Shown piece after piece: positions 1-64,000 of a DNA stretch of 64,000 bases. A model generated the notes under the pieces. It did no database searches. It was given only the letters and a program-made list of their open reading frames with translations, and had not been told where the DNA came from. Origin of the DNA: Maritimibacter harenae (GTDB taxonomy: Bacteria > Pseudomonadota > Alphaproteobacteria > Rhodobacterales > Rhodobacteraceae); NCBI RefSeq assembly GCF_009882975.1, contig NZ_WTUX01000011.1, positions 237,362-301,361 of the forward strand, written 5' to 3'. The translations under genes and the position numbers were made by a program. Positions within the stretch are counted from its first letter, which is position 1. The number at the start of each line of letters is the position of its first letter.

Positions 1-45
1 GCCCGGATCGCGCTTGGCGGCTCGGCGCGCCCGCCGTGGCGCGCC

Positions 46-1236
46 TCAGGCCGTGGCCGGCGCGGCCCGCAGGGTGACCAGCGCCAGGGCGACCGAGGCG
101 GTGGCGCACAACGCGATCGCGGCGAGCATGGGCAGCGCTGTCCCGTCGAAGAACGGCCCCGCTGCCACCACGGCCAACCCGCCCACCAGCATCTGGAGCG
201 TGCCCCCGAGCGAACTCGCGAGCCCCGCGATCTCGCCGTGCTCCTCGAGCGCCATGACCATCGACGTCGGGATCACCAGCCCCATGAACCCGTTGCCCAT
301 GAACAGGAATGCCGTGATCGCCGCCAGCGTCGCCCCGCCGAGGCTGCCCACGACGAAGAGCGCCACGGTGAACGCCGCGAAACCCAGTGTGCCCCAGAGC
401 ATCACCCGGCGCGCCGTGAAACGCTGGCCCAGCGGGCCCGCCAGCTGCGAGGCGCCGAAGAAGCCGCCCGCGTTGATCGCGAAGAAGAGCGAAAACTGCG
501 TCGGCGTCAGCCCGAAGGTCTCGACATAGACGAAGGGCGCGAAGGAGATGAAGACGAAGAAGCTCGCCATCCCGAAGGCCCCGATCAGCGTGAGGCCCAG
601 GAACGGGCCCGAGCGCATCAGGGTCCGCGCCCCGGCCCAGAGCGCGCGCAGGTTGACCGGCACGCGGCGGTCGGCGGGCAGCGTTTCGGGTTGGAGCGTC
701 GCGGCCATCGCGATGCAGGCGACCGAGGCCAGCGCCATGAACACGAACACGCCGCGCCAGCCCACCAGCGCGATGACGCCCGACCCGGCCAGCGGCGCGA
801 GCATCGGAGAGACCGAGATCACCAGCATGATGAGCGACATGAGCCGCGTCGCCTCGTGCCCGGTGTACATGTCGCGGATGATCGCGCGCGGGATCACCAT
901 GACGGCCGCGCCCCCGATCCCCTGCACGAAACGCGCCGCGACCAGTGCCTCGATCGACCCGGCGAGTCCGGCCCAGACCGACCCGGCGGCGAAGATCGCG
1001 AGGCCTGCGAAGATCGGGGCCTTGCGTCCCACCATGTCCGACACCGGGCCATAAACCAGCTGCGACACGCCAAAGGCCAGGAAGTAGAAGGTGATCGTGT
1101 TCTGCGCCACCGGCTCCGCAACCCTCAGGTCGCCCGCGATGGCGGGCAGGGCGGGCAGGAACATGTCGATCGCGAAGGGCCCGACCATCGACATGAGCGC
1201 GAGGACGAGCGCCGTTCGAAAAAGGCTGGATTGCAT
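46..1236 (-). CDS. Bcr/CflA-family MFS drug exporter
   Basis: This 396-residue inner-membrane protein has the twelve hydrophobic segments of a major facilitator. Residues 24-33 read DMFLPALPAI, the signature after the first helix of Bcr/CflA drug:proton antiporters, and residues 63-72 carry the loop 2-3 motif (GPVSDMVGRK). Family members export chloramphenicol, bicyclomycin, sulfonamides or similar compounds by proton exchange; the substrate here cannot be read from sequence. It is transcribed away from the TauE-like gene, with about 130 bp of shared upstream DNA. The first 45 bases of the window, downstream of its stop, hold nothing I recognise. Confidence 0.88.
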   Translation of the reverse strand: MQSSLFRTALVLALMSMVGPFAIDMFLPALPAIAGDLRVAEPVAQNTITFYFLAFGVSQLVYGPVSDMVGRKAPIFAGLAIFAAGSVWAGLAGSIEALVAARFVQGIGGAAVMVIPRAIIRDMYTGHEATRLMSLIMLVISVSPMLAPLAGSGVIALVGWRGVFVFMALASVACIAMAATLQPETLPADRRVPVNLRALWAGARTLMRSGPFLGLTLIGAFGMASFFVFISFAPFVYVETFGLTPTQFSLFFAINAGGFFGASQLAGPLGQRFTARRVMLWGTLGFAAFTVALFVVGSLGGATLAAITAFLFMGNGFMGLVIPTSMVMALEEHGEIAGLASSLGGTLQMLVGGLAVVAAGPFFDGTALPMLAAIALCATASVALALVTLRAAPATA

Positions 1237-1369
1237 GACGGATCTCCGGGCAGATGGGTGAACCGCGTCGCGGTCAGGCGCGCACCCTGTCCCCGCGCCG
1301 CGCCCCTGTCAACGCACCGCTGGCGCAGGTCCTGTGCATCGGCTAAGGGAGGGGCGAAAGGGGACGGGC

Positions 1370-2185
1370 ATGGACATGGTGCAACTCGCCACGATGGGCG
1401 GTCTCTTGTTGGTGATCGGCGGCTTCGCGGGCATCCTCGCGGGGCTTCTGGGCGTGGGCGGCGGGATCGTGCTGGTGCCCGCCTTCTACTACGCCTTCGC
1501 CGGGCTGGGCTACGGCGGGCCCGAGCTGATGCAGGTCTGTCTCGCCACCTCGCTCGCCACGATCATCGTCACCTCGATCCGCTCGGTCACCTCGCACAAC
1601 AAGAAGGGTGCGGTCGAATGGCCGATCCTGCGCGCCTGGGCGCCGGGGATCATGATCGGCGCGGTGATCGGCGTGCTGGTGGCCTCGGGCCTGCGCACCC
1701 CGACGCTGCAGGCCATCTTCGGCACGATCGGCATCGTGATCAGCTTCTACATGCTGTTCTTCAAGTCCGAGTGGCAGATCGCCGACCAAATGCCGGGCCT
1801 TGTCGGCCGGTCGATCCTGTCCCCGCTCGTCGGGTTCCTGTCGGTCCTGATGGGGATCGGCGGCGGCAGCTTCGGCGTGCCGATCATGACGCTGCACGGC
1901 CTGCCGATCCATCGGGCCGTGGCGACCGCGGCGGGCTTCGGGCTGGTGATCGCCGTGCCCTCGGTCATCGCGTTCCTCTTCGTCGACGTGGCGGGCGCGC
2001 CGCCCTACACGCTGGGGGCGGTGAACGTGCCGGCCTTCCTGATCGTGATCTTCGCCACGACGCTCACGGCGCCTCTCGGGGTTCGAATCGCCCATGCGCT
2101 CGACCCCAAGCCACTCAAGCGCGCCTTCGGAGTGTTCCTGCTGCTGGTCGCGGGCAACATGCTGCGCAAGGCGCTTCTGGGCTGA
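1370..2185 (+). CDS. TauE/SafE-family sulfite/anion exporter
   Basis: The 271-residue product is very hydrophobic, with about eight membrane segments arranged as two similar halves, each with a glycine-rich GxGGG element (GLLGVGGGIVLVP near residue 30 and MGIGGGSFGVPI near residue 162). That duplicated pattern is the TauE/SafE (DUF81) signature. Members move sulfite, sulfoacetate or other small organic anions across the inner membrane. I chose the ATG at 1370 because a purine-rich stretch (GGGGACGGGC) lies just before it; an in-frame ATG two codons later is possible. No sulfur-metabolism neighbour narrows the substrate. Confidence 0.85.
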   Translation: MDMVQLATMGGLLLVIGGFAGILAGLLGVGGGIVLVPAFYYAFAGLGYGGPELMQVCLATSLATIIVTSIRSVTSHNKKGAVEWPILRAWAPGIMIGAVIGVLVASGLRTPTLQAIFGTIGIVISFYMLFFKSEWQIADQMPGLVGRSILSPLVGFLSVLMGIGGGSFGVPIMTLHGLPIHRAVATAAGFGLVIAVPSVIAFLFVDVAGAPPYTLGAVNVPAFLIVIFATTLTAPLGVRIAHALDPKPLKRAFGVFLLLVAGNMLRKALLG

Positions 2186-2258
2186 GCCCCCGCGACCACG
2201 GGGCGCATGTTGGCGGGGCGCGCCGCGGGGCATAGCATCGCGAAGAAGGAGACCGCCC

Positions 2259-3245
2259 ATGCAACCGCCCCGCTTCGGCCAACCCGCCCCGAAACCTGGC
2301 CTCTGGCGCCGCACGCCCCCGGCGCTTTTCACGCCCGTCTTCGGACTCTTCGGCCTCGCGGCGGCTTGGCGGCGCGCGGCGGACGCCTTCGCGGCGCCGC
2401 CCTGGCCGGGGGAGCTTCTCTTCGGCGCGGTGACGCTGCTCTACCTGTTCCTCCTGGTCGCCTACGGCGCCAAGGTCGTACGCCGCCCCGGCGTCGTGGT
2501 CGAGGACCTGCGGGTGCTGCCCGGACGCGCCGGATTGGCCGCGATGAGCCTGGGCGGCATGCTGATGGCGCTGGGGTTCATCCACCTGTCCCCGGCGCTC
2601 GCGCAGACGGTGCTGGCGCTCGCCATCGGTCTTCACGCGATCCTGCTGGTGCTGGTCCTGCGCGCGCTGCTCATGGGCCCGGCCGAGGCGCGGCGGGTCA
2701 CGCCGGTCTGGCACCTGACCTTCGTGGGCTTCATCGTGAGCCCGCTGGCCGCCATGCCGCTGGGCTGGACGGCGTGGTCGCAGGCCGCCTTCTGGGGCTC
2801 GCTCGCCGCGGCGGTCGCGATCTGGGCCGTTTCCCTGGTGCAGTTCCTGCGCCAGGACGTGCCCGCGCCGCTGCGCCCGCTGCTGGCGATCCACCTTGCG
2901 CCCGCGAGCCTTCTGGGCACCGTCGCGCTGCTCATCGGGCAGGCGGAGATCGCGCAGGGGTTCGGCCTGTTCGCGGGGCTGCTGCTGGCGCTCCTCCTCC
3001 TGCGGGCCCGCTGGGTGACGGCGGCCGGGTTCTCGCCGCTCTGGGGGGCCTTCACCTTTCCGCTCGCGGCCTTCGCGGGGCTCTACCAGCTCCTGGGCGC
3101 GGCCGGGCAGGGCGAGGCGTTCCGGATCATCGGGGGCCTCGCGCTCGTGGCCGCGACGCTGATGATCCCGGTCATCGCGTGGAAGGTCGTCCAGATGTGG
3201 GGCAAGGGGACGCTGGCGGCCAAGACCAACGCCGCGCAGGTGTGA
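2259..3245 (+). CDS. TDT-family (TehA/SLAC1-like) transporter
   Basis: The 328-residue protein has about ten hydrophobic helices and starts with a short basic, proline-rich cytoplasmic tail containing FGQPAPKPGLWRRTPPALFTP, a typical entry to tellurite-resistance/dicarboxylate transporter (TDT) proteins. SLAC1/TehA members form trimeric anion channels; bacterial ones are linked to tellurite tolerance or dicarboxylate transport. The ATG at 2259 has a strong AAGAAGGAG ribosome site at 2243-2251, which rules out longer upstream reading. It lies 73 bp after the TauE-like gene and may be co-transcribed. Substrate is unknown. Confidence 0.78.
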   Translation: MQPPRFGQPAPKPGLWRRTPPALFTPVFGLFGLAAAWRRAADAFAAPPWPGELLFGAVTLLYLFLLVAYGAKVVRRPGVVVEDLRVLPGRAGLAAMSLGGMLMALGFIHLSPALAQTVLALAIGLHAILLVLVLRALLMGPAEARRVTPVWHLTFVGFIVSPLAAMPLGWTAWSQAAFWGSLAAAVAIWAVSLVQFLRQDVPAPLRPLLAIHLAPASLLGTVALLIGQAEIAQGFGLFAGLLLALLLLRARWVTAAGFSPLWGAFTFPLAAFAGLYQLLGAAGQGEAFRIIGGLALVAATLMIPVIAWKVVQMWGKGTLAAKTNAAQV

Positions 3246-3305
3246 GAGCCGGGGCGTGGCGGGTGACGGCGAAGGGCAGGGCGGCCCGGCGCCGCAGCTC
3301 CACTT

Positions 3306-3329
3306 CTCTAGAATCCTAGGATTCCAGAG
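3306..3329. repeat. 24-bp spacerless palindrome between convergent genes
   Basis: The left arm CTCTAGAATCCT (3306-3317) is followed directly by AGGATTCCAGAG (3318-3329). The arms match at 11 of 12 positions, and the inner 14 bp form a perfect palindrome. It lies between the TehA-like gene and the convergent MmcQ-like gene. It has no loop and no T-run, so it is not a normal intrinsic terminator. Confidence 0.6.
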
Positions 3330-3396
3330 GACCATAGGCCCAAGACCCCGGCGCGCGCCCATAGAGCCTCCGTGGCGGCCAACCGCGGCAGCGATT

Positions 3397-3744
3397 TCAC
3401 CCGGCGTCTCCGAGCTCCGCCTGCACCTTCTTGGGAAGCTTCGCGCGGATCGTGTCGTAGGACACCGTCAGCCGGTGGCGGAGCTCGTCCGCGTTCGTCG
3501 GTCCGAAGGGCAGCAGCACCCAGGAGCGATGAAAATACGCCGCCTTCTGCGCGACGCCCGCATCCTTGAGCATGTCGGCGGTCTCCACGTCGGGGCATTT
3601 CACCGCGACGCCTGCGCCCATCGCGCCGATGCAGGCGAACATCTTGCCGCCCACCTTCCACGCGTCATGTCCGCCGCCCCACGGGTCCGAGACTTCGGCT
3701 CCGGGAAACGTCCGGCAGATTTCGTTGACCAATGCGCGCGACAT
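3397..3744 (-). CDS. MmcQ/YjbR-family protein
   Basis: This 115-residue protein matches the MmcQ/YjbR fold (CyaY-like, wing-type DNA-binding fold): it opens with an EICRTFPGAEVSDPWGGGHD-like segment, has the VGGKMFACIGAMG strand, and ends with the HRSWVLLPFG plus Y-D-xI-R-A-KLPKK helix seen across the family. Family proteins are small and cytoplasmic, and their biochemical role is not settled although DNA binding is often predicted. It is divergent from the cysS leader, with about 50 bp between their start codons, so the two share a promoter region. Confidence 0.8.
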   Translation of the reverse strand: MSRALVNEICRTFPGAEVSDPWGGGHDAWKVGGKMFACIGAMGAGVAVKCPDVETADMLKDAGVAQKAAYFHRSWVLLPFGPTNADELRHRLTVSYDTIRAKLPKKVQAELGDAG

Positions 3745-3762
3745 GGGCGAAGGCTATCACGC

Positions 3763-3791
3763 TTGGCAGAGCCGGCGAAGCCTGCTATCAC
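3763..3791 (+). promoter_or_regulatory. Sigma70-type promoter for the cysS-cimA unit
   Basis: TTGGCA (3763-3768) and TATCAC (3786-3791) are separated by 17 bp. The next ATG is at 3798, seven bases after the -10, so transcription probably begins at or next to the start codon of the leader ORF and the message would be leaderless. The sequence GCTATCACGC occurs twice here (3753-3762 and 3784-3793), 31 bp apart. Identified by eye. Confidence 0.5.
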
Positions 3792-3797
3792 GCCCCC

Positions 3798-3842
3798 ATG
3801 AACGGAAACCGCAACATCATCATTGGCTGCATTACCCGCTGA
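3798..3842 (+). CDS. Putative leader peptide (Ile/Cys) upstream of cysS-cimA
   Basis: A 14-codon ORF encodes MNGNRNIIIGCITR. Four of 14 residues are isoleucine, three of them consecutive, and one is cysteine. The downstream unit encodes cysteinyl-tRNA synthetase and citramalate synthase, the first enzyme of the pyruvate route to isoleucine. Two of its four isoleucine codons are ATT, which is uncommon in this GC-rich DNA. Its ATG sits seven bases after a promoter-like -10, so it could be translated from a leaderless transcript. A strong inverted repeat follows its stop. This is the layout of an amino-acid-responsive leader, but expression is not shown and the ORF is very short. Confidence 0.45.
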   Translation: MNGNRNIIIGCITR

Positions 3843-3850
3843 CATCGTCA

Positions 3851-3900
3851 GGCGGACCGTTCTTCTATTCCTCATCCAGATCGAAGCTGCTAGGTCCGCC
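3851..3900 (+). promoter_or_regulatory. Stem-loop between leader ORF and cysS
   Basis: GGCGGACC (3851-3858) and GGTCCGCC (3893-3900) form a perfect 8-bp stem beginning 8 nt after the leader stop codon and ending 26 nt before the cysS ATG. CTTC and GAAG inside the loop could extend the structure. No T-run follows, so if it regulates, it would do so through Rho or through access to the cysS ribosome site rather than as a simple intrinsic terminator. Confidence 0.45.
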
Positions 3901-3926
3901 GCGGGAGAATTGCGCGCGAGGACGAA

Positions 3927-5288
3927 ATGGTCGAGATCAAGCTGCACAACACGGCGACGCGGAAGAAAGAGGTCTTCATCCCGGAGGTCCCGGACAACGT
4001 GCGCATGTATGTCTGCGGGCCCACCGTCTATGACCGCGCCCACCTGGGCAACGCGCGCCCGGTCGTGGTCTTCGACGTGCTTTACCGGCTCCTGCGCCAT
4101 GTCTACGGCCCCGACCACGTCACCTATGTGCGCAACTTCACCGACGTCGATGACAAGATCATCAAGCGCGCCGAGGAGAGCGGGACGCCGATCGACCGGA
4201 TCACGGCGGAAACGACGCAGTGGTATCTCGACGACATGGGCGCGCTCGGGGCGCTCGAGCCCACCGCGATGCCTCGCGCGACCCAGCACATCGACGACAT
4301 GATCCGCATGATCGAGGGGCTGATCGAGAGCGGTCACGCCTATGCCGCCGAGGGCCACGTGCTCTTCGCCGTGGAGAGCTACGAGGAGTACGGCAAGCTT
4401 TCGGGCCGGTCGGTGGACGACATGATCGCGGGCGCCCGCGTCGAGGTGGCGCCCTACAAGAAGAACCCGATGGATTTCGTCCTGTGGAAGCCCGCCCAGG
4501 ATGACGAACCGGGCTGGGACAGCCCCTGGGGCCGCGGGCGCCCGGGCTGGCATATCGAGTGCTCGGCGATGTCCTACGAGCTGCTGGGCGAGAGCTTCGA
4601 CATCCACGGCGGCGGCAATGACCTGATGTTCCCGCACCACGAAAACGAGATCGCCCAGTCGAAATGCGCCCACCCCGGCGGCGGCTTCGCGCGCTACTGG
4701 CTGCACAACGAGATGCTGCAGGTCGAGGGCAAGAAGATGTCCAAGAGCCTGGGCAACTTCTTCACCGTGCATGATCTGCTGGAGCAGGGCGTTCCGGGCG
4801 AGGTGATCCGCTTCGTGTTCCTGGGCACGCATTATCGCAAGCCGATGGACTGGACCCAGAAGAAGCGGGAAGAGGCGGAGGCGACGCTCAGGAAGTGGTA
4901 TGCGCAGGCCGCCCAGGGAACGGGACACGGCACGCCCCATGACGGGGTGGTCAACGCGTTGGCCGACGATCTGAATACCGCCGGGGCGATCGCCGAACTC
5001 CACCAGTTGTCGCTGGCCGACGATGTGGTCGGGCTTCGGCACGCCCTGCAGTTCCTTGGGCTCATGGGCGACGATGTGCCCGACTGGGCGCAGGTGGACC
5101 TGTCGGGGCTGGCGGGCAAGCTTTTCACGCTTCGGGAAGAGGCGAAGGCTTCGAAGGACTTCTCGCAGGTCGATGAGATGAAGGCGGCCCTGGTGGCGGC
5201 GGGCGTGGAAGTGCGCATGTCGAAGGACAACGTGGACCTCGTGCCCGGCAAGGGCTTCGATGCCGGCAAGCTGGAGGGGCTGCAATGA
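3927..5288 (+). CDS. cysS: Cysteinyl-tRNA synthetase
   Basis: This 453-residue class I aminoacyl-tRNA synthetase charges tRNA-Cys with cysteine. The HIGH-type motif is HLGNAR at residues 39-44 and KMSKS is at residues 270-274. The catalytic zinc ligands typical of CysRS are visible as Cys30, Cys212 and His237/His238. The C-terminal 150 residues form the helical DALR-type tRNA-binding part. Length is normal for the family. The ATG at 3927 follows GAGGACGAA. It is the first large gene of the unit with cimA; its stop codon overlaps the start of a tiny ORF (ATGA at 5285). Confidence 0.97.
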
Positions 5289-5368
5289 CACGTGCAACCG
5301 AAACGGTGAGCGCGACGGTCGCGGGAGCGCGCGAGACAACATCCACGAACGGGGGCCGCCATGACTGA
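5285..5368 (+). CDS. 27-codon bridging ORF between cysS and cimA (doubtful)
   Basis: An ATG overlapping the cysS stop (ATGA) opens a 27-residue reading frame that closes at a TGA inside the first codons of cimA (the cimA ATG is at 5361). Seven of the 27 residues are threonine. It would allow ribosomes to pass from cysS to cimA without leaving the message, since cimA has only a weak ribosome site. It may equally be chance; there is no family match that I can recognise. Confidence 0.2.
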
Positions 5369-6983
5369 GCGCCTTTACCTCTTCGACACCACGCTGCGCG
5401 ACGGGCAGCAGACGCAGGGCGTGCAGTTCTCGACGCCCGAGAAGATGGCCATTGCCAAGTCGCTCGACGAACTCGGCATCGACTACATCGAGGGCGGCTG
5501 GCCGGGCGCGAACCCGACCGACAGCGAATTCTTCCTGGCCCGCCCCGAAACCCGCGCGACCTTCACCGCCTTCGGGATGACCAAGCGCGCCGGGCGCTCG
5601 GCCGAGAACGACGACGTGCTCGCGCAGGTCTTCCAGGCGCAGACCCCCGCGGTCTGTCTCGTGGGCAAGACGCATGACTTCCACGTCACCACGGCGCTCG
5701 GCATCACGCTCGACGAGAACGTCGAGAACATCTCGGCCTCGATCGCCTACCTGGTGCGCGAGGGGCGCGAGGCGCTGTTCGATGCCGAGCATTTCTTCGA
5801 CGGCTACAAGGCCAACCCCGACTACGCGTTGGCCTGCGTGAAAGCCGCCTACGACGCGGGCGTGCGCTGGGTGGTGCTGTGCGACACGAACGGCGGCACG
5901 CTGCCGCGCGAGGTCGAAGAGATCACGCGCGCGGTCGTCGCCTCCGGCATCCCCGGCGATCACGTCGGCATCCACACCCACAACGACACCGGCAACGCCG
6001 TGGCCAATTCGCTTGCCGCCGTCGACGCGGGCGCGCGCCAGATTCAGGGCACGCTCAACGGGCTGGGCGAACGCTGTGGCAACGCCAACCTCATCACGCT
6101 CATCCCGACGCTGATGCTGAAGGAACCCTACCGCAGCGAGTACGAGATCGGCGTGCCGCAGGAGGCGCTCGTCACGCTCACCCGCGTGTCGCGCCAGCTC
6201 GACGACATCCTCAACCGCGTGCCGGTCAAGAGCGCGCCCTACGTCGGTGGCTCTGCCTTCGTCCACAAGGCGGGGCTCCACGCGAGCGCGATCCTCAAGG
6301 ACCCGACCACCTACGAACACATCGACCCGGCCATCGTGGGCAACGAACGGGTCGTGCCGATGTCGAACCAGGCCGGGCAATCGAACCTGCGCGCCCGGCT
6401 CGAGGCGGTGGGCATCTCGCTCGAAAAGGGCGACCCCCGGCTGGGCGAGATCCTCGACGCCGTGAAGGCGCGCGAGGACGAGGGCTATGCCTACGACAGC
6501 GCCGAGGCGTCGTTCGAGCTGGTGGCGCGGCGCATCCTGGGCACGTTGCCCAACTACTTCGACGTGGAGCGTTACCGCGTCATCTCCGAGCGCCGGCGCA
6601 ACGCCAAGGGGCGCATCGTCGTCGAATCCGAGGCGATGGTGGCCGTGCGCTACCCCGACGGGGCGGAGCGCACCTCGTTCTTCAAGAACGAGCATGCCCA
6701 TGAAATGTCCGACGACGGCCCCGTCAACGCGCTGTGGCAGGCGTTGCAGGCCGATCTCGGCCCCTACCAGGGGGCGATCGAGACCGTGAAGCTCACAGAC
6801 TTCAAGGTCCGTATCACCCAGGGCGGGACCGAGGCCGTGACCCGCGTGATCATCGATTTCACCGACGGCGTGCAACAATGGTCCACCGTGGGCGTTTCCG
6901 CCAACATAGTGGATGCGAGCTTCGAGGCGCTGCTCGACGCGGTGGTCTGGAAGCTGTTGGACGACAAGACGAGTGTGGCATGA
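5361..6983 (+). CDS. cimA: Citramalate synthase
   Basis: The 540-residue product belongs to the DRE-TIM metallolyase family. Residues 8-17 (FDTTLRDGQQ) start the catalytic barrel with its conserved Arg and metal-binding Asp, and GIHTHNDTGNAVANSL supplies the metal-binding His residues. After the barrel comes a C-terminal LeuA-type regulatory dimer domain (about residues 400-530). The length and the C-terminal domain place it with CimA/citramalate synthases, which condense pyruvate and acetyl-CoA to (R)-citramalate, opening a threonine-independent route to isoleucine. A 2-isopropylmalate or homocitrate activity is less likely. It shares a unit with cysS and overlaps the next gene by ATGA. Confidence 0.9.
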   Translation: MTERLYLFDTTLRDGQQTQGVQFSTPEKMAIAKSLDELGIDYIEGGWPGANPTDSEFFLARPETRATFTAFGMTKRAGRSAENDDVLAQVFQAQTPAVCLVGKTHDFHVTTALGITLDENVENISASIAYLVREGREALFDAEHFFDGYKANPDYALACVKAAYDAGVRWVVLCDTNGGTLPREVEEITRAVVASGIPGDHVGIHTHNDTGNAVANSLAAVDAGARQIQGTLNGLGERCGNANLITLIPTLMLKEPYRSEYEIGVPQEALVTLTRVSRQLDDILNRVPVKSAPYVGGSAFVHKAGLHASAILKDPTTYEHIDPAIVGNERVVPMSNQAGQSNLRARLEAVGISLEKGDPRLGEILDAVKAREDEGYAYDSAEASFELVARRILGTLPNYFDVERYRVISERRRNAKGRIVVESEAMVAVRYPDGAERTSFFKNEHAHEMSDDGPVNALWQALQADLGPYQGAIETVKLTDFKVRITQGGTEAVTRVIIDFTDGVQQWSTVGVSANIVDASFEALLDAVVWKLLDDKTSVA

Positions 6984-7693
6984 CCGACGCCTTCTTCAGG
7001 CTGCATGAAGATCTGCCCCGCGAGGGGCCGGGGGACCGCGCGAGCCTCGACTGGGCGCTGAAGCTGGCCGGGGTGGCGCGGGAGGCCCGTGTGCTCGACG
7101 CGGGCTGTGGTCCCGGCGCCGACATCGCCGGACTTCTGGCCCATGTGCCCGAGGGCCACGTGACGGCGCTCGACGCCCATGCAGGCTTCGTGGCGCAGGC
7201 GCGCGCGCGCCTGCGCCACGAGCCTCGCTTGACGGTGCGCGAAGGCGACATGGCCCGGCCCGGCGGGCCCTACGACCTCATCTGGTCGGCCGGCGCGCTC
7301 TACTTCCTCGGGATCACGGACGGTCTCAAGACGTGGCGCGCCGCGCTCGCCCCCGGCGGCGCGGTGGCCTTCTCGGAGCTCGTCTTCCTCGTCGACACGC
7401 CCGCCCCGGAGCTCAGGGAGACGCTGGAGGCCGAGTATCCGCGCATCGGCGGGCCGATCACGCTCGAGGAGCGGATCGAGGCGGCCGGGTACGAGGTGCT
7501 GGGCGTGCGCATCCTGCCGGACGAGGCGTGGGAGGCCTATTACGGACCGCTCGAGGCACGCTGCGATGCGCTTGAGGCGGACGCGGACCCCGCGTTGCAG
7601 GAGGTGATCGACGCGGCGCGGGCCGAGATCGATCTCTGGCGCACCCATCGCAACCAGTTCGGCTATGCCCTGGCGGTGGCGCGCCCGGCATGA
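6980..7693 (+). CDS. Class I SAM-dependent methyltransferase
   Basis: The 237-residue protein has the SAM-binding motif I VLDAGCGPGAD (residues 38-48) at the end of the first Rossmann strand, an acidic motif II (VTALDAHAGF) and the LAPGGAVAFSEL post-motif region. The substrate is unknown; small-molecule methylation is typical of this family. The ATG at 6980 overlaps the cimA stop (ATGA), so it is very likely translated from the same message. The C-terminal segment ends WRTHRNQFGYALAVARP, which resembles the close of trans-aconitate-type methyltransferases, but I would not assign that function. Confidence 0.85.
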   Translation: MTDAFFRLHEDLPREGPGDRASLDWALKLAGVAREARVLDAGCGPGADIAGLLAHVPEGHVTALDAHAGFVAQARARLRHEPRLTVREGDMARPGGPYDLIWSAGALYFLGITDGLKTWRAALAPGGAVAFSELVFLVDTPAPELRETLEAEYPRIGGPITLEERIEAAGYEVLGVRILPDEAWEAYYGPLEARCDALEADADPALQEVIDAARAEIDLWRTHRNQFGYALAVARPA

Positions 7694-8442
7694 GCGTTTC
7701 GGCCTGTGCAGAAATCGTCCAGGAAGGCGATCCCGACCGCTTCCTCGCGACCATGACGGCCGACGTGCCGGGGCGCGAGGCGCTGTTCCCGCTCTTCGCC
7801 TTCAACCTGGAAATCGCGCGCGCCCCTTGGGTGACGGCCGAGCCGCTGATCGCGGAGATGCGGCTCCAGTTCTGGCGCGACGTGCTCGACGAGATCGAGC
7901 AGGGGGCCCAGCCGCGCGCGCACGAGGTGGCCGCGCCGCTCACGGCGGCCGTCCACGCCCGCGCCATCCCGCTGGCGCCACTGCGTGCACTCATCGACGC
8001 GCGCCGCGCGGACATCGCCCGCGAACCCTTCGCCACGCCCGCCGCGCTCTGGGATTACATCAATGAAGGCGCAGGAGGGCTGATGTTCGCCTCTGTCGCC
8101 GCACTTGGCGGGACGCGGGAATCCGAGGCGCGGGTGCTGGGACGGGTCCACGGGCTCGCCGCCTGGCTCGAGGCGCAGCCGGCGCTCGAGGCGCATGGCT
8201 GGCGCGCGGCCGACCTGTCGCTCTATCCCGAGATGATCGACACGGCGCTCTCCGAGCTGAAGGGCCTGCGTGGCACCCGGTTCGGTCCGGCCACGCCTGC
8301 CGCCCGTGTCGCGTGGCGTGCGAAGGGCATCCTCAAGCGGGCCAAGGCCGATCCGAACGCGATCGCCGAGGGGCGGCTCTCCGAAAGCGAATTCGCCCGC
8401 CGCGGCGGTCTTTTGTGGAAGACGCTGCGGGGGCGCTGGTAA
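7690..8442 (+). CDS. Squalene/phytoene synthase-like protein (NDUFAF6-like)
   Basis: This 250-residue protein has the all-helical squalene/phytoene synthase fold, with RLQFWRDVLDEI at residues 58-69 in the place of the first substrate motif. The aspartate-rich DxxxD prenyl-diphosphate motifs of true phytoene or squalene synthases are not present, and no carotenoid genes are nearby. That combination matches the alphaproteobacterial relatives of NDUFAF6, a mitochondrial complex I assembly factor, so a non-enzymatic assembly role is plausible. It starts by a 4-bp overlap (ATGA) with the methyltransferase gene, making it the last gene of the cysS unit. Confidence 0.78.
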   Translation: MSVSACAEIVQEGDPDRFLATMTADVPGREALFPLFAFNLEIARAPWVTAEPLIAEMRLQFWRDVLDEIEQGAQPRAHEVAAPLTAAVHARAIPLAPLRALIDARRADIAREPFATPAALWDYINEGAGGLMFASVAALGGTRESEARVLGRVHGLAAWLEAQPALEAHGWRAADLSLYPEMIDTALSELKGLRGTRFGPATPAARVAWRAKGILKRAKADPNAIAEGRLSESEFARRGGLLWKTLRGRW

Positions 8443-8445
8443 CGC

Positions 8446-9666
8446 TCAGTCCTCGCTCGGGCGCATCACCAGCCAGATCAGCGCGGCCCCGGCCAGCGCC
8501 AGGAACGGCACCATCGCCAGGTTGACCGCCATCCAGCCGTCCTGCGGCGAGCCGCCGGAGCAGTTCATCAGGCCGCCGGAGGCGAGCGAGGCGACGGTCA
8601 CGCCGCCGAAGACGATCATGTCGTTCATGCCCTGGATGCGGCCACGCTCATGCGCTTCGTGGGCACCGGCGAGCATGGTGGTCGCCCCGATGAAGCCGAA
8701 GTTCCAGCCGATGCCGAGCAGCACGAGCGCGATGAAGAAATTCTCCAGGTCGACACCCTGGAGCGCCACCACGCCGGCCGCCGCGAGGATCGTGAGGCCG
8801 GTCGCCATGATCTTGCGCGTGCCGAAGCGCGCGATCAGGTGTCCGGTGAAGAAGGACGGGATGTACATCGCCAGCACGTGGGCCGAGACGATGTCGGCAG
8901 CGGTGGTCTTCTCGAACCCGCAGCCCACGACCGCGAGCGGGGTCGACGTCATCACGAGGTTCATCAACGCGTAGCTCACCATCGCCACGATGATCGCCAC
9001 CGCGATGGTCGGGGTCGTCAGCATCTCCCACACCGTGCGCCCGCGCGGCGCGTCGACGCTGGGCTTGGGCGGCTTGGGGATGTCGAGCGCGAGGAAGAGG
9101 AGCGAGCCGACCACGTTCAGCACGATGATCGCCGCGTAGACGCCAAGGAAGGGGACCACGCTCACGTCCACGGTCGCCTTCACGAGCTGGGGGCCGATGA
9201 TCGCGGCCGCCAGCCCGCCGGCCATGACGTAGGAGATCGCCTTGGGCCGGAAGCTCTCGGACGCCGTATCGGCAGCGGCGAAGCGGTAGAAACCCTGCGC
9301 GGACATGTACATGCCGGTGAACGCCGAGCCCGCGATGAAGATCGGAAAGCTCGCCTGGCTGAGGCCGTAGGCCGCGACGACCGCGCCGATCGTGCCGCCC
9401 AGCGTGCCCGTCCAGAACCCCGCGCGCCGGCCGAAGCGCTGCATGATCCACGACATCGGGTTGGCCGACAGCATGGAGACCAGCACGATCGCCGAAATCG
9501 CCAGCGTTGCGAGGCAGGGGTTGGGGGCGAGCGACTGCCCGGCCAGGCCGCCGACCGTGAAGATCATCGGCATCTGCGCGCCGAGAAGCGCCTGCGCGAT
9601 TACGAGGATCGCCACGTTGCGTTTCGCCTTGCGGTCGTCGGGCTGTGTGTAGACGGCGTCAGTCAT
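8446..9666 (-). CDS. MFS transporter
   Basis: The 406-residue integral membrane protein has about twelve hydrophobic segments and a loop 2-3 motif (QRFGRRAGFWTG). It resembles uncharacterised alphaproteobacterial MFS proteins often placed beside cobalamin genes, but the sequence does not reveal the substrate. It converges on the cysS unit with only 3 bp between stops, and its start lies upstream of the cobB stop by about 40 bp, so it could be the last gene of the cobA-cobB-MFS unit. Confidence 0.82.
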   Translation of the reverse strand: MTDAVYTQPDDRKAKRNVAILVIAQALLGAQMPMIFTVGGLAGQSLAPNPCLATLAISAIVLVSMLSANPMSWIMQRFGRRAGFWTGTLGGTIGAVVAAYGLSQASFPIFIAGSAFTGMYMSAQGFYRFAAADTASESFRPKAISYVMAGGLAAAIIGPQLVKATVDVSVVPFLGVYAAIIVLNVVGSLLFLALDIPKPPKPSVDAPRGRTVWEMLTTPTIAVAIIVAMVSYALMNLVMTSTPLAVVGCGFEKTTAADIVSAHVLAMYIPSFFTGHLIARFGTRKIMATGLTILAAAGVVALQGVDLENFFIALVLLGIGWNFGFIGATTMLAGAHEAHERGRIQGMNDMIVFGGVTVASLASGGLMNCSGGSPQDGWMAVNLAMVPFLALAGAALIWLVMRPSED

Positions 9667-9706
9667 GGCAGCGGCTTACCCCGACATATTCAAAAAGGAA
9701 AGAGTG

Positions 9707-10975
9707 TTATGCGCGTTCGATCAGGTGCGCGAAGGATCCCGAGACGTTGTCGCGCACAAGGCCCATCGGGACAAGCGCCGCGCCTTCGGCGTCCGAGGCC
9801 GTGAAAAGCGGCGCGCCGGTTTCGGACACGGTCGTGGCGTAGTGGAATTCATGCGCGGCCCAGCGACCCGCGAAGGGGCCCTCGGTCGTGGTCACGCTCC
9901 GGTAGCCCAGGTGCAGCTTGCGGGTGGCGAAGCTCGTCTCGACGCCCAGCAGACCCAGCATCCGGTGGCGCGTGCCTTGCGCGTCCGTCAATGCCTCGCC
10001 CAGCACCATGTAGCCGCCGCATTCGCCGTAGACCGGGCAGGTGGCCGCCTCCATCCCGGCGCGGAAGCGCGCGGCGGCGGCGATCCGGCCCGCGTGAAGC
10101 TCTGGGTAGCCGCCGGGGAGGAAGACGATGTCGGCGCGCGGGTCGGGCGGTTCGTCGGCCAGCGGAGAGAACGGCAGCACCTCCGCCCCCGCCGCGCGCC
10201 AGTCGTGGATCATGTGCGGATAGGAGAAGGCGAAGGCCTCGTCACGCGCCAGCGCGATGCGCTGCCCCGGTGGGGCGGGCGGCGTGCCGGGTGCCGGGTC
10301 GGGCAGGGGCGCGGCCAGTGCCGAGAGCGTGTCGAGGTCGACGGCTCCCGCCACCTTGTCCGCCACGGCGTCGAGCCAGGTGTCGAGGTCGGCCCGCTCC
10401 TCCGCCTGCACAAGTCCGAGGTGGCGCGAGGGATGCGCCATGGTCCGGTCGCGGTGGAGCGCGCCCAGCACGGGCAGGCCGAGGGGGGCGAGGGCCGCGC
10501 GCAGCATCGCTTCGTGGCGCGGGGAGCCGACCATGTTCAGGATCACGCCCGCGATGCGCACCTCGGGATCGTGCCCCGCGAAGCCCGCGACCAGCGGCGC
10601 GATGCTCTGCGCGGTCTTGGCCGCGTCCACGATCAGCACCACGGGCAGGCGCAGGTGCCGGGCAAGGTCGGCCGTCGCGCCCCGGCCCTCGGGCGGCGCG
10701 CCGTCGAAAAGCCCCATCGCGCCTTCGATCAGCAAAAGCCCGTCACCGGCGGCGCGCGCGGCGATCCGCTCCGGCGACATCGCCCAGGCGTCGAGGTTCA
10801 GGCAGGGCGCGTGGCAGGCGGCGGCGTGAAAGCGCGGGTCGATGTAGTCCGGCCCGGACTTGGCCCCGCGCACCGGCGTGCCCCGCCGTGCGAGCGCACG
10901 CAAAAGCCCCAGCGTCACCGTCGTCTTGCCGCTGCCCGAGGCGGGGGCGGCGAGGATCAGGCCGCGCCCGCTCAT
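9707..10975 (-). CDS. cobB: Cobyrinate a,c-diamide synthase
   Basis: The 422-residue enzyme amidates the a and c side chains of hydrogenobyrinic or cobyrinic acid, using glutamine and ATP. The N-terminal ATP site reads APASGSGKTT (about residues 10-19), and IDPRFHAAACHAPCLNLDAW is the conserved substrate-side segment after it. The C-terminal class I glutaminase contains CPVYGECGGYMVLGEAL, with the nucleophilic Cys in the ECGGYM context. Its ATG overlaps the end of cobA by 4 bp (10972-10975), showing tight coupling in the order cobA-cobB. Confidence 0.95.
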   Translation of the reverse strand: MSGRGLILAAPASGSGKTTVTLGLLRALARRGTPVRGAKSGPDYIDPRFHAAACHAPCLNLDAWAMSPERIAARAAGDGLLLIEGAMGLFDGAPPEGRGATADLARHLRLPVVLIVDAAKTAQSIAPLVAGFAGHDPEVRIAGVILNMVGSPRHEAMLRAALAPLGLPVLGALHRDRTMAHPSRHLGLVQAEERADLDTWLDAVADKVAGAVDLDTLSALAAPLPDPAPGTPPAPPGQRIALARDEAFAFSYPHMIHDWRAAGAEVLPFSPLADEPPDPRADIVFLPGGYPELHAGRIAAAARFRAGMEAATCPVYGECGGYMVLGEALTDAQGTRHRMLGLLGVETSFATRKLHLGYRSVTTTEGPFAGRWAAHEFHYATTVSETGAPLFTASDAEGAALVPMGLVRDNVSGSFAHLIERA

Positions 10976-11823
10976 CCGTCTTCGACGGGGCGGCCCAGCG
11001 ACAGCGGGTCCGTGTTGCGCATCGGCGTGCCCATCGCGAGCGATTGCCAGTCCAGCGCCTGGCGCAGGAGCGCCGCGCGCCCGACGCAGATGACGGCGGG
11101 CGATCCCACACCCTGCGTCTCGGCGTCGGCCGCACAGGTGGCGAGCGTGGTTTCGAGCACCGTCTGGTGCGGCAGGGTCGCGTCCGAGACGATGGCGACC
11201 GGCTCTTCCGGCCCGCGCCCGGCGGCGATCAGGTCCTCGGCGATGGCGGCGAGGTGCTTCATCCCCATGTAGATCACGATCACGCCGGAGCCCTTGGCGA
11301 CGGCGGCCCAGTCGACGCCCGTGACCTTGCCCTGCCGGTCATGGCCGGTGACGAAGGTCACGGCCTGGTTCACGTCGCGGTGGGTGACGGGGATGCCGGC
11401 ATAGGCGAGCCCGCCGATCCCGGCGGAGATGCCGGGAATGATGCGGATCGGCACGCCGTGCTGCACGAGCGTCTGCCCCTCTTCGCCGCCGCGCCCGAAG
11501 ACGAAGGGGTCGCCCCCCTTCAGCCTCAGAACCTTGCGCCCCTCGCGGGCGAGGTCGATCAGCTGGAGCGAGATGTCCTTCTGCTCGGCCGAAGGCTTGC
11601 CCCCGCGCTTGCCGGCATAGATCCGCTCGGCCGCCGGGTTGCCCCAGTCGAGGATGCGGTCGTCGACCAGCGCGTCATGCACGATCACGTCGGCCTGCAT
11701 CAGCGCGTTCATCGCGTGGAGCGTCAGGAGCCCGGGGTCGCCGGGACCGGCGCCGCAGAGCCAGACCCAGCCGGGCTGCATCACCGGCCAGTCGCCGGGG
11801 GGGAGGTGCATCGAGTCGGTCAT
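10972..11823 (-). CDS. cobA: Uroporphyrinogen-III C-methyltransferase
   Basis: The 283-residue protein carries the SAM/tetrapyrrole methyltransferase signature WLCGAGPGDPGLLT (residues 21-34) and the second signature around VLRLKGGDPFVFGRGGEE. This is the standalone CobA type, without the CysG dehydrogenase/ferrochelatase domain, and it converts uroporphyrinogen III to precorrin-2, the branch point to cobalamin and siroheme. I placed the start at the ATG at 11823; upstream in-frame sequence is anti-sense to cbiD and is not family-like. It is divergent from cbiD with 115 bp between. I saw no cobalamin riboswitch in that gap. Confidence 0.95.
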   Translation of the reverse strand: MTDSMHLPPGDWPVMQPGWVWLCGAGPGDPGLLTLHAMNALMQADVIVHDALVDDRILDWGNPAAERIYAGKRGGKPSAEQKDISLQLIDLAREGRKVLRLKGGDPFVFGRGGEEGQTLVQHGVPIRIIPGISAGIGGLAYAGIPVTHRDVNQAVTFVTGHDRQGKVTGVDWAAVAKGSGVIVIYMGMKHLAAIAEDLIAAGRGPEEPVAIVSDATLPHQTVLETTLATCAADAETQGVGSPAVICVGRAALLRQALDWQSLAMGTPMRNTDPLSLGRPVEDG

Positions 11824-11925
11824 CCCGCGCGTTATGCACCCCCCCGGCCGCGATGAGAAGCCGCGGGGCGACGCATCGTTCCCCGCCTGCGGCGCGCGGG
11901 CCCTTTCGCCCTGGCGGATCGCGAC

Positions 11926-11931
11926 TATAGT
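11926..11931 (+). promoter_or_regulatory. -10 element seven bases from the cbiD start
   Basis: TATAGT at 11926-11931 ends seven bases before the cbiD ATG (11939), so the transcript would begin at or beside the start codon. I see no convincing -35 and no ribosome site in front of the ATG. This suggests leaderless expression, like the cysS leader ORF and the SplB-like gene at 34762. Confidence 0.4.
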
Positions 11932-11938
11932 GCCCCCG

Positions 11939-12985
11939 ATGGACGACACGCCCGCAAAGGAACTGCGCCGGGGCTGGACCACCGGGGCCTGTGCCACCGC
12001 CGCGACGCGGGCGGCGCTTCTGCGCCTTTGGGGCGGGGCCTTTCCCGAAACGGTGACGATCACGCTGCCCAAGGGCGAAACCCCGACCTTCGAACTGGCC
12101 CACCGCGCCGAGGGCGACGGCTGGGCCGAGGCGGGGATCGTGAAGGACGCGGGCGACGACCCGGACGTGACCCATGGCGCGCTCATCATCGCGCGGGTGG
12201 CGCCGGGGGGAACCGGCGTGCGCTTCGCGGCCGGGCCGGGCGTGGGGACCGTCACCAAGCCCGGGCTGCCGATCGCGCCCGGTGAGCCCGCGATCAATCC
12301 GGTGCCGCGCCAGATGATGCGCGGGCAGGTCAAGGAGCTCGCGCAGGTCCATGACCGGCCGGGCGACGCGCTCATCACCCTGTCCATTCCCGGTGGCGAA
12401 GAGATCGCGCAAAAGACCTGGAACCCGCGGCTCGGGATCACAGGCGGCCTCAGCGTGCTGGGCACCACCGGCGTGGTGCGCCCGTTTTCCTGCGCGGCCT
12501 GGATCGCGTCCATTCACCGCGGCATCGACGTGGCGCGCGCCGAGGGCCTGACCCACGTGGCGGGCTGTACCGGGGCGACCTCGGAGAAGGTGGTGCAGGC
12601 ACTCCACGATCTGCCCGACAGCGCGATGCTCGACATGGGGGACTTCGTGGGCGGGATGATGAAATACCTCGTCCGCCACCCCGTGGAGCGGGTCACCATC
12701 GGGGGCGGCATCGGCAAGATCACGAAGCTGGCGCAGGGTGCGATGGATCTTCACTCCAAGCGCGCGCAGGTGGATTTCGACGTCTTGGCCGATTGGGTGG
12801 GCGATCCGCGCGTGCGCGACGCGAACACTGCGCTGGAAGCTTATGAAATCGTTGGACAACCTTTGGCACAGGCCGTGGCCGACCGGGCGCTCGGGGTGAT
12901 CCGGGAGCGCTTCGGGAACGACCTTGCCGTCGACATCGTTGTCATTGACCGAGGGGGCACCATCATCGCACGGAGCGGACCATGA
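11939..12985 (+). CDS. cbiD: Cobalt-precorrin-5B C1-methyltransferase
   Basis: The 348-residue protein opens with LRRGWTTGACATAATRAAL, the CbiD N-terminal signature, and continues with the family's GAGVGTVTKPGL-like segment (here AAGPGVGTVTKPGLPIAPGEPAINPVPRQMM). CbiD methylates C1 during corrin-ring synthesis, classically in the cobalt-early (anaerobic) pathway. It is the first gene of a unit with cobK, which it overlaps by ATGA. The start at 11939 agrees with the family N-terminus; a longer frame upstream would read through the cobA promoter region. Confidence 0.93.
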   Translation: MDDTPAKELRRGWTTGACATAATRAALLRLWGGAFPETVTITLPKGETPTFELAHRAEGDGWAEAGIVKDAGDDPDVTHGALIIARVAPGGTGVRFAAGPGVGTVTKPGLPIAPGEPAINPVPRQMMRGQVKELAQVHDRPGDALITLSIPGGEEIAQKTWNPRLGITGGLSVLGTTGVVRPFSCAAWIASIHRGIDVARAEGLTHVAGCTGATSEKVVQALHDLPDSAMLDMGDFVGGMMKYLVRHPVERVTIGGGIGKITKLAQGAMDLHSKRAQVDFDVLADWVGDPRVRDANTALEAYEIVGQPLAQAVADRALGVIRERFGNDLAVDIVVIDRGGTIIARSGP

Positions 12986-13713
12986 GAATCCTTCTCCTCG
13001 CAGGCACTTACGAGGCGCGCCAGATCGCGCAGCGGCTCGGACGGGATGGGCGGCTTGAGGTCACGGCCTCGCTCGCCGGTGCGACGCGGGTGCCACTGCC
13101 GCTCGACGGCGAGGTGCGCGTGGGTGGTTTCGGCGGACAGGTCGAACAGCAAAACTATATCATGAACAATGGCTTCGACGGCGTAATTGATGCAACGCAT
13201 CCCTTCGCGGCCCGTATCTCGGCGCGCACGCAGATGATCTGCGCCGCCCTGAACGTGCCCTACGTGCAGGTTCTGCGTCCCGGCTGGGCGCCCGGGCCGG
13301 GCGACGACTGGCGCATGGTCACGTCCGAGGCGGGCGTGCCCGGCCAACTGGCCGCGAACATGCGCGTCTTCCTCGCCACCGGGCCGGGCTCGGTCGCGGC
13401 GATGGGGCGGCTGCCCGTGGCGCATGTGCTCTGCCGCCGCATCGACGCGGCCGAGACACCCTATCCGCACGACAACGGCGAATGGCTGATCGGCCGGCCC
13501 CCGTTCTCCGTCGAGGACGAGGTCGAGACGTTCCGGCAGGCAGGTGTGGATATCCTCGTGACCAAGAACGCCGGCGGCGCCGGCGGCTTCGCCAAGCTGG
13601 AGGCCGCGCGCGCCCTGGGCCTTCCGGTCGTGATGATCGACCGCCCCCCGCAACCGCCCGGCGAGAAGGCCGAGACGGTCGAGGCCGCGCTCGACTGGGT
13701 GGAGCGGCTATGA
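12982..13713 (+). CDS. cobK: Precorrin-6A (or cobalt-precorrin-6A) reductase
   Basis: The 243-residue NADPH-dependent enzyme reduces the corrin precursor after ring contraction. It begins MRILLLAGTYEARQIA, has the VIDATHPFAARIS strand typical of CobK/CbiJ, and ends with the DILVTKNAGGAGGFAKLEAARALGLPVVMIDRP segment that is conserved in the family. It overlaps cbiD by 4 bp at its start and the AlkA-like gene by 4 bp at its end. Whether it works on the cobalt-free or cobalt form cannot be told from sequence. Confidence 0.93.
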   Translation: MRILLLAGTYEARQIAQRLGRDGRLEVTASLAGATRVPLPLDGEVRVGGFGGQVEQQNYIMNNGFDGVIDATHPFAARISARTQMICAALNVPYVQVLRPGWAPGPGDDWRMVTSEAGVPGQLAANMRVFLATGPGSVAAMGRLPVAHVLCRRIDAAETPYPHDNGEWLIGRPPFSVEDEVETFRQAGVDILVTKNAGGAGGFAKLEAARALGLPVVMIDRPPQPPGEKAETVEAALDWVERL

Positions 13714-14342
13714 GCGTGGGGCGCATCATTCACGGCCCCGAGGACGTGGCCGAAGGGGCCGCGTGGCTGGCGAAGACCGAGCCACGCTTCGCCCATGCGC
13801 TCGAGCAGACCGGGCCTCTGCCGTTGCGGCGCAAGCCCGAAGGGTTCGACCAGCTCCTGTCGGCGATCGTGAGCCAGCAGCTCTCGGTCGCCGCGGCGGC
13901 CACGATCTGGGGCCGGATGGAGACGGCGGGGCTGGACGACGCGGCCGCGATCGCGGAGGCACCGGACGAGGTGCTGCGCGAGGTCGGCCTTTCGCGCCAG
14001 AAGATCCGCTATGCCCGCGCGCTGGCCGAGGCGGGCATCGATTTCGACGCGCTCGCGCATCTGCCGGACGACGAGGTGGTGGCGGAACTCACCGCCGTGC
14101 CGGGCATCGGGCGCTGGACGGCGGAGATCTACGCCATGTTCTCGCTTGGCCGCGCCGACATCTTCGCGCCCGCCGATCTGGCCCTCCAGGAATCCACGCG
14201 CATCCTCTTCGACCTGCACGAACGCCCGCGCGAAGCGGCGATGCGCAGCATGGCCGAGGAATGGTCCCCGTGGCGTGGCGTTGCGGCCCGGGCCTTGTGG
14301 GCCTATTACCGGGTGGCGAAGAACAGGGAAGGGGTGCGTTGA
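13710..14342 (+). CDS. DNA-3-methyladenine glycosylase II-like (AlkA/HhH-GPD)
   Basis: The 210-residue protein has the HhH-GPD base-excision fold: a hairpin at LTAVPGIGRWTAEIY (residues 127-141) followed by the catalytic aspartate, best placed at Asp156 in IFAPADLALQ, which aligns with AlkA Asp238. It removes alkylated bases from DNA, leaving abasic sites. It lacks the N-terminal AlkA domain and is the short form common in alphaproteobacteria. It overlaps cobK (ATGA at 13710) and the esterase gene (TGATG at 14340), so DNA repair is transcribed from the cobalamin unit. Confidence 0.88.
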   Translation: MSVGRIIHGPEDVAEGAAWLAKTEPRFAHALEQTGPLPLRRKPEGFDQLLSAIVSQQLSVAAAATIWGRMETAGLDDAAAIAEAPDEVLREVGLSRQKIRYARALAEAGIDFDALAHLPDDEVVAELTAVPGIGRWTAEIYAMFSLGRADIFAPADLALQESTRILFDLHERPREAAMRSMAEEWSPWRGVAARALWAYYRVAKNREGVR

Positions 14343-15019
14343 TGGCACGGGAACTGGCCTACAAGAAAAAGGACGCGGCATCGGGCAAGACCGACTCGGT
14401 GGTGGTGTTCCTGCACGGCTACGGCGCGGATGGAGCGGACCTTCTGGGGCTCGCGGATCCACTGGCGCCGCACATGCCCGATACCGCCTTCTATGCCCCC
14501 GACGCGCCGGAGAAATGCTCCGGCAACCCGTTTGGCTTCCAGTGGTTCCCGATCCCGTGGCTCGATGGGTCGAGCGAGGAGGCCGCGCGCCAGGGTGCGG
14601 ACGCGGCCCACGAGGACATCGACGCCTTCCTCGACATGGTGATCGCCGAAGAGGGGATCACGCCCGACCGGCTCATCGTCTTCGGGTTCAGCCAGGGCAC
14701 GATGATGTCCCTGCGCGTGGTGCCCCGGCGCGATGCCGAGATCGCGGGGATCGTCGCGTTCTCGGGCCGAATCCTCGACACGGAGAACTACGCCGAGACC
14801 GTGAAAGTGCGCCCGCCGGTCCTGCTGGTGCACGGCGACGCCGACGACATGGTGCCGGTCGCGCATTTCCAGGAATCCGGGGACATCCTGACCGGCGCGG
14901 GTTTCACCGTCTACGGTCACGTCCAGGAGGGCACGGGCCACGGCATCGCGCCCGCCGGGCTGTCGGTGGCACTGTCGTTCATGGCCGACCGGCTGGGAAT
15001 CGCCCTCGACCGCGGCTAG
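14342..15019 (+). CDS. Phospholipase/carboxylesterase-family alpha/beta hydrolase
   Basis: The 225-residue cytoplasmic serine hydrolase resembles the acyl-protein thioesterase/carboxylesterase group. The nucleophile is Ser117 in GFSQG, the acid is Asp168 in the HGDADDMVP loop and the histidine is His200 in GHGIAP. The oxyanion strand is FLHGYGADG. Its start overlaps the stop of the glycosylase gene (TGATG). Natural substrate is unknown; short-chain esters are usual for this family. It is the last gene of the cbiD-cobK unit. Confidence 0.88.
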   Translation: MARELAYKKKDAASGKTDSVVVFLHGYGADGADLLGLADPLAPHMPDTAFYAPDAPEKCSGNPFGFQWFPIPWLDGSSEEAARQGADAAHEDIDAFLDMVIAEEGITPDRLIVFGFSQGTMMSLRVVPRRDAEIAGIVAFSGRILDTENYAETVKVRPPVLLVHGDADDMVPVAHFQESGDILTGAGFTVYGHVQEGTGHGIAPAGLSVALSFMADRLGIALDRG

Positions 15020-15411
15020 GGCGCGGGTCCCCGGTCTCGGGGTCGGGTCAGGCGTTGCGAATGTATCACTTTGGCGGGAGGCGGATGGGCGCCGGGTGCG
15101 CTGTCGTTTTCCCTTGCGGATATGGGCCTCGACGCGCGGCGGTTCAGCCGGGTGCCGTGCCCGGGGCCGCGAGGACAGCCGCAGGCAGCCTGGGAAAACG
15201 CTATACCTTTCAACGGATAAGCACGAACCGCGCAGCAGGCAGAGACGCGCGCCTTGGATCGCCAGCCTGTGCCGCGGGTCGCGCGCCCGCGGTTGGCATG
15301 CCGGGTCGCGATCGGACAAGCGGGGCGAACGGAAGGCGAACATTTCCGCAGCCGCCACGCCGTCACATGGCTGATACGCAACCGGGTCAGACTGCGCCCA
15401 GATCATGGGGC
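15020..15411. other. Non-coding stretch before the HNH gene
   Basis: Nearly 400 bases between the esterase gene and the HNH promoter hold no ORF that I trust. Short frames on both strands have no ribosome site and read as arginine-rich shadow peptides. GGGTCAGA at 15384-15391 is one arm of an inverted repeat described with the HNH promoter. No tRNA or rRNA was recognised. Confidence 0.5.
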
Positions 15412-15439
15412 TTGTCAGGGGTTCTGACCCATATATAGT
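15384..15439 (+). promoter_or_regulatory. HNH promoter with overlapping inverted repeat
   Basis: TTGTCA (15412-15417) and TATAGT (15434-15439) are spaced by 16 bp and make a good sigma70-type promoter. GGGTCAGA (15384-15391) and TCTGACCC (15423-15430) are a perfect 8-bp inverted repeat; the right arm lies between the -35 and -10, where a bound repressor would block transcription. A 7-bp GC stem (GGGCGGG/CCCGCCC, about 15460-15478) lies in the predicted 5' leader. Confidence 0.45.
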
Positions 15440-15515
15440 CCATGATGAGTATCAGACGGGGCGGGATGTCCCCGCCCTGCGATCGAGGCACAGGGCGAGG
15501 GCGGAGTCACTTCCG

Positions 15516-16100
15516 ATGGACGGCGATTTCAGGACACATTTCGTAAGAGAACACAGTAACCCCAGGTCGCATCCGGCCCTGGTTCTGAACGCGGACTTCC
15601 GCCCCTTGTCATACTACCCCCTGTCACTGTGGCCCTGGCAGGAGGCGGTGAAGGCGGCCTTCCTGGACAGGGTCAACATCATCGCCGAGTACGAAGAGGT
15701 GGTCAGAAGCCCCAGCATGGAGCTCAGGATCCCCTCGGTCGTGGTTCTCAAGGATTACGTCAAACCCCAGAAGCGCGTGGCTTTCACGCGCTTCAATCTT
15801 TTTCTGAGGGATGAATTCCGCTGCCAATACTGCGGTTCGAAGGGCGATCTGACCTTCGACCACGTGGTGCCGCGCGCCCGGGGCGGGGTGACGAGCTGGG
15901 AGAACGTGGTCGCAGCCTGCTCGAAGTGCAACCTGCGCAAGGGCTCCAAGCATCTGCACCAGTCCGGGCTCAGCCTGCGCAAGCCGCCGCGGCAACCGGG
16001 GGCCGAGGAGCTGCGCAACATGGGGCGCAAGTTCCCGCCGGGCTACCTGCACGAAAGCTGGATGGACTTCCTCTACTGGGACGCCGAGCTGGAAGCCTGA
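15516..16100 (+). CDS. HNH endonuclease
   Basis: The 194-residue protein has a complete HNH nuclease core: zinc cysteines C103/C106 (CQYC) and C135/C138 (CSKC), the catalytic pair Asp115-His116 in the DHVVPRARGG segment, and Asn130. This is the stand-alone McrA-like form widespread in Rhodobacterales, not a homing or phage terminase enzyme by context; its cellular target is not established. I start it at the ATG at 15516 because the predicted transcript begins near 15446, after the earlier in-frame ATG at 15405. Confidence 0.85.
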   Translation: MDGDFRTHFVREHSNPRSHPALVLNADFRPLSYYPLSLWPWQEAVKAAFLDRVNIIAEYEEVVRSPSMELRIPSVVVLKDYVKPQKRVAFTRFNLFLRDEFRCQYCGSKGDLTFDHVVPRARGGVTSWENVVAACSKCNLRKGSKHLHQSGLSLRKPPRQPGAEELRNMGRKFPPGYLHESWMDFLYWDAELEA

Positions 16101-16113
16101 GCCTGCGCGCCGC

Positions 16114-17061
16114 TCAGCCCGAGCAGGACGCCCCGCCCAGCACGCAGAACTTGGCGCAATGCGGGTGGTTGAGCGCGACCGGCCGCTCGGCGTCGGCAAG
16201 CGTCGGTCCCATGTCGAACGCGTCCTCGTAGGGCAGGAGCGTGCAGGACACGACCGAGGGCTGCGCGCCCTTGCGCTTGACCACCATCCGCGACGACGCG
16301 CACATCACGTCCTTCGGCGACTTGTCGAGGATGCCCCAGCACGAGGTGGTGATTTCCGGGACTTCCACGGAAAGGTCCATCTCGGGAAAGATGACCAGCG
16401 CGCCGGGGTCGTTCGCGTCGATCCGGTAGCCGCGCTCGGCGAAAAGCGCGCCGTAGCCCGCACGTGCCTCGGCCTCCGTCTCTTGCCACCGCGCGCGGCC
16501 CGCCACGGCGATGGTGGCGCCCTGGTCGCGCAGCCAGTCGAGGCCTTCGAGCGACCTGGCGAAGGCACCGGCCCCGCGCACGGCGTCATGGCCCCCGGCG
16601 GTCCAGTGATCCAGGGAGACGCGCAGGGTGATCCGCGCGCCATGCGCCTTGATGAGCTGGGCAAGCCGGGTGCGCACCTGCGGGCGCATCATCGGCGCCA
16701 TCGCGTTCGTCAGGACCAGCACCTCGTGACCGGCCGAGAGCGCGTCACGCATCATCGCGATGAACTCCGGGTTCATGAAGGGCTCGCCCCCCGTGAACCC
16801 GATCTCCGTCACCGGCCAGCCGCGTTCGTTGATCTGGGCGAGGTAGCGCGCCACCTCGGCGGCCGTGAGGTACTCCAGCGCGTCGTTCGTGGGCGAGCTT
16901 TCGATGTAGCAGCCCTCGCAGGCGATGTTGCACAGCGTTCCCGTGTTGAACCACAGCGTCGTCGGCTGCGTCAGCGCCACGGTGGCGCGCGGGCTGCCGT
17001 CGGCGGTGGTCTGCGGGTCCCGGAACTTGCCCGCGTTGGCGATGGTCACGCGTTGGTTCAT
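16114..17061 (-). CDS. Radical SAM protein with C-terminal cysteine clusters
   Basis: The 315-residue protein has the radical SAM CxxxCxxC motif at Cys44, Cys48 and Cys51 (CNIACEGC), then the GFTGGEPFMNPEF motif that binds SAM. The C-terminal third is cysteine-rich (CWG, MCASS, VSCTLLPY, HCAKFC, ASCSG), suggesting a second iron-sulfur cluster as in SPASM or twitch-domain enzymes. The substrate is not known; SPASM-type enzymes often modify peptides, but no precursor peptide gene is recognisable nearby. It is divergent from zwf. Confidence 0.82.
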   Translation of the reverse strand: MNQRVTIANAGKFRDPQTTADGSPRATVALTQPTTLWFNTGTLCNIACEGCYIESSPTNDALEYLTAAEVARYLAQINERGWPVTEIGFTGGEPFMNPEFIAMMRDALSAGHEVLVLTNAMAPMMRPQVRTRLAQLIKAHGARITLRVSLDHWTAGGHDAVRGAGAFARSLEGLDWLRDQGATIAVAGRARWQETEAEARAGYGALFAERGYRIDANDPGALVIFPEMDLSVEVPEITTSCWGILDKSPKDVMCASSRMVVKRKGAQPSVVSCTLLPYEDAFDMGPTLADAERPVALNHPHCAKFCVLGGASCSG

Positions 17062-17203
17062 GTCGTCTCACTCCGTTTCATCGTGGCTAACCCACGGTGG
17101 CGCCGGGGGAAAGCCCGCGTGGCGCAGGCGTGACACGGTTGTGATGTAACCCGAGGATGCTAGACTCGGGCGGGGCGTCGCGATAACAAGGCGCCGCAGG
17201 TCG

Positions 17204-17215
17204 GTTAGCGCTAAC
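17204..17215. promoter_or_regulatory. LacI-family-like operator upstream of zwf
   Basis: GTTAGCGCTAAC is a perfect 12-bp palindrome with the central CG typical of LacI-family sugar-regulator sites. It lies 39 bp before the zwf start and can be expected to control the zwf-pgl-pgi unit. No LacI-family gene is in the window. Confidence 0.55.
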
Positions 17216-17253
17216 AGACAGCGTCGCCACCCCCGGCCGGAACGGAGAGATAG

Positions 17254-18699
17254 ATGGTTTCGCGCGTCATCCCGGTCGATCCATTCGACCTCGTCATTTT
17301 CGGCGGCACCGGCGACCTTGCCCGCCGCAAGATCCTGCCGGGCCTCTACCGGCGCTACTACGACGGCCAGATGCCGGAGGAGGCACGCATCATCGGCGCG
17401 GCACGCTCCGAGATGGACGCGGACGGGTTTCGCGACTTCGTGCGCGGCGCGCTGGACGAATTCGTGACGAAGCGCCACGACAAGAAGATGGTCGACGCCT
17501 TCCTGGCCAAGCTCGACTACGTCGCCGTGGACGCGAAGGGCACCGGGGGCTGGGATGCGCTGGCCAAGACGATGCGCGACGGGGTGGTGAAGGCCTATTA
17601 CTTCTCCGTGGGTCCCGCGCTGTTCGGCGACATCGCCGACCGGCTTCACGAACACGGCATCACCGATGACGACGCGCGGATCGTCGTGGAGAAGCCCTTC
17701 GGCCACAATCTCGAAACCGCGCGCGCGCTCAACGCCACGCTGGCCGCGCATTTCGACGAAACGCAGATCTACCGGATCGACCATTACCTGGGTAAGGAGA
17801 CGGTCCAGAACCTGATGGCCGTGCGTTTCGGCAACATGCTGTTCGAACCGCTCTGGAACGCGCAATACGTCGACCACATCCAGATCACGGTCTCCGAGAC
17901 GGTGGGCGTCGGCGGGCGCGGGGAGTACTACGACAAATCCGGCGCGATGCGCGACATGGTACAGAACCACCTGATGCAGCTTCTGTGCCTGACGGCGATG
18001 GAACCGCCCTCGAGATACGATCCCGACGCGGTGCGGGACGAGAAGCTCAAGGTCATCCGCGCGCTCGAGACGACCGGGCACGACGACATCGTGCGCGGCC
18101 AGTACAAGTCGCGCGAGGAAAGCTATCTCGAGGACGTGGACAACCCCGGCTCGATCACCGAGAGCTTCATCGCGATGAAGGTGCGGATCGCCAACTGGCG
18201 CTGGAACGGCACACCCTTCTACCTGCGCACCGGCAAGCGGATGAAGGAACGCGTGTCGGAGATCGTCGTGCGCTTCAAGGAACCGCCGCACTCGATCTTC
18301 GAGGAAGACACGGGGCAGAGCGCCAACGAGCTCACCATCCGGCTCCAGCCCAACGAGGGCATGGACCTGACCGTCACCATCAAGGAACCGGGCCCGGGGG
18401 GCATGCGCCTGATCGACGTGCCGCTCGACATGACTTTCGCCGAAGCCCTGGGCGAAGAGGCCGCGGACGTGCCGGACGCCTACGAGCGTCTCATCATGGA
18501 CGTGATCCGCGGCAACCAGACGCTCTTCATGCGCGGTGACGAGGTCGAGGCGGCCTGGGCCTGGACCGATCCGATCATCGAGGACTGGACCCGGCGGGAG
18601 GATCGGCCTTATCCCTATGAACCGGGATCCACCGGTCCGGAGGAAGCGATGATCCTGATGCATCGCGACCGGCGCCGGTGGCGGGAGTTGCGTGCATGA
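17254..18699 (+). CDS. zwf: Glucose-6-phosphate 1-dehydrogenase
   Basis: The 481-residue enzyme oxidises glucose-6-phosphate to 6-phosphogluconolactone, making NADPH. The coenzyme fold is FGGTGDLARRK near the N-terminus, and the active-site signature RIDHYLGKE, with its substrate-binding lysine and catalytic histidine, is present. Length is typical. GGAGAGATAG precedes the ATG. It is first in zwf-pgl-pgi, overlapping pgl by ATGA, a set that feeds the Entner-Doudoroff and oxidative pentose phosphate pathways. Confidence 0.97.
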   Translation: MVSRVIPVDPFDLVIFGGTGDLARRKILPGLYRRYYDGQMPEEARIIGAARSEMDADGFRDFVRGALDEFVTKRHDKKMVDAFLAKLDYVAVDAKGTGGWDALAKTMRDGVVKAYYFSVGPALFGDIADRLHEHGITDDDARIVVEKPFGHNLETARALNATLAAHFDETQIYRIDHYLGKETVQNLMAVRFGNMLFEPLWNAQYVDHIQITVSETVGVGGRGEYYDKSGAMRDMVQNHLMQLLCLTAMEPPSRYDPDAVRDEKLKVIRALETTGHDDIVRGQYKSREESYLEDVDNPGSITESFIAMKVRIANWRWNGTPFYLRTGKRMKERVSEIVVRFKEPPHSIFEEDTGQSANELTIRLQPNEGMDLTVTIKEPGPGGMRLIDVPLDMTFAEALGEEAADVPDAYERLIMDVIRGNQTLFMRGDEVEAAWAWTDPIIEDWTRREDRPYPYEPGSTGPEEAMILMHRDRRRWRELRA

Positions 18700-19376
18700 C
18701 CTACGAGTTGAAGGAATACCCCGATCGCGAGCTGATGATGATGGATCTTGCCGATCTCATCGCATCGGAACTGCGCCGCGCGTTGTCGCAGGACGACCGC
18801 GCATCATTGGCCGTGCCGGGAGGATCCACTCCGGGGCCGATCTTCGACACGTTGTCGGCGGTGCACCTGGACTGGGACCGCGTCGACGTGATGCTGACCG
18901 ACGAGCGCTGGGTGCCCGAGGACAGCGACCGCTCGAACACACGGCTTCTCAAGACGCGGCTCTTTCGCGACCGTGCGGAGGCCGCGCATCTCGTGCCGCT
19001 CTACGGGGACACGAAGACGCCCGAGGAATCGCTCGACCGGCTGAGCGAAGGGGTCGAGGCGGCGCTGCCGCTTTCCGTCGTTCTGCTGGGCATGGGGACG
19101 GACATGCACACGGCGAGCCTCTTTCCCGGGGCCGACCGTTTGGACGAGGCGCTGTCCGCGCGCGCCCCGGCCCTTGTGGCGATGCGGGCCGACGGGGCGC
19201 CGGAGCCGCGCGTGACGCTGAGCGCGCGCGTGCTGAACGACGCCATGTCCAAGCATCTCGTCATCACCGGCGCGGCCAAGCGCGAGGCGCTCGAACGGGC
19301 GGCTAAGACGAAAGACGCCCACGCCGCGCCCGTGCGCTCCGTGCTCAAGGATATTGTCGTCCACTGGGCCGAGTAG
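18696..19376 (+). CDS. pgl: 6-phosphogluconolactonase
   Basis: The 226-residue protein belongs to the SOL/DevB-type lactonases of the glucosamine/galactosamine-6-phosphate isomerase superfamily. It has the ASLAVPGGSTPGPIFD strand-loop for phosphate binding, the VMLTDERWVPEDSDRSN segment and the GMGTDMHTASLFPG motif. It hydrolyses the Zwf product to 6-phosphogluconate. The ATG at 18696 overlaps the zwf stop, and an earlier in-frame start inside zwf is unlikely. Confidence 0.95.
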   Translation: MTYELKEYPDRELMMMDLADLIASELRRALSQDDRASLAVPGGSTPGPIFDTLSAVHLDWDRVDVMLTDERWVPEDSDRSNTRLLKTRLFRDRAEAAHLVPLYGDTKTPEESLDRLSEGVEAALPLSVVLLGMGTDMHTASLFPGADRLDEALSARAPALVAMRADGAPEPRVTLSARVLNDAMSKHLVITGAAKREALERAAKTKDAHAAPVRSVLKDIVVHWAE

Positions 19377-19442
19377 GGGCCATCCATCGTCCCGGTCCGG
19401 GTGGATCGGGACCAAGCCATCGCGAGCCAAGAGGGAAACCCG

Positions 19443-21059
<1,617 letters not shown>

Positions 21060-21167
21060 CGCCGGGGCAGGGCGTGCCGCAACGTCCGATGATGATACGC
21101 CATACCTTTCCGTTGCGCCCCGCCGAGGGTGCTGTTACCTCCACGGCAGGTTAACCGGGAGGACAGA

Positions 21168-21935
21168 ATGCAGATTTCCAAGGACACCCCCGTCGTCGTC
21201 ACCGGCGGCGCATCGGGCCTCGGCGCGGCCGTCGCGCGGGCGATGGCGGCTGAAGGGGCGCCGGTCGGGATCTTCGACCTGAACGAAGAGGCCGGCGAAG
21301 CGCTGGCCAAGGAGCTGGGTGGTGTTTTCGCCAAGGTCGACGTGTCCGATCCGGACAGCGTCACCGCGGGCTTCGAGACGGTGCGCGCCAAGAACGGCCA
21401 GGAGCGGATCATGGTCAACTGTGCCGGCATCGGCACGATCGGCAAGACCGTGTCGCGCGGCGAAGCGCTGGATCCGAAGCTCTTCGTCAAGACGCTCATG
21501 GTGAACACCGCGGGCACGTTCAACTGCGCTTCGCAATCCGCGCTGGGCATGACCGGGTCCGACCCCGTTACCGAGGACGGCGAACGCGGCGTGATCATCA
21601 ACACCGCGTCCGTGGCGGCCTTCGACGGTCAGATCGGCCAGGTGTCCTACTCGGCGTCAAAGGGTGCCGTGGCCGGCATGACGCTGCCGATGGCGCGCGA
21701 CCTGTCGAAGAACGGCATCCGCGTGATGACCATCGCGCCGGGCCTGTTCCTCACCCCGATGATGGAAGGTCTGCCCAAGGAAGCGCAGGAAAGCCTCGGC
21801 GCCCAGGTGCCGTTCCCCTCGCGCCTCGGCCGCCCCGACGAATACGCCGCGATGGCGCGCCACATCGTCGAGAACTCGATGCTGAACGGTGAAGTGATCC
21901 GCCTCGACGGCGCGATCCGCATGGCGCCGAAGTAA
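21168..21935 (+). CDS. SDR-family 3-hydroxyacyl-CoA-type dehydrogenase
   Basis: The 255-residue Rossmann protein has the NAD site TGGASGLGAAVARA, the NCAG strand, and the catalytic residues Ser (in INTASVAA) and YSASKGA (Tyr-x-x-x-Lys). The long insert at TGSDPVTEDGERGVIINTASV is typical of type II 3-hydroxyacyl-CoA dehydrogenases (HSD17B10-like), which act in fatty-acid or isoleucine breakdown. A different acyl-CoA reductase activity is possible. GGGAGGACAGA precedes the ATG. A terminator follows it directly. Confidence 0.88.
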   Translation: MQISKDTPVVVTGGASGLGAAVARAMAAEGAPVGIFDLNEEAGEALAKELGGVFAKVDVSDPDSVTAGFETVRAKNGQERIMVNCAGIGTIGKTVSRGEALDPKLFVKTLMVNTAGTFNCASQSALGMTGSDPVTEDGERGVIINTASVAAFDGQIGQVSYSASKGAVAGMTLPMARDLSKNGIRVMTIAPGLFLTPMMEGLPKEAQESLGAQVPFPSRLGRPDEYAAMARHIVENSMLNGEVIRLDGAIRMAPK

Positions 21936-21961
21936 GCCTCGCCCATTGCGTGACCATGAAG

Positions 21962-21988
21962 GGCCGCCCTCCCGGGGGCGGCCTTTTT
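21962..21988 (+). terminator. Intrinsic terminator after the SDR gene
   Basis: GGCCGCC (21962-21968) pairs with GGCGGCC (21977-21983) and is followed by TTTTT. It terminates the SDR transcript just before the convergent protease gene, whose stop codon starts at the last T. Confidence 0.85.
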
Positions 21989-22566
21989 CATCGGGTCAGG
22001 ATCAACTGGTCGTCCGCGATCTCGATCCGCTCGAACCGGCGCAGGTAGGACATGCCCAGGAGCGAGCGGTCCATCTGCCCTTCGTTCACGTAGACGCGCA
22101 CGTTCGACATGGAGATGTCGCCCAGCGTGATCTCGTCCACCCGCGTGGGCGCGGTGCGCACCGACCCGTTCGCCGTCATCGCCGTTCCGATGAAATCCAG
22201 CCGGTCGAGGTCGATCCCCGCCCTCTCGGCATCCTCCGTGGTCAGCACGACTTCCGTCGCGCCCGTGTCGACAACGAACTCAACGGGCGTCCCGTTCACG
22301 CCGGCGGTGAGGTAGAAATGCCCGTCGGGGCGGCGCGGCACCTCGATCACGCCGCTGTCGATGACCGACTGGCGCGGCATGACATCGCGCTGGATGTCGG
22401 TCCAGAGGCCATAGGCCGCGATCGCGCCGACGAAGATCAGCGCCCAGATCGACGCCTGTTGCAGGCTGCGGCCAAGATTGGCCCTGTTCATCATGAAGAA
22501 TGACGCGATGACCGCGGCCCCCAGAAGGACAAGGTAGGTCAGGCGTCCGAAATCATAAGCTTCCAT
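21988..22566 (-). CDS. Membrane-anchored retropepsin-like aspartic protease
   Basis: The 192-residue protein has two N-terminal hydrophobic segments (about residues 9-25 and 38-55) and then a clan AA protease domain with the catalytic motif [11 protein letters not shown] (Asp100). It fits the TIGR02281 family of bacterial retropepsin-like proteins, which presumably act as dimers in the periplasm. Targets are unknown. The ATG at 22566 is preferred to an upstream TTG. It may be co-transcribed with marC upstream (gap of 39 bp). Confidence 0.85.
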
Positions 22567-22605
22567 GCCCAACAGATAGGCATCCCCGCCCGGGTTTTCC
22601 AACGC

Positions 22606-23235
22606 TCAGCCGAAGAGCCCTGTATCGGCCAGCCCGTCGATCATGAACTGGATCGCGAGTGCGGCCAGCAGCATGCCCAGGAGCCGGGTCACCACGTTGA
22701 TGCCGCTTTCCTTGAGGTAACGCCCCAGCGTCCCGGCGGCCAGGAAGAAGGCGAAGACGCAGATGAGCACCGACACCATCACGCCGAGGATGGAGAGCTT
22801 CACCACCACCTCGTCGGCCTCGCCCATCAGCAGGATCATCGTCGCCATCGCGCCGGGGCCCGAGATGAGCGGCATGGCGAGGGGAAAGACGCTGGGGTCG
22901 TCGGCCGGGTCCAGCGCAGAGGCCGCGCTCTGGCTCTGGCGGCGCTGCTTGCGCCGCTCGAACAGCATGTCGAGCGCGGTCAGGAACAGAAGGGCGCCGC
23001 CCGCGATCCGGAACGCGGCCATCGAGATGCCGAACAGGTCGAGCACCCTCTGGCCCGCCAGCCCGAAGATCGTGAGGATCACCCCGGCCACCAGGACGGC
23101 GCGCAGCGCCACCGCGAAGCGGTGCCCGGCGGTCATGTCGCGGGTGAGGGCGAGGAACACCGGGGCCAGCCCGATCGGATCGATGATCACGAAGAGCGTG
23201 ACGAAGGCGGGCAGCAGGGCCGCGGTGTCCATCAT
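22606..23235 (-). CDS. MarC-family membrane protein
   Basis: The 209-residue protein has six hydrophobic segments, the [17 protein letters not shown] start and the [13 protein letters not shown] segment typical of MarC/YchE/YhgN proteins. These inner-membrane proteins are of uncertain role; some were linked to amino-acid export, and MarC itself was shown not to cause multiple antibiotic resistance. Two ATG codons in tandem open the frame. It follows the ABC-F gene by 12 bp on the same strand. Confidence 0.88.
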
Positions 23236-23247
23236 CGTGTCACATCC

Positions 23248-25089
23248 TCACGCCTGGGCCCGGTCGAGCTTGTCCTGCGCTGCCATCCACAGCGCCTCGG
23301 CCCGCTCGAGCCCGTCCATCACCTCGGCATACTTCTTCTGCCACACTTCCATCTCGCCCACCTTGTCCTTCTCGTACAAGTCCGGGTTGGCGAGTTTCCT
23401 GGCCAGCTTCTCGCGCATGTCCTCCAGCTTCTCGACCCGCGCCTCGCATTTGCGCAGTTCGGAGCGGAGGGCCTGGATCTCGTCCCGGCTGGCCTTCTTG
23501 GGCTTGGGGGCGGGTTTCGCGGGCTTCTGCGGCGCGTCGGAGGACAGGAGCAGCTTGCGATAGGCCTCGAGGTCCTCCTCGAACGCGGTCACCCGTCCGC
23601 CCTTCACCAGCCACAGCCGGTCCGCCACGAGGCTCAGAAGGTGCATGTCGTGGCTCACCAGCACGACCGCGCCGGTGTATTCGGTGAGCGCCTCGACGAG
23701 CGCCTCGCGGCTCTCGATGTCGAGGTGGTTGGTCGGTTCGTCGAGGATCAGCAGGTGCGGCGCGTCGATCGTGGCGATGAGCAGCGTGAGCCGCGCCTTC
23801 TGCCCGCCGGACAGCCGCGCCACCTCGGTCTCGGCCTGCTCGGCCATCAACCCGAAGCCCGACAGCCGCGCGCGCAGACGCGCCGGCGTCTCGTTCGGCC
23901 GCAGCCGGCGCAGGTGGTCGATCGGCGTCTCGTCCGGGTAGAGCTCGTCCATCTGGTGCTGGGCGAAATAGCCCACCCGCAACTTCGAGGACGTGGTCAC
24001 CCGACCCCCCATCGCGGGCAGGCGCCCCGCGATCAGCTTGGACAACGTCGACTTGCCTTCGCCGTTCTTGCCCAGAAGGGCGATGCGGTCGTCCTGGTCG
24101 ATGCGCAGGTCGAGCTTCTTGAGAACCGGCGTGCCGTCATACCCCACCGACCCGCTCTCGATCGCAACGATCGGCGGCGACAGCTCCTCGGGCTCGGGAA
24201 AGCTGAACTTGCGCAGCGCGGCTTCCTGCGGCGTTGCCGTGAACTTCAGCTTCTCGATCATCTTGAGCCGGCTCTGCGCCTGCCGCGCCTTGGTGGCCTT
24301 GGCGCGGAACCGGTCCACGAAGCTCTGCAGGTGCGCGCGCCGCGCCTCGTTCTTCTTGTTCTCGGCCTCGGCCACGGCGAGCCGCGCGGCCCGCGTTTCC
24401 GCGAAGGTGTCGTAATTGCCGCGATAGAGCGTGAGCTTGCGGTCCTCGAGATGCAGGATCGAGCCCACCGCCCGGTTCAGAAGACCCCGGTCGTGGGAGA
24501 TCACGATCACCGTGTGCGGGTAGCGTGCGAGATAGCTTTCCAGCCACAGCGCCCCCTCGAGGTCGAGGTAGTTGGTCGGTTCGTCCAGAAGCAGCAGGTC
24601 GGGCTGCGAAAAGAGCACGGCGGCCAGCGCCACGCGCATCCGCCAGCCGCCGGAGAAATCCGAGCAGGGGCGGGCGTGATCCGGATCGTCGAACCCGAGC
24701 CCCTTGAGGATCGAGGCCGCGCGCGCCTCCGCGCTCCAGGCGTCGATGTCGGCCAGCCGCGTCTGGATCTCGGCGATCCGGCCCGCGTCCTCGGTCTCTT
24801 CGGCCATCAGGGCCGCGCGCTCGGTGTCGGCGGCCAGCACGGTCTCGAGCAGCGACACGTCGCTCGCCGGCGCCTCCTGCGCCACGCCCCCGATCTTGGC
24901 GCCCTTCGGCACGGACACGCGCCCGGTCTCGAGCGTGAGCTCGCCGCGGATGAGCCGAAAGAGCGTGGTCTTGCCGGTGCCGTTGCGGCCCACGAGGCCG
25001 ACCTTGTGACCTTCCGGGATCACGCAGGAAGCGTGCTCGATCAGGGGCCGACCCTCGACCGAGTAGGATATATCGTCGATCTTCAACAT
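23248..25089 (-). CDS. ABC-F family ATPase
   Basis: The 613-residue soluble protein has two ABC domains and no membrane segments. The first Walker A is GRNGTGKTT (residues 34-42), with [15 protein letters not shown] as Walker B; the second set is GKNGEGKST and [15 protein letters not shown], with the LSGGQKAR signature. The linker between them is rich in charged residues, and the C-terminus is a coiled coil (about residues 530-610). ABC-F proteins act on the ribosome; the Uup/YheS-like layout suggests translation-associated function rather than transport. The ATG at 25089 matches the family N-terminus; a longer frame is artefactual. Confidence 0.93.
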
Positions 25090-25131
25090 GAGCGCCTGAC
25101 TGCCCGAAGCCCCGCGCGAGGTCAATTCCAG

Positions 25132-25193
25132 CCCTTCTTCGGACCGCAAATATCCTCGGGGGTGGTCTGGAGGGGGCAGACAGCCCCCTCCAG
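25132..25193 (-). repeat. Intergenic hairpin-tail repeat, copy A
   Basis: Reading on the minus strand, an 11-bp stem (CTGGAGGGGGC paired with GCCCCCTCCAG, loop of 5) is followed by a conserved tail of the form CCCCGAGG-TATTT-CG...GAAGAAGG. It is one of four copies in the window and the only one in a divergent gap (between the ABC-F gene and ndk). Confidence 0.7.
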
Positions 25194-25305
25194 CGGCTCG
25201 GCGTGCCGCGCACGACGAAACCCCTTTTCCCCATCGCACCCCCATGCTATCCGCCGCGCGACGTTTGCAACCGGGCGCAGGCCCGACGAAAACAGAGGGA
25301 CCGAC

Positions 25306-25728
25306 ATGGCCATTCAACGCACTTTCTCGATCATCAAGCCCGACGCCACCAAGCGCAATCTGACCGGCGCCATCAACGCCAAGCTGGAGGCCGCCGGCCT
25401 GCGCATCGTGGCCCAGAAGCGCATCCAGCTCACGAAAGAGCAGGCCGGCGTCTTCTATGCCGTCCACAAGGAGCGTCCCTTCTATGACGAGCTGTGCGAA
25501 TTCATGTCGTCCGAGCCGATCGTCGTGCAGGTTCTCGAGGGCGAGAACGCCATCGCGAAGAACCGCGAAGTGATGGGCGCGACCAACCCCGAGGAAGCCG
25601 CCGAGGGCACGATCCGCAAGGAATTCGCCCTCTCGATCGGCGAGAACTCGGTGCATGGCTCGGACGGTGAGGACACCGCCGCCGTCGAGATCGCCTACTT
25701 CTTCTCGGGCCTCGAGCTCGTCGGCTGA
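25306..25728 (+). CDS. ndk: Nucleoside-diphosphate kinase
   Basis: The 140-residue enzyme equalises nucleoside triphosphate pools by transferring the gamma phosphate through a phosphohistidine. The phospho-accepting residue is His117 in NSVHGSD, the start [17 protein letters not shown] is canonical and length is exactly standard. It has its own upstream region and a strong terminator, so it is probably monocistronic. Confidence 0.98.
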
Positions 25729-25757
25729 GCCAGCGCTCTCACCGCAAAAGACCGACA

Positions 25758-25785
25758 GGCCGCGCCCCCGGGGCGCGGCCTTTTT
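25758..25785 (+). terminator. Intrinsic terminator after ndk
   Basis: GGCCGCGCC and GGCGCGGCC form a 9-bp stem with a short loop and a following TTTTT run. Confidence 0.88.
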
Positions 25786-25857
25786 CATGCGCCGCCGCCC
25801 GTTTACCGGATCTCAATCTCTGCCCGGCAGCCTGGTGCGGCAACCGGGAGAGTTTTC

Positions 25858-26106
25858 ATGCCTGATGTCGATGCGATTTCCGTCACCCGCGACGACCACG
25901 TCGCACGGATCGCCCAACACTTTGCCGTGCGGGAGGTGTCCACGGCCTTCGTGGAGCCGATGGTGATCCTGGAGCGCCCATTGCCGCTGGGCGACACGCT
26001 GGTCCGGCTGGAACAGATCGGGATGGAGGTCGCGGGCCGTGCCCGGCTCTGCGCCGATCCGGCCGCACCGACCTACTACGCCGTCTACGCCCAGGGGGCT
26101 GTCTGA
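25858..26106 (+). CDS. Hypothetical protein (82 aa)
   Basis: I do not recognise this gene. It encodes an 82-residue soluble protein of mixed composition with no signal peptide or membrane segment, starting at an ATG with a fair ribosome site (CCGGGAGAG). It has a TYYAVYAQGAV C-terminus and lies between the ndk terminator and a small minus-strand gene. The composition is ordinary for real coding sequence, so I keep it as a probable small protein of unknown role. Confidence 0.5.
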   Translation: MPDVDAISVTRDDHVARIAQHFAVREVSTAFVEPMVILERPLPLGDTLVRLEQIGMEVAGRARLCADPAAPTYYAVYAQGAV

Positions 26107-26140
26107 CCGGGCGGCGGCCTGCGCCGCCACCGGAACCGGA

Positions 26141-26296
26141 TCAGATCGACGCCCAGTCGGTGATCACCGGCGCGGGGGCCGGGGGCGCCTTGGCCTCCGC
26201 CTTGGTCTGCGACGTGCGCTCGGTCGTTTTGGGAGTCGTCTCACGGCTCGCGGCTGACTCGCGCGACTCGTCGCGCGGATCCTTGTAACTTGCCAT
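26141..26296 (-). CDS. Small hydrophilic protein (51 aa)
   Basis: A 51-codon gene encodes a basic/acidic, disorder-prone peptide that begins MASYKDPRDESRESAAS and ends PAPVITDWASI, with an alanine-, proline- and lysine-rich middle. The ATG at 26296 has an AAGGACGAGGCAG ribosome site. There is no domain I can name. Strong codon bias toward GC at third positions and the good start site favour a real gene. It converges on the 82-residue ORF, with 34 bp between stops. Confidence 0.55.
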   Translation of the reverse strand: MASYKDPRDESRESAASRETTPKTTERTSQTKAEAKAPPAPAPVITDWASI

Positions 26297-26574
26297 CTGC
26301 CTCGTCCTTCATGTGGTGGCGGTCCGTCTTCCGCGAACCACCGGTGGGTTGATCCACCCCGATCCCGTCTTGACGCGGGTCTGCCGGTCAGGGTCGACCG
26401 GGAATCGGGCGCGGGCAGGGCGCAAATGCGGCGAAAATGGGGCAGTCGGCAAGCGCGAATCCGTGGCCCCATGCGCGCCACACGGCGTTGGGCGGAGACC
26501 GGCCGATCGCGGCGCGGGGCCACCTGTTGCCAGCCCGCTGCCGATCGGGGAAGCTGGTGGTCCAGGGGGACCGG

Positions 26575-27030
26575 ATGGACGACACACACGAGGGCGGCTG
26601 CCACTGCGGCGCCGTGCGCTACCGCACCACGGGGCAGCCCAACACGGCGGGCATCTGTCACTGCCGCTATTGCCAGACGCGCACCGGCAGCGCCTTCGGC
26701 ATCTCGGTCTATTTCGACGCGGACCGGGTGGAGATCCTGTCGGGCCGGCTGACGGACTACAGCTTCACCACGGAAAGCGGCCGCAGCTTCACGACCCGGT
26801 TCTGCCCGATCTGCGGCACGACGCTGTTTTGGCAGATCGAGCTCTTCGATGACGCCATCGCCGTCGCCGGCGGCACCTTCGACCCGCCGACCTTCTGGTA
26901 CGATATCGACCGGGACATCTTCACCCGCACGAAGGCCGGTTTCGTCCGGCTCGACACCCGCGAAAGCCACGACACGGCGCCCAGCCACGCCCCCGTCACG
27001 CCGGACCGCGAACATCTCAAGGGCGGGTAG
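26575..27030 (+). CDS. GFA-family (CENP-V/GFA domain) protein
   Basis: The 151-residue protein has the zinc-binding layout of GFA proteins: Cys9 and Cys11 (CHCG), Cys28-His29-Cys30 and Cys33 (CHCRYC), and Cys77/Cys80 (CPIC). The founding member was described as glutathione-dependent formaldehyde-activating enzyme, but most family members have unknown activity, so I would not assign formaldehyde metabolism. The ATG at 26575 fits the family start; the preceding 280 bp hold no other gene I can support. Confidence 0.85.
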   Translation: MDDTHEGGCHCGAVRYRTTGQPNTAGICHCRYCQTRTGSAFGISVYFDADRVEILSGRLTDYSFTTESGRSFTTRFCPICGTTLFWQIELFDDAIAVAGGTFDPPTFWYDIDRDIFTRTKAGFVRLDTRESHDTAPSHAPVTPDREHLKGG

Positions 27031-27100
27031 GCGCACGCGCCAAGACCCCCTGCTGCCAAGCAGGCAGAAAGCCGATTCTATCGCTTTTCAGAGGAAGTTT

Positions 27101-27175
27101 TGGCTCCGGCGGTAGGGATCGAACCTACGACCAATTGATTAACAGTCAACTGCTCTACCGCTGAGCTACGCCGGA
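27101..27175 (-). tRNA. tRNA-Asn (GTT)
   Basis: On the minus strand a full cloverleaf is visible, with acceptor TCCGGCG paired to CGCCGGA, T loop GGTTCGATCCC, anticodon loop CTGTTAA (anticodon GTT) and an encoded CCA end. The length of 75 includes CCA. Confidence 0.95.
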
Positions 27176-27241
27176 ACACGGGGGGCGATATAGCAACGTG
27201 ATTTTGCCCCGTCCAGAGGAAATCGACACAAATTTTTCGAC

Positions 27242-28153
27242 CTAGGTCCGGGCGAAGGTGGCGTCGGGGGAAAGGGCGGGATCGGCGGTGACCTGGCCGC
27301 GCGTGGCAAGGTCGATGAGGTGGGCGAAGACGTTGCGCTCGGCGGCCGGCAGGAGCGCGGGGTCCACGTCCGTGTAGATTGCGCGGGTCAGTGCCTCGGC
27401 GGTGGCCGGACCGTTCGTGAGCGCTGCGAGAATCTGCGCCTCGCGCCCCTTGCGGTGCTCGATGAGCCAGGTGAGCCGTGCCTTGGGGTCCTCGATCGCG
27501 GGGCCATGGGCCGGGTAGTGGATACGCTCGTCCCGGGCCATCAGCCGGTCGCAGGACGCCATGAACGCGGTGAGGTCCCCGTCGGGCGGGGACACCAGCG
27601 ACGAGGCCCAGGCCATCACATGATCGCCCACCAGCACCAGGTCGCCCATCGCGAAGCTCAGGTGGTTGGAATAGTGGCCCGGGGTCCAGATCGCCTCGAC
27701 CGTCAGCCCGCCGCCGATGTCGAGCCGGTCCCCGTCGCCCAGGATCTCGTCCGGGACGAAATCGTGGTCAACGCCTTCACCGCCCGAGGTCATCCCCTGG
27801 GCCACGAGATCGGCCATCACCGGCGAGCGGCCCGCGGTCGCGTTCCCGAAGGCCAGGACCGGCGCGCCGGTGCGCTCGGCCAGCGGGCGGGCGAGGGGCG
27901 AGTGGTCCACGTGGCTGTGGGTCACGAGAATCCGGTCGATCGTTTCGCCTGGGGCGAGGCCCGCGAGGATCGCCTCGAGATGGTCGGGCAACATGGGGCC
28001 GGGGTCGACCACGGTCACACGGCCTTCGCCCAGCACGAAGGTGTTCGTGCCCCAGTAGGTCATGGGCGAGGGATTCGGGGCGATGATCCGGCGCAGGCCG
28101 GGTTCGAGCGGGACCATTTCCCCGTGGGCGGGCATGTCGGGCGGCATTTCCAT
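27242..28153 (-). CDS. MBL-fold metallo-hydrolase
   Basis: The 303-residue protein has the zinc motif THSHVDHSPL (His79, His81, Asp83, His84), the WTPGHYSNHLSF strand with the next metal histidine, and a C-terminal winged helix-like segment, as in LACTB2-type beta-lactamase-fold hydrolases. Relatives include RNA endonucleases and thioesterases; the substrate is unknown here. I start at the ATG at 28153, since a longer frame would run through the neighbouring tRNA gene. It lies between two tRNA genes. Confidence 0.88.
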   Translation of the reverse strand: MEMPPDMPAHGEMVPLEPGLRRIIAPNPSPMTYWGTNTFVLGEGRVTVVDPGPMLPDHLEAILAGLAPGETIDRILVTHSHVDHSPLARPLAERTGAPVLAFGNATAGRSPVMADLVAQGMTSGGEGVDHDFVPDEILGDGDRLDIGGGLTVEAIWTPGHYSNHLSFAMGDLVLVGDHVMAWASSLVSPPDGDLTAFMASCDRLMARDERIHYPAHGPAIEDPKARLTWLIEHRKGREAQILAALTNGPATAEALTRAIYTDVDPALLPAAERNVFAHLIDLATRGQVTADPALSPDATFART

Positions 28154-28263
28154 GCGCGCACGAAACCCCCTTGCCGCGGCTTTGGCAAGCCCGAAGCCGC
28201 GGCGCCCGGAAAAGCGTGCGATGTCAAAGGCTTGTGCTGTCGCACGCCGCAGGTGGGGGGCGT

Positions 28264-28340
28264 TGGTAGGCCCGGCAGGACTTGAACCCGCAACCAAAGC
28301 GTTATGAGCGCTCTGCTCTAACCAATTGAGCTACAGGCCC
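28264..28340 (-). tRNA. tRNA with CAT anticodon (Ile2-type or elongator Met)
   Basis: A complete 77-nt cloverleaf with encoded CCA is present on the minus strand; the anticodon loop is CTCATAA. The acceptor begins with a G-U pair (G1-U72). The CGCTCATAACGC arm and T loop resemble tRNA-Ile2, whose CAT anticodon is modified to lysidine, but an elongator tRNA-Met cannot be excluded by eye. It is not the initiator: the GGG/CCC anticodon stem pairs are missing. Confidence 0.9.
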
Positions 28341-28446
28341 ACCGTGGCGATTTGAGTAGACGGGCGCTCGTGAGGCGTCAAGCGCCGTTGCCTTTCACCT
28401 GCCCTTGGGGTAGGCGCAGGCGCAACCACGCGAGGGGGCTGTTGCC

Positions 28447-29493
28447 ATGACCGACAAGACGAACGGGATCACCTATGCCGACGCGGGCGTCGACATCGAC
28501 GCAGGCAACGAACTGGTCGAACGGATCAAGCCGGCCGCCAAGCGCACCAACCGTCCCGGCGTGATGGCCGGGCTCGGGGGCTTCGGGGCGCTCTTCGACC
28601 TGAAGGCCGCGGGCTACACCGATCCGGTCCTGGTGGCCGCGACCGACGGCGTGGGCACCAAGCTGCGAATCGCGATCGACACGGGCAACGTGGACACGAT
28701 CGGGATCGACCTCGTGGCCATGTGCGTGAACGACCTGGTCTGCCAGGGTGCCGAGCCGCTCTTCTTCCTCGACTACTTCGCCACCGGGAAGCTCGCCGTC
28801 TCCGATGCCGCGCGCATCGTGGAGGGGATCGCCGAGGGTTGCGCGCAGTCGGGCTGCGCACTGATCGGCGGTGAAACGGCGGAGATGCCGGGTATGTATG
28901 CCGACGGCGATTTCGACCTCGCGGGCTTCGCCGTGGGCGCGATGGAGCGGGGCGGGGCGCTGCCCGCCGACGTGGCCGAGGGCGACGTGCTCCTGGGACT
29001 TGCCTCCAGCGGCGTGCACTCGAACGGCTACAGCCTCGTGCGCAAGCTGGTCGAGGTGTCCGGGCTGGGCTGGGACGCGGACAGCCCCTTCGGCGACGGC
29101 ACGCTGGGCGAGGCACTGCTGGCCCCGACGCGGCTCTACGTGAAGCCCGCGCTGGCGGCGATCGAGGCGGGGGGCGTGCACGCACTGGCTCACATCACCG
29201 GCGGCGGGCTGACCGAGAACCTGCCGCGCGTGCTGCCCGAGGGCGGCAAGGCGCTGGTCGATCTCGACGCCTGGACGCTGCCGCCGGTCTTCGACTGGCT
29301 CGCCACCACGGGCGGCATGGAGCAGGGCGAATTGCTCAAGACCTTCAACTGCGGGATCGGCATGGTGCTGGTCGTCGCCGCCGACAAGGTGCGTGACGTG
29401 ACCGCCGCGCTCGAGGGCGCGGGCGAGACGGTCCATCAGATCGGGCGTATCGGGCTGGGCGAGGGTGTCGAATACCTCGGATCGCTCGGGTGA
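28447..29493 (+). CDS. purM: Phosphoribosylformylglycinamidine cyclo-ligase
   Basis: The 348-residue AIR synthetase closes the imidazole ring in purine synthesis, using ATP. It has the [17 protein letters not shown] segment, the [13 protein letters not shown] signature and the GIGMVLVV strand of PurM. Length is normal. It overlaps purN by GTGA, the usual purMN pair. Confidence 0.97.
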
Positions 29494-30080
29494 AACGCGT
29501 CGCGATCCTGATCTCCGGGTCCGGCTCCAACATGGTGGCGCTGGCCGACAGCATGACGGGCGACCATCCGGCGCGCCCCGTGCTGGTCCTGTCGAACGTG
29601 CCCGGCGCCGGGGGGCTTGCGAAGGCCGAGGCGCGGGGGATCGACACCGCCGTCGTGGATCACAAGGCCTATCCCGGCGACCGCGAGGCCTTCGAGGCGG
29701 CGCTGATCGAGCGGCTCGACGCGGCCGCACCGGACGTCATCTGCCTCGCGGGCTTCATGCGTATCCTCACGCCGCGTTTCATCAACCATTACGCGGGGCG
29801 GATCCTCAACATCCACCCCTCGCTCCTGCCGAAATACAAGGGGCTCGACACCCATGCCCGCGCGCTCTCCGCCGGGGATGCCGAGGCAGGCTGTTCGGTG
29901 CACGAGGTCACGGCGGAGCTCGACGGCGGGCCGATCCTGGGCCAGGCGCGCGTACCGGTGGAACCGGGCGACACGGCCGAAACGCTGGCCGCGCGGGTGC
30001 TTCCGATGGAGCATCGACTCTACCCCGCGGTGCTCGCGCGTTTCGTCACCGGCGACCGCACACCGGTGGCCTTGCCCTGA
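29490..30080 (+). CDS. purN: Phosphoribosylglycinamide formyltransferase
   Basis: The 196-residue enzyme transfers a formyl group from 10-formyltetrahydrofolate to GAR. It starts with a GTG that overlaps the purM stop, has the [11 protein letters not shown] phosphate loop, and contains the catalytic [22 protein letters not shown] segment (Asn, His) with the downstream Asp of DGGPIL. Length is typical. Coupled translation from purM is likely. Confidence 0.96.
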
Positions 30081-30142
30081 CCCCTTCCTCTCGTCGTCAA
30101 ATCCCGGTAGACGGGGCCGCGACGCGCAGAAAAGACGGCGAC

Positions 30143-31306
30143 ATGAAAACAATCACCACTACCGAAGCGCTTGCCGAATATTGCCGGCGGGCCGCCGAAT
30201 TTCCCTACGTGACCGTGGACACGGAATTCCTGCGGGAGCGCACGTATTACTCGAAGCTCTGCCTCGTGCAGCTCGCCGTCGCGGGCGACGACGACGCAGA
30301 GGACGCGGTCCTCGTTGATCCGCTGGCCGAGGGCCTGTCGCTCGAGCCGCTCTACGAGCTCTTCCGCGACCAGGGCGTGGTCAAGGTGTTCCATGCCGCA
30401 CGCCAGGATCTGGAGATCTTCTACGTCGACGCGGGCGTGATCCCCGAGCCGCTCTTCGACACGCAGGTCGCCGCCATGGTCTGCGGCTTCGGCGACCAGG
30501 CCGGCTACGAGACCCTGGTGCGCAAGATCGCCAAGGCGCAGCTCGACAAGTCGTCGCGCTTCACCGACTGGTCGCGCCGGCCGCTGACGGATGCGCAGAA
30601 GAAATACGCCATCGGCGACGTGACGCATCTCAGGGTGATCTACGAATACCTGAAGGCCGAGCTGGAACAGTCCGGCCGCCACAAGTGGGTGCGCGAAGAG
30701 CTGTCGGCGCTGACCGATCCGGCGACCTACGTGGTCGACCCGGACGAGGCCTGGAAGCGGGTCAAGACGCGCACGCATTCGGGCCGGTTCCTGGCCATCG
30801 TACGCGAACTGGCGCGGTTCCGCGAAGGCTATGCCCAGGCGCGAAACATTCCCCGCAGCCGCGTGTTCAAGGACGACGCGCTGATGGAGCTTGCGTCCAC
30901 CAAGCCCAAGGACATGAGCGAGCTGTCACGCTCCCGCCTGCTCCTGCGCGAAGCGCGCAAGGGCGAGATCGCGGAAGGCATCCTCAAGGCCGTGCGCATC
31001 GGCCAGGAGGTCGCCCCCGAGGACATGCCGAAGGTGGACAAGCCGGGACGCGACAAGCTCCAGGTCAACCCGGCGCTCGCGGACCTGCTGCGCGTGCTCC
31101 TGAAGGCGCGTTGCGAACAGACCGGCGTGGCGCAGAAGCTGATCGCATCGGCCGCCGACCTCGACGTGCTGGCCGCCGGCAAGCGCGACGTGCCCGCGCT
31201 CAAGGGATGGCGGGCCGAGGTGTTCGGCAAGGACGCGCTGCGGCTGTGCGAGGGGCACCTGGCCCTTGGCGTGCAGGGTCAGAACGTGAAGGTCATCGAG
31301 ATCTGA
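30143..31306 (+). CDS. rnd: Ribonuclease D
   Basis: The 387-residue 3'-5' exoribonuclease trims tRNA precursors. The DEDD catalytic acids are visible as Asp26 and Glu28 (VDTEF), the Asp of HAARQDLEIF, and the YAIGDVTHL segment (DEDDy). A C-terminal HRDC-type helical region with KRVKTRTHSGRFLAIVRELARFRE follows. Start at 30143 with an AAAGACGGCGAC leader. It follows purN by 62 bp. Confidence 0.95.
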   Translation: MKTITTTEALAEYCRRAAEFPYVTVDTEFLRERTYYSKLCLVQLAVAGDDDAEDAVLVDPLAEGLSLEPLYELFRDQGVVKVFHAARQDLEIFYVDAGVIPEPLFDTQVAAMVCGFGDQAGYETLVRKIAKAQLDKSSRFTDWSRRPLTDAQKKYAIGDVTHLRVIYEYLKAELEQSGRHKWVREELSALTDPATYVVDPDEAWKRVKTRTHSGRFLAIVRELARFREGYAQARNIPRSRVFKDDALMELASTKPKDMSELSRSRLLLREARKGEIAEGILKAVRIGQEVAPEDMPKVDKPGRDKLQVNPALADLLRVLLKARCEQTGVAQKLIASAADLDVLAAGKRDVPALKGWRAEVFGKDALRLCEGHLALGVQGQNVKVIEI

Positions 31307-31323
31307 GGCGCGCCCCGGGCGCG

Positions 31324-31797
31324 TCAGCGCCCGGCGGTCAGGGTGTTGGTCGCGCCGATCACGCGGATGCGCGATGCGCTGCCCAACCGGATGTCGGACA
31401 CGTAATGCGCCACGTGGATTTCACGCGCCCGCGGGCGCGACTGTGCCGTGGCCCAGAGCGGGGGCGCCACCACGAAGGTATAGCTCATGACGCCATCGAC
31501 CGGCTTCTCGTCGTTCTCGGGCACGAGGTCGGCCTCCCAGTACCCCTGGCGGGGCGGCAGGCCCACGGCGCGGATCACGTACCCGCCCGAGGCACGTTCG
31601 ACCGAGAGGCGCGTCACCTGGGCCACCGGGCCCCGGTAATCCTCGCCCGCGAAATCCCAGCCTTCTTCGGGTTCCAGCGTCACCATTTCGACCCCGTCGT
31701 CGGGCCCGAACCAGTTGAGGGGATTGAGGCTCACGCCGTTCGAACACCCCGACAGGCCCACCGTGAGTAGAATTGCGCCGAAGATGCGGAAAATCAT
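31324..31797 (-). CDS. Putative lipoprotein
   Basis: The 157-residue protein starts with a lipoprotein signal, MIFRIFGAILLTVGLSGCSN, with the lipidated residue at Cys18. The rest is predicted beta-rich, includes a VERASGGYVIRAVGLPPRQGYWEADLVP segment and ends in LGSASRIRVIGATNTLTAGR. It is a family of unknown function common in Rhodobacterales, as far as I can tell; it is probably exported to the outer membrane or periplasmic face. It is convergent with rnd and divergent from sufE. Confidence 0.78.
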   Translation of the reverse strand: MIFRIFGAILLTVGLSGCSNGVSLNPLNWFGPDDGVEMVTLEPEEGWDFAGEDYRGPVAQVTRLSVERASGGYVIRAVGLPPRQGYWEADLVPENDEKPVDGVMSYTFVVAPPLWATAQSRPRAREIHVAHYVSDIRLGSASRIRVIGATNTLTAGR

Positions 31798-31927
31798 GAG
31801 CGTCCCCCTGTGCTTGTCTTGGACTAGCTCATAGCGGCGGATTTGAAAACCCGGATCGTGATCGTGAGGCGCGCGGGGCTGGACGTTTGTTGCCCGTGCG
31901 CCTAGGTGGGAGCCAAAGGAGGGCAGC

Positions 31928-32338
31928 ATGGCCACGGACGCATTCGAAGAGATCGTCGAAGATTTCGAATTCCTGGATGACTGGGAAGACCGCTACGCCC
32001 ACGTGATCGACATGGGCAAGGCGATGGACCCGCTCGAGGACGCCTTCAAGGTGCCCGCGACCAAGGTCGAGGGCTGCGCCTCTCAGGTGTGGCTGCTGCC
32101 CGAGATCGAAGGCGGCACCTTCCGGTTCCGCGGCGACAGCGACGCGCTGATCGTGCGCGGGATCATCGCCGTGCTGGCCGCGCTCTACAACGGCGTGCCG
32201 GTCGACCAGGTCACGAAGATCGACGCGAAGGCCGAGCTCGGGCGCCTGTCGCTCGAGGATCACCTGTCCGCGCAGCGCTCGAACGGGCTCAAGGCCATGA
32301 TCCAACGCATCAACAAGCTGGCCGTCGAAGCCGCCTGA
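31928..32338 (+). CDS. sufE: SufE-family sulfur acceptor
   Basis: The 136-residue protein matches SufE: DDWEDRYAHVIDMGKAMDPL near the start, the active-site cysteine Cys50 in KVEGCASQVW, and the ending helix QRSNGLKAMIQRI. SufE accepts persulfide sulfur from a SufS-type cysteine desulfurase and hands it to Fe-S cluster assembly. No suf operon is near. AAAGGAGGGCAGC precedes the ATG. Confidence 0.95.
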   Translation: MATDAFEEIVEDFEFLDDWEDRYAHVIDMGKAMDPLEDAFKVPATKVEGCASQVWLLPEIEGGTFRFRGDSDALIVRGIIAVLAALYNGVPVDQVTKIDAKAELGRLSLEDHLSAQRSNGLKAMIQRINKLAVEAA

Positions 32339-32409
32339 GGCGTTTTTGACGAAAAGGGGCGGGCTGCACCCGCGCAGGTCTTGCGCCCGCGTTGTCACGC
32401 GGCGCGGGG

Positions 32410-32464
32410 GCGAGAGGGCTCTGCCCTCTCGCGCTCTCCCGAAGTACTTGGGGAACGATGAAGG
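32410..32464 (+). repeat. Intergenic hairpin-tail repeat, copy B
   Basis: GCGAGAGGGC and GCCCTCTCGC form a 10-bp stem with loop TCT, followed by a tail ending GGGGAACGATGAAGG. It lies between the convergent sufE and DUF1638 genes. It is the most diverged of the four copies. Confidence 0.6.
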
Positions 32465-33091
32465 TCAGAGGGCCGCGAGCGCCGTGGCGAGGTCGCCGTA
32501 GCCCGTCATCCGGCGCTCGTAGGCGAGCCCGAGGCGGTCGGCCGCCGCGCGCGCGCGGGCATCGAGCGCGGGGTCGTCGGTCTGGGCCAGGTAGACCAGC
32601 GTTTCGTAATTGCCGAAATAGGCGTCGCGCAGTTCCGGGTGCCGGTCGAGGCCCAGGGGTTCGGTCACGAAGGTATCGAATTGGCGCGCGAGGAAGTCGG
32701 TGAGGTAGAAGGCCGTCACCTCGCCACGGTCTGCGAATTCCGCGTTGCCCTCGAAGAAGCTGTAGCAATGGGGGCCGGGGATCATCTCGACCCCGTGGCG
32801 TTCGCAAACTGCGGCGACGGCGCCGCCGGAGCCGCAATCGGCATAGGCCACGAAGATCCGGTCGTAGGTCTCGGCGTGGCGGGTGATCGCCTCTTCCAGC
32901 GCCGGGGCGATGCGTTCGGGGCGGTTGTGCAGGATCGCGGGCAGGCAGGTGAGGTCCACGTGGGACAGCCCGTTGAGCTCGATCAACGCGAGGATTTCGC
33001 GCGCGAGCGCGCCGCAGCCGATGATCAGGATCCGGCCGCGCCCGCGGGGAGGCAGCCCGGAGCAGGTGAGGGCCGCGTCGTCCGGGGTCAC
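32465..33091 (-). CDS. DUF1638 protein
   Basis: The 208-residue protein has a Rossmann-like start GRILIIGCGALAREILALIE and a conserved VAYADCGSGGAVAAVCERHGVE segment with the HNRPERIAPAL element, which identify DUF1638. In methanogens and Rhodobacterales this family sits beside corrinoid methyltransferase genes, and here a corrinoid protein gene is 0.8 kb upstream with the same orientation. I infer a role in the corrinoid-dependent methyl transfer system, perhaps in assembly or reactivation. It overlaps ybjQ by 4 bp. Cysteine residues near positions 26 and 87 could bind metal. Confidence 0.8.
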   Translation of the reverse strand: MTPDDAALTCSGLPPRGRGRILIIGCGALAREILALIELNGLSHVDLTCLPAILHNRPERIAPALEEAITRHAETYDRIFVAYADCGSGGAVAAVCERHGVEMIPGPHCYSFFEGNAEFADRGEVTAFYLTDFLARQFDTFVTEPLGLDRHPELRDAYFGNYETLVYLAQTDDPALDARARAAADRLGLAYERRMTGYGDLATALAAL

Positions 33092-33399
33092 GTGAGCTTC
33101 ACCGCTGTGCCGTAGGCGAGGATTTCGCTCGCGCCCTGCGAGATGGTCGAGGTTTCCAGCCGCGCCCCGATGATCGCGTCGGCGCCGAGCGCGCGGGCCT
33201 CCTCGATCATGCGGTCGATGGCCTGTTCGCGCGCCCCGGCCAGGAGCGCCGCGTATTCGCGCACTTCGCCGCCCACCAGGTTTCGCAGGCTCGCCACGAT
33301 GTCGGAGCCGATGTGCTTGGCGCGCACGGTGGAGCCGCGCACGAGCCCCAGCGGCTCGACGCTGCGCCCGGGCAGGGTGTCGGTGGTGAGCACGAGCAT
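33088..33399 (-). CDS. YbjQ/UPF0145-family protein
   Basis: The 103-residue protein matches the YbjQ fold: VLTTDTLPGRSVEPLGLVRG near the start, then SDIVASLRNLVGGEVREYAALL and a closing EILAYGTAVKLT. Family proteins are pentameric and of unknown function; the family name heavy-metal-binding domain is not evidence of metal binding here. The ATG at 33399 overlaps the stop of the small membrane gene (TGATG); a GTG one codon earlier also fits. It overlaps the DUF1638 gene by 4 bp, so the three are translationally coupled. Confidence 0.85.
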   Translation of the reverse strand: MLVLTTDTLPGRSVEPLGLVRGSTVRAKHIGSDIVASLRNLVGGEVREYAALLAGAREQAIDRMIEEARALGADAIIGARLETSTISQGASEILAYGTAVKLT

Positions 33400-33614
33400 C
33401 ACTTCTCGATCCGGTCGTAATGGTCGTCGTCGCGGTTCGACAGCCGTTCGGCCAGGACGCGCCAGGCGACGTTGAGGACGAGCACGACCGGGATCACGCC
33501 GGCCCAGCCCAGCGGCACGGACACCGAGGCGGCAATCCAGGTGCCCAGGGCGACGGTCACGCCGGCCGCGGCGATGACGACGACGAGGATCAGCACGAAT
33601 CTGTCAAGCGGCAT
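33399..33614 (-). CDS. Small membrane protein (71 aa, 2 TM)
   Basis: The 71-residue protein has two hydrophobic helices (about residues 6-26 and 30-50) and a charged C-terminus, DDDHYDRIEK. The ATG at 33614 follows the excellent ribosome site AAGGAG. I do not recognise the family. It overlaps the YbjQ gene start (TGATG), so a link with YbjQ is likely. Confidence 0.65.
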   Translation of the reverse strand: MPLDRFVLILVVVIAAAGVTVALGTWIAASVSVPLGWAGVIPVVLVLNVAWRVLAERLSNRDDDHYDRIEK

Positions 33615-33676
33615 ACGGGTCTCCTTCCATGCCGGAAAGATGGGGGCGCGGCGTGGGGCGCGCAAGCGCGGGTGCT

Positions 33677-33856
33677 TCAGTCCCGGGGCCGGGTGAGGCC
33701 GTTCCAGGCCAAGGTGAACAGGATCACCAGCGGCAGGACGGCCACGAACACCTGTCCGGTGAGCTTGCCGGCCACCAGGGCGCTGCCCAGCACGAAGAGG
33801 ACGAGCCCGGCGGTCGCGGCGGCCATCAGGCCCAGCAGGATACGGCGCATCGTCAT
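33677..33856 (-). CDS. Small membrane protein (59 aa, 2 TM)
   Basis: The 59-residue protein begins MTMRRILLGLMAAATAGL, with two hydrophobic helices (about residues 5-25 and 31-50), and ends with a basic tail. The GGGGACGAG ribosome site favours the ATG at 33856; a nested ATG two codons later is possible. No family is recognised. It lies 60 bp after the corrinoid gene and 60 bp before the next small membrane gene. Confidence 0.55.
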   Translation of the reverse strand: MTMRRILLGLMAAATAGLVLFVLGSALVAGKLTGQVFVAVLPLVILFTLAWNGLTRPRD

Positions 33857-33917
33857 CTCGTCCCCGGTTCGGTCGGAGCCCGGAACGTGGATGTCCCGGG
33901 CGGCGCCGCGACCCGGA

Positions 33918-34622
33918 TCAGCCGGCGGACGCCTGGTTGTGCTTGCGCGCCATGAACGCCTTGGCGGTTTCGACGGCCACCGCGGCGTCCCGGCAATAGG
34001 CATCGGCGCCGATCGCCTTGCCGAACTCCTCGTTCAGCGGCGCGCCGCCCACGAGGATGATGTAATCGTCGCGCATGCCCTTGGCCACCATCTCGTCGAT
34101 GACGACCTTCATGTAGGGCATCGTGGTGGTCAGCAGGGCGGACATCCCAAGGATGTCGGCATTCTCGGCCTCGAGCGCGTTGAGGTATTTCTCCGCCTCG
34201 CAGTTGATGCCGAGGTCGACCACCTCGAACCCGGCGCCTTCCATCATCATGGAGACCAGGTTCTTGCCGATGTCGTGGATGTCGCCCTTCACGGTGCCCA
34301 CCACCATGCGCCCGATCGTCGGGGCGCCGGTTTCGGCCAGAAGCGGCTTCAGGATCGACATGCCCGCCTTCATGGCGTTGGCGGCCAGAAGCACCTCGGG
34401 GACGAACAGGATGCCGTCGCGGAAATCGTGGCCCACGATGGTCATGCCCGCGACCAGCGCCTCGGTCAGGATCTGGTAGGGCTCCCACCCGCGTTCCAGC
34501 AGGATGTTGGTCGCTTCCTCGATCTCTTCGGCGAGCCCGTCGTAGAGATCGTCCATCATCTGGGCGACAAGCTCTTCGTCGTCGAGTTCGGAGAGGATGA
34601 TGTCGTCTTCTTCCTCGGCCAT
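33918..34622 (-). CDS. Corrinoid (B12-binding) methyltransferase protein
   Basis: The 234-residue protein has a helical cap (about residues 20-100) and a Rossmann B12-binding domain with the signature DIHDIGKN (residues 114-121), where His116 is the lower axial ligand of cobalt. It is the size of MtbC/MtmC-type corrinoid proteins and of the corresponding MetH fragment. It would carry the methyl group between a methyl donor and the homocysteine methyltransferase encoded 1.2 kb away. AAGGACAAG precedes the ATG. An AT-rich divergent region with an inverted repeat separates it from the SplB-like gene. Confidence 0.92.
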   Translation of the reverse strand: MAEEEDDIILSELDDEELVAQMMDDLYDGLAEEIEEATNILLERGWEPYQILTEALVAGMTIVGHDFRDGILFVPEVLLAANAMKAGMSILKPLLAETGAPTIGRMVVGTVKGDIHDIGKNLVSMMMEGAGFEVVDLGINCEAEKYLNALEAENADILGMSALLTTTMPYMKVVIDEMVAKGMRDDYIILVGGAPLNEEFGKAIGADAYCRDAAVAVETAKAFMARKHNQASAG

Positions 34623-34663
34623 TGGCTTGTCCTTTCAGGCGGTTCGCGCTTGGTTGACCTGTA

Positions 34664-34706
34664 TATGCGGCAAATTGACCGCGCAATGCTGACAATTTGC
34701 GACATA
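34664..34706. promoter_or_regulatory. Inverted repeat upstream of the corrinoid gene
   Basis: GCAAATTG (34670-34677) and CAATTTGC (34693-34700) are perfect 8-bp arms 15 nt apart. TATG and CATA extend the symmetry outward after two mismatched bases, so 12 of 14 positions match. The half-site centres are 23 bp apart, about two helical turns, as for a dimeric or tetrameric regulator. The sequence is much richer in AT than its surroundings. Confidence 0.5.
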
Positions 34707-34726
34707 TCGAAATGTGAGAGCGACCT

Positions 34727-34754
34727 TTGCACGGCGGTGTAAATGTTCTATTAA
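34727..34754 (+). promoter_or_regulatory. Sigma70-type promoter of the SplB-like gene
   Basis: TTGCAC (34727-34732) and TATTAA (34749-34754) are 16 bp apart. The -10 ends seven bases before the ATG at 34762, and no ribosome site lies in between, so the mRNA is probably leaderless. The LexA box overlaps this -10. Confidence 0.45.
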
Positions 34755-34759
34755 TGTTC
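34745..34759 (+). promoter_or_regulatory. LexA (SOS) operator, GTTC-N7-GTTC
   Basis: GTTC (34745-34748), seven bases TATTAAT, and GTTC (34756-34759) match exactly the direct-repeat SOS box of alphaproteobacteria. It spans the -10 region and ends two bases before the start codon of the SplB-like gene, an ideal repressor position. Confidence 0.7.
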
Positions 34760-34761
34760 TC

Positions 34762-35844
34762 ATGTCCGACGAATTCATTCATATTGATCATGAGCGGCGT
34801 CGCGGACGCGCGGCATCGACCAACCGGGCGGGGCGGTTCGAGCGCTTCGACCGGGTGGACGTGTCGGACGGCTGGGCGCCTGATTCGCCCGCCACGATCC
34901 GCACCGAGGTGCGGCTGGAGGCCCCGCGCTCGGCGATCACGCGCAACAGTTCACCGGACGTGCCCTTCGACCGCTCCATCAATCCCTACCGGGGCTGCGA
35001 GCATGGCTGCATCTATTGCTTCGCGCGCCCGAGCCACGCCTGGCTGGGCATGTCCGCCGGGCTGGATTTCGAGACGCGGCTGGTGGCGCGGCCAGGGATC
35101 GGCAAGGTGCTGGCGCGCGAGCTCGCGCGGCGCTCCTACCGCCCCGCGACCATCGCGATCGGGACCAACACCGATCCCTACCAGCCGATAGAGGGGCGCC
35201 ACCGCGTGATGCGCGAGGTGCTGGAGGTGCTGGCCGAGCACCGCCACCCGGTGGGCATCGTCACCAAGGGCACGCTGATCGAGCGTGACCTCGACATCCT
35301 GTCGGAGATGGCCGGGCAGGGGCTCGTGCATGTCGGGGTGTCGGTCACCACGCTGGATCCGGCGCTGTCACGGCGCATGGAGCCCCGGGTGCCAGCGCCC
35401 GCCCGCCGGATCGCCACGATCCGGGCGCTGGCGGAGGCCGGGGTGCCGGTGCGGGTCATGGCTTCGCCGATGGTGCCGGGGCTCACGGACAGCGAACTCG
35501 AGCGCATCCTGTCGGAGGCGGCCGAGGCCGGGGCGCAGGCGGCCAGCTGGATCATGCTGCGCCTGCCGCGCGAGGTGGCGGGGCTGTTCGAGGACTGGCT
35601 CAAGGAGCATTACCCGGACCGCGCGGGCCGCGTGCTGGGCCACCTGCGCGACATGCACGGGGGCGCCCTCTACGAGGCCGAGTGGGGCAAGCGGATGCGG
35701 GGCACGGGCCCCTATGCCGAGATGCTGGACATGCGCTTTCGGGTGGCGCTGAAACGGCTCGGGCTCAGCCGCGACCTGCCGGCGCTGCGCACCGACCTCT
35801 TTCGCGTGCCGCCGCGTGCGGGCGATCAGCTGTCACTTTTCTGA
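34762..35844 (+). CDS. PA0069/SplB-like radical SAM protein
   Basis: The 360-residue protein belongs to the COG1533 group, named after spore photoproduct lyase. The iron-sulfur motif is Cys79, Cys83 and Cys86 in GCEHGCIYCFAR, preceded by the family's RGRAASTNRAGRFER start. The barrel continues with GTNTDPYQPIE and VTKGTLIERDLDIL. Its substrate is not known; relation to SplB suggests DNA repair, and the LexA box at its promoter supports that. It lacks the C-terminal catalytic cysteine layout I would need to call it a true spore photoproduct lyase. Confidence 0.9.
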   Translation: MSDEFIHIDHERRRGRAASTNRAGRFERFDRVDVSDGWAPDSPATIRTEVRLEAPRSAITRNSSPDVPFDRSINPYRGCEHGCIYCFARPSHAWLGMSAGLDFETRLVARPGIGKVLARELARRSYRPATIAIGTNTDPYQPIEGRHRVMREVLEVLAEHRHPVGIVTKGTLIERDLDILSEMAGQGLVHVGVSVTTLDPALSRRMEPRVPAPARRIATIRALAEAGVPVRVMASPMVPGLTDSELERILSEAAEAGAQAASWIMLRLPREVAGLFEDWLKEHYPDRAGRVLGHLRDMHGGALYEAEWGKRMRGTGPYAEMLDMRFRVALKRLGLSRDLPALRTDLFRVPPRAGDQLSLF

Positions 35845-35851
35845 AGGGGGT

Positions 35852-36868
35852 TCAGCCCCGGCGGCGGCCGCGCCGTTCGCGCCGGGCCGGACCCTTGTCG
35901 TCGGTGCCGTCCGAGGCCGACGAGAAGCCGCCGAGTGCTTCCGCGATCGCCTCCAGAGTCGGCGCCGGGCCTTTCGGACGGGTTTCCAGCGCTTCGCGCA
36001 TGTGGCGCAGGTGCTCGGGCGTGGTGCCGCAGCACCCGCCGATGATGCGTGCGCCGCAGTCGCGGGCCATGACGGCGTAGTCCGCCATGAGCTCGGGCGT
36101 GCCGTCGTAGTGGATGTGGCCCTCCACGTATTTCGGGATGCCGGCGTTGCCCTTGGCGATCAGCGTGCGTTCCGTCCCGGTCTGGGCGAAGCCCAGCACC
36201 GTGCGCAGGAGGTCCGAGGCGCCCACGCCGCAGTTCGCGCCGAAGGCGATGGGCGGGTTGGGCAGGCCGTCGACCAGCTTGACCATGTCGGCCGATGTCA
36301 GGCCCATCATCGTGCGCCCGGCGGTGTCGAAGCTCATCGTGCCGCACCAGGGCATGCCCGACAGTTCGGCGGCGCGTGCGGCGGCCTTGTATTCGTCGGG
36401 CGAGGAAATCGTCTCGACCCAGAGCACGTCGACGCCGCCGGCTTTCAGCGCGTCGGCCTGTTCGTGGAACATCTCGACCGCGCCGTCGAAGGAGAGCGGG
36501 CCCATGGGCTCCATGATCTCGCCGGTCGGGCCCATCGAGCCCGCGACGATGACCGGGCGACCGGCCTTGTCGGCGACCTCGCGCCCCAGTTCGGCGGCGA
36601 CGCGGTTGAGCTCGCCCACGCGGTTCTGTGCCTCGTGCAGCTTCAGGCGCGAGGCATTGCCGCCGAAGGTATTGGTCAGGAACAGGTCCGAGCCCGCGTC
36701 AACCGGCCCCTGGTAGAGCGCGCGCACGCGGTCGGGGTGGTCGACGTTCCACATCTCCGGCGCGTCGCCCGAGGTGAGGCCCATGTTGAACAGGGTGGTG
36801 CCGGTGGCCCCGTCGGCCAGCAGCCATTCACGGGTGTCGAGAAGGGTCGAAAGCGCGTCTTGGGACAT
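35852..36868 (-). CDS. Homocysteine S-methyltransferase (BmtA/MetH homocysteine domain)
   Basis: The 338-residue protein has the homocysteine-binding barrel with zinc cysteines in GANCGVGASD and in IIGGCCGTTPEH, the same residues as in MetH and betaine-homocysteine methyltransferases. Its start, LLADGATGTTLFNMGL, is the family N-terminus, and it ends in a basic, possibly disordered tail. I infer that it takes the methyl group from the corrinoid protein encoded nearby to make methionine. Annotation pipelines often name it betaine-homocysteine methyltransferase. It converges on the SplB-like gene with a 7-bp gap. Confidence 0.9.
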   Translation of the reverse strand: MSQDALSTLLDTREWLLADGATGTTLFNMGLTSGDAPEMWNVDHPDRVRALYQGPVDAGSDLFLTNTFGGNASRLKLHEAQNRVGELNRVAAELGREVADKAGRPVIVAGSMGPTGEIMEPMGPLSFDGAVEMFHEQADALKAGGVDVLWVETISSPDEYKAAARAAELSGMPWCGTMSFDTAGRTMMGLTSADMVKLVDGLPNPPIAFGANCGVGASDLLRTVLGFAQTGTERTLIAKGNAGIPKYVEGHIHYDGTPELMADYAVMARDCGARIIGGCCGTTPEHLRHMREALETRPKGPAPTLEAIAEALGGFSSASDGTDDKGPARRERRGRRRG

Positions 36869-37048
36869 GGGGTCGGGTCTTTCCTGTGCGATCAACGGGT
36901 GATGTGACAGAAATCCGCCCGATGTGCAATTGACGGCCCCGCCGGCCCGTGTGCGTTGCCTACGCAACAGGGGCAAGGCGGCCCGGCGCAGGTGGCGCGG
37001 GCGGGCTTTAACGCATCTTGGCGGCGCCCCCGTGACGACAGTCCGGGA

Positions 37049-37858
37049 TCAGCGCACCGCGTCCAGCGCGCCCGAGGTGCAGGGCGTCGCGTCGTCGTCG
37101 AGAAAGCCCATGAAGTCGTCGACGAAGGGCGCGACCTGATCGGGTTCCTCGCAATGGACCATGTGGCTGGCATAGGGCAGCACGCCCAGGTGCGCGTTCG
37201 GAACGGCGCGCCAGAGGTCGAGCGTCTCGTCGACCGAGACGAGGTGGTCGTGTTCACCGCCCAGCACGAGCGTCGGGCACTGGATCTCACGCACGCGCGG
37301 GCCCGGGTAGTTGGTGTCGGCCACGTTGCGCCACATGCCGGCGACCTGTCCGAAAAAGCGGTCGAAGTCGGGCTCGGGGTTGTGGGCCTCGAAAAGCGCC
37401 ACGTCCTCGGGGAACCAGCTGCGCCAGAAGGAGGGGGTGGCCTTGCCGATATGGGTGGCGATCACCTGGTCGCTCGGGCGCCAGGCCCGGGCGGCGAGCG
37501 TGACGATGCCGCTGATCGGTGCGCGCCCGCGCGCGGCGACCTCGAGGGCGGCCGTGCCCCCGTCGGCGTGGCCCAGAAGCACGGGCGCGTCGATGTCGAG
37601 TTTGCCGATCACCGCCTCGATGTCGGCGGCGAGCCGGGGATAGCTCATCGTGTCGCGCCCCAGGGTGGATTGGCCGTGGCCGCGCAGGTCCAACAGCACG
37701 CAGCAATGCTGGTCGAGCTCGGGCAGCAGGTATTCGAAGTCCGCGAGGCTGCCCGCGCCGCGGTGCAGGAACAGTATCGGTCGGGCGGAGGCGTCACCCA
37801 TGATCTGAACGTGCAACGCGGCTCCGCCGACATGGATTTTCATGCCGGTCTTGTGCAT
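37049..37858 (-). CDS. Alpha/beta hydrolase-fold protein without the nucleophile
   Basis: The 269-residue protein has the full alpha/beta hydrolase pattern: oxyanion strand ILFLHRGAG, nucleophile elbow at residues 96-101, acid Asp204 in GGEHDHLV and histidine His232 in ASHMVH. The elbow reads GHADGG, so the expected serine of the common GHSDGG motif is alanine (codon GCC, one base from TCC). Either it is a non-catalytic homologue or uses another residue. GGAGAG precedes the ATG at 37858. Substrate family is unclear (3-oxoadipate lactonase-like). Confidence 0.85.
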   Translation of the reverse strand: MHKTGMKIHVGGAALHVQIMGDASARPILFLHRGAGSLADFEYLLPELDQHCCVLLDLRGHGQSTLGRDTMSYPRLAADIEAVIGKLDIDAPVLLGHADGGTAALEVAARGRAPISGIVTLAARAWRPSDQVIATHIGKATPSFWRSWFPEDVALFEAHNPEPDFDRFFGQVAGMWRNVADTNYPGPRVREIQCPTLVLGGEHDHLVSVDETLDLWRAVPNAHLGVLPYASHMVHCEEPDQVAPFVDDFMGFLDDDATPCTSGALDAVR

Positions 37859-37945
37859 TTCTTCTCTCCGTTTCGGTCGTGTCTCCAACGCGGAAACGCC
37901 GTCCGGGTTTCACCAAAAACGCCTTTTGGTGATGGAAGACACACA

Positions 37946-37975
37946 AAAAGGCACCCGCAATGCGGGTGCCTTTCC
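37946..37975. terminator. Intrinsic terminator, effective on the minus strand
   Basis: AAAGGCACCCGC and GCGGGTGCCTTT form a 12-bp stem with a 3-nt loop at 37947-37973. On the minus strand a TTTTT run follows the stem, so it ends the DUF1476 transcript before the hydrolase gene. Confidence 0.88.
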
Positions 37976-38001
37976 GAAAAAAATGCTTTTGCAAGAGGGG
38001 C

Positions 38002-38316
38002 TTAGATTTCGCCCATCAGTTGCGCCTTGGCTTCGGCCAGAAGCGCCAGGCGCTGCGCCCGAACTTCGTCGGCCGAGCTCTTGTCGCCCAGGTCGCCGGC
38101 GACCTTGCGCACGACGTCCTCATGGCCGGCTTCCTCGAAATCGGCCTTGATGACGTCCTTGATGTAGGCGTCCAGGTCGCCCTCGGTCTTGCCCATCAGG
38201 CCGGCGGCCCAGATGGCGAGAAGCTTGTTCGCGCGGGCCTCGGCCTTGAACTTCATCTCTTCGTCGTGGGCGTACTTGTTTTCGAAGGCGTTTTCGCGAT
38301 CGTCGAAGGTCGTCAT
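38002..38316 (-). CDS. DUF1476 protein, F1-ATPase inhibitor (zeta subunit) family
   Basis: The 104-residue protein matches DUF1476, the alphaproteobacterial zeta subunit first found in Paracoccus denitrificans, which binds F1-ATPase and blocks ATP hydrolysis. It starts MTTFDDRENAFENKYAHDEE, where the N-terminal inhibitory region lies, followed by a helical bundle (KLLAIWAAGLMGKTEGDLDAYI). It is divergent from purC and has its own terminator, so it is likely monocistronic. Confidence 0.92.
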   Translation of the reverse strand: MTTFDDRENAFENKYAHDEEMKFKAEARANKLLAIWAAGLMGKTEGDLDAYIKDVIKADFEEAGHEDVVRKVAGDLGDKSSADEVRAQRLALLAEAKAQLMGEI

Positions 38317-38392
38317 GGTGCGTTGATCCCAGCTGTGGCCTGTTTGCTTCCATATGCCCCCTCGCGGCCCGTCAGGCAACCCCCGCGCGTCC

Positions 38393-38421
38393 TTGCGGGG
38401 GCGGGGGCAATGCACTATAGC
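38393..38421 (+). promoter_or_regulatory. Probable purC promoter
   Basis: TTGCGG (38393-38398) and TATAGC (38416-38421) are 17 bp apart; this puts the transcription start about 43 nt before the purC ATG. Confidence 0.5.
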
Positions 38422-38470
38422 GCGTGGAAATGGCGGGCAGGTGTCCGCCCACTCGAAAGGCCCATTTTTC

Positions 38471-39232
38471 ATGGCACGACGCAAGAAGCTCTACGAGGGC
38501 AAGGCGAAGATTCTCTACGAAGGCCCGGAACCCGGGACCCTGGTGCAGTACTTCAAGGACGACGCGACCGCCTTCAACGCCCAGAAGAAGGACGTGATCG
38601 AGGGCAAGGGGGTTCTCAACAACCGCCTGTCCGAGTTCTTCATGACCGGGCTCAGCCGCATCGGCGTGCCCAACCACTTCATCAAGCGCCTCAACATGCG
38701 CGAGCAGCTGATCCGCCAGGTCGAGATCATCCCGCTCGAGGTGATCGTGCGCAACTTCGCCGCCGGCTCGATGGCCAAGCGCCTCGGGCTCGAGGAAGGG
38801 GCGACGCTGCCGCGCCCGATCGTCGAGTTCTCCTACAAGGACGACGCGCTCGGCGATCCGCTGGTGCCGGAAGAGTACATCATCGCCTTCGGCTGGGCGA
38901 GCCAGCAGGACCTCGACGACATCGTGGCGCTGGCGCTGCGCGTGAACGACTTCATGTCGGGCGTCATGCACGGCGTCGGCATCAAGCTGGTCGACTTCAA
39001 GATCGAGATCGGCCGGGTGTGGGAAGGCGACTACATGCGCCTGATCGTGGCCGACGAGATCAGCCCGGACAGCTGCCGGCTGTGGGACATCGAGACGGGC
39101 CAGAAGCTGGACAAGGACGTGTTCCGCCAGGACCTGGGCAGCCTGAACGACGCCTACACCGAGGTGGCCAAGCGCCTGGGCGTGCTGCCCTCGAACGTGA
39201 CCCACGCCACCAAGCCGACGCTGATCAACTGA
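38471..39232 (+). CDS. purC: SAICAR synthetase
   Basis: The 253-residue enzyme joins aspartate to CAIR, using ATP, in purine synthesis. It begins [20 protein letters not shown] and has the [20 protein letters not shown] and VDFKIEIG segments of bacterial PurC. Length is normal. The ATG at 38471 agrees with the family start. It is followed 13 bp later by purS; FGAM-synthase genes purQ (1.3 kb on) and purL (outside) would complete the set. Confidence 0.97.
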
Positions 39233-39245
39233 AAGGACCCCCGCG

Positions 39246-39476
39246 ATGAAAGTGCGCGTTGACGTGATGCTGAAGACCGGCGTTCTGGACCCGCAAGGGG
39301 AGGCCGTGCGCCACGCCCTGGGCAGCCTCGGCTTCGACGGGGTCGAGGGTGTGCGCCAGGGCAAGGTGATCGAGCTGGAACTGGCCGACGGCACCACGGA
39401 GGACACCGTGAAGGAGATGTGCGAGAAGCTGCTCGCCAACACGGTGATCGAAAGTTACCGCATCCACATGGGCTGA
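39246..39476 (+). CDS. purS: FGAM synthase subunit PurS
   Basis: The 76-residue protein begins MKVRVDVMLKTGVLDPQGEAV and has the VRQGKVIELELAD strand and VIESYRI end that define PurS. PurS, PurQ and PurL form the three-part FGAM synthase of many non-enteric bacteria. AAAGGACCCCCGCG precedes it. It ends 22 nt before a hairpin that lies inside the neighbouring kinase gene. Confidence 0.95.
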   Translation: MKVRVDVMLKTGVLDPQGEAVRHALGSLGFDGVEGVRQGKVIELELADGTTEDTVKEMCEKLLANTVIESYRIHMG

Positions 39477-39496
39477 CCCGCCGGCCGAAAGAGATG

Positions 39497-40630
39497 TCAA
39501 AAGCCGCCCCCGGGGCGGCTTTTTTCGTCCAGGCGCGCGCGGGGGATGATCAGCCGCGCCGAAGTGCCGTGGTCCGCGACCAGCGGCTCCCAGGCCGCGC
39601 CGAGCTGGGCGACCGAGGCCTCGATCACGGCAAGCCCGAGGCCCGAGGTCTGCGACACCGCGCCCATGCCGACCCCGTCGTCGGCCAGCACGATCTCGAG
39701 CGTGCCGTCGTCGCGCTCGCGCCCCCGGAACGTCACCAGTCCCGCGCGCCCGTCCGGAAAGGCGTGCTTGATCGAGTTCGAGGCGAATTCGTTCATGATC
39801 ACGCCGATGGCCGACGCCTGCTCGGCCGTGACGCGGCAATGGATGATATCGGTGGCGATGCGCACGTTCTTGGGGCTCGTCCCGTTCAGGATCGCGGCGA
39901 CCTTGTCGGTGAAATCGGCCAGATCCACCGCGCGTGTCGCGGAGCTCCGGTAGAGCTGTTCGTGAAGGGCCGCCACCATCTCGACCCGCGCCTGCACCTG
40001 GCGCAGCGCGTCGCGCACGTTGTCGTCCTTGGCCTTGCGGGCCTGGATGCGGGTGAGGGCGGAGATGGATTGCAGCGAATTCTTCACCCGGTGGTCGATC
40101 TCCTTGCGCAGAAGCTCGGCCTGGGCGAGCGCCTGTTTCAGCTCCAGCTGGGCGACGACCTGGGCGGCGAGCACGGTCAGCGTTTCCCGCTCGAGCGGTG
40201 ACAGCGTGCGCGGCCGCGTGTCGATCGCGCAGAGCGACCCCACCACGTGGCCCGAGGACAGGCGCAGCGGCGCGCCGGCGTAGAACCGGATGCCGCCGGG
40301 CTTGGCCACCAGCGGGTTGCGCGCGGTGCGCGGATCCTTGGAAAGGTCCGAGATCTCGATGAATTCATCGGCATGAACCACGTAGGCGCAGACCGAACTT
40401 TCGAGCCCCGTCTCCGGCGCGTCGAACCCGTCGGCGGACTTGAACCACTGCCGGTTCCGGTCGACCAGCGACACGAGCGAGGTGGGCACGTCGCACAGCT
40501 TGCGCACGAATGCGGTGACATCGTCGAAACCGGCCTCCGCCGGCGTGTCGAGGACGTCGAGCGCATGGAGCGCGGCAAGGCGCTCCTCGTTCCGGTCCGG
40601 CCGCGGCGGCAGCGGGGGCGTGTCGGTCAT
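39497..40630 (-). CDS. GAF-domain sensor histidine kinase (HisKA_2/HWE type)
   Basis: The 377-residue cytosolic kinase has a GAF domain (about residues 20-165, typical of light- or small-molecule-sensing kinases) followed by the phosphoacceptor EIDHRVKN (His180) of the HisKA_2/HWE class and an ATP-binding region (DDGVGMG). No membrane segment is seen. No response regulator lies beside it, so the partner is elsewhere. It is inserted between purS and purQ on the opposite strand. Its last codons overlap the purS terminator hairpin. Confidence 0.9.
39499..39526 (+). terminator. purCS terminator lying inside the kinase gene end
   Basis: AAAAGCCGCCCC and GGGGCGGCTTTTTT form an 8-bp GC stem plus A/U pairs, ending in six Ts. 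On the opposite strand the same bases encode the last nine residues of the histidine kinase. Confidence 0.85.
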
Positions 40631-40720
40631 GTCGGGGGCCGTGGGGTGAGTGTGCAATCGGGCACGAGGGTAGAGACGGCCCCGCGCCCGTGCAATCGGG
40701 AAAAGGGCCGCGCGCTCCAC

Positions 40721-40749
40721 TTGACCCTGTGGCACCCCGGCTCTAAGAG
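40721..40749 (+). promoter_or_regulatory. Probable purQ promoter
   Basis: TTGACC (40721-40726) and TAAGAG (40744-40749) are 17 bp apart and lie about 30 nt before the purQ ATG. It makes purQ independent of purCS. Confidence 0.55.
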
Positions 40750-40780
40750 CGCGGTGGATCCACCCCACCGGAGTTTCGCC

Positions 40781-41449
40781 ATGAAAGCCGCCGTCATCGT
40801 CTTCCCGGGTTCCAACTGCGACCGCGACATGGCCGTGGCCTTCGAGCGCGCCGGCGCGCAGGTCTCGATGGTCTGGCACAAGGACACCGCGCTCCCCGAC
40901 GACGTGGATATCGTGGGCGTTCCGGGCGGCTTTTCCTTCGGTGACTACCTGCGCTGCGGCGCCATCGCCGCGAAATCGCCGATCTCGGCCTCGATCAAGG
41001 CCCATGCAGAGCGTGGGGGCTACGTGCTGGGCGTGTGCAACGGCTTCCAGGTGCTCACGGAGACCGGGCTTCTGCCGGGCGCGCTGATGCGCAACGCGAA
41101 CCTCAAGTTCGTCTGCAAACCCGTTGATTTGAAAGTGGAAACCACGCAGTCCGACTTCACGTCCGACTATGACGCGGGGCAGGTCATCTCGATCCCGGTG
41201 GCCCACCACGACGGCAATTACACCGTCGACGACGCAACGCTTGCCACCCTGCGCGACCAGGACCGGATCGCTTTCAGCTATGTCGACAACCCCAACGGCT
41301 CGACCGCCGATATCGCGGGCGTCCTGTCGGAAAACCGCCGGGTGCTGGGCATGATGCCGCATCCCGAGCGCGCCGTTGACGCGGCCCATGGGGGCACCGA
41401 CGGGGTGGCAATGTTCCGCTCGTTGGTCGCAAGTCTCGAAACCGCGTGA
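40781..41449 (+). CDS. purQ: FGAM synthase subunit PurQ (glutaminase)
   Basis: The 222-residue class I glutaminase supplies ammonia to PurL. It has the start [16 protein letters not shown], the oxyanion strand [14 protein letters not shown], the nucleophile Cys86 in [11 protein letters not shown], and the HPE catalytic pair near residue 196. Length is typical. It is separated from purS by the kinase gene and has its own promoter. The dctB-like gene starts 36 bp after its stop. Confidence 0.96.
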
Positions 41450-41485
41450 CTTGAGCGCCGCGGCGCCGGCGCGTAAAACCGATCC

Positions 41486-43273
41486 ATGACGGAGATCGAC
41501 AACCCGAACGAGGGGCAGCGTCCGCCCCGGTCGCCGGCCTTCGGGCTGGTGGGCCGTGTCGTGCTCGTGCTCTTCATCGCGGCGGCCATCGCCGTGATCT
41601 GGATCTCCAACGAACTTCTCACCCAGCGCTACACCGAAAGCACCCGCTCGCGTGCCGAACTCAGGCTCGCCCTCTACTCGGGCAACCTGCAATCCGAACT
41701 GCAGAGAAGCTCGGTCGTCCCGCTGCTCCTGTCGCGCGATCCCGCTTTCATCTCGGCGCTGAACACGGAGGATTTCGTCAACTCCTCGCAGCGCCTGATT
41801 TCCTACCGCGACGAGATCGGGGCCCAGTCGCTCCTGCTTCTCGACCAGTCCGGGCGCGCGGTGGCCGCGACCGACCGCGAACGTCTGGGCTCCAACCACC
41901 GCTCCGCGCGGTATTTCGTGGATGCCCTGCGCTCCTCCGATACCGTCTTCACCACCGTCCAGACCGAGGCGGGCGGCTTCCAGTTCACCTATGCCCGCAA
42001 GATCCTGAACGGCTCCGAGCTGATCGGCGTGATCGTGGTCGAGGTGGACCTCGAAAAGTTCGAGCAAAGCTGGGCGGGCATTTCCGACGCGGTCTACGTC
42101 ACGGACAGCGAGGGCCGGGTGATCCTGACCACCGAACCGCGCTGGCGCGGCCTGCCTGAAGGCGAGGCGATGGACACGCTGCCGCCGCCGACCGCGATCG
42201 AGCGCGCCCTGGAGCGCACGGCCGAATGGGCCGCGCTCCCGTCCGAGGCGTTCTTCGCCGGCGACGACGTGATCCGGCAGACCGCGCGCATCCCGTTCCA
42301 GGGCTGGCAGATGACCTCGTTCACCACCTACGGTTCCGTGCGCGAACGGGTGAACGGCGTGCTCGCGCTCGAAATCATGGGTTTCGCCATCCTGCTGACG
42401 CTCGGCTTCTACGTGGTCAGCCGTCGCGCCACGACCGCGAGCCGGTTCTTCCAGCTCGAAAGCGCGGAACTGCGCCAGCTCAACGACGCGCTCCAGCGCG
42501 AGGTGGCCGAACGCCAGAAGGCGGAAAAGAACCTCGAGGTGGCCGAGCAGACGCTGGCACAGAGCTCGAAGCTCGCGGCCCTGGGCGAAATGTCGGCCGC
42601 GGTGAGCCACGAGCTGAACCAGCCGCTCGCGGCGATGAAGACCTACCTTGCAGGCGCCAAGTTGCTTCTCCAGCGCAAGCGTTCGGAAGAGGCGCTGTCC
42701 TCCTTCCAGCGGATCGACGACCTGATCGAACGGATGGGGCTGATCACCAAGCAACTGAAATCCTATGCCCGCAAGGGCGGCGACGCCTTCCAGGCGATGG
42801 ACGTGCGCCAGTCGGTGTCGATGGCGCTCTCCATGATGGAGCCGCAGCTCAAGCGCCGCCAGGTGCGCATCACCCGCAACATCCCGCGCGAGCCGGTGAT
42901 GATCATGGGCGACAACGTGCGCCTCGAACAGGTTCTGATCAATCTGCTCAGAAACGCCATCGACGCGACCAAGTCGGTGGACGACCCGCAGGTGGACATC
43001 CTGCTCACCGGCGGCGAGCAGGTGGTCATCTCCGTGCGGGACAACGGGCCGGGTGTGGAAGACCTCGACCAGCTGTTCGAGCCTTTCTACACCACCAAGG
43101 CGCCCGGGGACGGGGTCGGGCTCGGCCTGGCGATCTCCTCGGGCATCGTGAACGACTTCGGCGGGCGCCTCACGGCGCGCAACGGAACCGCCGGGGGGGC
43201 TGTATTCGAGGTAGAACTTCCTATCTTGAAGAACAACGACAAGGATAACGCGGACGTTCAAGCAGCGGAATAA
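41486..43273 (+). CDS. DctB-like sensor histidine kinase
   Basis: The 595-residue membrane kinase has a first transmembrane helix (about residues 19-40), a periplasmic region of about 250 residues with the double-PDC (Cache) pattern of DctB (LLTQRYTESTRSRAELRLAL and LLLLDQSGRAVAATDRERLG), a second helix near 290-310, then a coiled-coil segment, the H-box MSAAVSHELNQPLAAMK (His375) and an ATPase region (GVGLGLAISSGIV). C4-dicarboxylate sensing is typical for this group. It is paired with the regulator starting 75 bp downstream. No dctPQM transporter is in the window. Confidence 0.88.
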   Translation: MTEIDNPNEGQRPPRSPAFGLVGRVVLVLFIAAAIAVIWISNELLTQRYTESTRSRAELRLALYSGNLQSELQRSSVVPLLLSRDPAFISALNTEDFVNSSQRLISYRDEIGAQSLLLLDQSGRAVAATDRERLGSNHRSARYFVDALRSSDTVFTTVQTEAGGFQFTYARKILNGSELIGVIVVEVDLEKFEQSWAGISDAVYVTDSEGRVILTTEPRWRGLPEGEAMDTLPPPTAIERALERTAEWAALPSEAFFAGDDVIRQTARIPFQGWQMTSFTTYGSVRERVNGVLALEIMGFAILLTLGFYVVSRRATTASRFFQLESAELRQLNDALQREVAERQKAEKNLEVAEQTLAQSSKLAALGEMSAAVSHELNQPLAAMKTYLAGAKLLLQRKRSEEALSSFQRIDDLIERMGLITKQLKSYARKGGDAFQAMDVRQSVSMALSMMEPQLKRRQVRITRNIPREPVMIMGDNVRLEQVLINLLRNAIDATKSVDDPQVDILLTGGEQVVISVRDNGPGVEDLDQLFEPFYTTKAPGDGVGLGLAISSGIVNDFGGRLTARNGTAGGAVFEVELPILKNNDKDNADVQAAE

Positions 43274-43347
43274 GCTGCGGGGCGGCCGGCCGGACGGGAT
43301 GGGTCCGGTCATTTCAGGCCCGAAGGGGGCCGGAGGGTACAAGAAGA

Positions 43348-44679
43348 ATGGCACAGGCAATGAAAATCGCGATCGTCGATGACGAACAGGATATGCGCCA
43401 GTCGATCAGCCAGTGGCTGGCCCTGTCAGGGTTCGACACCGAAACCTTCCCGTCGGCCGAAGAGGCCCTGAAGAACGTTGGCACCGATTACCCCGGTGTC
43501 GTGATCTCCGACATCCGCATGCCCGGCATGGACGGGATGCAGTTCCTCAAGAAGCTGATGAGCGTGGACAGCGCGCTCCCGGTCATCATGATCACGGGCC
43601 ACGGCGACGTGCCGATGGCGGTCGAGGCGATGCGGGTCGGGGCCTACGATTTCCTCGAAAAGCCCTTCAATCCCGACAAGATGACGGCGCTCGCCAAGAA
43701 GGCGACGCAGAACCGGCGCATGACGCTCGACGCGCGCATCCTGCGCCGCGAACTGGGCGACGGCACGACCATCATGAAGAAGCTCGTGGGTGCCTCGCCA
43801 CTCATGGAACGGTTGCGCGAGGATATCCTCGACATCGGCCAGGCCGACGGTCACGTGCTGATCGACGGCGAAACCGGGACCGGCAAGACGCTTGTGGCGC
43901 ACGCGCTTCACGCGGTCGGGGCCAAGGCGGGCCGCAAGTTCGTCGTGGTGCGCTGCGCGGGCCAGGACGAGGACGAACTCGCCCGCAAGCTCTTCGGCCC
44001 GATGGACGAGGGCGGGCGCCTGCCGCTGGTGGAAGAGGCGCGTGGCGGCACGCTGGTGCTCGAGGACATCGAGGCGTTGCCCGACAGCGTCCAGGCCAAG
44101 CTCCTGGGCTGGATCAACGACCAGGGCACGCCGCCCGAGACCCGCGTGGTGGCGATCTCGAACCTGCAGGAGGCCGGCAAGACCTGCGAGGACATGCTGC
44201 GCCCGGACCTGTTCTACCGCCTCGCGACCATGACCATCACCCTGCCGCCGCTGCGCCAGCGCGGCGAGGACATCCTGATGCTCTTCACCCGCTTCGCCGA
44301 CCAGTTCGCCGAGGAATACGGCTGCGCCGCCCCCAGCGTCACCGCCCAGGAAGCCGCCCAGCTCCTCCAGGCGCCGTGGCCGGGCAACATTCGCCAGCTG
44401 ATCAACATCGCGGAGCGTGCCGTGCTGCAAAGTCGGCGGGGCACCGGCACCATCGCCTCGCTCCTGATGAACGACCACGATGACGTGCAGCCCGTGGTGA
44501 CGACCGAGGGCAAGCCGCTCAAGGAATATGTCGAGGCCTTCGAGCGCATGCTGATCGACAACACGATGCGCCGCCACAAGGGTTCGATCGTGGGCGTGAT
44601 GGAAGAACTCAGCCTGCCGCGGCGGACGCTGAACGAGAAGATGGCCAAGTACGGGTTGCAGCGCGCCGATTATCTCTGA
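43348..44679 (+). CDS. NtrC/DctD-like response regulator lacking GAFTGA
   Basis: The 443-residue regulator has a receiver domain with phospho-acceptor Asp55, an AAA+ domain with Walker A GETGTGKT (residues 174-181), and a C-terminal Fis-type helix-turn-helix (RHKGSIVGVMEELSLPRRTLNEKM). The expected GAFTGA loop after LFG (residue 217) is missing; the sequence passes directly to PMDEGGRLPLVEEARGG. Walker B also reads LVLEDI instead of the usual LFLDEI. It therefore cannot engage sigma54 in the usual way and probably acts, like some rhodobacterial NtrC proteins, without sigma54. Confidence 0.88.
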   Translation: MAQAMKIAIVDDEQDMRQSISQWLALSGFDTETFPSAEEALKNVGTDYPGVVISDIRMPGMDGMQFLKKLMSVDSALPVIMITGHGDVPMAVEAMRVGAYDFLEKPFNPDKMTALAKKATQNRRMTLDARILRRELGDGTTIMKKLVGASPLMERLREDILDIGQADGHVLIDGETGTGKTLVAHALHAVGAKAGRKFVVVRCAGQDEDELARKLFGPMDEGGRLPLVEEARGGTLVLEDIEALPDSVQAKLLGWINDQGTPPETRVVAISNLQEAGKTCEDMLRPDLFYRLATMTITLPPLRQRGEDILMLFTRFADQFAEEYGCAAPSVTAQEAAQLLQAPWPGNIRQLINIAERAVLQSRRGTGTIASLLMNDHDDVQPVVTTEGKPLKEYVEAFERMLIDNTMRRHKGSIVGVMEELSLPRRTLNEKMAKYGLQRADYL

Positions 44680-44711
44680 TGTCGCCCCGGGCGTGCGCCC
44701 GGGTCGACCCG

Positions 44712-44766
44712 CTGGAGGGGCTCTGCCCCTCCAGACCTCCCCGAGGTATTTCCGAAACGAAGAAGG
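44712..44766 (+). repeat. Intergenic hairpin-tail repeat, copy C
   Basis: CTGGAGGGGC and GCCCCTCCAG form a perfect 10-bp stem with loop TCT. The tail is ACCTCCCCGAGGTATTTCCG followed by AAACGAAGAAGG. It lies between the convergent regulator and DUF1289 genes and is the best reference copy. Confidence 0.75.
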
Positions 44767-44863
44767 GGCCCCCCTTCATCTTTCCCCAAATACGCACATC
44801 GCCCGGTGCGATCCGCAAGGATCGGGCCGGGCTCATCATGTGCGCGCCGCAGGCGCGCGCCGT

Positions 44864-45091
44864 TCAGGAGTGGCGGCGGGCGCGGCCGCCCTTGCGCTTG
44901 GCCAGCATGGGGGCGCGGGCGGGAAGGGCTTCCATGATCTCGCGTCGTTCCATGTCGGTGAAGCGCGACCATCGGGCGATCTCGTCGATCGTGCGGTAGC
45001 AGCCGATGCAGATCCGCATCTCCGGGTGGATCTGGCAGACCTTCGTGCAGGGCGAGAGGGGTTCGTCGCGGACCCAGACGTCGTCGATCAT
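44864..45091 (-). CDS. DUF1289 protein
   Basis: The 75-residue protein has the DUF1289 signature SPCTKVCQIHPEMRICIGC, in which four cysteines are conserved and may bind metal or an Fe-S cluster, followed by YRTIDEIARWSRFTDMERREIM. Function is unknown. Its ATG overlaps the ruvX stop (ATGA), so it is the last gene of ccmI-ruvX-DUF1289. Confidence 0.88.
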   Translation of the reverse strand: MIDDVWVRDEPLSPCTKVCQIHPEMRICIGCYRTIDEIARWSRFTDMERREIMEALPARAPMLAKRKGGRARRHS

Positions 45092-45555
45092 AGGTGCCTC
45101 ATGCGGTCCAGCGCGCCCTGGAGGATGTAGCCCGCCGCCACGTGGTCGATGACGCCCGCGCGCTTGGCGCGCGACGTGTCGGCCTCGATCAGGGCGCGTT
45201 CGGCGGCGATGGTGGACAGGCGTTCGTCCCAGAAGGTGATCGGGCGTTCGGTGAGGCGCGCGAGGTTGCGCGCGAAGGCGCGGGTCTTCTGGCAGCGTGG
45301 GCCCTCGGAGCCGTCCATGTTGCGCGGTAGGCCTAGGACGATGCCGGAGATCCGGCGCGCCTCGAGGATGGCCAGGAGCTTCTCGGCGTCGGCGGTGAAT
45401 TTCTTGCCGCGCCGGATCGTCTCGAGCGGCGTCGCCACCTGGCGCATCCCGTCGGAGACCGCCACGCCGATCGTCTTGTCGCCGTAGTCGAGTCCGGCGA
45501 GCGCCGTCATCGGCGGGAGGGCCGCGGCGAAGTCGGAGATCTCTTCGCAGATCAC
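45088..45555 (-). CDS. ruvX: RuvX/YqgF Holliday-junction resolvase-like nuclease
   Basis: The 155-residue RNase H-fold protein begins its core with LAGLDYGDKTIGVAVSDG (first catalytic Asp), has VLGLPRNMDGSEGPRC (PxNMDGS motif), and the FWDERLSTIAAERALIEAD segment with the conserved ER. The family processes 16S rRNA and may cut Holliday junctions. A GTG start at 45555 overlaps the ccmI stop (GTGA). Confidence 0.93.
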   Translation of the reverse strand: MICEEISDFAAALPPMTALAGLDYGDKTIGVAVSDGMRQVATPLETIRRGKKFTADAEKLLAILEARRISGIVLGLPRNMDGSEGPRCQKTRAFARNLARLTERPITFWDERLSTIAAERALIEADTSRAKRAGVIDHVAAGYILQGALDRMRHL

Positions 45556-46787
45556 TGAGCCACCCCGGCATCGCGCGCCGCGCTTTCGACCAGCGCGTAG
45601 TCTTCCGGGTTCTCGGCGAAGAGCGCGCGCGCTTCGTCCCATATGGCCTGCGCCCTGTCGGTGTCCCCCATGACGCCCAGGGCGCGGATCAGGCGGGCCC
45701 AGTCGCTGGCCGGGCCGCCGGATTCGGCCAGGCGGTCGGACAGGCGCTGGACCATGCCCTCGATCATCGCCTGGCGGTCCTCGGCGCTCATGTCGGCCGC
45801 GTTCTCCATGTCCTCGGCCGAGGGGCCGGGGATGCCCGGCGCCGGGCGCTGCGGGGTGTAGTCGACGCCGGCCGCGCGGGCCAGTTCACCGATCTGGTTG
45901 CCGATCGCCTCCATCCACGGCGCGCTGTCCGGCGAGTTCTCGTAGAGCGTGCGCCAGAGGCGGAAGGCCAGGTCGGGGCGGCCGATCTGGGCGAAGAGCA
46001 GCCCCGAGTAATAGCGCGCGACGCCGTTCTGGGGATCGAGCCGGAGCGCGCGCTCGAGCGCCGCCTCAGCCTCGGGCGAGACATAGCCGTTGGCGGCCGA
46101 TATCATCAGCTCGGCATGGTCGGCATGGTCCTGCGCGGTGGCCGCGTCGCCCTTCGCCGCGATCAGGCGGCCCTGCGCCCGGTAGGCGGCCCGGTAATTG
46201 CCGAGGGCGGCCTCGTGCTGGGCCAGGAGGGCGAGCCCCTGGGGGTCGTTCGGGCGCCGCGCCACGGCGGTGCGCAGTTGTTCGACCAGGTCGACGTAAT
46301 CCTGCGGGACCGAGGCGTCGGGGCCGTCCCAGGCAGGCGTGCGCGCCTCGACCGTGGCCTGGTCGGGGCGGTTTTCGCGGGTTTCGGCGGCCAGTTCCTT
46401 GCGCAGGTCGAGCGGAAGGTCCGGGTAGCCGGGCGCGCCCAACCGTCCGTAGAGCAGGTAACCGCCGCCGGCCACGATCGCGGCGATTAAGGCCACCGCG
46501 GCGATGCTGGCCGCGCGCGGGGCGCGGTGGGCGCCGGTGCTGGTCTGCGCGGCCTTGTCGGCCTCGAGCAGGCGGCGCGAGATTTCGACGCGCGCGCGGG
46601 CTGCCTCGGCCTCGGTGATCACGCCGCGTGCCACGTCGCGGTCGAGCTCCTTCAACTGGTCGCGGTAGATCGCGACATCGAAGTCGGCGCTGGCCTGCGC
46701 CGTGCGATGCGCCGGGGCGAAGAGCGCGTAGCCCAGGATGAGCACGATGAAAAGCGCCGCCAGCGCCACCAGTATCCAAAAACCCAT
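45552..46787 (-). CDS. ccmI: Cytochrome c biogenesis protein CcmI
   Basis: The 411-residue protein has an N-terminal membrane helix (about residues 3-24), the cytosolic ADFDVAIYRDQLKELDRDVARGVI loop (a leucine-zipper-like segment), a second membrane helix (about residues 94-114) and a periplasmic region with TPR-type repeats. CcmI brings apocytochrome c to the CcmFH heme ligation complex. TCGCGGAGGAACA gives a strong ribosome site. It is the first gene of the unit with ruvX; other ccm genes are not in this window. Confidence 0.92.
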   Translation of the reverse strand: MGFWILVALAALFIVLILGYALFAPAHRTAQASADFDVAIYRDQLKELDRDVARGVITEAEAARARVEISRRLLEADKAAQTSTGAHRAPRAASIAAVALIAAIVAGGGYLLYGRLGAPGYPDLPLDLRKELAAETRENRPDQATVEARTPAWDGPDASVPQDYVDLVEQLRTAVARRPNDPQGLALLAQHEAALGNYRAAYRAQGRLIAAKGDAATAQDHADHAELMISAANGYVSPEAEAALERALRLDPQNGVARYYSGLLFAQIGRPDLAFRLWRTLYENSPDSAPWMEAIGNQIGELARAAGVDYTPQRPAPGIPGPSAEDMENAADMSAEDRQAMIEGMVQRLSDRLAESGGPASDWARLIRALGVMGDTDRAQAIWDEARALFAENPEDYALVESAARDAGVAQ

Positions 46788-46976
46788 TGTTCCTCCGCGA
46801 AATGGTTCCCTCCATCTAGCGGTTCGCGGCACGGTGAAAAAGCCCCTGCGACAACGCCACGCTGGCTGCCCGCGACAAGTTGATGTCGCATTTGCATCGC
46901 GTGGTGCCGGTTGCCGCATTGGCCCCGGGGGCGGGCTTGATATGGTGCCTCCCGGAACCTGTCGTCGGGGAGTCGC

Positions 46977-48224
46977 ATGAAACGGTATTCGGCCTTCGCC
47001 ATCGCCCGCGAGGCGCTGCGCTACCACAGCGGGTGGGAGCGTGCCTGGGGCAACCCGGAGCCCAAGAAACGCTATGACGTGATCGTCGTGGGCGCGGGGG
47101 GCCACGGGCTCGCCACGGCCTTCTACCTGGGCAAGAACTTCGGAATCACCAACGTGGCGGTGATCGAGAAGGGCTGGCTGGGCGGCGGCAACACCGGACG
47201 CAACACCACGATCATCCGTTCGAACTACCTGCAGGACCCTTCGGCGGCGATCTACGAGAAGTCGCGGTCGCTCTACGAGACGATGAGCCAGGACCTGAAC
47301 ATGAACGTCATGTTCAGCCCGCGTGGCGTCATCATGCTGGCCCAGACCCATCACGAGGTCCGTGGCTACCAGCGCACGGCGCACGCGAATGCGCTGCAGG
47401 GCGTGGACACGACCTTCATCGGCCCCCAGGAGGTCAAGCGGCTGGTTCCGATCATCAACATCGAGGGGCCGCATTACCCGGTCCTGGGCGGCCTCTGGCA
47501 GGCGCGCGCGGGCACGGCGCGCCATGACGCGGTCGCCTGGGGCTATGCCCGGGCCTGCACGGACATGGGCATGGACATCATCCAGAACTGCGCCGTCGAG
47601 GGTGTCGAGACCGAGGGCGGACAGGTCAGGGCGGTGAACACGTCGAAGGGCCGGATCGAATGCGGCAAGCTCGCGCTGGTCGTGGCGGGTCACAGTTCGG
47701 ACCTGGCCGAGATGGCGGGCTTCCGGCTTCCGATCGAAAGCGTGGCGCTCCAGGCGCTGGTGTCGGAGCCGATCAAGCCCTGCATGGACGTGGTCGTGAT
47801 GGCCAACACCGTGCACGGTTACATGAGCCAGTCCGACAAGGGCGAGATGGTCATCGGCGGGGGCACCGACGGGTTCAACAACTACACCCAGCGCGGGTCG
47901 TTCCACCATATCGAGGAGACCGTGCGCGCGCTGGTGGAGACCTTCCCGATCATTTCGCGGCTCAAGATGCTGCGCCAGTGGGGCGGGATCGTTGACATGA
48001 CCGGGGACCGATCCCCGATCATCTCGAAGACGCCCGTGGGCGGGATCTACGTGAACTGCGGCTGGGGCACGGGCGGGTTCAAGGCGATTCCCGGCTCCGG
48101 CTGGGCGATGGCCGAGCTCGTCGCCAAGGATGCGCCGGGGCCGCTCGCGGCGGCATTCGGAATGGAACGGTTCCGCGAAGGCCGCTTCATCGACGAAAGC
48201 GTGGCCGCAGGGGTGGCGCATTGA
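46977..48224 (+). CDS. soxB: Sarcosine oxidase subunit beta
   Basis: The 415-residue flavoprotein holds the FAD domain: YDVIVVGAGGHGLATAFYLGK near residue 35 is the dinucleotide-binding motif, and LGGGNTGRNTTIIRSNYL is the region of covalent FMN attachment in the family. It forms part of the alpha-beta-gamma-delta enzyme that oxidises sarcosine to glycine and passes the methyl carbon to tetrahydrofolate. It is the first gene of the sox unit, divergent from ccmI. Confidence 0.96.
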   Translation: MKRYSAFAIAREALRYHSGWERAWGNPEPKKRYDVIVVGAGGHGLATAFYLGKNFGITNVAVIEKGWLGGGNTGRNTTIIRSNYLQDPSAAIYEKSRSLYETMSQDLNMNVMFSPRGVIMLAQTHHEVRGYQRTAHANALQGVDTTFIGPQEVKRLVPIINIEGPHYPVLGGLWQARAGTARHDAVAWGYARACTDMGMDIIQNCAVEGVETEGGQVRAVNTSKGRIECGKLALVVAGHSSDLAEMAGFRLPIESVALQALVSEPIKPCMDVVVMANTVHGYMSQSDKGEMVIGGGTDGFNNYTQRGSFHHIEETVRALVETFPIISRLKMLRQWGGIVDMTGDRSPIISKTPVGGIYVNCGWGTGGFKAIPGSGWAMAELVAKDAPGPLAAAFGMERFREGRFIDESVAAGVAH

Positions 48225-48306
48225 TGGAACCCAAGCAATTTTCGCGGAACTCTTTCGGACGTATCGGCGTTGGCTGTGCAACTTGGATTTGCACGGGAGA
48301 TCAACA

Positions 48307-48582
48307 ATGGCTGAACACAGCTACGAACCGCCCCGCGCTCAGAACGAGCAATCCTCGGGCGGCAACACCGGACTGGCCGTCATCGTCGGCCTTCTCGTGG
48401 CGGCCGTGGCCGTCATCGGTTGGTTCGTCTTCGGCGAACAGACCGGCAATGCGAGCCAGAGCCTCAGCATCACGATCGGCGGCTCCGGGGGGGACACCGG
48501 ACAGGCTGTCGAAGATGCGGCCACATCCATCGGCGAGGCGGCCCAGGCCGTCGAAGGCGCTGCTGAAGAGGCAGCCCAGTAA
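48307..48582 (+). CDS. Small single-TM protein inside the sox operon
   Basis: The 91-residue protein has a polar N-terminus, one strong hydrophobic helix (about residues 22-41) and a C-terminus rich in Gly, Ser, Ala and Glu, including repeated helical QAVEDAATSIGEAAQAVEGA. GGGAGATCAACA precedes its ATG, a good ribosome site. It lies between soxB and soxD. I do not recognise the family; an outward-facing acidic tail is possible. Confidence 0.7.
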   Translation: MAEHSYEPPRAQNEQSSGGNTGLAVIVGLLVAAVAVIGWFVFGEQTGNASQSLSITIGGSGGDTGQAVEDAATSIGEAAQAVEGAAEEAAQ

Positions 48583-48603
48583 CGCCGCACCACAACTTGA
48601 ATT

Positions 48604-48638
48604 GACCGGCCTGCGTCCCTTCGGGGCGTGGGCCGGTC
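48604..48638 (+). promoter_or_regulatory. GC-rich hairpin between the small protein and soxD
   Basis: GACCGGCC (48604-48611) and GGCCGGTC (48631-48638) form a perfect 8-bp stem with a TTCG-capped inner helix. No T-run follows, so it may stabilise or process the message rather than end it. Confidence 0.5.
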
Positions 48639-48678
48639 GCATGCGTGGCGCCTCCGCCACGGCAAACGGAGGCGCGCC

Positions 48679-49002
48679 ATGCTGATCCTCACCTGTCCAT
48701 ATTGCGGCGTGGAGGCGGACGAGACCGAGCTCGCCCCCGGCGGCGAGGCGCATCTCAAGCGTGCCACCGTCGGCGACAGCGACGAAGCGTTCGAGGCCTA
48801 CCTGTTCGCCCGCGAGAACCCCAAGGGCGTCCATTTCGAGCGCTGGCGGCATGCCTATGGCTGCGGCAAGTGGTTCCTGGCCGCGCGCCACACCGTCACG
48901 CTCGAGGTCTACGGCACGTATCCCGCCCAGACGCCCGAACCACCGAAAGACATCATTGCTGCCGTGAAGAAACGGTTGCCCGACTGGGAGGGCCGGGGAT
49001 GA
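48679..49002 (+). CDS. soxD: Sarcosine oxidase subunit delta
   Basis: The 107-residue subunit starts LILTCPYCGVEADETELAPGGEAH, with the zinc-binding CPYCG pair and a further pair around GCGKWF. This pattern marks SoxD. AACGGAGGCGCGCC precedes its ATG at 48679. It overlaps soxA by ATGA. Confidence 0.95.
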   Translation: MLILTCPYCGVEADETELAPGGEAHLKRATVGDSDEAFEAYLFARENPKGVHFERWRHAYGCGKWFLAARHTVTLEVYGTYPAQTPEPPKDIIAAVKKRLPDWEGRG

Positions 49003-52000
49003 GCCACCGCATCGAGGGCAAGGGCCGGTTGATCGACCGGTCGAAAACGCTGCGCTACACCTTCAACGGCAAGCCGATGACCGGCTACGCGGGCGACACG
49101 CTCGCCTCCGCGCTGATGGGCGCGGGGCAGATGGTGATGGGCCGGAGCTTCAAGTACCACCGCCCGCGGGGCGCCGTCGCCTCGGGCGTGGAAGAGCCCA
49201 ACGCGCTCATGGGGATCGGCGAGGGCGGGCGGTTCGAGCCGAACCAGCGCGCCACCACCACGGCCCTCTTCGACGGGCTCTCCGCGAAGACCCAGAACCA
49301 CTGGCCGACGCTCGAATTCGACATCGGGGCGGTGAACGATCTGGGCGCGCGGTTCCTGCCGGCGGGCTTCTACTACAAGACCTTCATGTTCCCGCGCGTG
49401 GCGTGGAAACACCTGTTCGAACCTTTCATCCGCCAGTCCGCGGGGCTGGGCGCCGTGCCGAAGGAGCCGGACGCGGACCGCTACGAATACGCCTACCACC
49501 ACACCGACGTGCTGGTGATCGGCGGCGGCGTGGCCGGGCTCGCCGCTGCGCGCGCCGCGGCGGCCGGCGGCGCCAGCGTCACCGTGCTCGAACAGACCCC
49601 GCACTGGGGCGGGCGGGCGCCGGTCGACGGGGGCGAGATCGACGGGACCGATCCCGATGCGTGGGTGAAGAGCGCCGTCGAAGAACTTGAAAAGGCGGAA
49701 AATGTCACCCTGCGCCTGAACTGCATGGGCGCGGGCGTCTACGACCACGGTTTCGTCCTGGGATACGAGCGCGTCGCCGACACGACCCCCGGCGACGACC
49801 GTCCGCGCCACCGCTTGTGGCGCATCCGGGCCAGGCAGATCGTGACCGCCACCGGCGCGATCGAGCGTCCGCTGTCCTTCCCGGGCAACGACCTGCCGGG
49901 CGTCATGCTCGCCTCCGCGGTGCGCGATTACGTCGAGAACTGGGGCGTGGCGCCGGGCAAGCGGGCGCTGATCGTGACCAACAACGATGACGCCTACCTC
50001 ACCGCGCTGTCGCTCCATGCCGCGAAGGTCGAGGTCGCGGGGATCGTGGACGTTCGCCCGACCCTGACCGGCCCGCTGGCCGAGCGCGCGCGCAAGGCCG
50101 GGATCCGGCTCATGACCGGCAAGGCGCTGGCGGGCGTGAAGGGGCGCTCGGGCGTGAAGGCCGCGCTGGTGACGGATCTTGCGGGCAAGGGCACCGGCGA
50201 GGCGATCGAGTGCGACACCATCGCGATGTCGGGCGGATGGTCGCCGGTCGTGCACCTGTGGTCGCATTGCGGCGGAAAGCTTCTGTGGGACGAGGGCGAG
50301 GCGCTCTTCAAACCCGATCCCGAGCGCCCGCCGCTGGGCGCGGACGGGCAGGGGTTCGTGGCGACCGCCGGGGCCGCCTCCGGCGCGCTGGGGTTGGCCG
50401 AGGCGCTCGCGGATGCCCACGAGGCCGGACGCCGGGCCGCCAAGGCCGCGGGCGGCACGCTCACCCGCAAGGCCGCCCCCAAGGCGAACGAGACGGAGCG
50501 TCAGCCGCTCAAGCCCGTCTGGATCATGCCCGCCGGCGCCGGTCCGGAGAAGCGCATGAAGATGTGGCTCGACTACCAGAACGACGTGAAGGTGTCGGAC
50601 GTCCAGCTGGCCGCCCGCGAGGGCTACCAGAGCGTGGAGCACGCCAAGCGCTATACCACGCTGGGCATGGCGACGGACCAGGGGAAGCTCAGCAATATCA
50701 ACGGGCTGGCCGTGCTTTCCGATGCGTTGGGTCAACCGATCCCGCAGACCGGCACGACCACGTTCCGCCCGCCCTATACCCCGATCAGCATGGGCGCGAT
50801 CGCGGGCGAAGCGCGCGGCGAACTCTTCCAGTCGATCCGGCGCACCCCGATGCACGCCATCCATGATGCGGCCGGCGCGGTGTGGGAGCCGGTGGGCCAC
50901 TGGCGCCGCCCGTTCTGTTTCTCCGAAGCGGGCGAGAGCGACGAGGAGGCGGTCAACCGCGAGATCCTGAACACGCGCGAGAACGTCGGCATGCTCGACG
51001 CCTCGACGCTGGGCAAGATCCTCGTGAAAGGGCCGGACGCGGGCAAGTTCCTCGACATGCTCTACACGAACATGATGTCGACGATCCCGGTGGGCAAATG
51101 CCGTTACGGCCTGATGTGCTCGGAAAACGGGTTCGTCAGCGATGACGGCGTCGTCGTCCGGCTGGCCGAGGACACGTGGCTCTGCCACACCACCACCGGC
51201 GGGGCCGACCGCATCCACGGGCACATGGAGGACTGGCTCCAGTGCGAATGGTGGGACTGGAAGGTCTACACCGCCAGCCTGACCGAGGAATACGCGCAGG
51301 TCGCGGTCGCGGGGCCGAAGGCGCGCAAGGTGCTCGAAGCCCTGGGGGGCATGGACGTCTCAAAAGAGGCGATGCCCTTCATGACCTGGGCCGACGGCAC
51401 GCTTGCCGACATCCCGGCGCGCGTCTACCGGATCAGCTTCACCGGCGAACTCAGCTACGAGATCGCGGTGCCGGCGAACCGGGGCGCGGAGTTGTGGGAG
51501 AAGGTGCGCGAAGCGGGCGCCGCGCACGGTATCCAGCCCTACGGCACGGAAGCGATGCACATCATGCGCGCCGAGAAGGGCTTCATCATGATCGGGGACG
51601 AGACCGACGGGACGGTGATTCCGCAGGATCTCGACATGTCCTGGGTCATTTCGAAGAAGAAAGAGGACTACCTGGGCAAACGCGCCCAGCAGCGTCCCGA
51701 CATGGCGCGCGAGGATCGCTGGCGGCTGGTCGGGCTCGAAACGCTGGACGGCTCGGTGATCCCGGATGGCGCCTACGCGGTGGGCGAGGGGCTGAACGAC
51801 AAGGGGCAGCGCAACATGATCGGGCGCGTGACCTCGACCTACTATTCGCCGACCCTGAAGAAGGGGATCGCGATGGGGCTGATCGAACGCGGACCCGAAC
51901 GGCTGGGCGAGGTGGTGGATTTCGCCACGCTCGACGGCACCGGCACGGTGATCAAGGCGCGCCTGCGCGGCACCTGTTTCTATGACGAGGAAGGAGCCAA

Positions 52001-52013
52001 GGCCGATGTCTGA
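48999..52013 (+). CDS. soxA: Sarcosine oxidase subunit alpha
   Basis: The 1004-residue subunit has a ferredoxin-like N-terminus (LRYTFNGKPMTGYAGDTLASAL), a central NAD-binding domain with VLVIGGGVAGLAAARAAAAGG, and a C-terminal aminomethyltransferase (GcvT-like) domain that transfers the one-carbon unit to tetrahydrofolate. Length is normal. Start at 48999 by overlap with soxD. It ends 8 bp into soxG. Confidence 0.96.
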   Translation: MSHRIEGKGRLIDRSKTLRYTFNGKPMTGYAGDTLASALMGAGQMVMGRSFKYHRPRGAVASGVEEPNALMGIGEGGRFEPNQRATTTALFDGLSAKTQNHWPTLEFDIGAVNDLGARFLPAGFYYKTFMFPRVAWKHLFEPFIRQSAGLGAVPKEPDADRYEYAYHHTDVLVIGGGVAGLAAARAAAAGGASVTVLEQTPHWGGRAPVDGGEIDGTDPDAWVKSAVEELEKAENVTLRLNCMGAGVYDHGFVLGYERVADTTPGDDRPRHRLWRIRARQIVTATGAIERPLSFPGNDLPGVMLASAVRDYVENWGVAPGKRALIVTNNDDAYLTALSLHAAKVEVAGIVDVRPTLTGPLAERARKAGIRLMTGKALAGVKGRSGVKAALVTDLAGKGTGEAIECDTIAMSGGWSPVVHLWSHCGGKLLWDEGEALFKPDPERPPLGADGQGFVATAGAASGALGLAEALADAHEAGRRAAKAAGGTLTRKAAPKANETERQPLKPVWIMPAGAGPEKRMKMWLDYQNDVKVSDVQLAAREGYQSVEHAKRYTTLGMATDQGKLSNINGLAVLSDALGQPIPQTGTTTFRPPYTPISMGAIAGEARGELFQSIRRTPMHAIHDAAGAVWEPVGHWRRPFCFSEAGESDEEAVNREILNTRENVGMLDASTLGKILVKGPDAGKFLDMLYTNMMSTIPVGKCRYGLMCSENGFVSDDGVVVRLAEDTWLCHTTTGGADRIHGHMEDWLQCEWWDWKVYTASLTEEYAQVAVAGPKARKVLEALGGMDVSKEAMPFMTWADGTLADIPARVYRISFTGELSYEIAVPANRGAELWEKVREAGAAHGIQPYGTEAMHIMRAEKGFIMIGDETDGTVIPQDLDMSWVISKKKEDYLGKRAQQRPDMAREDRWRLVGLETLDGSVIPDGAYAVGEGLNDKGQRNMIGRVTSTYYSPTLKKGIAMGLIERGPERLGEVVDFATLDGTGTVIKARLRGTCFYDEEGAKADV

Positions 52014-52554
52014 TGCCGTCTCCCCGATGAATGGCGCGACCTTCGAGGGTTTCGTGACCGTCTCCGACACCGGTCCGCGCGGCATGATCACGCTGCGCGG
52101 CGCGCCCGAGGAGCTGGCCAGGATGGCCAAGGCGCTGGGACCGGACCTGCCGGAGCCGCTGTCGATGACCGCCAAGGGGCCGGTCACGCTGGCCTGGATG
52201 TCGCCGGACGAGCTCATGGTGCTCTGCGACTACGATGCGGCCCCCGGGCTGGCCGGGAAAGCCGAGGCAGCCGTGGCGGGCGCGCACGCGCTGGTGGCGG
52301 TCGTTTCGGATGCGCGCGCGATCTACCGGCTCGACGGACCGGACGCCGCCGACGTGCTGCGCAAGCTCACGCCCGCCCGGCTGGACGGGGCCCAGGTCGG
52401 CACGATCCGGCGCACGCGGCTGGCGCAATCCGCCGGGGCCTTCTGGATGACCGGGCCGGGACTTTTCGAGGTCATGTGTTTCCGCTCCGAGGGCCAGTAT
52501 GTCTGGACCCTCCTGTGCAACGCGGCGCGGCCGGGCAGCGAACTGAACCTCTGA
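52006..52554 (+). CDS. soxG: Sarcosine oxidase subunit gamma
   Basis: The 182-residue subunit resembles the GcvT-type folate-binding C-terminal part; it has the ARAIYRLDGPDAADVLRKL segment and RRTRLAQSAGAFWM near the end. It completes the heterotetramer. AAGGAG at 51990-51995 lies before the ATG at 52006, which overlaps soxA by 8 bp. Confidence 0.92.
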   Translation: MSDAVSPMNGATFEGFVTVSDTGPRGMITLRGAPEELARMAKALGPDLPEPLSMTAKGPVTLAWMSPDELMVLCDYDAAPGLAGKAEAAVAGAHALVAVVSDARAIYRLDGPDAADVLRKLTPARLDGAQVGTIRRTRLAQSAGAFWMTGPGLFEVMCFRSEGQYVWTLLCNAARPGSELNL

Positions 52555-52624
52555 GAGGCGCGCGGTGCGCACATCCCCTGTGCCGGCAAATCGGTGAATA
52601 ATAACAAAGCGGTGGTCCCAGCCC

Positions 52625-52655
52625 CTTGACCTTCACGGGGCTGACGGCCCATCTA
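52625..52655 (+). promoter_or_regulatory. RpoH-like promoter upstream of the superoxide dismutase gene
   Basis: CTTGAC (52625-52630), then 17 bases, then CCCATCTA (52648-52655). This resembles heat-shock sigma-factor promoters (CTTGAA, CCCCATNTA). It lies 37 bp before the ATG. The call is by eye. Confidence 0.4.
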
Positions 52656-52691
52656 AAGGCCAACCGACACGCAGAACAGGGGGATATCCCA

Positions 52692-53294
52692 ATGGCTTTT
52701 GAACTTCCCGACCTTCCCTACGCACACGACGCTCTCGAGAGCCTCGGCATGTCGCGGGAGACGATGGAATACCACCACGACATCCACCACAAGGCCTACG
52801 TCGACAACGGCAACAAGGCGATTGCCGGGACCGAGTGGGAAGGCAAGTCGGTCGAAGAAATCATCAAGGGCACCTACGATGCCAACGCCGTTGCCCAGAA
52901 CGGCATCTTCAACAACGCCTCGCAGTACTGGAACCACAACCAGTTCTGGGAAATGATGGGCCCGGGCGACAACAAGAAGATGCCCGGCGAGCTTGAAAAG
53001 GCGCTGACCGAGGCCTTCGGGTCGGTCGACAAGTTCAAGGAAGACTTCGCTGCCGCCGGCGCCGGCCAGTTCGGCTCGGGCTGGGCCTGGCTGGTCAAGG
53101 ACACCGACGGGTCGCTCAAGGTCACCAAGACCGAGAACGGCGTGAACCCGCTGTGCTTCGGCCAGACCGCGCTTCTGGGCTGCGACGTGTGGGAGCACTC
53201 CTACTACATCGATTTCCGCAACAAGCGCCCGGCCTACCTGCAGAACTTCCTCGACAAGCTGGTGAACTGGGAAAACGTCGCCTCGCGCATGTGA
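52692..53294 (+). CDS. Superoxide dismutase (Fe/Mn)
   Basis: The 200-residue enzyme converts superoxide to oxygen and peroxide. The metal ligands are in YHHDIHHKAYVDN, the WNHNQFW segment and DVWEHSYYIDFRNKRPAYL (Asp and His). It has no signal peptide, so it is cytosolic. The pattern fits the SodB-type group; metal use is not certain. It is monocistronic, between its own promoter and a terminator. Confidence 0.95.
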   Translation: MAFELPDLPYAHDALESLGMSRETMEYHHDIHHKAYVDNGNKAIAGTEWEGKSVEEIIKGTYDANAVAQNGIFNNASQYWNHNQFWEMMGPGDNKKMPGELEKALTEAFGSVDKFKEDFAAAGAGQFGSGWAWLVKDTDGSLKVTKTENGVNPLCFGQTALLGCDVWEHSYYIDFRNKRPAYLQNFLDKLVNWENVASRM

Positions 53295-53318
53295 GACCGA
53301 CCTCAGCAAGATCCTGCG

Positions 53319-53346
53319 AACGGCCGTCCGAAGGGGCGGCCGTTTT
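53319..53346 (+). terminator. Intrinsic terminator after the superoxide dismutase gene
   Basis: AACGGCCG (53319-53326) pairs with CGGCCGTT (53337-53344) and leads into TTTT. Confidence 0.82.
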
Positions 53347-53368
53347 GCGTTCCGGGCCGCGGATCGGT

Positions 53369-53394
53369 GGAACTGGCGGGGGCGGATCGGCGTT
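53369..53394 (+). promoter_or_regulatory. EcfG-type general stress promoter
   Basis: GGAAC (53369-53373), 17 bases, and CGTT (53391-53394) match the sigma-EcfG consensus GGAAC-N16/17-CGTT of alphaproteobacteria. It lies 31 bp before the 75-residue protein gene. Confidence 0.55.
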
Positions 53395-53424
53395 TTGTCC
53401 CAAAGAGATGAAAGGAGGCTTTTC

Positions 53425-53652
53425 ATGGCCGAGAGACATCGTTCCAAGGACGGTCGCAGCGAAACCCGCGACATCCTCGGGGGGCGTCCCGAAAAGCTCG
53501 ATGAGACCGCGCAGGAAGGCGCCAAGGGCGGCAACCTGCAACGCAAGGTCGGCACGCGCGACGAAGAGAAGCGCGTGGACGAGACATCGGCAGGCAACAC
53601 CCGTCCGCTGGGCGGCGACGAGGATGACAGCGGCGACAAGGAGAAGGTGTGA
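53425..53652 (+). CDS. Small hydrophilic protein (75 aa)
   Basis: The 75-residue protein is very rich in charged residues, lacks hydrophobic stretches and resembles a disordered stress protein, with MAERHRSKDGRSETRDILGG at its start. AAAGGAGG at 53411-53418 is a textbook ribosome site. It is coupled to the next gene (TGATG). The EcfG-like promoter suggests expression under general stress. I cannot name a family. Confidence 0.7.
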   Translation: MAERHRSKDGRSETRDILGGRPEKLDETAQEGAKGGNLQRKVGTRDEEKRVDETSAGNTRPLGGDEDDSGDKEKV

Positions 53653-54107
53653 TGAACGAACTTCACAACGGAACCTGGGTGCTCGTGGCCGACAGCGAGA
53701 AGGCGTTGTTTCTCGAAAACGTCGCCGACGCGCAGAACCCGCATCTCGTGGTGATCCGCGAGGAAGAGCAGGAAAACCCTTCCGACAGGTCGCAATCGGC
53801 GAACCGTCCGGGCCGGATGCAGGACACCGGCGTGCAGCAGCGCTCGGCGCTGGATGACACCGACTGGCACGAGCTGGCCAAGGAACGCTTCGCGGCGGAG
53901 CTGTCCGAAATCCTCTACAAGAAGGCGCATCGCGGCGAATTCGACCGCATCATCATCGCCTGTCCGCCCCAGCTTCTGGGCGAGTTGCGCCGGGATCTGC
54001 ACAAGGAAGTGTCGAGCCGCGTGGTGGGAGAGGTGCACAAGCTCCTGACCAACCATCCCCTCGACAAGATGGAAGCGATCCTGAAGGAAGAGCTGGAAGC
54101 GGCCTGA
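53652..54107 (+). CDS. Host attachment protein family (PF10116-like)
   Basis: The 151-residue protein fits the family of AtsE/host-attachment proteins, related to the eRF1/baeRF fold: it starts WVLVADSEKALFLEN, has ELAKERFAAELSEILYKKAH and a FDRIIIACPPQLLGELRRDLH segment, and ends with HPLDKMEAIL. The biochemical role is unknown; it is soluble. The start overlaps the stop of the small upstream gene. The EcfG-like promoter suggests a stress-related role instead of plant attachment. Confidence 0.85.
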   Translation: MNELHNGTWVLVADSEKALFLENVADAQNPHLVVIREEEQENPSDRSQSANRPGRMQDTGVQQRSALDDTDWHELAKERFAAELSEILYKKAHRGEFDRIIIACPPQLLGELRRDLHKEVSSRVVGEVHKLLTNHPLDKMEAILKEELEAA

Positions 54108-54133
54108 CACCGCACGGCTTTTCCGACCAAGGC

Positions 54134-54163
54134 GGCCGCCATTCCGGCGGCCGTTTTCGTTTT
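54134..54163 (+). terminator. Intrinsic terminator after the host-attachment-family gene
   Basis: GGCCGCC (54134-54140) and GGCGGCC (54146-54152) form a 7-bp stem followed by GTTTTCGTTTT. Confidence 0.8.
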
Positions 54164-54231
54164 GACCTCGGCTTGACCGCGCGGGCCCCGTCTGGCACCC
54201 GACGGGGGTTCACGAGTTGCGGAGTCAAGAC

Positions 54232-55173
54232 ATGGGCGAAACGGGGAAGGGGCTGGCGGCGATGACGGCGGCCTGCGTGATCTGGGGGCTGTCCTCGATC
54301 TTCTACAAGACGCTCTCGCATGTCCCGCCGCTCGAGGTCCTGTCCCACCGCACGCTCTGGTCGATGGTCTTCTTCGGCGCCATCATGGGTTTTCGCGGGC
54401 GCTTGGGCGAGATCCGGGGGCTTCTGCTCAGTCGCCGGGCGATCTTCGTGGCCTTGGCCGCGGTGACGATCTCGACCAACTGGTTTTTCTTCATCTTCTC
54501 GGTGCAGACGGGACGCGCGCTCGATGCGTCGCTGGGCTATTACATCTTCCCCCTCGTGGCCGTGCTACTGGGCGTGATCGTGTTTCGCGAAACCCTGGGC
54601 CTTCTGCGCGGCCTGGCGGTCGCGCTGGCCGGGGTGGCGGTGCTGGTCCTGACCATCGGGCTCGGGGCCGCGCCGTGGATTTCGCTCACGCTGGCCACGA
54701 CCTTCGGGCTCTACGGTGTGGTCAAGAAAGGGCTCGACGCGGGGCCGGTGGCCAGTGTCACGGCGGAGGTGGTGCTGCTCGCGCCGCTCGCGCTGGGGTG
54801 GCTCGTCATGGTGCACCGCTTCGGGGCCGAAGGGCTTGTCGGCCGCAACCTGGGCGCGTTCGGGTCGAACTGGCGCGACACCGCGCTCCTGATGTTCTCG
54901 GGCCCGCTGACCGGGCTGCCCCTGATCCTGTTTTCCTACGCCGCGCGGCGGCTGGGCTACGGGCTCGTGGGGCTCCTGCAGTACATCAACCCGACGCTCC
55001 AGTTCCTGGTCGCCACCTTCCTGTTCCTCGAACCGGTGACGCGCTGGCACCTGGTGGCGCTGCCCCTGATCTGGATGGCGCTCGCGCTTTATTCCTGGGT
55101 GACGCTGCGCGAGGAGAGGGCGGCCTCGAGACTGCGCGCCATCGAGGCGACATCGTCGGCCACGATGACGTAG
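54232..55173 (+). CDS. rarD: RarD/EamA-family permease
   Basis: The 313-residue protein has ten hydrophobic helices in two EamA repeats and the GLSSIFYKTLSHVPPLEVLSHR start of the RarD (chloramphenicol-sensitive) group of drug/metabolite transporters. Its substrate is unknown. GGAGTCAAGAC precedes its ATG. Its last 85 bases overlap the LOG-family gene on the other strand. Confidence 0.88.
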   Translation: MGETGKGLAAMTAACVIWGLSSIFYKTLSHVPPLEVLSHRTLWSMVFFGAIMGFRGRLGEIRGLLLSRRAIFVALAAVTISTNWFFFIFSVQTGRALDASLGYYIFPLVAVLLGVIVFRETLGLLRGLAVALAGVAVLVLTIGLGAAPWISLTLATTFGLYGVVKKGLDAGPVASVTAEVVLLAPLALGWLVMVHRFGAEGLVGRNLGAFGSNWRDTALLMFSGPLTGLPLILFSYAARRLGYGLVGLLQYINPTLQFLVATFLFLEPVTRWHLVALPLIWMALALYSWVTLREERAASRLRAIEATSSATMT

Positions 55174-55667
55174 TCGAGCAGAGAGGCATCCGCGAACCCT
55201 TCGGAGATCACGTGCTGCATCAGCGCGAGGAGCGGCCCCCAGTAGCCGCCGGTGTTGAGCAGCACCACGGGCTTTTCGTGCAGGCCCAGCTGGCGCCAGG
55301 TCAGCACCTCGAAAAACTCGTCGAGCGATCCCGCACCGCCGGGCAGCACCACGACGGCGTCGGAATTCATGAACATGACCTTCTTGCGCTCGTGCATGTT
55401 CTCGGTGACGACGAAACTGCTGAGATCGCGTTTGCCGACCTCGAGCGACAGAAGGTGGGTCGGGATCACCCCGAAGGTCGCGCCGCCCGCGGCCTGCGCC
55501 GCGCGCGCGACCGTGCCCATGAGGCCGACATCGCCGGCCCCGTAGACGAGTTGCCAATCGCGTTCGGCCAGCAGCGTGCCGACCGCCTGTGCATCTGCCT
55601 CGTAGGCGGGGTCCTTTCCGGGGCGTGAGCCGCAAAAGACACAGACCGAGGCGTTGGGCGAAGTCAT
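55089..55667 (-). CDS. LOG-family (TIGR00730) nucleotide phosphoribohydrolase
   Basis: The 192-residue protein has SVCVFCGSRPGKDPAY at its start, LVYGAGDVGLMG, and the nucleotide motif VVLPGGAGSLDEFFEVLTW, which is the LOG motif PGGxGTxxE with threonine replaced by serine. LOG proteins release cytokinin-like bases from nucleoside monophosphates; many bacterial ones have general nucleotide 5'-monophosphate nucleosidase activity. Start at 55667. The end overlaps the 3' end of rarD by 85 bp on the opposite strand. Confidence 0.9.
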   Translation of the reverse strand: MTSPNASVCVFCGSRPGKDPAYEADAQAVGTLLAERDWQLVYGAGDVGLMGTVARAAQAAGGATFGVIPTHLLSLEVGKRDLSSFVVTENMHERKKVMFMNSDAVVVLPGGAGSLDEFFEVLTWRQLGLHEKPVVLLNTGGYWGPLLALMQHVISEGFADASLLDYVIVADDVASMARSLEAALSSRSVTQE

Positions 55668-55770
55668 GGTTGCCCCTCCGGCAAAGTGTTTTGACCGCTG
55701 ATACCCCGGTTGGTAAGGTCGCTCAAGCTCCGTGCACAAGGGGCTTTTGGGGGACGGTGAAAGGGTAAGG

Positions 55771-57936
55771 ATGATCAGCTTGCTGAGAGGTTGGCTCGGC
55801 TGGGCGCTTGGTGCGGTCGGCGTCGGCATCGCGGCCGTGGTGGCCATCGTGTTGACCGGGCAGAACCCGGCCGACCGACAGGAGACATCGCCGGTCGAGG
55901 AAAGCGCGCAGGACAGCGCGGCACAGGGGGCGCAGGATACATCCGACGCCGCCCGGGAAGGGTCGGACGCTGCCACGTCAGATGCCGCGCAGCCCGAGCC
56001 GGAGCCCGCGCCCGAGACGGATGCCGCGCCCGAGACGGAGGCCGCCGAAGCCCCCAGCGAAGAGACGCAGGCGCCCGAGGACGAGGCCACCGAAACGGCG
56101 GAGCCCGCGCAAGAGCAGCCCGGGGACAACCAGGAGCAGGTCGCGCAGGCCCCCGACGCCACGGACGTGGACGGACAGGAGAGCGCCGAGGCGCCCGGTC
56201 CGATGACGCCGCCCGCGTTCGGCAACCTGCGCTTCCCGGCCGAGGGCATGGCGGTCGTGGCCGGCACGGCCGAACCCGGCGCGGTCGTCTCGATCCTCGT
56301 CGATGGCGAAACGGTCGCCGAGACCGAGGCCAATAGGGCCGGCGATTTCGCCGCCGTCTTCGAACTGGAGCTGTCCGAGAAGCCCCGCGTCCTGCGCCTC
56401 GCCGCGCGCCGGCCCGGGGAGGATGCGTTGGTCTATTCCGACGGCAGCCGGATCGTGGAGCCGCTGCGTACGCCCGCGCAGGTGGCCGAGGCCGAGGAAA
56501 CGCCCGAACCCGCCGCGACGCCCGAACCCGCCGAGACAGCCGGGACCAGCGAGGCACCGGACACAACGGAGACCGCGGACGCGCAGGCCACGGACGAGCC
56601 CACCCGGCAGGACGAGCCGATTGATATGGCGCAGGCGGACGTGCCGAAGGCCGAGGCCCCGGCGACGACCCCGGAGCCGGAGGCGGCCACGTCGGACGAC
56701 ACGGACACCGGCGCGCCGCAGGTCGAGCCCGCCGAGGCGCCGGCACCCGTGCCGCAACCGGCGCCGGAGATCACGCGGGAGCCGGAGGCGGACGTGGCCG
56801 AGGCCCCGGCGGCTCCCGAACAGCTCGAACCCGCGCCCGTACCTTCAGAGCCCGCCCAGCCCGGATCGCCCGAACCCGCCCCCGAGGCGGACGTCGCCCA
56901 GGCCGCGCCGGAACCGGCACCCGCGCCGGAACCGCAGGTCGCGGAGGCGACGAAGCCCGAAGCGGAAGAGCCCGTCGCCAAGGACACGCCGGAGACCACG
57001 GGGCCGCGCGTCCTCGAGGCCGACAGCGAGGGCATCACGGTTGTCGAAGAGCCGCGCGCGCCCGACATGCCCGCGCTCTCGCTCGATGCCATCGCCTATG
57101 ACGAAAACGGGGCGGTCACGATCTCGGGCCGGGGCGAACCCGGGCGCCAGGTGCGCCTCTACCTCGACAATGCGCTCATCGGCGATGCCGCGGTCGACGA
57201 TGACGGCCAGTGGCGTCTGACCCTGCCGGGCAGCGTCGAGCCGGGCATCTACACGCTGCGCGTCGACGAGCTGGGCGAGGACGGCCAGGTCACCGCACGC
57301 GTCGAATCCCCGTTCAAGCGGGAAGCGCCGGAGGCGCTCGCCGCCGCGTTGGGGCAGGGCACGCCCGAGGTGCCCGAGCCCGAAGCGGAAGCGCCCGCCG
57401 AGGCCCCCGAGACGGGAGAGAGCGTCGAGGTCGCCGAGGCCGAGGTCCCGGAGGCGGTGGAGCCGCCCGCAGAGGACGCCGACGCCCCGCCGCGCCCGGA
57501 GAGCGACCCGGACACCACGACCGAGCCGGCCGCCGCGACGCCGCCCCAGCCGGCGCCGGAAGAGAGCGCGACGGATGCCACCCCGCCGATCGAGCCCGAA
57601 GTGGCCGAGACGCCGGGGATCGAGGCACCCGCACAGCCGGAACCGTCCGGGGACGCCGGCGTCGAGGTCGCCGGGGAAACGCCGGCCCCCGAAGGCCAGC
57701 CCGAACCGCCCGCGGGGGCGGACGCGCTCGAGAGCCCGGCGCCGGAGCCGATGATCTCGGCCATCACGGTGCAGCCCGGCTCGACCCTCTGGGCGATCTC
57801 GCGCGAGCGCTACGGGCAGGGCATCCTCTACGTCGAGGTGTTCGAAGCGAACCGCGACAAGATCCGCGACCCGGACCTGATCTACCCGGGACAGGTCTTC
57901 GCGCTGCCCGAGCTGGGGACCGTGAAAGGCCGCTAG
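55771..57936 (+). CDS. LysM and Ig-like domain protein with long PEA-rich spacers
   Basis: The 721-residue protein has an N-terminal membrane anchor (about residues 8-29), then long spacers rich in Pro, Glu and Ala, two Ig-like (bacterial Big-type) domains (about residues 150-230 and 430-515), and a C-terminal LysM domain (about residues 670-718, ITVQPGSTLWAISRERYGQG). LysM binds peptidoglycan, so the protein would span from the inner membrane to the cell wall. GGTGAAAGGGTAAGG precedes its ATG. The spacer regions vary quickly; function is unknown. The next ABC transporter gene begins 60 bp on. Confidence 0.85.
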   Translation: MISLLRGWLGWALGAVGVGIAAVVAIVLTGQNPADRQETSPVEESAQDSAAQGAQDTSDAAREGSDAATSDAAQPEPEPAPETDAAPETEAAEAPSEETQAPEDEATETAEPAQEQPGDNQEQVAQAPDATDVDGQESAEAPGPMTPPAFGNLRFPAEGMAVVAGTAEPGAVVSILVDGETVAETEANRAGDFAAVFELELSEKPRVLRLAARRPGEDALVYSDGSRIVEPLRTPAQVAEAEETPEPAATPEPAETAGTSEAPDTTETADAQATDEPTRQDEPIDMAQADVPKAEAPATTPEPEAATSDDTDTGAPQVEPAEAPAPVPQPAPEITREPEADVAEAPAAPEQLEPAPVPSEPAQPGSPEPAPEADVAQAAPEPAPAPEPQVAEATKPEAEEPVAKDTPETTGPRVLEADSEGITVVEEPRAPDMPALSLDAIAYDENGAVTISGRGEPGRQVRLYLDNALIGDAAVDDDGQWRLTLPGSVEPGIYTLRVDELGEDGQVTARVESPFKREAPEALAAALGQGTPEVPEPEAEAPAEAPETGESVEVAEAEVPEAVEPPAEDADAPPRPESDPDTTTEPAAATPPQPAPEESATDATPPIEPEVAETPGIEAPAQPEPSGDAGVEVAGETPAPEGQPEPPAGADALESPAPEPMISAITVQPGSTLWAISRERYGQGILYVEVFEANRDKIRDPDLIYPGQVFALPELGTVKGR

Positions 57937-57995
57937 CTCTGGTCATTTGGCGTCTCCGGCCTTAGGTGAAGGGCTCACGGACGCGGGGGACCAGG

Positions 57996-59837
57996 ATGAG
58001 ACAGGGCGGAAAGACGACGGTAAGCTCGGCACGGTTCGACGGCACGCAGGACGGCCGCGGGCTTGCCACGATCCGGCGCGTCGCGCCCTATCTCTGGCCG
58101 CGCGACAACCCCGAGGCCCGGTTCCGCGTCGTCGTGGCGATGGGGCTTCTGCTCTTCGCCAAGGTCGTCGCCGTCATCACGCCGGTCTTCTACAAGGCCG
58201 CCGTCGACGGGCTCACGGGCGAGGGCGGCGACAACGCGGCCTGGATGCTGGCCGTGGGGGCGATCGGGCTAACCGTCGCCTACGGCATGGCGCGCTTCTT
58301 CTCCGTCGGGTTCCAGCAGCTGCGCGATGCGGTCTTCGCCAAGGTGGCGCAGGGCGCGCTGCGTGCGCTTGCGCTCGAGACGTTCGGGCACATCCACGCG
58401 CTGTCGTTGCGCTACCACATCACGCGCAAGACCGGCGGGCTCAGCCGGATCATGGAGCGGGGCGTGAAGGGCGTGGAATTCCTGCTCCGGTTCCTTCTGT
58501 TCAACATCGTCCCGCTCTTCATCGAGCTTGCACTGGTGGCGGGCATCTTCCTCTTCGCCTTCGACGCCTGGTACTTCGCCGTCGTCGTTGGCACGATCCT
58601 TGTCTACGTGCGCTTCACCTACGCCGTGACCGAGTGGCGCGTGAAGATCCGCAAGCAGATGAACGACCAGGACACGGACGCGAACCAGAAGGCGATCGAC
58701 AGCCTGCTGAACTTCGAGACCGTGAAGTACTTCGGCGCCGAGAAGCGCGAGGCGCGGCGTTACGACGGCGCGATGGAAGGCTACGAGGCCGCGGCGATCA
58801 AGACCTCGCAGTCGCTGGCCTTCCTCAACGCGGGCCAGAGTTTCATCATCACCGCCGGGCTCGTCGCCGTCATGGTCATGGCCGCCATCGGCGTGCAGAA
58901 CGGCACGCTCACCACCGGCGATTTCGTCATGGTCAACGCCTACATGATCCAGATCACCATGCCGTTGAACTTCCTGGGCTCCGTCTACCGCGAGATCCGG
59001 CAGGCGCTGGTCGACATGGGCGAGATGTTCGACCTGCTCGAACAGCCCCCCGAGGTGAAGGACAAGCCCGGTGCGCCGGACCTCGAGATCAAGGGCGGCG
59101 AGGTCGAACTCGACGCCGTGGAATTCGGCTACGATCCCACGCGCCCGATCCTGCACGGCGTCTCGATCCGCGCCGCCGCCGGCGAGAAGGTGGCCATCGT
59201 CGGCCCGTCCGGCTCCGGCAAGTCGACCATCGGGCGGCTCCTGTTCCGGTTCTACGATGTCACCGGCGGCGCGATCCGCATCGACGGTCAGGACCTGCGC
59301 GACGTGGCGCAGGACAGCGTGCACGACGCGATCGGCGTGGTGCCGCAGGACACGGTGCTGTTCAACGACACGATCCGCTACAACATCGGCTACGGCAAGG
59401 AAGGGGCCACCTTCCAGGAGATCGAGGCGGTGGCCAGGGCCGCCCGCATCCACGACTTCATCATGTCGCTGCCCGAGGGCTACGACACCCAGGTGGGCGA
59501 GCGCGGGCTGAAGCTGTCGGGCGGTGAGAAACAGCGCGTGGGGATCGCGCGCACGCTTCTCAAGAACCCGCCGATCCTGCTGCTCGACGAGGCGACGAGC
59601 GCGCTCGACACCGAGACCGAACGCGACATCCAGGTGTCGCTGAAGGCGATGGGGGTGGGGCGCACGGTGCTGACAATCGCGCACCGCCTGTCCACCATCG
59701 CCGATTCCGACCGCATCGTCGTGCTCGAGGCGGGCCAGGTGATCGAGGAGGGGCGCCACGAAGAGCTCCTGTCGCGTGGCGGCAAGTACGCGGCGATGTG
59801 GGCGCGCCAGGCGGTCGAGGAAGACGAGGCGGCCTGA
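57996..59837 (+). CDS. ATM1/HMT1-type ABC transporter (fused permease-ATPase)
   Basis: The 613-residue protein has an N-terminal six-helix transmembrane domain (to about residue 330) and an ABC domain with Walker A GPSGSGKST, the LSGGEKQR signature and LLLDEATSAL Walker B. The TMD pattern LRYHITRKTGGLSRIMERGVKG, with TGGLSR, is that of the Atm1/HMT1 family, which exports glutathione conjugates or glutathione-linked metals and, in mitochondria, a sulfur compound for Fe-S protein maturation. It likely works as a homodimer. Start at 57996, with a GTG 10 codons earlier as an alternative. Confidence 0.9.
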   Translation: MRQGGKTTVSSARFDGTQDGRGLATIRRVAPYLWPRDNPEARFRVVVAMGLLLFAKVVAVITPVFYKAAVDGLTGEGGDNAAWMLAVGAIGLTVAYGMARFFSVGFQQLRDAVFAKVAQGALRALALETFGHIHALSLRYHITRKTGGLSRIMERGVKGVEFLLRFLLFNIVPLFIELALVAGIFLFAFDAWYFAVVVGTILVYVRFTYAVTEWRVKIRKQMNDQDTDANQKAIDSLLNFETVKYFGAEKREARRYDGAMEGYEAAAIKTSQSLAFLNAGQSFIITAGLVAVMVMAAIGVQNGTLTTGDFVMVNAYMIQITMPLNFLGSVYREIRQALVDMGEMFDLLEQPPEVKDKPGAPDLEIKGGEVELDAVEFGYDPTRPILHGVSIRAAAGEKVAIVGPSGSGKSTIGRLLFRFYDVTGGAIRIDGQDLRDVAQDSVHDAIGVVPQDTVLFNDTIRYNIGYGKEGATFQEIEAVARAARIHDFIMSLPEGYDTQVGERGLKLSGGEKQRVGIARTLLKNPPILLLDEATSALDTETERDIQVSLKAMGVGRTVLTIAHRLSTIADSDRIVVLEAGQVIEEGRHEELLSRGGKYAAMWARQAVEEDEAA

Positions 59838-59914
59838 TCGGGCCAAAGGTGCGCGGGCATCGCCCGCGCGCAGGTCTTGCGCCGCCCTGCCTGCGGCAGG
59901 CCGGCGCGGTGGCC

Positions 59915-60000
59915 GGGGGCCAGCGCCCCGAAGCACAGGCCAGATCGAGGGGCCAGCCCCCCGAACCACAGGCCAAATCGGGGGCCAGCCCCCCGAACCC
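59915..60000 (+). repeat. Tandem repeat of about 33 bp (2.6 copies)
   Basis: Units start at 59915, 59949 and 59981 and are 34, 32 and 20 bases long. Each opens with a G-run, CCAG and a C-run, forming a small hairpin, and the first two continue with a CACAGGCC-containing half before the next unit. The last unit flows into the conserved tail of repeat copy D. It lies in the 194-bp gap between the convergent ABC and RND genes; I see no gene in that gap. Confidence 0.75.
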
Positions 60001-60024
60001 CCCGGGCGTATTTCCGGAAAGATG
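59980..60024 (+). repeat. Intergenic hairpin-tail repeat, copy D
   Basis: A GGGGG-CCAG-CCCCC hairpin is followed by a CCCGGGCGTATTTCCGGAAA tail and GATGAA. It is the fourth member of the family, and here the hairpin part is tandemly duplicated upstream. Confidence 0.65.
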
Positions 60025-60031
60025 AAACGGG

Positions 60032-63000
60032 TTACTCGGCCGCCTTGATGTGCGGGCCGGGCTTGTCGTCGTCGGTGGTGTCCGCGTCGATCCCGTCGCC
60101 TGCAGAGCGGCGCGTGGTGAGCAGGTAGTCGAGCTCGTCCGCCGTGGGCGCGTCATCGCCGTCGTCCGCTTCGATCGCCGGTTCCTCGAAGTCCCACTGC
60201 ACCTCGTCCACCGGGGTGCGGCGCGCCTTCTTCTGGAGCGCGAGGTCGCGCGCGGCACGCGAGTCGCGGCCCAGCGTGAGCGACTTCAGCCCCGCGACCG
60301 AGCGGTAGGCGCCCGCGCCGACCCAGACCCGCAGCGCGAGCATGGAGGGGGTGAAGACGAGCGTCAGGATGGTGGCGATGCCGAGGCCGAAGACCACGGC
60401 TGTGGCGAGCTGGACCCACCACAGCGCCGTGGGCGCGTTGACCGAGTAGCCGCCGTTGATGAAGTCGAAGCTGAGTCCGAACATCATCGGCGCGAGCCCG
60501 GCCATCGTGGTGATCGTGGTCAGGAGCACCGGTCGGATGCGGCTTTCCGCGGTGCGCGTGATCGCCTCGAGCCGCGGCATGTACTGCGCGTACTCCTGGT
60601 AGGTGTCGATCAGGACGATGTTGTTGTTCACCACGATCCCGGCGAGCGCCACGACCCCGGTACCGGTCATGATCACCGAGAAGGGCTGACCCATCACGAG
60701 CATCCCGAAGAGGACGCCCGCGGACGACAGGACCACGGCCAGAAGCACCAGCACCGAGTTGTAGAAGCTGTTGAACTGCGCGAGCAGGATGATGAACATC
60801 AGGAAGAGCGCGCCCGCGAAGGCCTTGCCCAGGAAGGCGGTGGATTCGGACTGGTCGGCGAAGTCGCCGGCCCATTCGTAATCCACGCCCGTGGGGAGCA
60901 CGCCCGAGTCGAGCCATTGCGTGATCGTGTTGATCCGCTCGGTCGAGGTCACGGGGGTCTTGGTGAAGGCTTCCGGGGTGTCCGCGCGCGCGATGATGCG
61001 GTCGGCCTCGGCGGCCGGCATGACGCCGCGGTCGCCCTCGGGCCCCGAGAGCTTGACCAGCCCCGGGTCGACGGCGGCTTTCACGTCGAAATAGCGGCTC
61101 TGGTCGATCCGGTCGATCTGGGCCAGCGTCGGCACCGGTTCGCGGGTCACGAAGTTCGACAGCGGGACGAGCCCCTGCTGGGTGCGCACCTTGAGCGTGT
61201 CGAGCGTGGAGAGCACGCGGTCCTCTTCGGGGAAGCGCACGCGGATCTCGACCTCTTCGTCGTTGCCCTCGATGCGCATGGTGTCGAGCAGGAGGCCGGT
61301 GGTGACGAGCTGCACCATGCCGCCCACGGTGGCGACGTCGGTGCCGTAGCGCCCGGCCTCTTCCACGTCGATGTTCACCTCCCAGTCGATGCCGGGCAGG
61401 GGGCGCGTGTCCTCGACCTGGGCGAGGCCCGGGAGGTCGTCGAAATACTGGCGCACCTCTTCGGTCGCGGCGAGCAGCGTGTCGCCGTCGTCGCCCTTCA
61501 GGCGCAGGTTCACGGGCTTGGTGGAGGCCGGGCCGCCGGCGATGGCGGCGACCTCGGTCGGGATGCCATCGACCTCGGCCAGGCGGTCCTTGAGCGCCTC
61601 GACCACGACCTTGCCGTCATAGCTGTCGTCGCGCACCGTGCGGGTGTAGGGGATGATGCCGAGCAGCCTGTCCTCGACCTCGTAGGCGGGGCGCTCCTCG
61701 AAGGTGGCGATCTCGATCTGGACCTGGCCGATGGTGTCGCGCGGGCCCGCCGCGCCGCCGGTGTTCTGGTTCAGCCCGCCGTCGCCGGCGAAGGAGAAGG
61801 CGTTCTTCACGCCGGGGACCGACATGACCACGTCTTCGATCCGGCGGACCATGTCGTCCTTTTCCTCGATCGACAGGTTGCCGCGCCCGCGCACGTAGAC
61901 GATGGCCTGCTCCGGGGCGGTGTCCGCGAAGAACTCGACACCCCGGTTGTTCTGGCTGTAGTCCATCCCGATCCCGGCCACGAGCGCGATGACCGCGGCG
62001 ATGGTGACGATCGGCATGACCGGGTTGCCGACGATCGCGTGGATGATCACGCCGAAGCCCGTGCGCCGGTACGTGACCTGGACCTTCTTCGGTTTGCGCT
62101 GCGGTTTGACGGCGTCCATGAGGATCGTGGTGATCATCGCCATGACGAGGAAGACCACCACGCCCGGGATCATCGCGACCGGCCCGTCGAGCGGGTTGGG
62201 GCCCAGGCCCGCCCGGTCGAAGAGGTAGTCGGGGTTTGCGATCTGCATCGCGGCGCCCAGGAGCAGGGCGAGGGCAGCCAGGAGCAGGACCGCGCGCAGG
62301 ACCCAGGGCCAGGGGCGCAGGGTCTGCGCGGCCCGGTCGAGCGAGCGCGACAGGCGCCCCGCGACGCCGCCCATCACCGGCAGGTAGATCAGCGCCACGA
62401 GAAGCGAGGCGGTCAGAACGTAGATCAGCGTGCGCGGCAGCATCCCCATGAACTCGCCCGGGATCCCCGGCCAGAACAGCATGGGCAGGAAGGCGCAGAG
62501 CGTCGTGGCGGTGGACGAGATGATCGGCCAGAACATCCGCTTGGCGGCCTCGGTATAGGCCGACATGGGCCCCACGCCCTCGGAGATGCGCTTGTCGGCG
62601 TATTCGACGACGACGATGGCGCCGTCGACCAGCATCCCCACGGCGAGGATCAGGCCGAACATGACGATGTTGTTGATCGCCACCCCGAGCACGGCGAAGA
62701 GGGCGAAGGTGAGCAGGAACGAGGTCGGGATCGCGAAGCCCACGAGCAGGGCGGAGCGCATGCCGAGGGCGGCGAGCACCACGATCATCACCAGCGCGAT
62801 CGCGGTGATCACCGAGCCTTCGAGCTGGCGCACCATCGAGTCGACCACGTGGCTCTGGTCGTTGGAGAACTCGAGCTGGACCGCCTGCTTGAGCTCGTCG
62901 GGCCACTCGGCCTGAACGGCGCGGGCGGTCTCCTTCACCTCGGCCACGGTGTCGATCAGGTTGAAGCCCTTGCGCTTGACCACCTGCAGCGACACCGTCG

Positions 63001-63829
63001 TGTCCCCGTTGAAGCGCGCGGTGCCGGCGCGGTCCTCGAAGGCCAGCCGGATCTCGGCGAGATCGCCCAGCGTCACGACGCGGTCGCCGTTCACCTTCAC
63101 GGGCAGGGCGTAGATGTCCTGCACGTCGTTGAAGGACGAGGGGATCTTGATCGAGGTGGCGCCCGAGGGCGTGGTGATCTGGCCGGCCGCGATCAGCTGG
63201 TTGTTGTTGGTCACGACCTGGATCAGCTCCCCGGCCGTGACGTTGTAGGCCTCGAGCTTGAGGGGGTCGATCAGGACCTCCATCATCTCGTCGCGCGCGC
63301 CTGTGAGCTGGGCTTCGAGCACGGGTTCCAGCGCCTCGATCTCGTCCTGCATCTCGCGGGCGAGGCGCACGCGCGTGCGCTCGGGCACATCGCCGGTGAA
63401 GTTGACGACGACGATGGGGAATTCGGAGAAGTTGATCTCGTTGACCGAGTATTTCTCGTAGCCCTCGGGGAACTTCGCCTCGGCCGCGTTCATCGCGTCG
63501 CGCACGTCGGCGATGACCTTGGTGCGGTCCCAGCCGAATTCGAACTCGAGCGCGAGGCCCGCGTAGTTCTCGGCCGCCGTGCCGGTCATCTTCTTCAGCC
63601 CGTCGATGTCGGCGAGCTCCTGCTCCATCGGGCGCACGAGCAGGTTTTCACTGTCCTCCGCGGAGATGCCGGGGAAGGGGACCGACACGAAGAGGGCCGG
63701 GATCTCGATGTCCGGCTCACCCTCTTTCGGAAGGCCGACATAGGCCGCGATTCCTGCCACGAGCGACAGGGTGATGAAGGCCGCGACCATGCGCGCCCGC
63801 GCGGCGGCCCAGTCGACGACGCGGTTCAT
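60032..63829 (-). CDS. RND-family efflux pump (AcrB-type inner-membrane subunit)
   Basis: The 1265-residue protein is a hydrophobe/amphiphile efflux RND transporter: membrane helix at residues 10-30, a large first periplasmic loop, a helix cluster with GMLVDGAIVVVEYADKRISEG (charged relay Asp and Asp region), a second periplasmic loop, and the closing helices (VALAGIVVNNNIVLIDTY). It is about 200 residues longer than AcrB, with an extra membrane segment around residues 500-590 and a C-terminal cytoplasmic tail of about 80 mostly charged residues. Start overlaps the adaptor stop (ATGA). Confidence 0.92.
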   Translation of the reverse strand: MNRVVDWAAARARMVAAFITLSLVAGIAAYVGLPKEGEPDIEIPALFVSVPFPGISAEDSENLLVRPMEQELADIDGLKKMTGTAAENYAGLALEFEFGWDRTKVIADVRDAMNAAEAKFPEGYEKYSVNEINFSEFPIVVVNFTGDVPERTRVRLAREMQDEIEALEPVLEAQLTGARDEMMEVLIDPLKLEAYNVTAGELIQVVTNNNQLIAAGQITTPSGATSIKIPSSFNDVQDIYALPVKVNGDRVVTLGDLAEIRLAFEDRAGTARFNGDTTVSLQVVKRKGFNLIDTVAEVKETARAVQAEWPDELKQAVQLEFSNDQSHVVDSMVRQLEGSVITAIALVMIVVLAALGMRSALLVGFAIPTSFLLTFALFAVLGVAINNIVMFGLILAVGMLVDGAIVVVEYADKRISEGVGPMSAYTEAAKRMFWPIISSTATTLCAFLPMLFWPGIPGEFMGMLPRTLIYVLTASLLVALIYLPVMGGVAGRLSRSLDRAAQTLRPWPWVLRAVLLLAALALLLGAAMQIANPDYLFDRAGLGPNPLDGPVAMIPGVVVFLVMAMITTILMDAVKPQRKPKKVQVTYRRTGFGVIIHAIVGNPVMPIVTIAAVIALVAGIGMDYSQNNRGVEFFADTAPEQAIVYVRGRGNLSIEEKDDMVRRIEDVVMSVPGVKNAFSFAGDGGLNQNTGGAAGPRDTIGQVQIEIATFEERPAYEVEDRLLGIIPYTRTVRDDSYDGKVVVEALKDRLAEVDGIPTEVAAIAGGPASTKPVNLRLKGDDGDTLLAATEEVRQYFDDLPGLAQVEDTRPLPGIDWEVNIDVEEAGRYGTDVATVGGMVQLVTTGLLLDTMRIEGNDEEVEIRVRFPEEDRVLSTLDTLKVRTQQGLVPLSNFVTREPVPTLAQIDRIDQSRYFDVKAAVDPGLVKLSGPEGDRGVMPAAEADRIIARADTPEAFTKTPVTSTERINTITQWLDSGVLPTGVDYEWAGDFADQSESTAFLGKAFAGALFLMFIILLAQFNSFYNSVLVLLAVVLSSAGVLFGMLVMGQPFSVIMTGTGVVALAGIVVNNNIVLIDTYQEYAQYMPRLEAITRTAESRIRPVLLTTITTMAGLAPMMFGLSFDFINGGYSVNAPTALWWVQLATAVVFGLGIATILTLVFTPSMLALRVWVGAGAYRSVAGLKSLTLGRDSRAARDLALQKKARRTPVDEVQWDFEEPAIEADDGDDAPTADELDYLLTTRRSAGDGIDADTTDDDKPGPHIKAAE

Positions 63830-64000
63830 GTGCCCGGCTCCCGGTAGGAGGGCGCGATGGCCACGCCGTCGGTGACGTAATCCTGGCCGACGACGATGAT
63901 CGCCACCTCGTCGGGCAGGCCCGCGACATAGACGCCCTGGGTGCTGTCGCGCACGAGCTCGACCGGCATGAAGCGTGCCACGTCGCCTTCGCCGACCACC
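63826..64000 (-). CDS. RND periplasmic adaptor subunit (C-terminal fragment)
   Basis: Only the last 57 codons are in the window; the gene begins beyond its right edge. The sequence (VVGEGDVARFMPVELVRDST at the start of the fragment, then GVYVAGLPDEVAIIVVGQDY and VTDGVAIAP) is the C-terminal beta-barrel/membrane-proximal part of a HlyD/AcrA-type adaptor. Its stop overlaps the pump gene start (ATGA), confirming an adaptor-pump operon. The outer-membrane partner is not visible. Confidence 0.88.
   Translation of the reverse strand, partial: VVGEGDVARFMPVELVRDSTQGVYVAGLPDEVAIIVVGQDYVTDGVAIAPSYREPGT

Follow-up and report, generated by a model that had tools for sequence, protein, structure and literature searches.

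Organization of the cysS-cimA locus

The window, that is the complete stretch of 64,000 nucleotides of Maritimibacter harenae DNA that was analysed, harbors a gene for cysteinyl-tRNA synthetase (cysS), followed on the same strand by a gene for citramalate synthase (cimA). The translated products score above the NCBIfam cut-offs of the respective families (CysS: TIGR00435, 436 bits against a cut-off of 340; CimA: TIGR00977, 592 bits against 450), in agreement with the identities given in an earlier note made from the sequence alone. That note had furthermore described a promoter-like TTGGCA-N17-TATCAC sequence, a 14-codon open reading frame (ORF) with isoleucine and cysteine codons and a perfect 8-bp stem just before cysS. 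All three are present, the arms of the stem, GGCGGACC (3851-3858) and GGTCCGCC (3893-3900), being exact reverse complements, and the observation of an Ile/Cys leader ORF with its promoter and stem before cysS is confirmed. The features of the locus are as follows.

3763-3791, + strand: predicted promoter of the leader ORF; TTGGCA (3763-3768), 17-nt spacer, TGC-TATCAC (-10 at 3786-3791); from the sequence and a fixed distance to the leader ATG in 175 loci
3798-3842, + strand: leader ORF MNGNRNIIIGCITR; 14 codons, ATG at 3798, TGA at 3840-3842; probably leaderless; position and Ile/Cys content conserved
3836-3855, + strand: predicted stem P1; 3836-3843 (last codons, stop codon and one base) with 3847-3850 and 3852-3855; from the window fold, pairing in 59 sequences and arm swaps
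3859-3870, + strand: U-rich tract after P1, GTTCTTCTATTC; from the T content downstream of GCGGG in 167 loci, this segment having been located with a T filter
3851-3900, + strand: predicted stem P2 (the stem of the earlier note); 3851-3858 with 3893-3900; excludes P1; from pairing, covariation and arm swaps
3868-3903, + strand: probable internal promoter; TTCCTC (3868-3873), TGCTAG (3888-3893), start near 3903; from a fixed-spacing pair across loci
3917-3923, + strand: Shine-Dalgarno-like sequence of cysS, CGAGGAC; from the sequence, SD-like in 160/175 cysS genes
3927-5288, + strand: cysS, cysteinyl-tRNA synthetase; ATG at 3927; TIGR00435
5361-6983, + strand: cimA, citramalate synthase; TIGR00977

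Comparison of 20 loci against Rfam 15 (riboswitches, T-boxes and other families) gave no match at the gathering score, while positions 3600-4050 of the window gave sub-threshold matches only (E-values of 4.2 and 6.5), and a riboswitch or T-box identity was rejected for want of an Rfam match. A direct repeat, GCTATCACGC, can be observed at 3753-3762 and 3784-3793; its second copy contains the -10 of the leader, while the first lies between the leader -35 and the start of a divergent ORF (3397-3744, minus strand). Antisense to cysS and cimA runs an open frame of 1,092 codons (3600-6878, minus strand), of a type common in GC-rich genes and with no sign of being a real gene.

Conservation and composition of the leader ORF

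A search for CysS gave matches in 59 of 61 relatives and in 389 of 395 genomes of the family, about 150 places being listed for the latter. The set of 150 loci used here combines 30 from the relatives with 120 of those listed for the family, and hence leans to closer relatives. A short Ile/Cys-rich ORF, such as MNGQRNIIICCIIPC, MKSICIICCIIPC or MNGTCIIICCIITH, is found at the same place before cysS in 135/150 loci, with its stop codon mostly 80-120 nt upstream of cysS, while fifteen loci lacking a candidate or with one judged unconvincing (e.g. MTRLICICC in L050) were excluded from the leader set. The residues of the 135 leaders, start excluded, are 29.8% Ile and 21.5% Cys, as against 5.8% and 2.8% in nucleotide shuffles of the same leaders and 4.2% and 1.0% in the cysS genes, figures which lean upward because the leaders were picked with a filter of at least three Ile and Cys in sum. 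A stricter rule was applied identically to real and shuffled sequence, namely an upstream ORF (uORF) with at least two Ile, at least two Cys and at least five of both within the 220 nt upstream of cysS. This rule is satisfied at 121/149 loci, compared with a mean of 0.72 (maximum 4) of 149 in 50 dinucleotide shuffles, at one locus on the reverse complement and at none of 144 loci upstream of cimA.

The alignment of related cysS-cimA loci that the earlier note had called for shows the ORF, the promoter and the stem to be conserved in the family, with varying third codon positions (Ile ATT/ATC, Cys TGC/TGT). Conservation of the peptide itself, also named there as a check, holds for amino-acid content and position and fails for the exact peptide: the codons of III-G-C-I-T were found in the window alone among 394 genomes. 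The conserved feature is therefore the amino-acid content together with the position, and the exact search was discarded as a conservation measure, being too strict and wrongly suggestive of none.

A covariance model built on 59 sequences matched 325/395 family genomes at an E-value of at most 0.01 and misses some diverged leaders (e.g. L213, L230 and L240). Second, weak matches at 14 places in 13 family genomes (23-29 bits), with neither cysS nor cimA nearby, were taken as chance rather than as further leaders. Forty loci with high-scoring model matches were added to the 135, giving 175 leaders. At codons -9 to -3 relative to the stop codon these contain 50.0% Ile, 30.6% Cys, 5.8% Thr, approximately 2% Leu and 0.7% Phe, while Val, Tyr and Lys are at 0, and the near or complete lack of the last four residues therefore points to selection on the amino acid and not on A/T-rich codons. 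The Ile codons in this stretch comprise 371 ATT, 240 ATC and 2 ATA, and the Cys codons 343 TGC and 32 TGT. Every one of the 135 leaders contains Ile, the commonest residue, and 125/135 carry it at -3. This residue (3831-3833 in the window) is encoded by ATT in 121/125 leaders, while cysS genes favour ATC (1930 vs 491), a bias that may reflect an additional constraint on RNA or decoding.

Predicted transcription start and probable nested promoter

When the 175 leaders are aligned on their ATG, 85% have T at -35 and 85% have C at -1, with a TG near -15/-14, a T or A at -12 and an A at -11. A TTG starting 35 or 36 nt before the leader ATG has 104 matches among them. Shine-Dalgarno-like sequences precede the leader in 15/175 cases and cysS in 160/175. 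A promoter at leaderless distance and the absence of a Shine-Dalgarno sequence suggest that the leader ORF is probably leaderless, with transcription starting at the A of its AUG, as judged from the promoter position.

In 152 leader loci and 36 loci classed as leader-free, the stretch from P1 to cysS contains a TTTCC / TTGCTAAG-like pair spaced approximately as in the leader promoter. The loci were sorted partly by eye, and a few of the leader-free ones may be false anchors. Among the loci with this pair, the P2 arm GCCCGC is found in 131/152 leader loci as against 3/36 leader-free loci; as the anchor was picked by its match to TTGCTAAG, information comes solely from the -35 part and from the dissociation from GCCCGC. 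The pair probably constitutes a second cysS promoter nested inside the attenuator. It is retained in loci that have lost the leader, e.g. L014, L049 and L098.

Two predicted, overlapping RNA stems

In P1, the last codons and stop codon of the leader are paired with GUCA/UCA plus GCGGG, while in P2 the same GCGGGC is paired with GCCCGC approximately 45 nt further on. Since RNAalifold gave almost no structure on the gappy 135-sequence alignment, pairing was tested by arm swaps and on named helices. Across 59 sequences, the five core pairs of P1 are formed in 91.9% (at most 51.2% when slid), and P2 is formed in 90.5% (at most 45.9%). The covariation score of P1 was reached by 14/500 shuffles and its number of pair types by 266/500, and its support is therefore modest; P2 shows 25 double changes vs 11.3, with its covariation score reached by 0/500 shuffles. 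Arm swaps were made on the 129/135 leaders with a located segment 2 (at least five T in the next 17 bases), which was missing in six leaders and, in the masking set described below, in 8/175. The mean pairing energy of a locus's own arms is -10.08 kcal/mol for P1 and -17.54 kcal/mol for P2, compared with -9.59 and -16.56 kcal/mol for arms swapped between loci, and none of 300 swaps reached the observed P1 or P2 mean. Window folds containing P2 were no more stable than shuffles (z of -0.5 and -0.35). The pairing counts and arm swaps support P1 and P2 as two predicted, mutually exclusive stems overlapping the control codons. An extra hairpin has apparently been inserted in the P1 loop, as seen by eye, in L030, L078, L084, L089, L097 and L103.

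The fraction of T at +4 to +15 after GCGGG is 0.30-0.90 in 167 loci, a value partly due to the T filter in the location rule, while after segment 3 it is at most 0.25 (147 loci). A downstream partner for segment 3 is unsupported (own -7.96, swapped -7.94). P2, with neither a U-rich tract after it nor a downstream partner, was rejected as an intrinsic terminator, and the same two results therefore make P1 the better candidate terminator. The hairpin P1 and its U-rich tract occur across the family, while consensus scans of positions 3700-3960 of the window reported neither a terminator nor a promoter. The 8-bp stem of the earlier note is thus conserved and supported as the competitor P2, but lacks U-rich sequence after it, and P1 fits better as the OFF structure.

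Placement of the proposed control codons

In a masking model of 167 leaders with a ribosome footprint of 12 nt from the A-site codon, P1 forms with a modelled probability of 0.77 on ribosome-free RNA. This falls to 0.00-0.02 when the A site is at the stop codon or at codons -1 to -4, is 0.43 at -5 and reaches 0.85-0.89 at -6 to -11. Codons -5 to -1 include Ile in 175/175 leaders, Cys in 173/175 and both in 173/175, whereas shuffling of the I/C labels among their own positions places both there in 153.6 leaders on average (sd 3.9, maximum 167; 2000 shuffles). The two amino acids are therefore interleaved where a waiting ribosome would block P1, and at -9 to -6 they are under-represented together (99 of 175 leaders vs 124 in the label shuffle). 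Ile is frequent at codons -6 to -9 too, positions at which P1 stays free in the model; a severe isoleucine shortage would therefore hold the ribosome too far back, which the model does not explain.

Association with cimA

The cimA gene lies downstream in 170/175 leader loci, the other five being contig ends. CysS matches were obtained in 64 of the 70 model-negative family genomes, and in 13/64 the cimA ortholog is absent or apart from cysS, counting G201 with its 1.8-kb gap. The difference between 167 linked and 0 unlinked leader loci and 51/13 in the model-negative genomes (Fisher test, 2e-8, excluding the five contig ends and three leader loci found in model-negative genomes) is overstated in significance, as are the shuffles, because the genomes are related and non-independent. 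The same pattern of leader and cimA would result if the whole neighbourhood had been lost. Within the 13 genomes, G136, which is without cimA, has a Cys-rich ORF, MDWICCLCRA (3 Cys, 1 Ile), while G133, a fragmented assembly in which no cimA was found, keeps the Ile/Cys ORF MGTAIRICGICITV. Doubtful leader candidates can be observed in G437 and G103, and the rest have no recognisable candidate.

Occurrence outside the Rhodobacteraceae

In 289 genomes of the class the covariance model gave 24 matches, of which five are in the family and 19 are weak matches outside it (20-27 bits). Two of the 19 lie upstream of cysS with Ile/Cys ORFs and a wider search was therefore made, while the remaining 17 were put down to chance. 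Among 91 non-Rhodobacteraceae loci (the family being set apart by name or CysS identity, and possible duplicate genomes kept), 22 have a uORF with at least two Ile, one Cys and four in sum within nine codons, compared with a mean of 1.3 and a maximum of 4 in 40 shuffles; the 22 include L414, probably a chance match. These leaders occur, among others, in Rhizobium, Ensifer, Sinorhizobium, Mesorhizobium, Bradyrhizobium, Devosia, Stappia, Roseibium, Cohaesibacter and a Hyphomonadaceae genome, and in Rhizobium, Ensifer and Sinorhizobium the leader is MKTVICIICRKIIR or differs by one change (L388, L393, L400, L402 and L405).

At least 8/22 outside loci have a TTG 35-36 nt before the ATG, the same geometry as in the family. 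The stop codon is located in the 5′ arm of a hairpin in 15/17 folded outside loci, mostly as GCUAGC/GCUGGC, while in the remaining two it is only partly in the arm (L335) or in the loop (L320). In the outside loci several bases separate the hairpin from the U-rich stretch, and a terminator-like hairpin lies just before cysS in 2/3 Rhizobiaceae loci scanned; details may therefore differ by lineage. The association with cimA is weak outside the family (p=0.052): cimA is within the fetched stretch at 14/22 leader loci, and the Rhizobiaceae Ile/Cys leader loci have no cimA within 3.9 kb. In one other alphaproteobacterial genus, two loci (L309 and L338) carry ORFs before cysS ending in CCCA and WCCA, with no Ile and no cimA nearby, which is suggestive, at two loci only, of cysteine-only versions.

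Proposed mechanism and alternatives

As judged from these comparisons, the Ile/Cys leader before cysS is a real, widely conserved element in many alphaproteobacteria, rich in codons of the amino acids tied to cysS and cimA. We infer from sequence comparison and the masking model that it regulates cysS-cimA, and consider it likely that the region is a ribosome-mediated attenuator sensing Ile and Cys, with a leaderless ORF, a P1/P2 switch and a basal promoter; the leader would probably respond to a shortage of either amino acid. Transcription would start at the AUG of the leaderless 14-codon ORF, as the promoter position suggests, and the run of Ile/Cys codons would abut P1, with its 5′ arm of last codons and stop codon and the U-rich tract at which termination is predicted. 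With charged Ile-tRNA and Cys-tRNA the ribosome would finish and depart, P1 would form and transcription would mostly stop. If either were short, the ribosome would wait at one of the last codons and, by the masking model, cover the 5′ arm of P1, allowing RNA polymerase to pass. The freed GCGGGC could then pair with the downstream GCCCGC to form P2, preventing P1 from re-forming, and readthrough would yield CysS and CimA and hence more cysteinyl-tRNA and more isoleucine precursor. The probable second promoter inside the element would supply a basal transcript bypassing the switch. We hold the chances to be evenly balanced that this is an old alphaproteobacterial two-input (OR) attenuator, in which a leaderless peptide of about 14 codons, with interleaved Cys and Ile codons, blocks a stop-codon-containing terminator alongside a nested constitutive promoter. 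The earlier note had read the Ile and Cys codons as matching the products of cysS and cimA; that interpretation is partly supported, the codon content being conserved in the family, while the details of the mechanism are corrected here. Lack of conservation of the ORF among relatives, which the note had named as a refutation, was thus not observed.

The roles of the stems might be reversed, with P1 as an anti-attenuator and P2, or a hairpin nearer cysS, as the OFF structure, possibly with Rho, so that stalling at the -6 to -9 Ile codons opens the operon. The stronger covariation of P2, the frequent Ile at these codons and the hairpin just before cysS in two of the three Rhizobiaceae loci speak for such an arrangement. 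We nevertheless find it doubtful, as U-rich sequence follows segment 2 (for which a T filter was used) and not segment 3, segment 3 has no supported downstream partner, and Ile and Cys are concentrated where stalling removes P1 and are jointly under-represented at -9 to -6. An attenuator sensing cysteine only, with the Ile codons as filler or keeping the RNA open, has been proposed in print for the uORFC-8-2 motif (PMC8632094, main text), and cysS alone would justify it. The Cys-rich ORF of G136 and the Rhizobiaceae leaders distant from any cimA are consistent with it, and the Ile retained in G133 was counted against the two-amino-acid reading. Filler would, however, include other A/T-rich codons, while codons -9 to -3 show no Val, Tyr or Lys and hardly any Phe; Ile is the commonest residue, present in all 135 leaders, and its -3 position falls within the zone where modelled stalling blocks P1. 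Leader and cimA furthermore co-occur in the family, and the Cys-only ORFs of L309 and L338 are at loci without cimA nearby. As such, we regard sensing of cysteine alone as unlikely.

That the peptide or a short RNA acts in trans has a precedent in trpL of Sinorhizobium meliloti (excerpts of PMC7298713 and PMC10117765), but seems very improbable here, as the peptide varies in all but its Ile/Cys content, the placement of both amino acids follows the hairpin and only loci upstream of cysS were examined. A chance ORF beside real promoters and a real RNA stem would agree with how common short ORFs are and with the lack of this exact peptide in the other genomes searched; the count of 121/149 loci against a shuffle mean of 0.72 refutes this statistically, and we give it practically no credence.

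Should the proposed two-amino-acid attenuator be correct, one short peptide would tune two unrelated amino-acid supplies together, and cysteine use would be coupled to isoleucine supply through RNA across a large bacterial group of marine and soil habitats. The pairing of cysS with cimA would thereby gain a regulatory reason.

Comparison with known systems

In the enteric thr and ilv leaders, a single peptide senses two or more amino acids. The amino acids in question belong to one linked pathway, whereas here the substrate of a tRNA synthetase and the product of another pathway are combined.

The uORFC-8-2 motif, for which cysteine-dependent attenuation has been proposed from 145 examples 'exclusively' upstream of Rhodobacterales cysS (PMC8632094, main text), resembles the window in cysS, gene order, a short ORF with Cys codons, a predicted hairpin with a U-run and the proposed ribosome-mediated attenuation. 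Its location agrees with that of the window and family loci, which lie upstream of cysS in Rhodobacterales, with family placement taken from named relatives. The motif is described as a uORF that begins with AUG and has two Cys codons in tandem, as a rule at positions 14 and 15, and as two stems, the first with the Cys codons, followed by the U-run (PMC8632094, main text). A possible family counterpart of the latter is P1, with the last codons and stop codon, and its U-rich tract. Cys is found at -5 in 125/175 and at -4 in 118/175 leaders, i.e. approximately codons 9-11, the window has Gly-Cys, and the published numbering does not fit. The rare third stem reported there resembles the apparent extra hairpin described above, as in L030, L089, L097 and L103, while the downstream arm of P2 lies beyond the U-run given as the 3′ end of the motif (PMC8632094, main text). 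The main text of that paper names cysteine only, without isoleucine or cimA, and calls the motif exclusive to the Rhodobacterales, whereas Ile, cimA and Rhizobiales relatives are involved here. The earlier note had known of no report of a mixed Ile/Cys leader on cysS-cimA. Among openly licensed PubMed Central papers this still holds for the isoleucine half of the leader, for which no reporting title was found, but not for cysteine, since the cysteine-only attenuator is in print (PMC8632094, main text), the only one of these papers to use the name uORFC-8-2.

The trpL attenuator of Sinorhizobium meliloti is likewise a leaderless 14-codon attenuator ORF in an alphaproteobacterium (excerpts of PMC10117765), but concerns tryptophan and another operon, with trans functions having been shown (excerpts of PMC10117765 and PMC7298713). 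The cysteine-rich leaderless uORFs of mycobacteria are similar in being small, in their Cys clusters and as proposed attenuators, and differ in involving cysteine only, other genes and another phylum (excerpts of PMC4633059). Beyond cysteine sensing, the present analysis would add the isoleucine half, the link to cimA, the leaderless start, P2, the nested promoter and the Rhizobiales relatives and, if correct, a leader printed as cysteine-only would be re-read.

Follow-up and report, generated by a model that had tools for sequence, protein, structure and literature searches.

The stretch of Maritimibacter harenae DNA analysed here (the window, 64,000 nucleotides) contains a gene for a radical SAM protein of the PA0069 family, with a LexA (SOS) box and a predicted promoter directly before its start codon. 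The gene stands alone between two opposite-strand genes and is not in an operon. The flanking genes encode a corrinoid protein and a methyltransferase (33918–34622 and 35852–36976, both on the minus strand). We took the feature to start with the −35 element at 34727, its coding part starting at 34762. Its elements are as follows (SPL, spore photoproduct lyase):

34727–34732, plus strand: predicted −35 element TTGCAC, read directly from the sequence
34745–34759, plus strand: LexA (SOS) box GTTC-N7-GTTC, GTTCTATTAATGTTC, from the sequence and its conservation in orthologues
34749–34754, plus strand: predicted −10 element TATTAA, within the LexA box, from the sequence and same-genus comparison
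34761–34762, plus strand: predicted transcription start, at the A of the ATG or one base 5′, placed from the −10 position
34762–35844, plus strand: PA0069-family radical SAM gene, 360 amino acids, TGA at 35842–35844 (NF033668; Radical_SAM, PF04055)
34996–35019, plus strand: CX3CX2C [4Fe-4S] cluster motif, Cys79-Cys83-Cys86, invariant in 63 of 63 aligned relatives, the motif being present in 180 of 180 proteins
35161–35187, plus strand: GTNTDPYQP motif, residues 134–142, matching FEA(A/S)C(T/Y)(S/T)D of SPL in a motif alignment made by eye with the L202 SPL and 4fhc

An earlier note on this DNA had described the box as lying over the −10 of a TTGCAC-N16-TATTAA promoter and ending two bases before the ATG, and direct reading of the sequence confirmed this arrangement. 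The spacer between TTGCAC and TATTAA is 16 nt, and the dinucleotide TC separates the end of the box (34759) from the ATG at 34762. The TTGCA core of the −35 element occurs at the same position in four same-genus loci (L015, L018, L023 and L030), and same-genus boxes spaced 2 or 5 nt from the ATG have a −10 of the form TA[TC][TA]AA.

Taken alone, the match within the M. harenae genome is weak evidence, and suggestive only. The window holds four perfect GTTC-N7-GTTC sequences where 1.57 are expected, an excess that was not significant (four or more were found in 8 of 100 shuffles). Genome-wide, the pattern occurs 113 times and its reversed form 59 times, and an AT-rich subset (GTTCN4WWYGTTC) 16 times compared to 6 for the reversed form. 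These counts would be compatible with the box being a chance match before a gene that LexA does not control. We regard this as extremely improbable, because conservation upstream of orthologues places the box far beyond chance.

The family model and protein searches together yielded 155 alphaproteobacterial orthologue loci with sufficient upstream DNA, including the window's own gene; the search range was 320 nt. A perfect box was found within this range in 146 of the 155 loci, compared to 4 of 155 when the reversed pattern was sought as a control and 0.4% (6 of 1650) of background windows of equal length elsewhere in the same loci; the loci are not independent, with a few near-duplicates among them, and the enrichment was judged too large for this to matter. 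Eight of the nine remaining loci have a box with one mismatch, and the ninth has a perfect box in the opposite orientation. Absence of the box before orthologues in near relatives, which the earlier note would have held against LexA control, was not what we found: the box is present in all eight genomes of the window's genus.

In the phylum's other classes, most orthologues have a different motif. The E. coli-type box CTGT-N8-ACAG was found within 320 nt in 16 of the 24 orthologues compared there, mostly near the start, while over the same distance the reversed pattern and the alphaproteobacterial-type box were each found in 0 of 24. On this comparison, SOS regulation is evidently kept with the gene across a complete change of LexA motif, an argument equivalent to the one made for splB (PMC3323433). 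The conservation in 146 of 155 orthologues and the exchange of motif in other classes thus support the LexA control that the earlier note proposed.

The M. harenae genome encodes both LexA and RecA. Pattern search, and retrieval of the regions around the matches, located an SOS box with overlapping half-sites upstream of lexA and further boxes before recA, uvrA, a uvrD-like (UvrD-type) helicase gene, imuB and a radical SAM gene of the UDG-linked type. Boxes were also found near weaker imuA-like and DnaE2-type matches. As judged from these assignments, the boxed genes are the expected alphaproteobacterial SOS set.

SOS regulation of this type of gene is already published and is not new. In 2012, splB was predicted to be under LexA control in alpha- and beta-proteobacteria (PMC3323433), and COG1533 SplB has been stated to be shown as SOS-regulated in several species, with citation of Cirz 2006 on P. 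aeruginosa (PMC8565304). A radical SAM gene is among the LexA targets of Streptomyces venezuelae (PMC9380542), and a radical SAM protein belongs to the core Gram-positive SOS regulon (PMC7739468). There is no mention of splB in the text of the paper on D. shibae LexA, and literature searches for PA0069 with LexA, for Rv2578c and for radical SAM with cisplatin returned nothing useful. The SOS-regulated P. aeruginosa gene of the 2006 work is, we assume, PA0069 itself. The gene described here is a typical representative of an SOS gene family that is already known, and to call its regulation direct evidence of a DNA-damage role, as the earlier note did, was too strong: the evidence is regulatory, and the control had been published before. 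What does seem new is the conserved leaderless layout, together with the absence of the SPL relay discussed below.

No Shine-Dalgarno-like stretch was seen before the ATG at 34762. The box and promoter are arranged in three ways among the orthologues. In the Rhodobacteraceae-like layout a −35 TTG lies just 5′ of the box, the 17-nt spacer contains the box and TAnnnT follows directly 3′; exactly 12 nt separate the box from the ATG in most of these other Rhodobacteraceae-like orthologues (36 of 58). In many other alphaproteobacteria the −35 TTG lies inside the box, with the ATG about 23–25 nt downstream of it. The window's genus shows a third placement, the box being shifted onto the −10. Despite the differing box positions, the gap between −10-like hexamer and ATG peaks at 6 nt in both of the first two groups (TANNNT in 25 of 58 and 19 of 43), and the gap of 7 nt in the window gene falls within the 6–7 nt peak of the orthologues. 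Shine-Dalgarno 4-mers were found in 0 of 58 Rhodobacteraceae-like upstream regions, which is consistent with leaderless initiation and not strong alone, given a shuffled expectation of 1.2. Among the other alphaproteobacteria they were found in 13 of 43, many within a TAGGAAT stretch of Mesorhizobium-like loci. In L107, L110, L135, L136, L139, L140, L142, L144, L145 and L147 this stretch lies some 7 nt 5′ of the ATG, and it could be either a −10 or a weak Shine-Dalgarno site.

The conserved gap between −10 and ATG, together with the count of 0 of 58, supports leaderless initiation at the predicted start, as the earlier note had suggested for this mRNA. Alternatively, the mRNA may have a leader, either from a promoter further upstream or with the in-frame GTG at 34714 as start codon. 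The open in-frame stretch does reach back to this GTG, and many Rhizobiales orthologues have a likely start farther from the box. However, the −35/−10 spacing is conserved, the 6-nt gap recurs in two groups, none of the 58 regions has a Shine-Dalgarno 4-mer, similarity among orthologues starts 3′ of the box, and the GTG would lie 5′ of the predicted promoter. We therefore think a leader distinctly unlikely. The same-genus locus L018 has the same box and promoter, and its likely ATG is 5 nt past the box rather than 2. Leader length may therefore lie between 0 and 3 nt and differ by one codon among species of the genus.

The encoded protein belongs to the PA0069 family, matching NF033668 over the whole profile (1–348 of 348) with 498.4 bits against a curated cut-off of 360, and it also matches Radical_SAM (PF04055). 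Its AlphaFold2 (AF2) model had a pLDDT of 85.9 and a pTM of 0.86, with the first 50 residues poorly predicted. Comparing this model with solved structures, both Foldseek and VIA-align ranked SPL first (Z 19.5 over 274 residues, 3.7 Å, 14% identity, spanning model residues 6–339). The next fold family scored Z 15.3, and other radical SAM folds, including lipoyl synthase, NifB and RlmN, scored Z 13–15. Fold comparison alone found SPL: searches of PDB sequences, with the single sequence and with a profile, did not find it, and comparing profiles with a bona fide SPL gave a weak match. The protein resembles any solved radical SAM enzyme that acts on DNA only very weakly in sequence. The description of the protein as SplB-like holds at the level of the fold and fails as a statement of function, since this is a PA0069-family protein without the SPL catalytic Cys.

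SPL requires a fourth Cys as hydrogen donor and a tyrosine relay, and the donor is either of the Cys141 type (Cys141 in Bs, Cys140 in Gt) or of the SPL(Ca) Cys74 type (PMC3742179, PMC5368176). The protein encoded here has three cysteines in total, all of them cluster ligands. The same is true of 60 of 180 family proteins, and there is no conserved fourth Cys among the 63 aligned relatives. Where SPL has FEAACTSD (4fhc; FEASCYTD in L202), this protein has IAIGTNTD, with Thr135 at the place of the donor Cys in a motif alignment by eye rather than a residue-level superposition; a Cys at the Thr135 position was never found in the family. The relay tyrosine of SPL (Tyr99 in Bs, Tyr98 in Gt), directly after the third cluster Cys, corresponds to Phe87, and this position is Phe in 157 and Tyr in 23 of the 180 proteins. 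Tyr96 (Gt) of SPL is retained as Tyr85.

Because the donor Cys is absent and the relay Tyr is mostly replaced by Phe, the protein is, judged by its predicted catalytic residues, not an SPL. That it might nevertheless be a true spore photoproduct lyase, reversing the dithymine spore photoproduct under SOS control, could be read from the name splB and from PMC3323433, and is favoured by SPL being the nearest solved fold and by weak Pfam SPL matches in 13 of 63 relatives (best E 0.0011). Against this, with all three cysteines in the cluster motif neither type of donor is possible, and Phe87 occupies the relay position. Pfam SPL (PF20903) has no match in the protein or anywhere in the genome, and one alphaproteobacterial genome (G087) carries both a bona fide SPL and a PA0069-family gene. 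The spore photoproduct, moreover, arises mainly in dry, A-form spore DNA. We consider a true SPL very unlikely. The PA0069 family may instead act on another lesion, or complete the reaction otherwise, for example with a second SAM-derived or an external reductant.

The box, promoter layout, family, fold and missing residues, all of them computational observations, are best accounted for by an SOS-regulon PA0069 radical SAM enzyme that is made from a leaderless mRNA and whose most likely substrate is damaged DNA; we put the probability of this whole explanation at about 0.68. From it we infer LexA binding and induction, the leaderless start, a DNA substrate and the chemistry, as follows. LexA bound at 34745–34759 would cover the −10 and block RNA polymerase. 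DNA damage would lead to RecA-driven cleavage of LexA, freeing the promoter, and transcription would begin at or adjoining the ATG to give a leaderless mRNA. In the protein, the [4Fe-4S] cluster would cleave SAM, and the resulting 5′-deoxyadenosyl radical would attack the substrate, most likely damaged DNA, so as to reverse a lesion directly or to process it. In an SPL-like barrel that has no Cys-Tyr hydrogen relay, we would expect a lesion and a radical-quenching step unlike those of SPL.

A DNA lesion is our best guess for the substrate, and SOS control itself does not prove it. Counted against a role in DNA repair, the conserved block around the gene in Rhodobacteraceae contains corrinoid and methyltransferase genes rather than repair genes. 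The enzyme could be SOS-induced and have a substrate such as tRNA, protein or some metabolite, perhaps acting on it together with the products of the two flanking genes: 63 loci retain the divergent corrinoid gene and 43 the methyltransferase gene, and the scores of the lipoyl synthase, NifB and RlmN folds are in keeping with such substrates. However, these neighbours are confined to Rhodobacteraceae-type loci and therefore do not explain a function common to other orders; the SOS box accompanies the gene in classes that differ in their LexA motif; and the gene shares no operon with its opposite-strand neighbours. A non-DNA substrate is thus unlikely in our view, and damaged DNA is preferred.

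An origin in a mobile element was also considered and dropped: phage records contained no full-length copy, three relatives are in viral contigs, and plasmid matches are mostly on very large replicons.

DNA-repairing radical SAM enzymes are, to our knowledge, almost unknown apart from SPL. That LexA control persists across two proteobacterial classes, although the LexA motif changes completely, is strong evidence, of a regulatory kind, for a role in the damage response. The absence of the SPL relay is a reason for caution with the term ‘photolyase’ that the SOS literature uses. Given the conserved leaderless layout, induction would be expected to be read out with neither a leader nor a Shine-Dalgarno site. 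Tentatively, and at somewhat less than even odds, the PA0069 family may be a new type of SOS-induced DNA repair enzyme, widespread and built on an SPL-like barrel, whose target lesion is not the spore photoproduct and whose radical is quenched by some means other than the Cys-Tyr relay.

Compared to known systems, the protein is closest to the PA0069 family (NF033668; COG1533 ‘SplB’), with which it shares a full-length match and the CX3CX2C and GTNTDPYQP motifs. The gene differs from others of the family in that its alphaproteobacterial-type LexA box overlaps the −10 and ends 2 nt from the ATG, compared to 12 nt in most other Rhodobacteraceae. The next best NCBIfam model, for Rv2578c-family radical SAM proteins (NF038135), scored 254 bits, under its curated cut-off of 430. 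With SPL (PF20903; PDB 4FHC/4FHD), its best solved fold match, the protein shares the cluster motif and a similar (T/S)D motif, but it has Thr135 for the donor Cys and Phe87 for the relay Tyr, is only 14% identical and falls under the Pfam cut-off. The UDG-linked radical SAM gene (TIGR03916, 578 bits) is a second SOS-boxed radical SAM gene of the same genome (L114, contig C50, 565–1794, minus strand). Like the gene described here, it has a LexA box (GAACATAGGGTGAAC) that covers the −10 and ends 2 nt 5′ of the ATG, with no Shine-Dalgarno site; its TAGGGT is followed by 6 nt and then the ATG. It belongs, however, to another family, and its box is oriented as GAAC-N7-GAAC.
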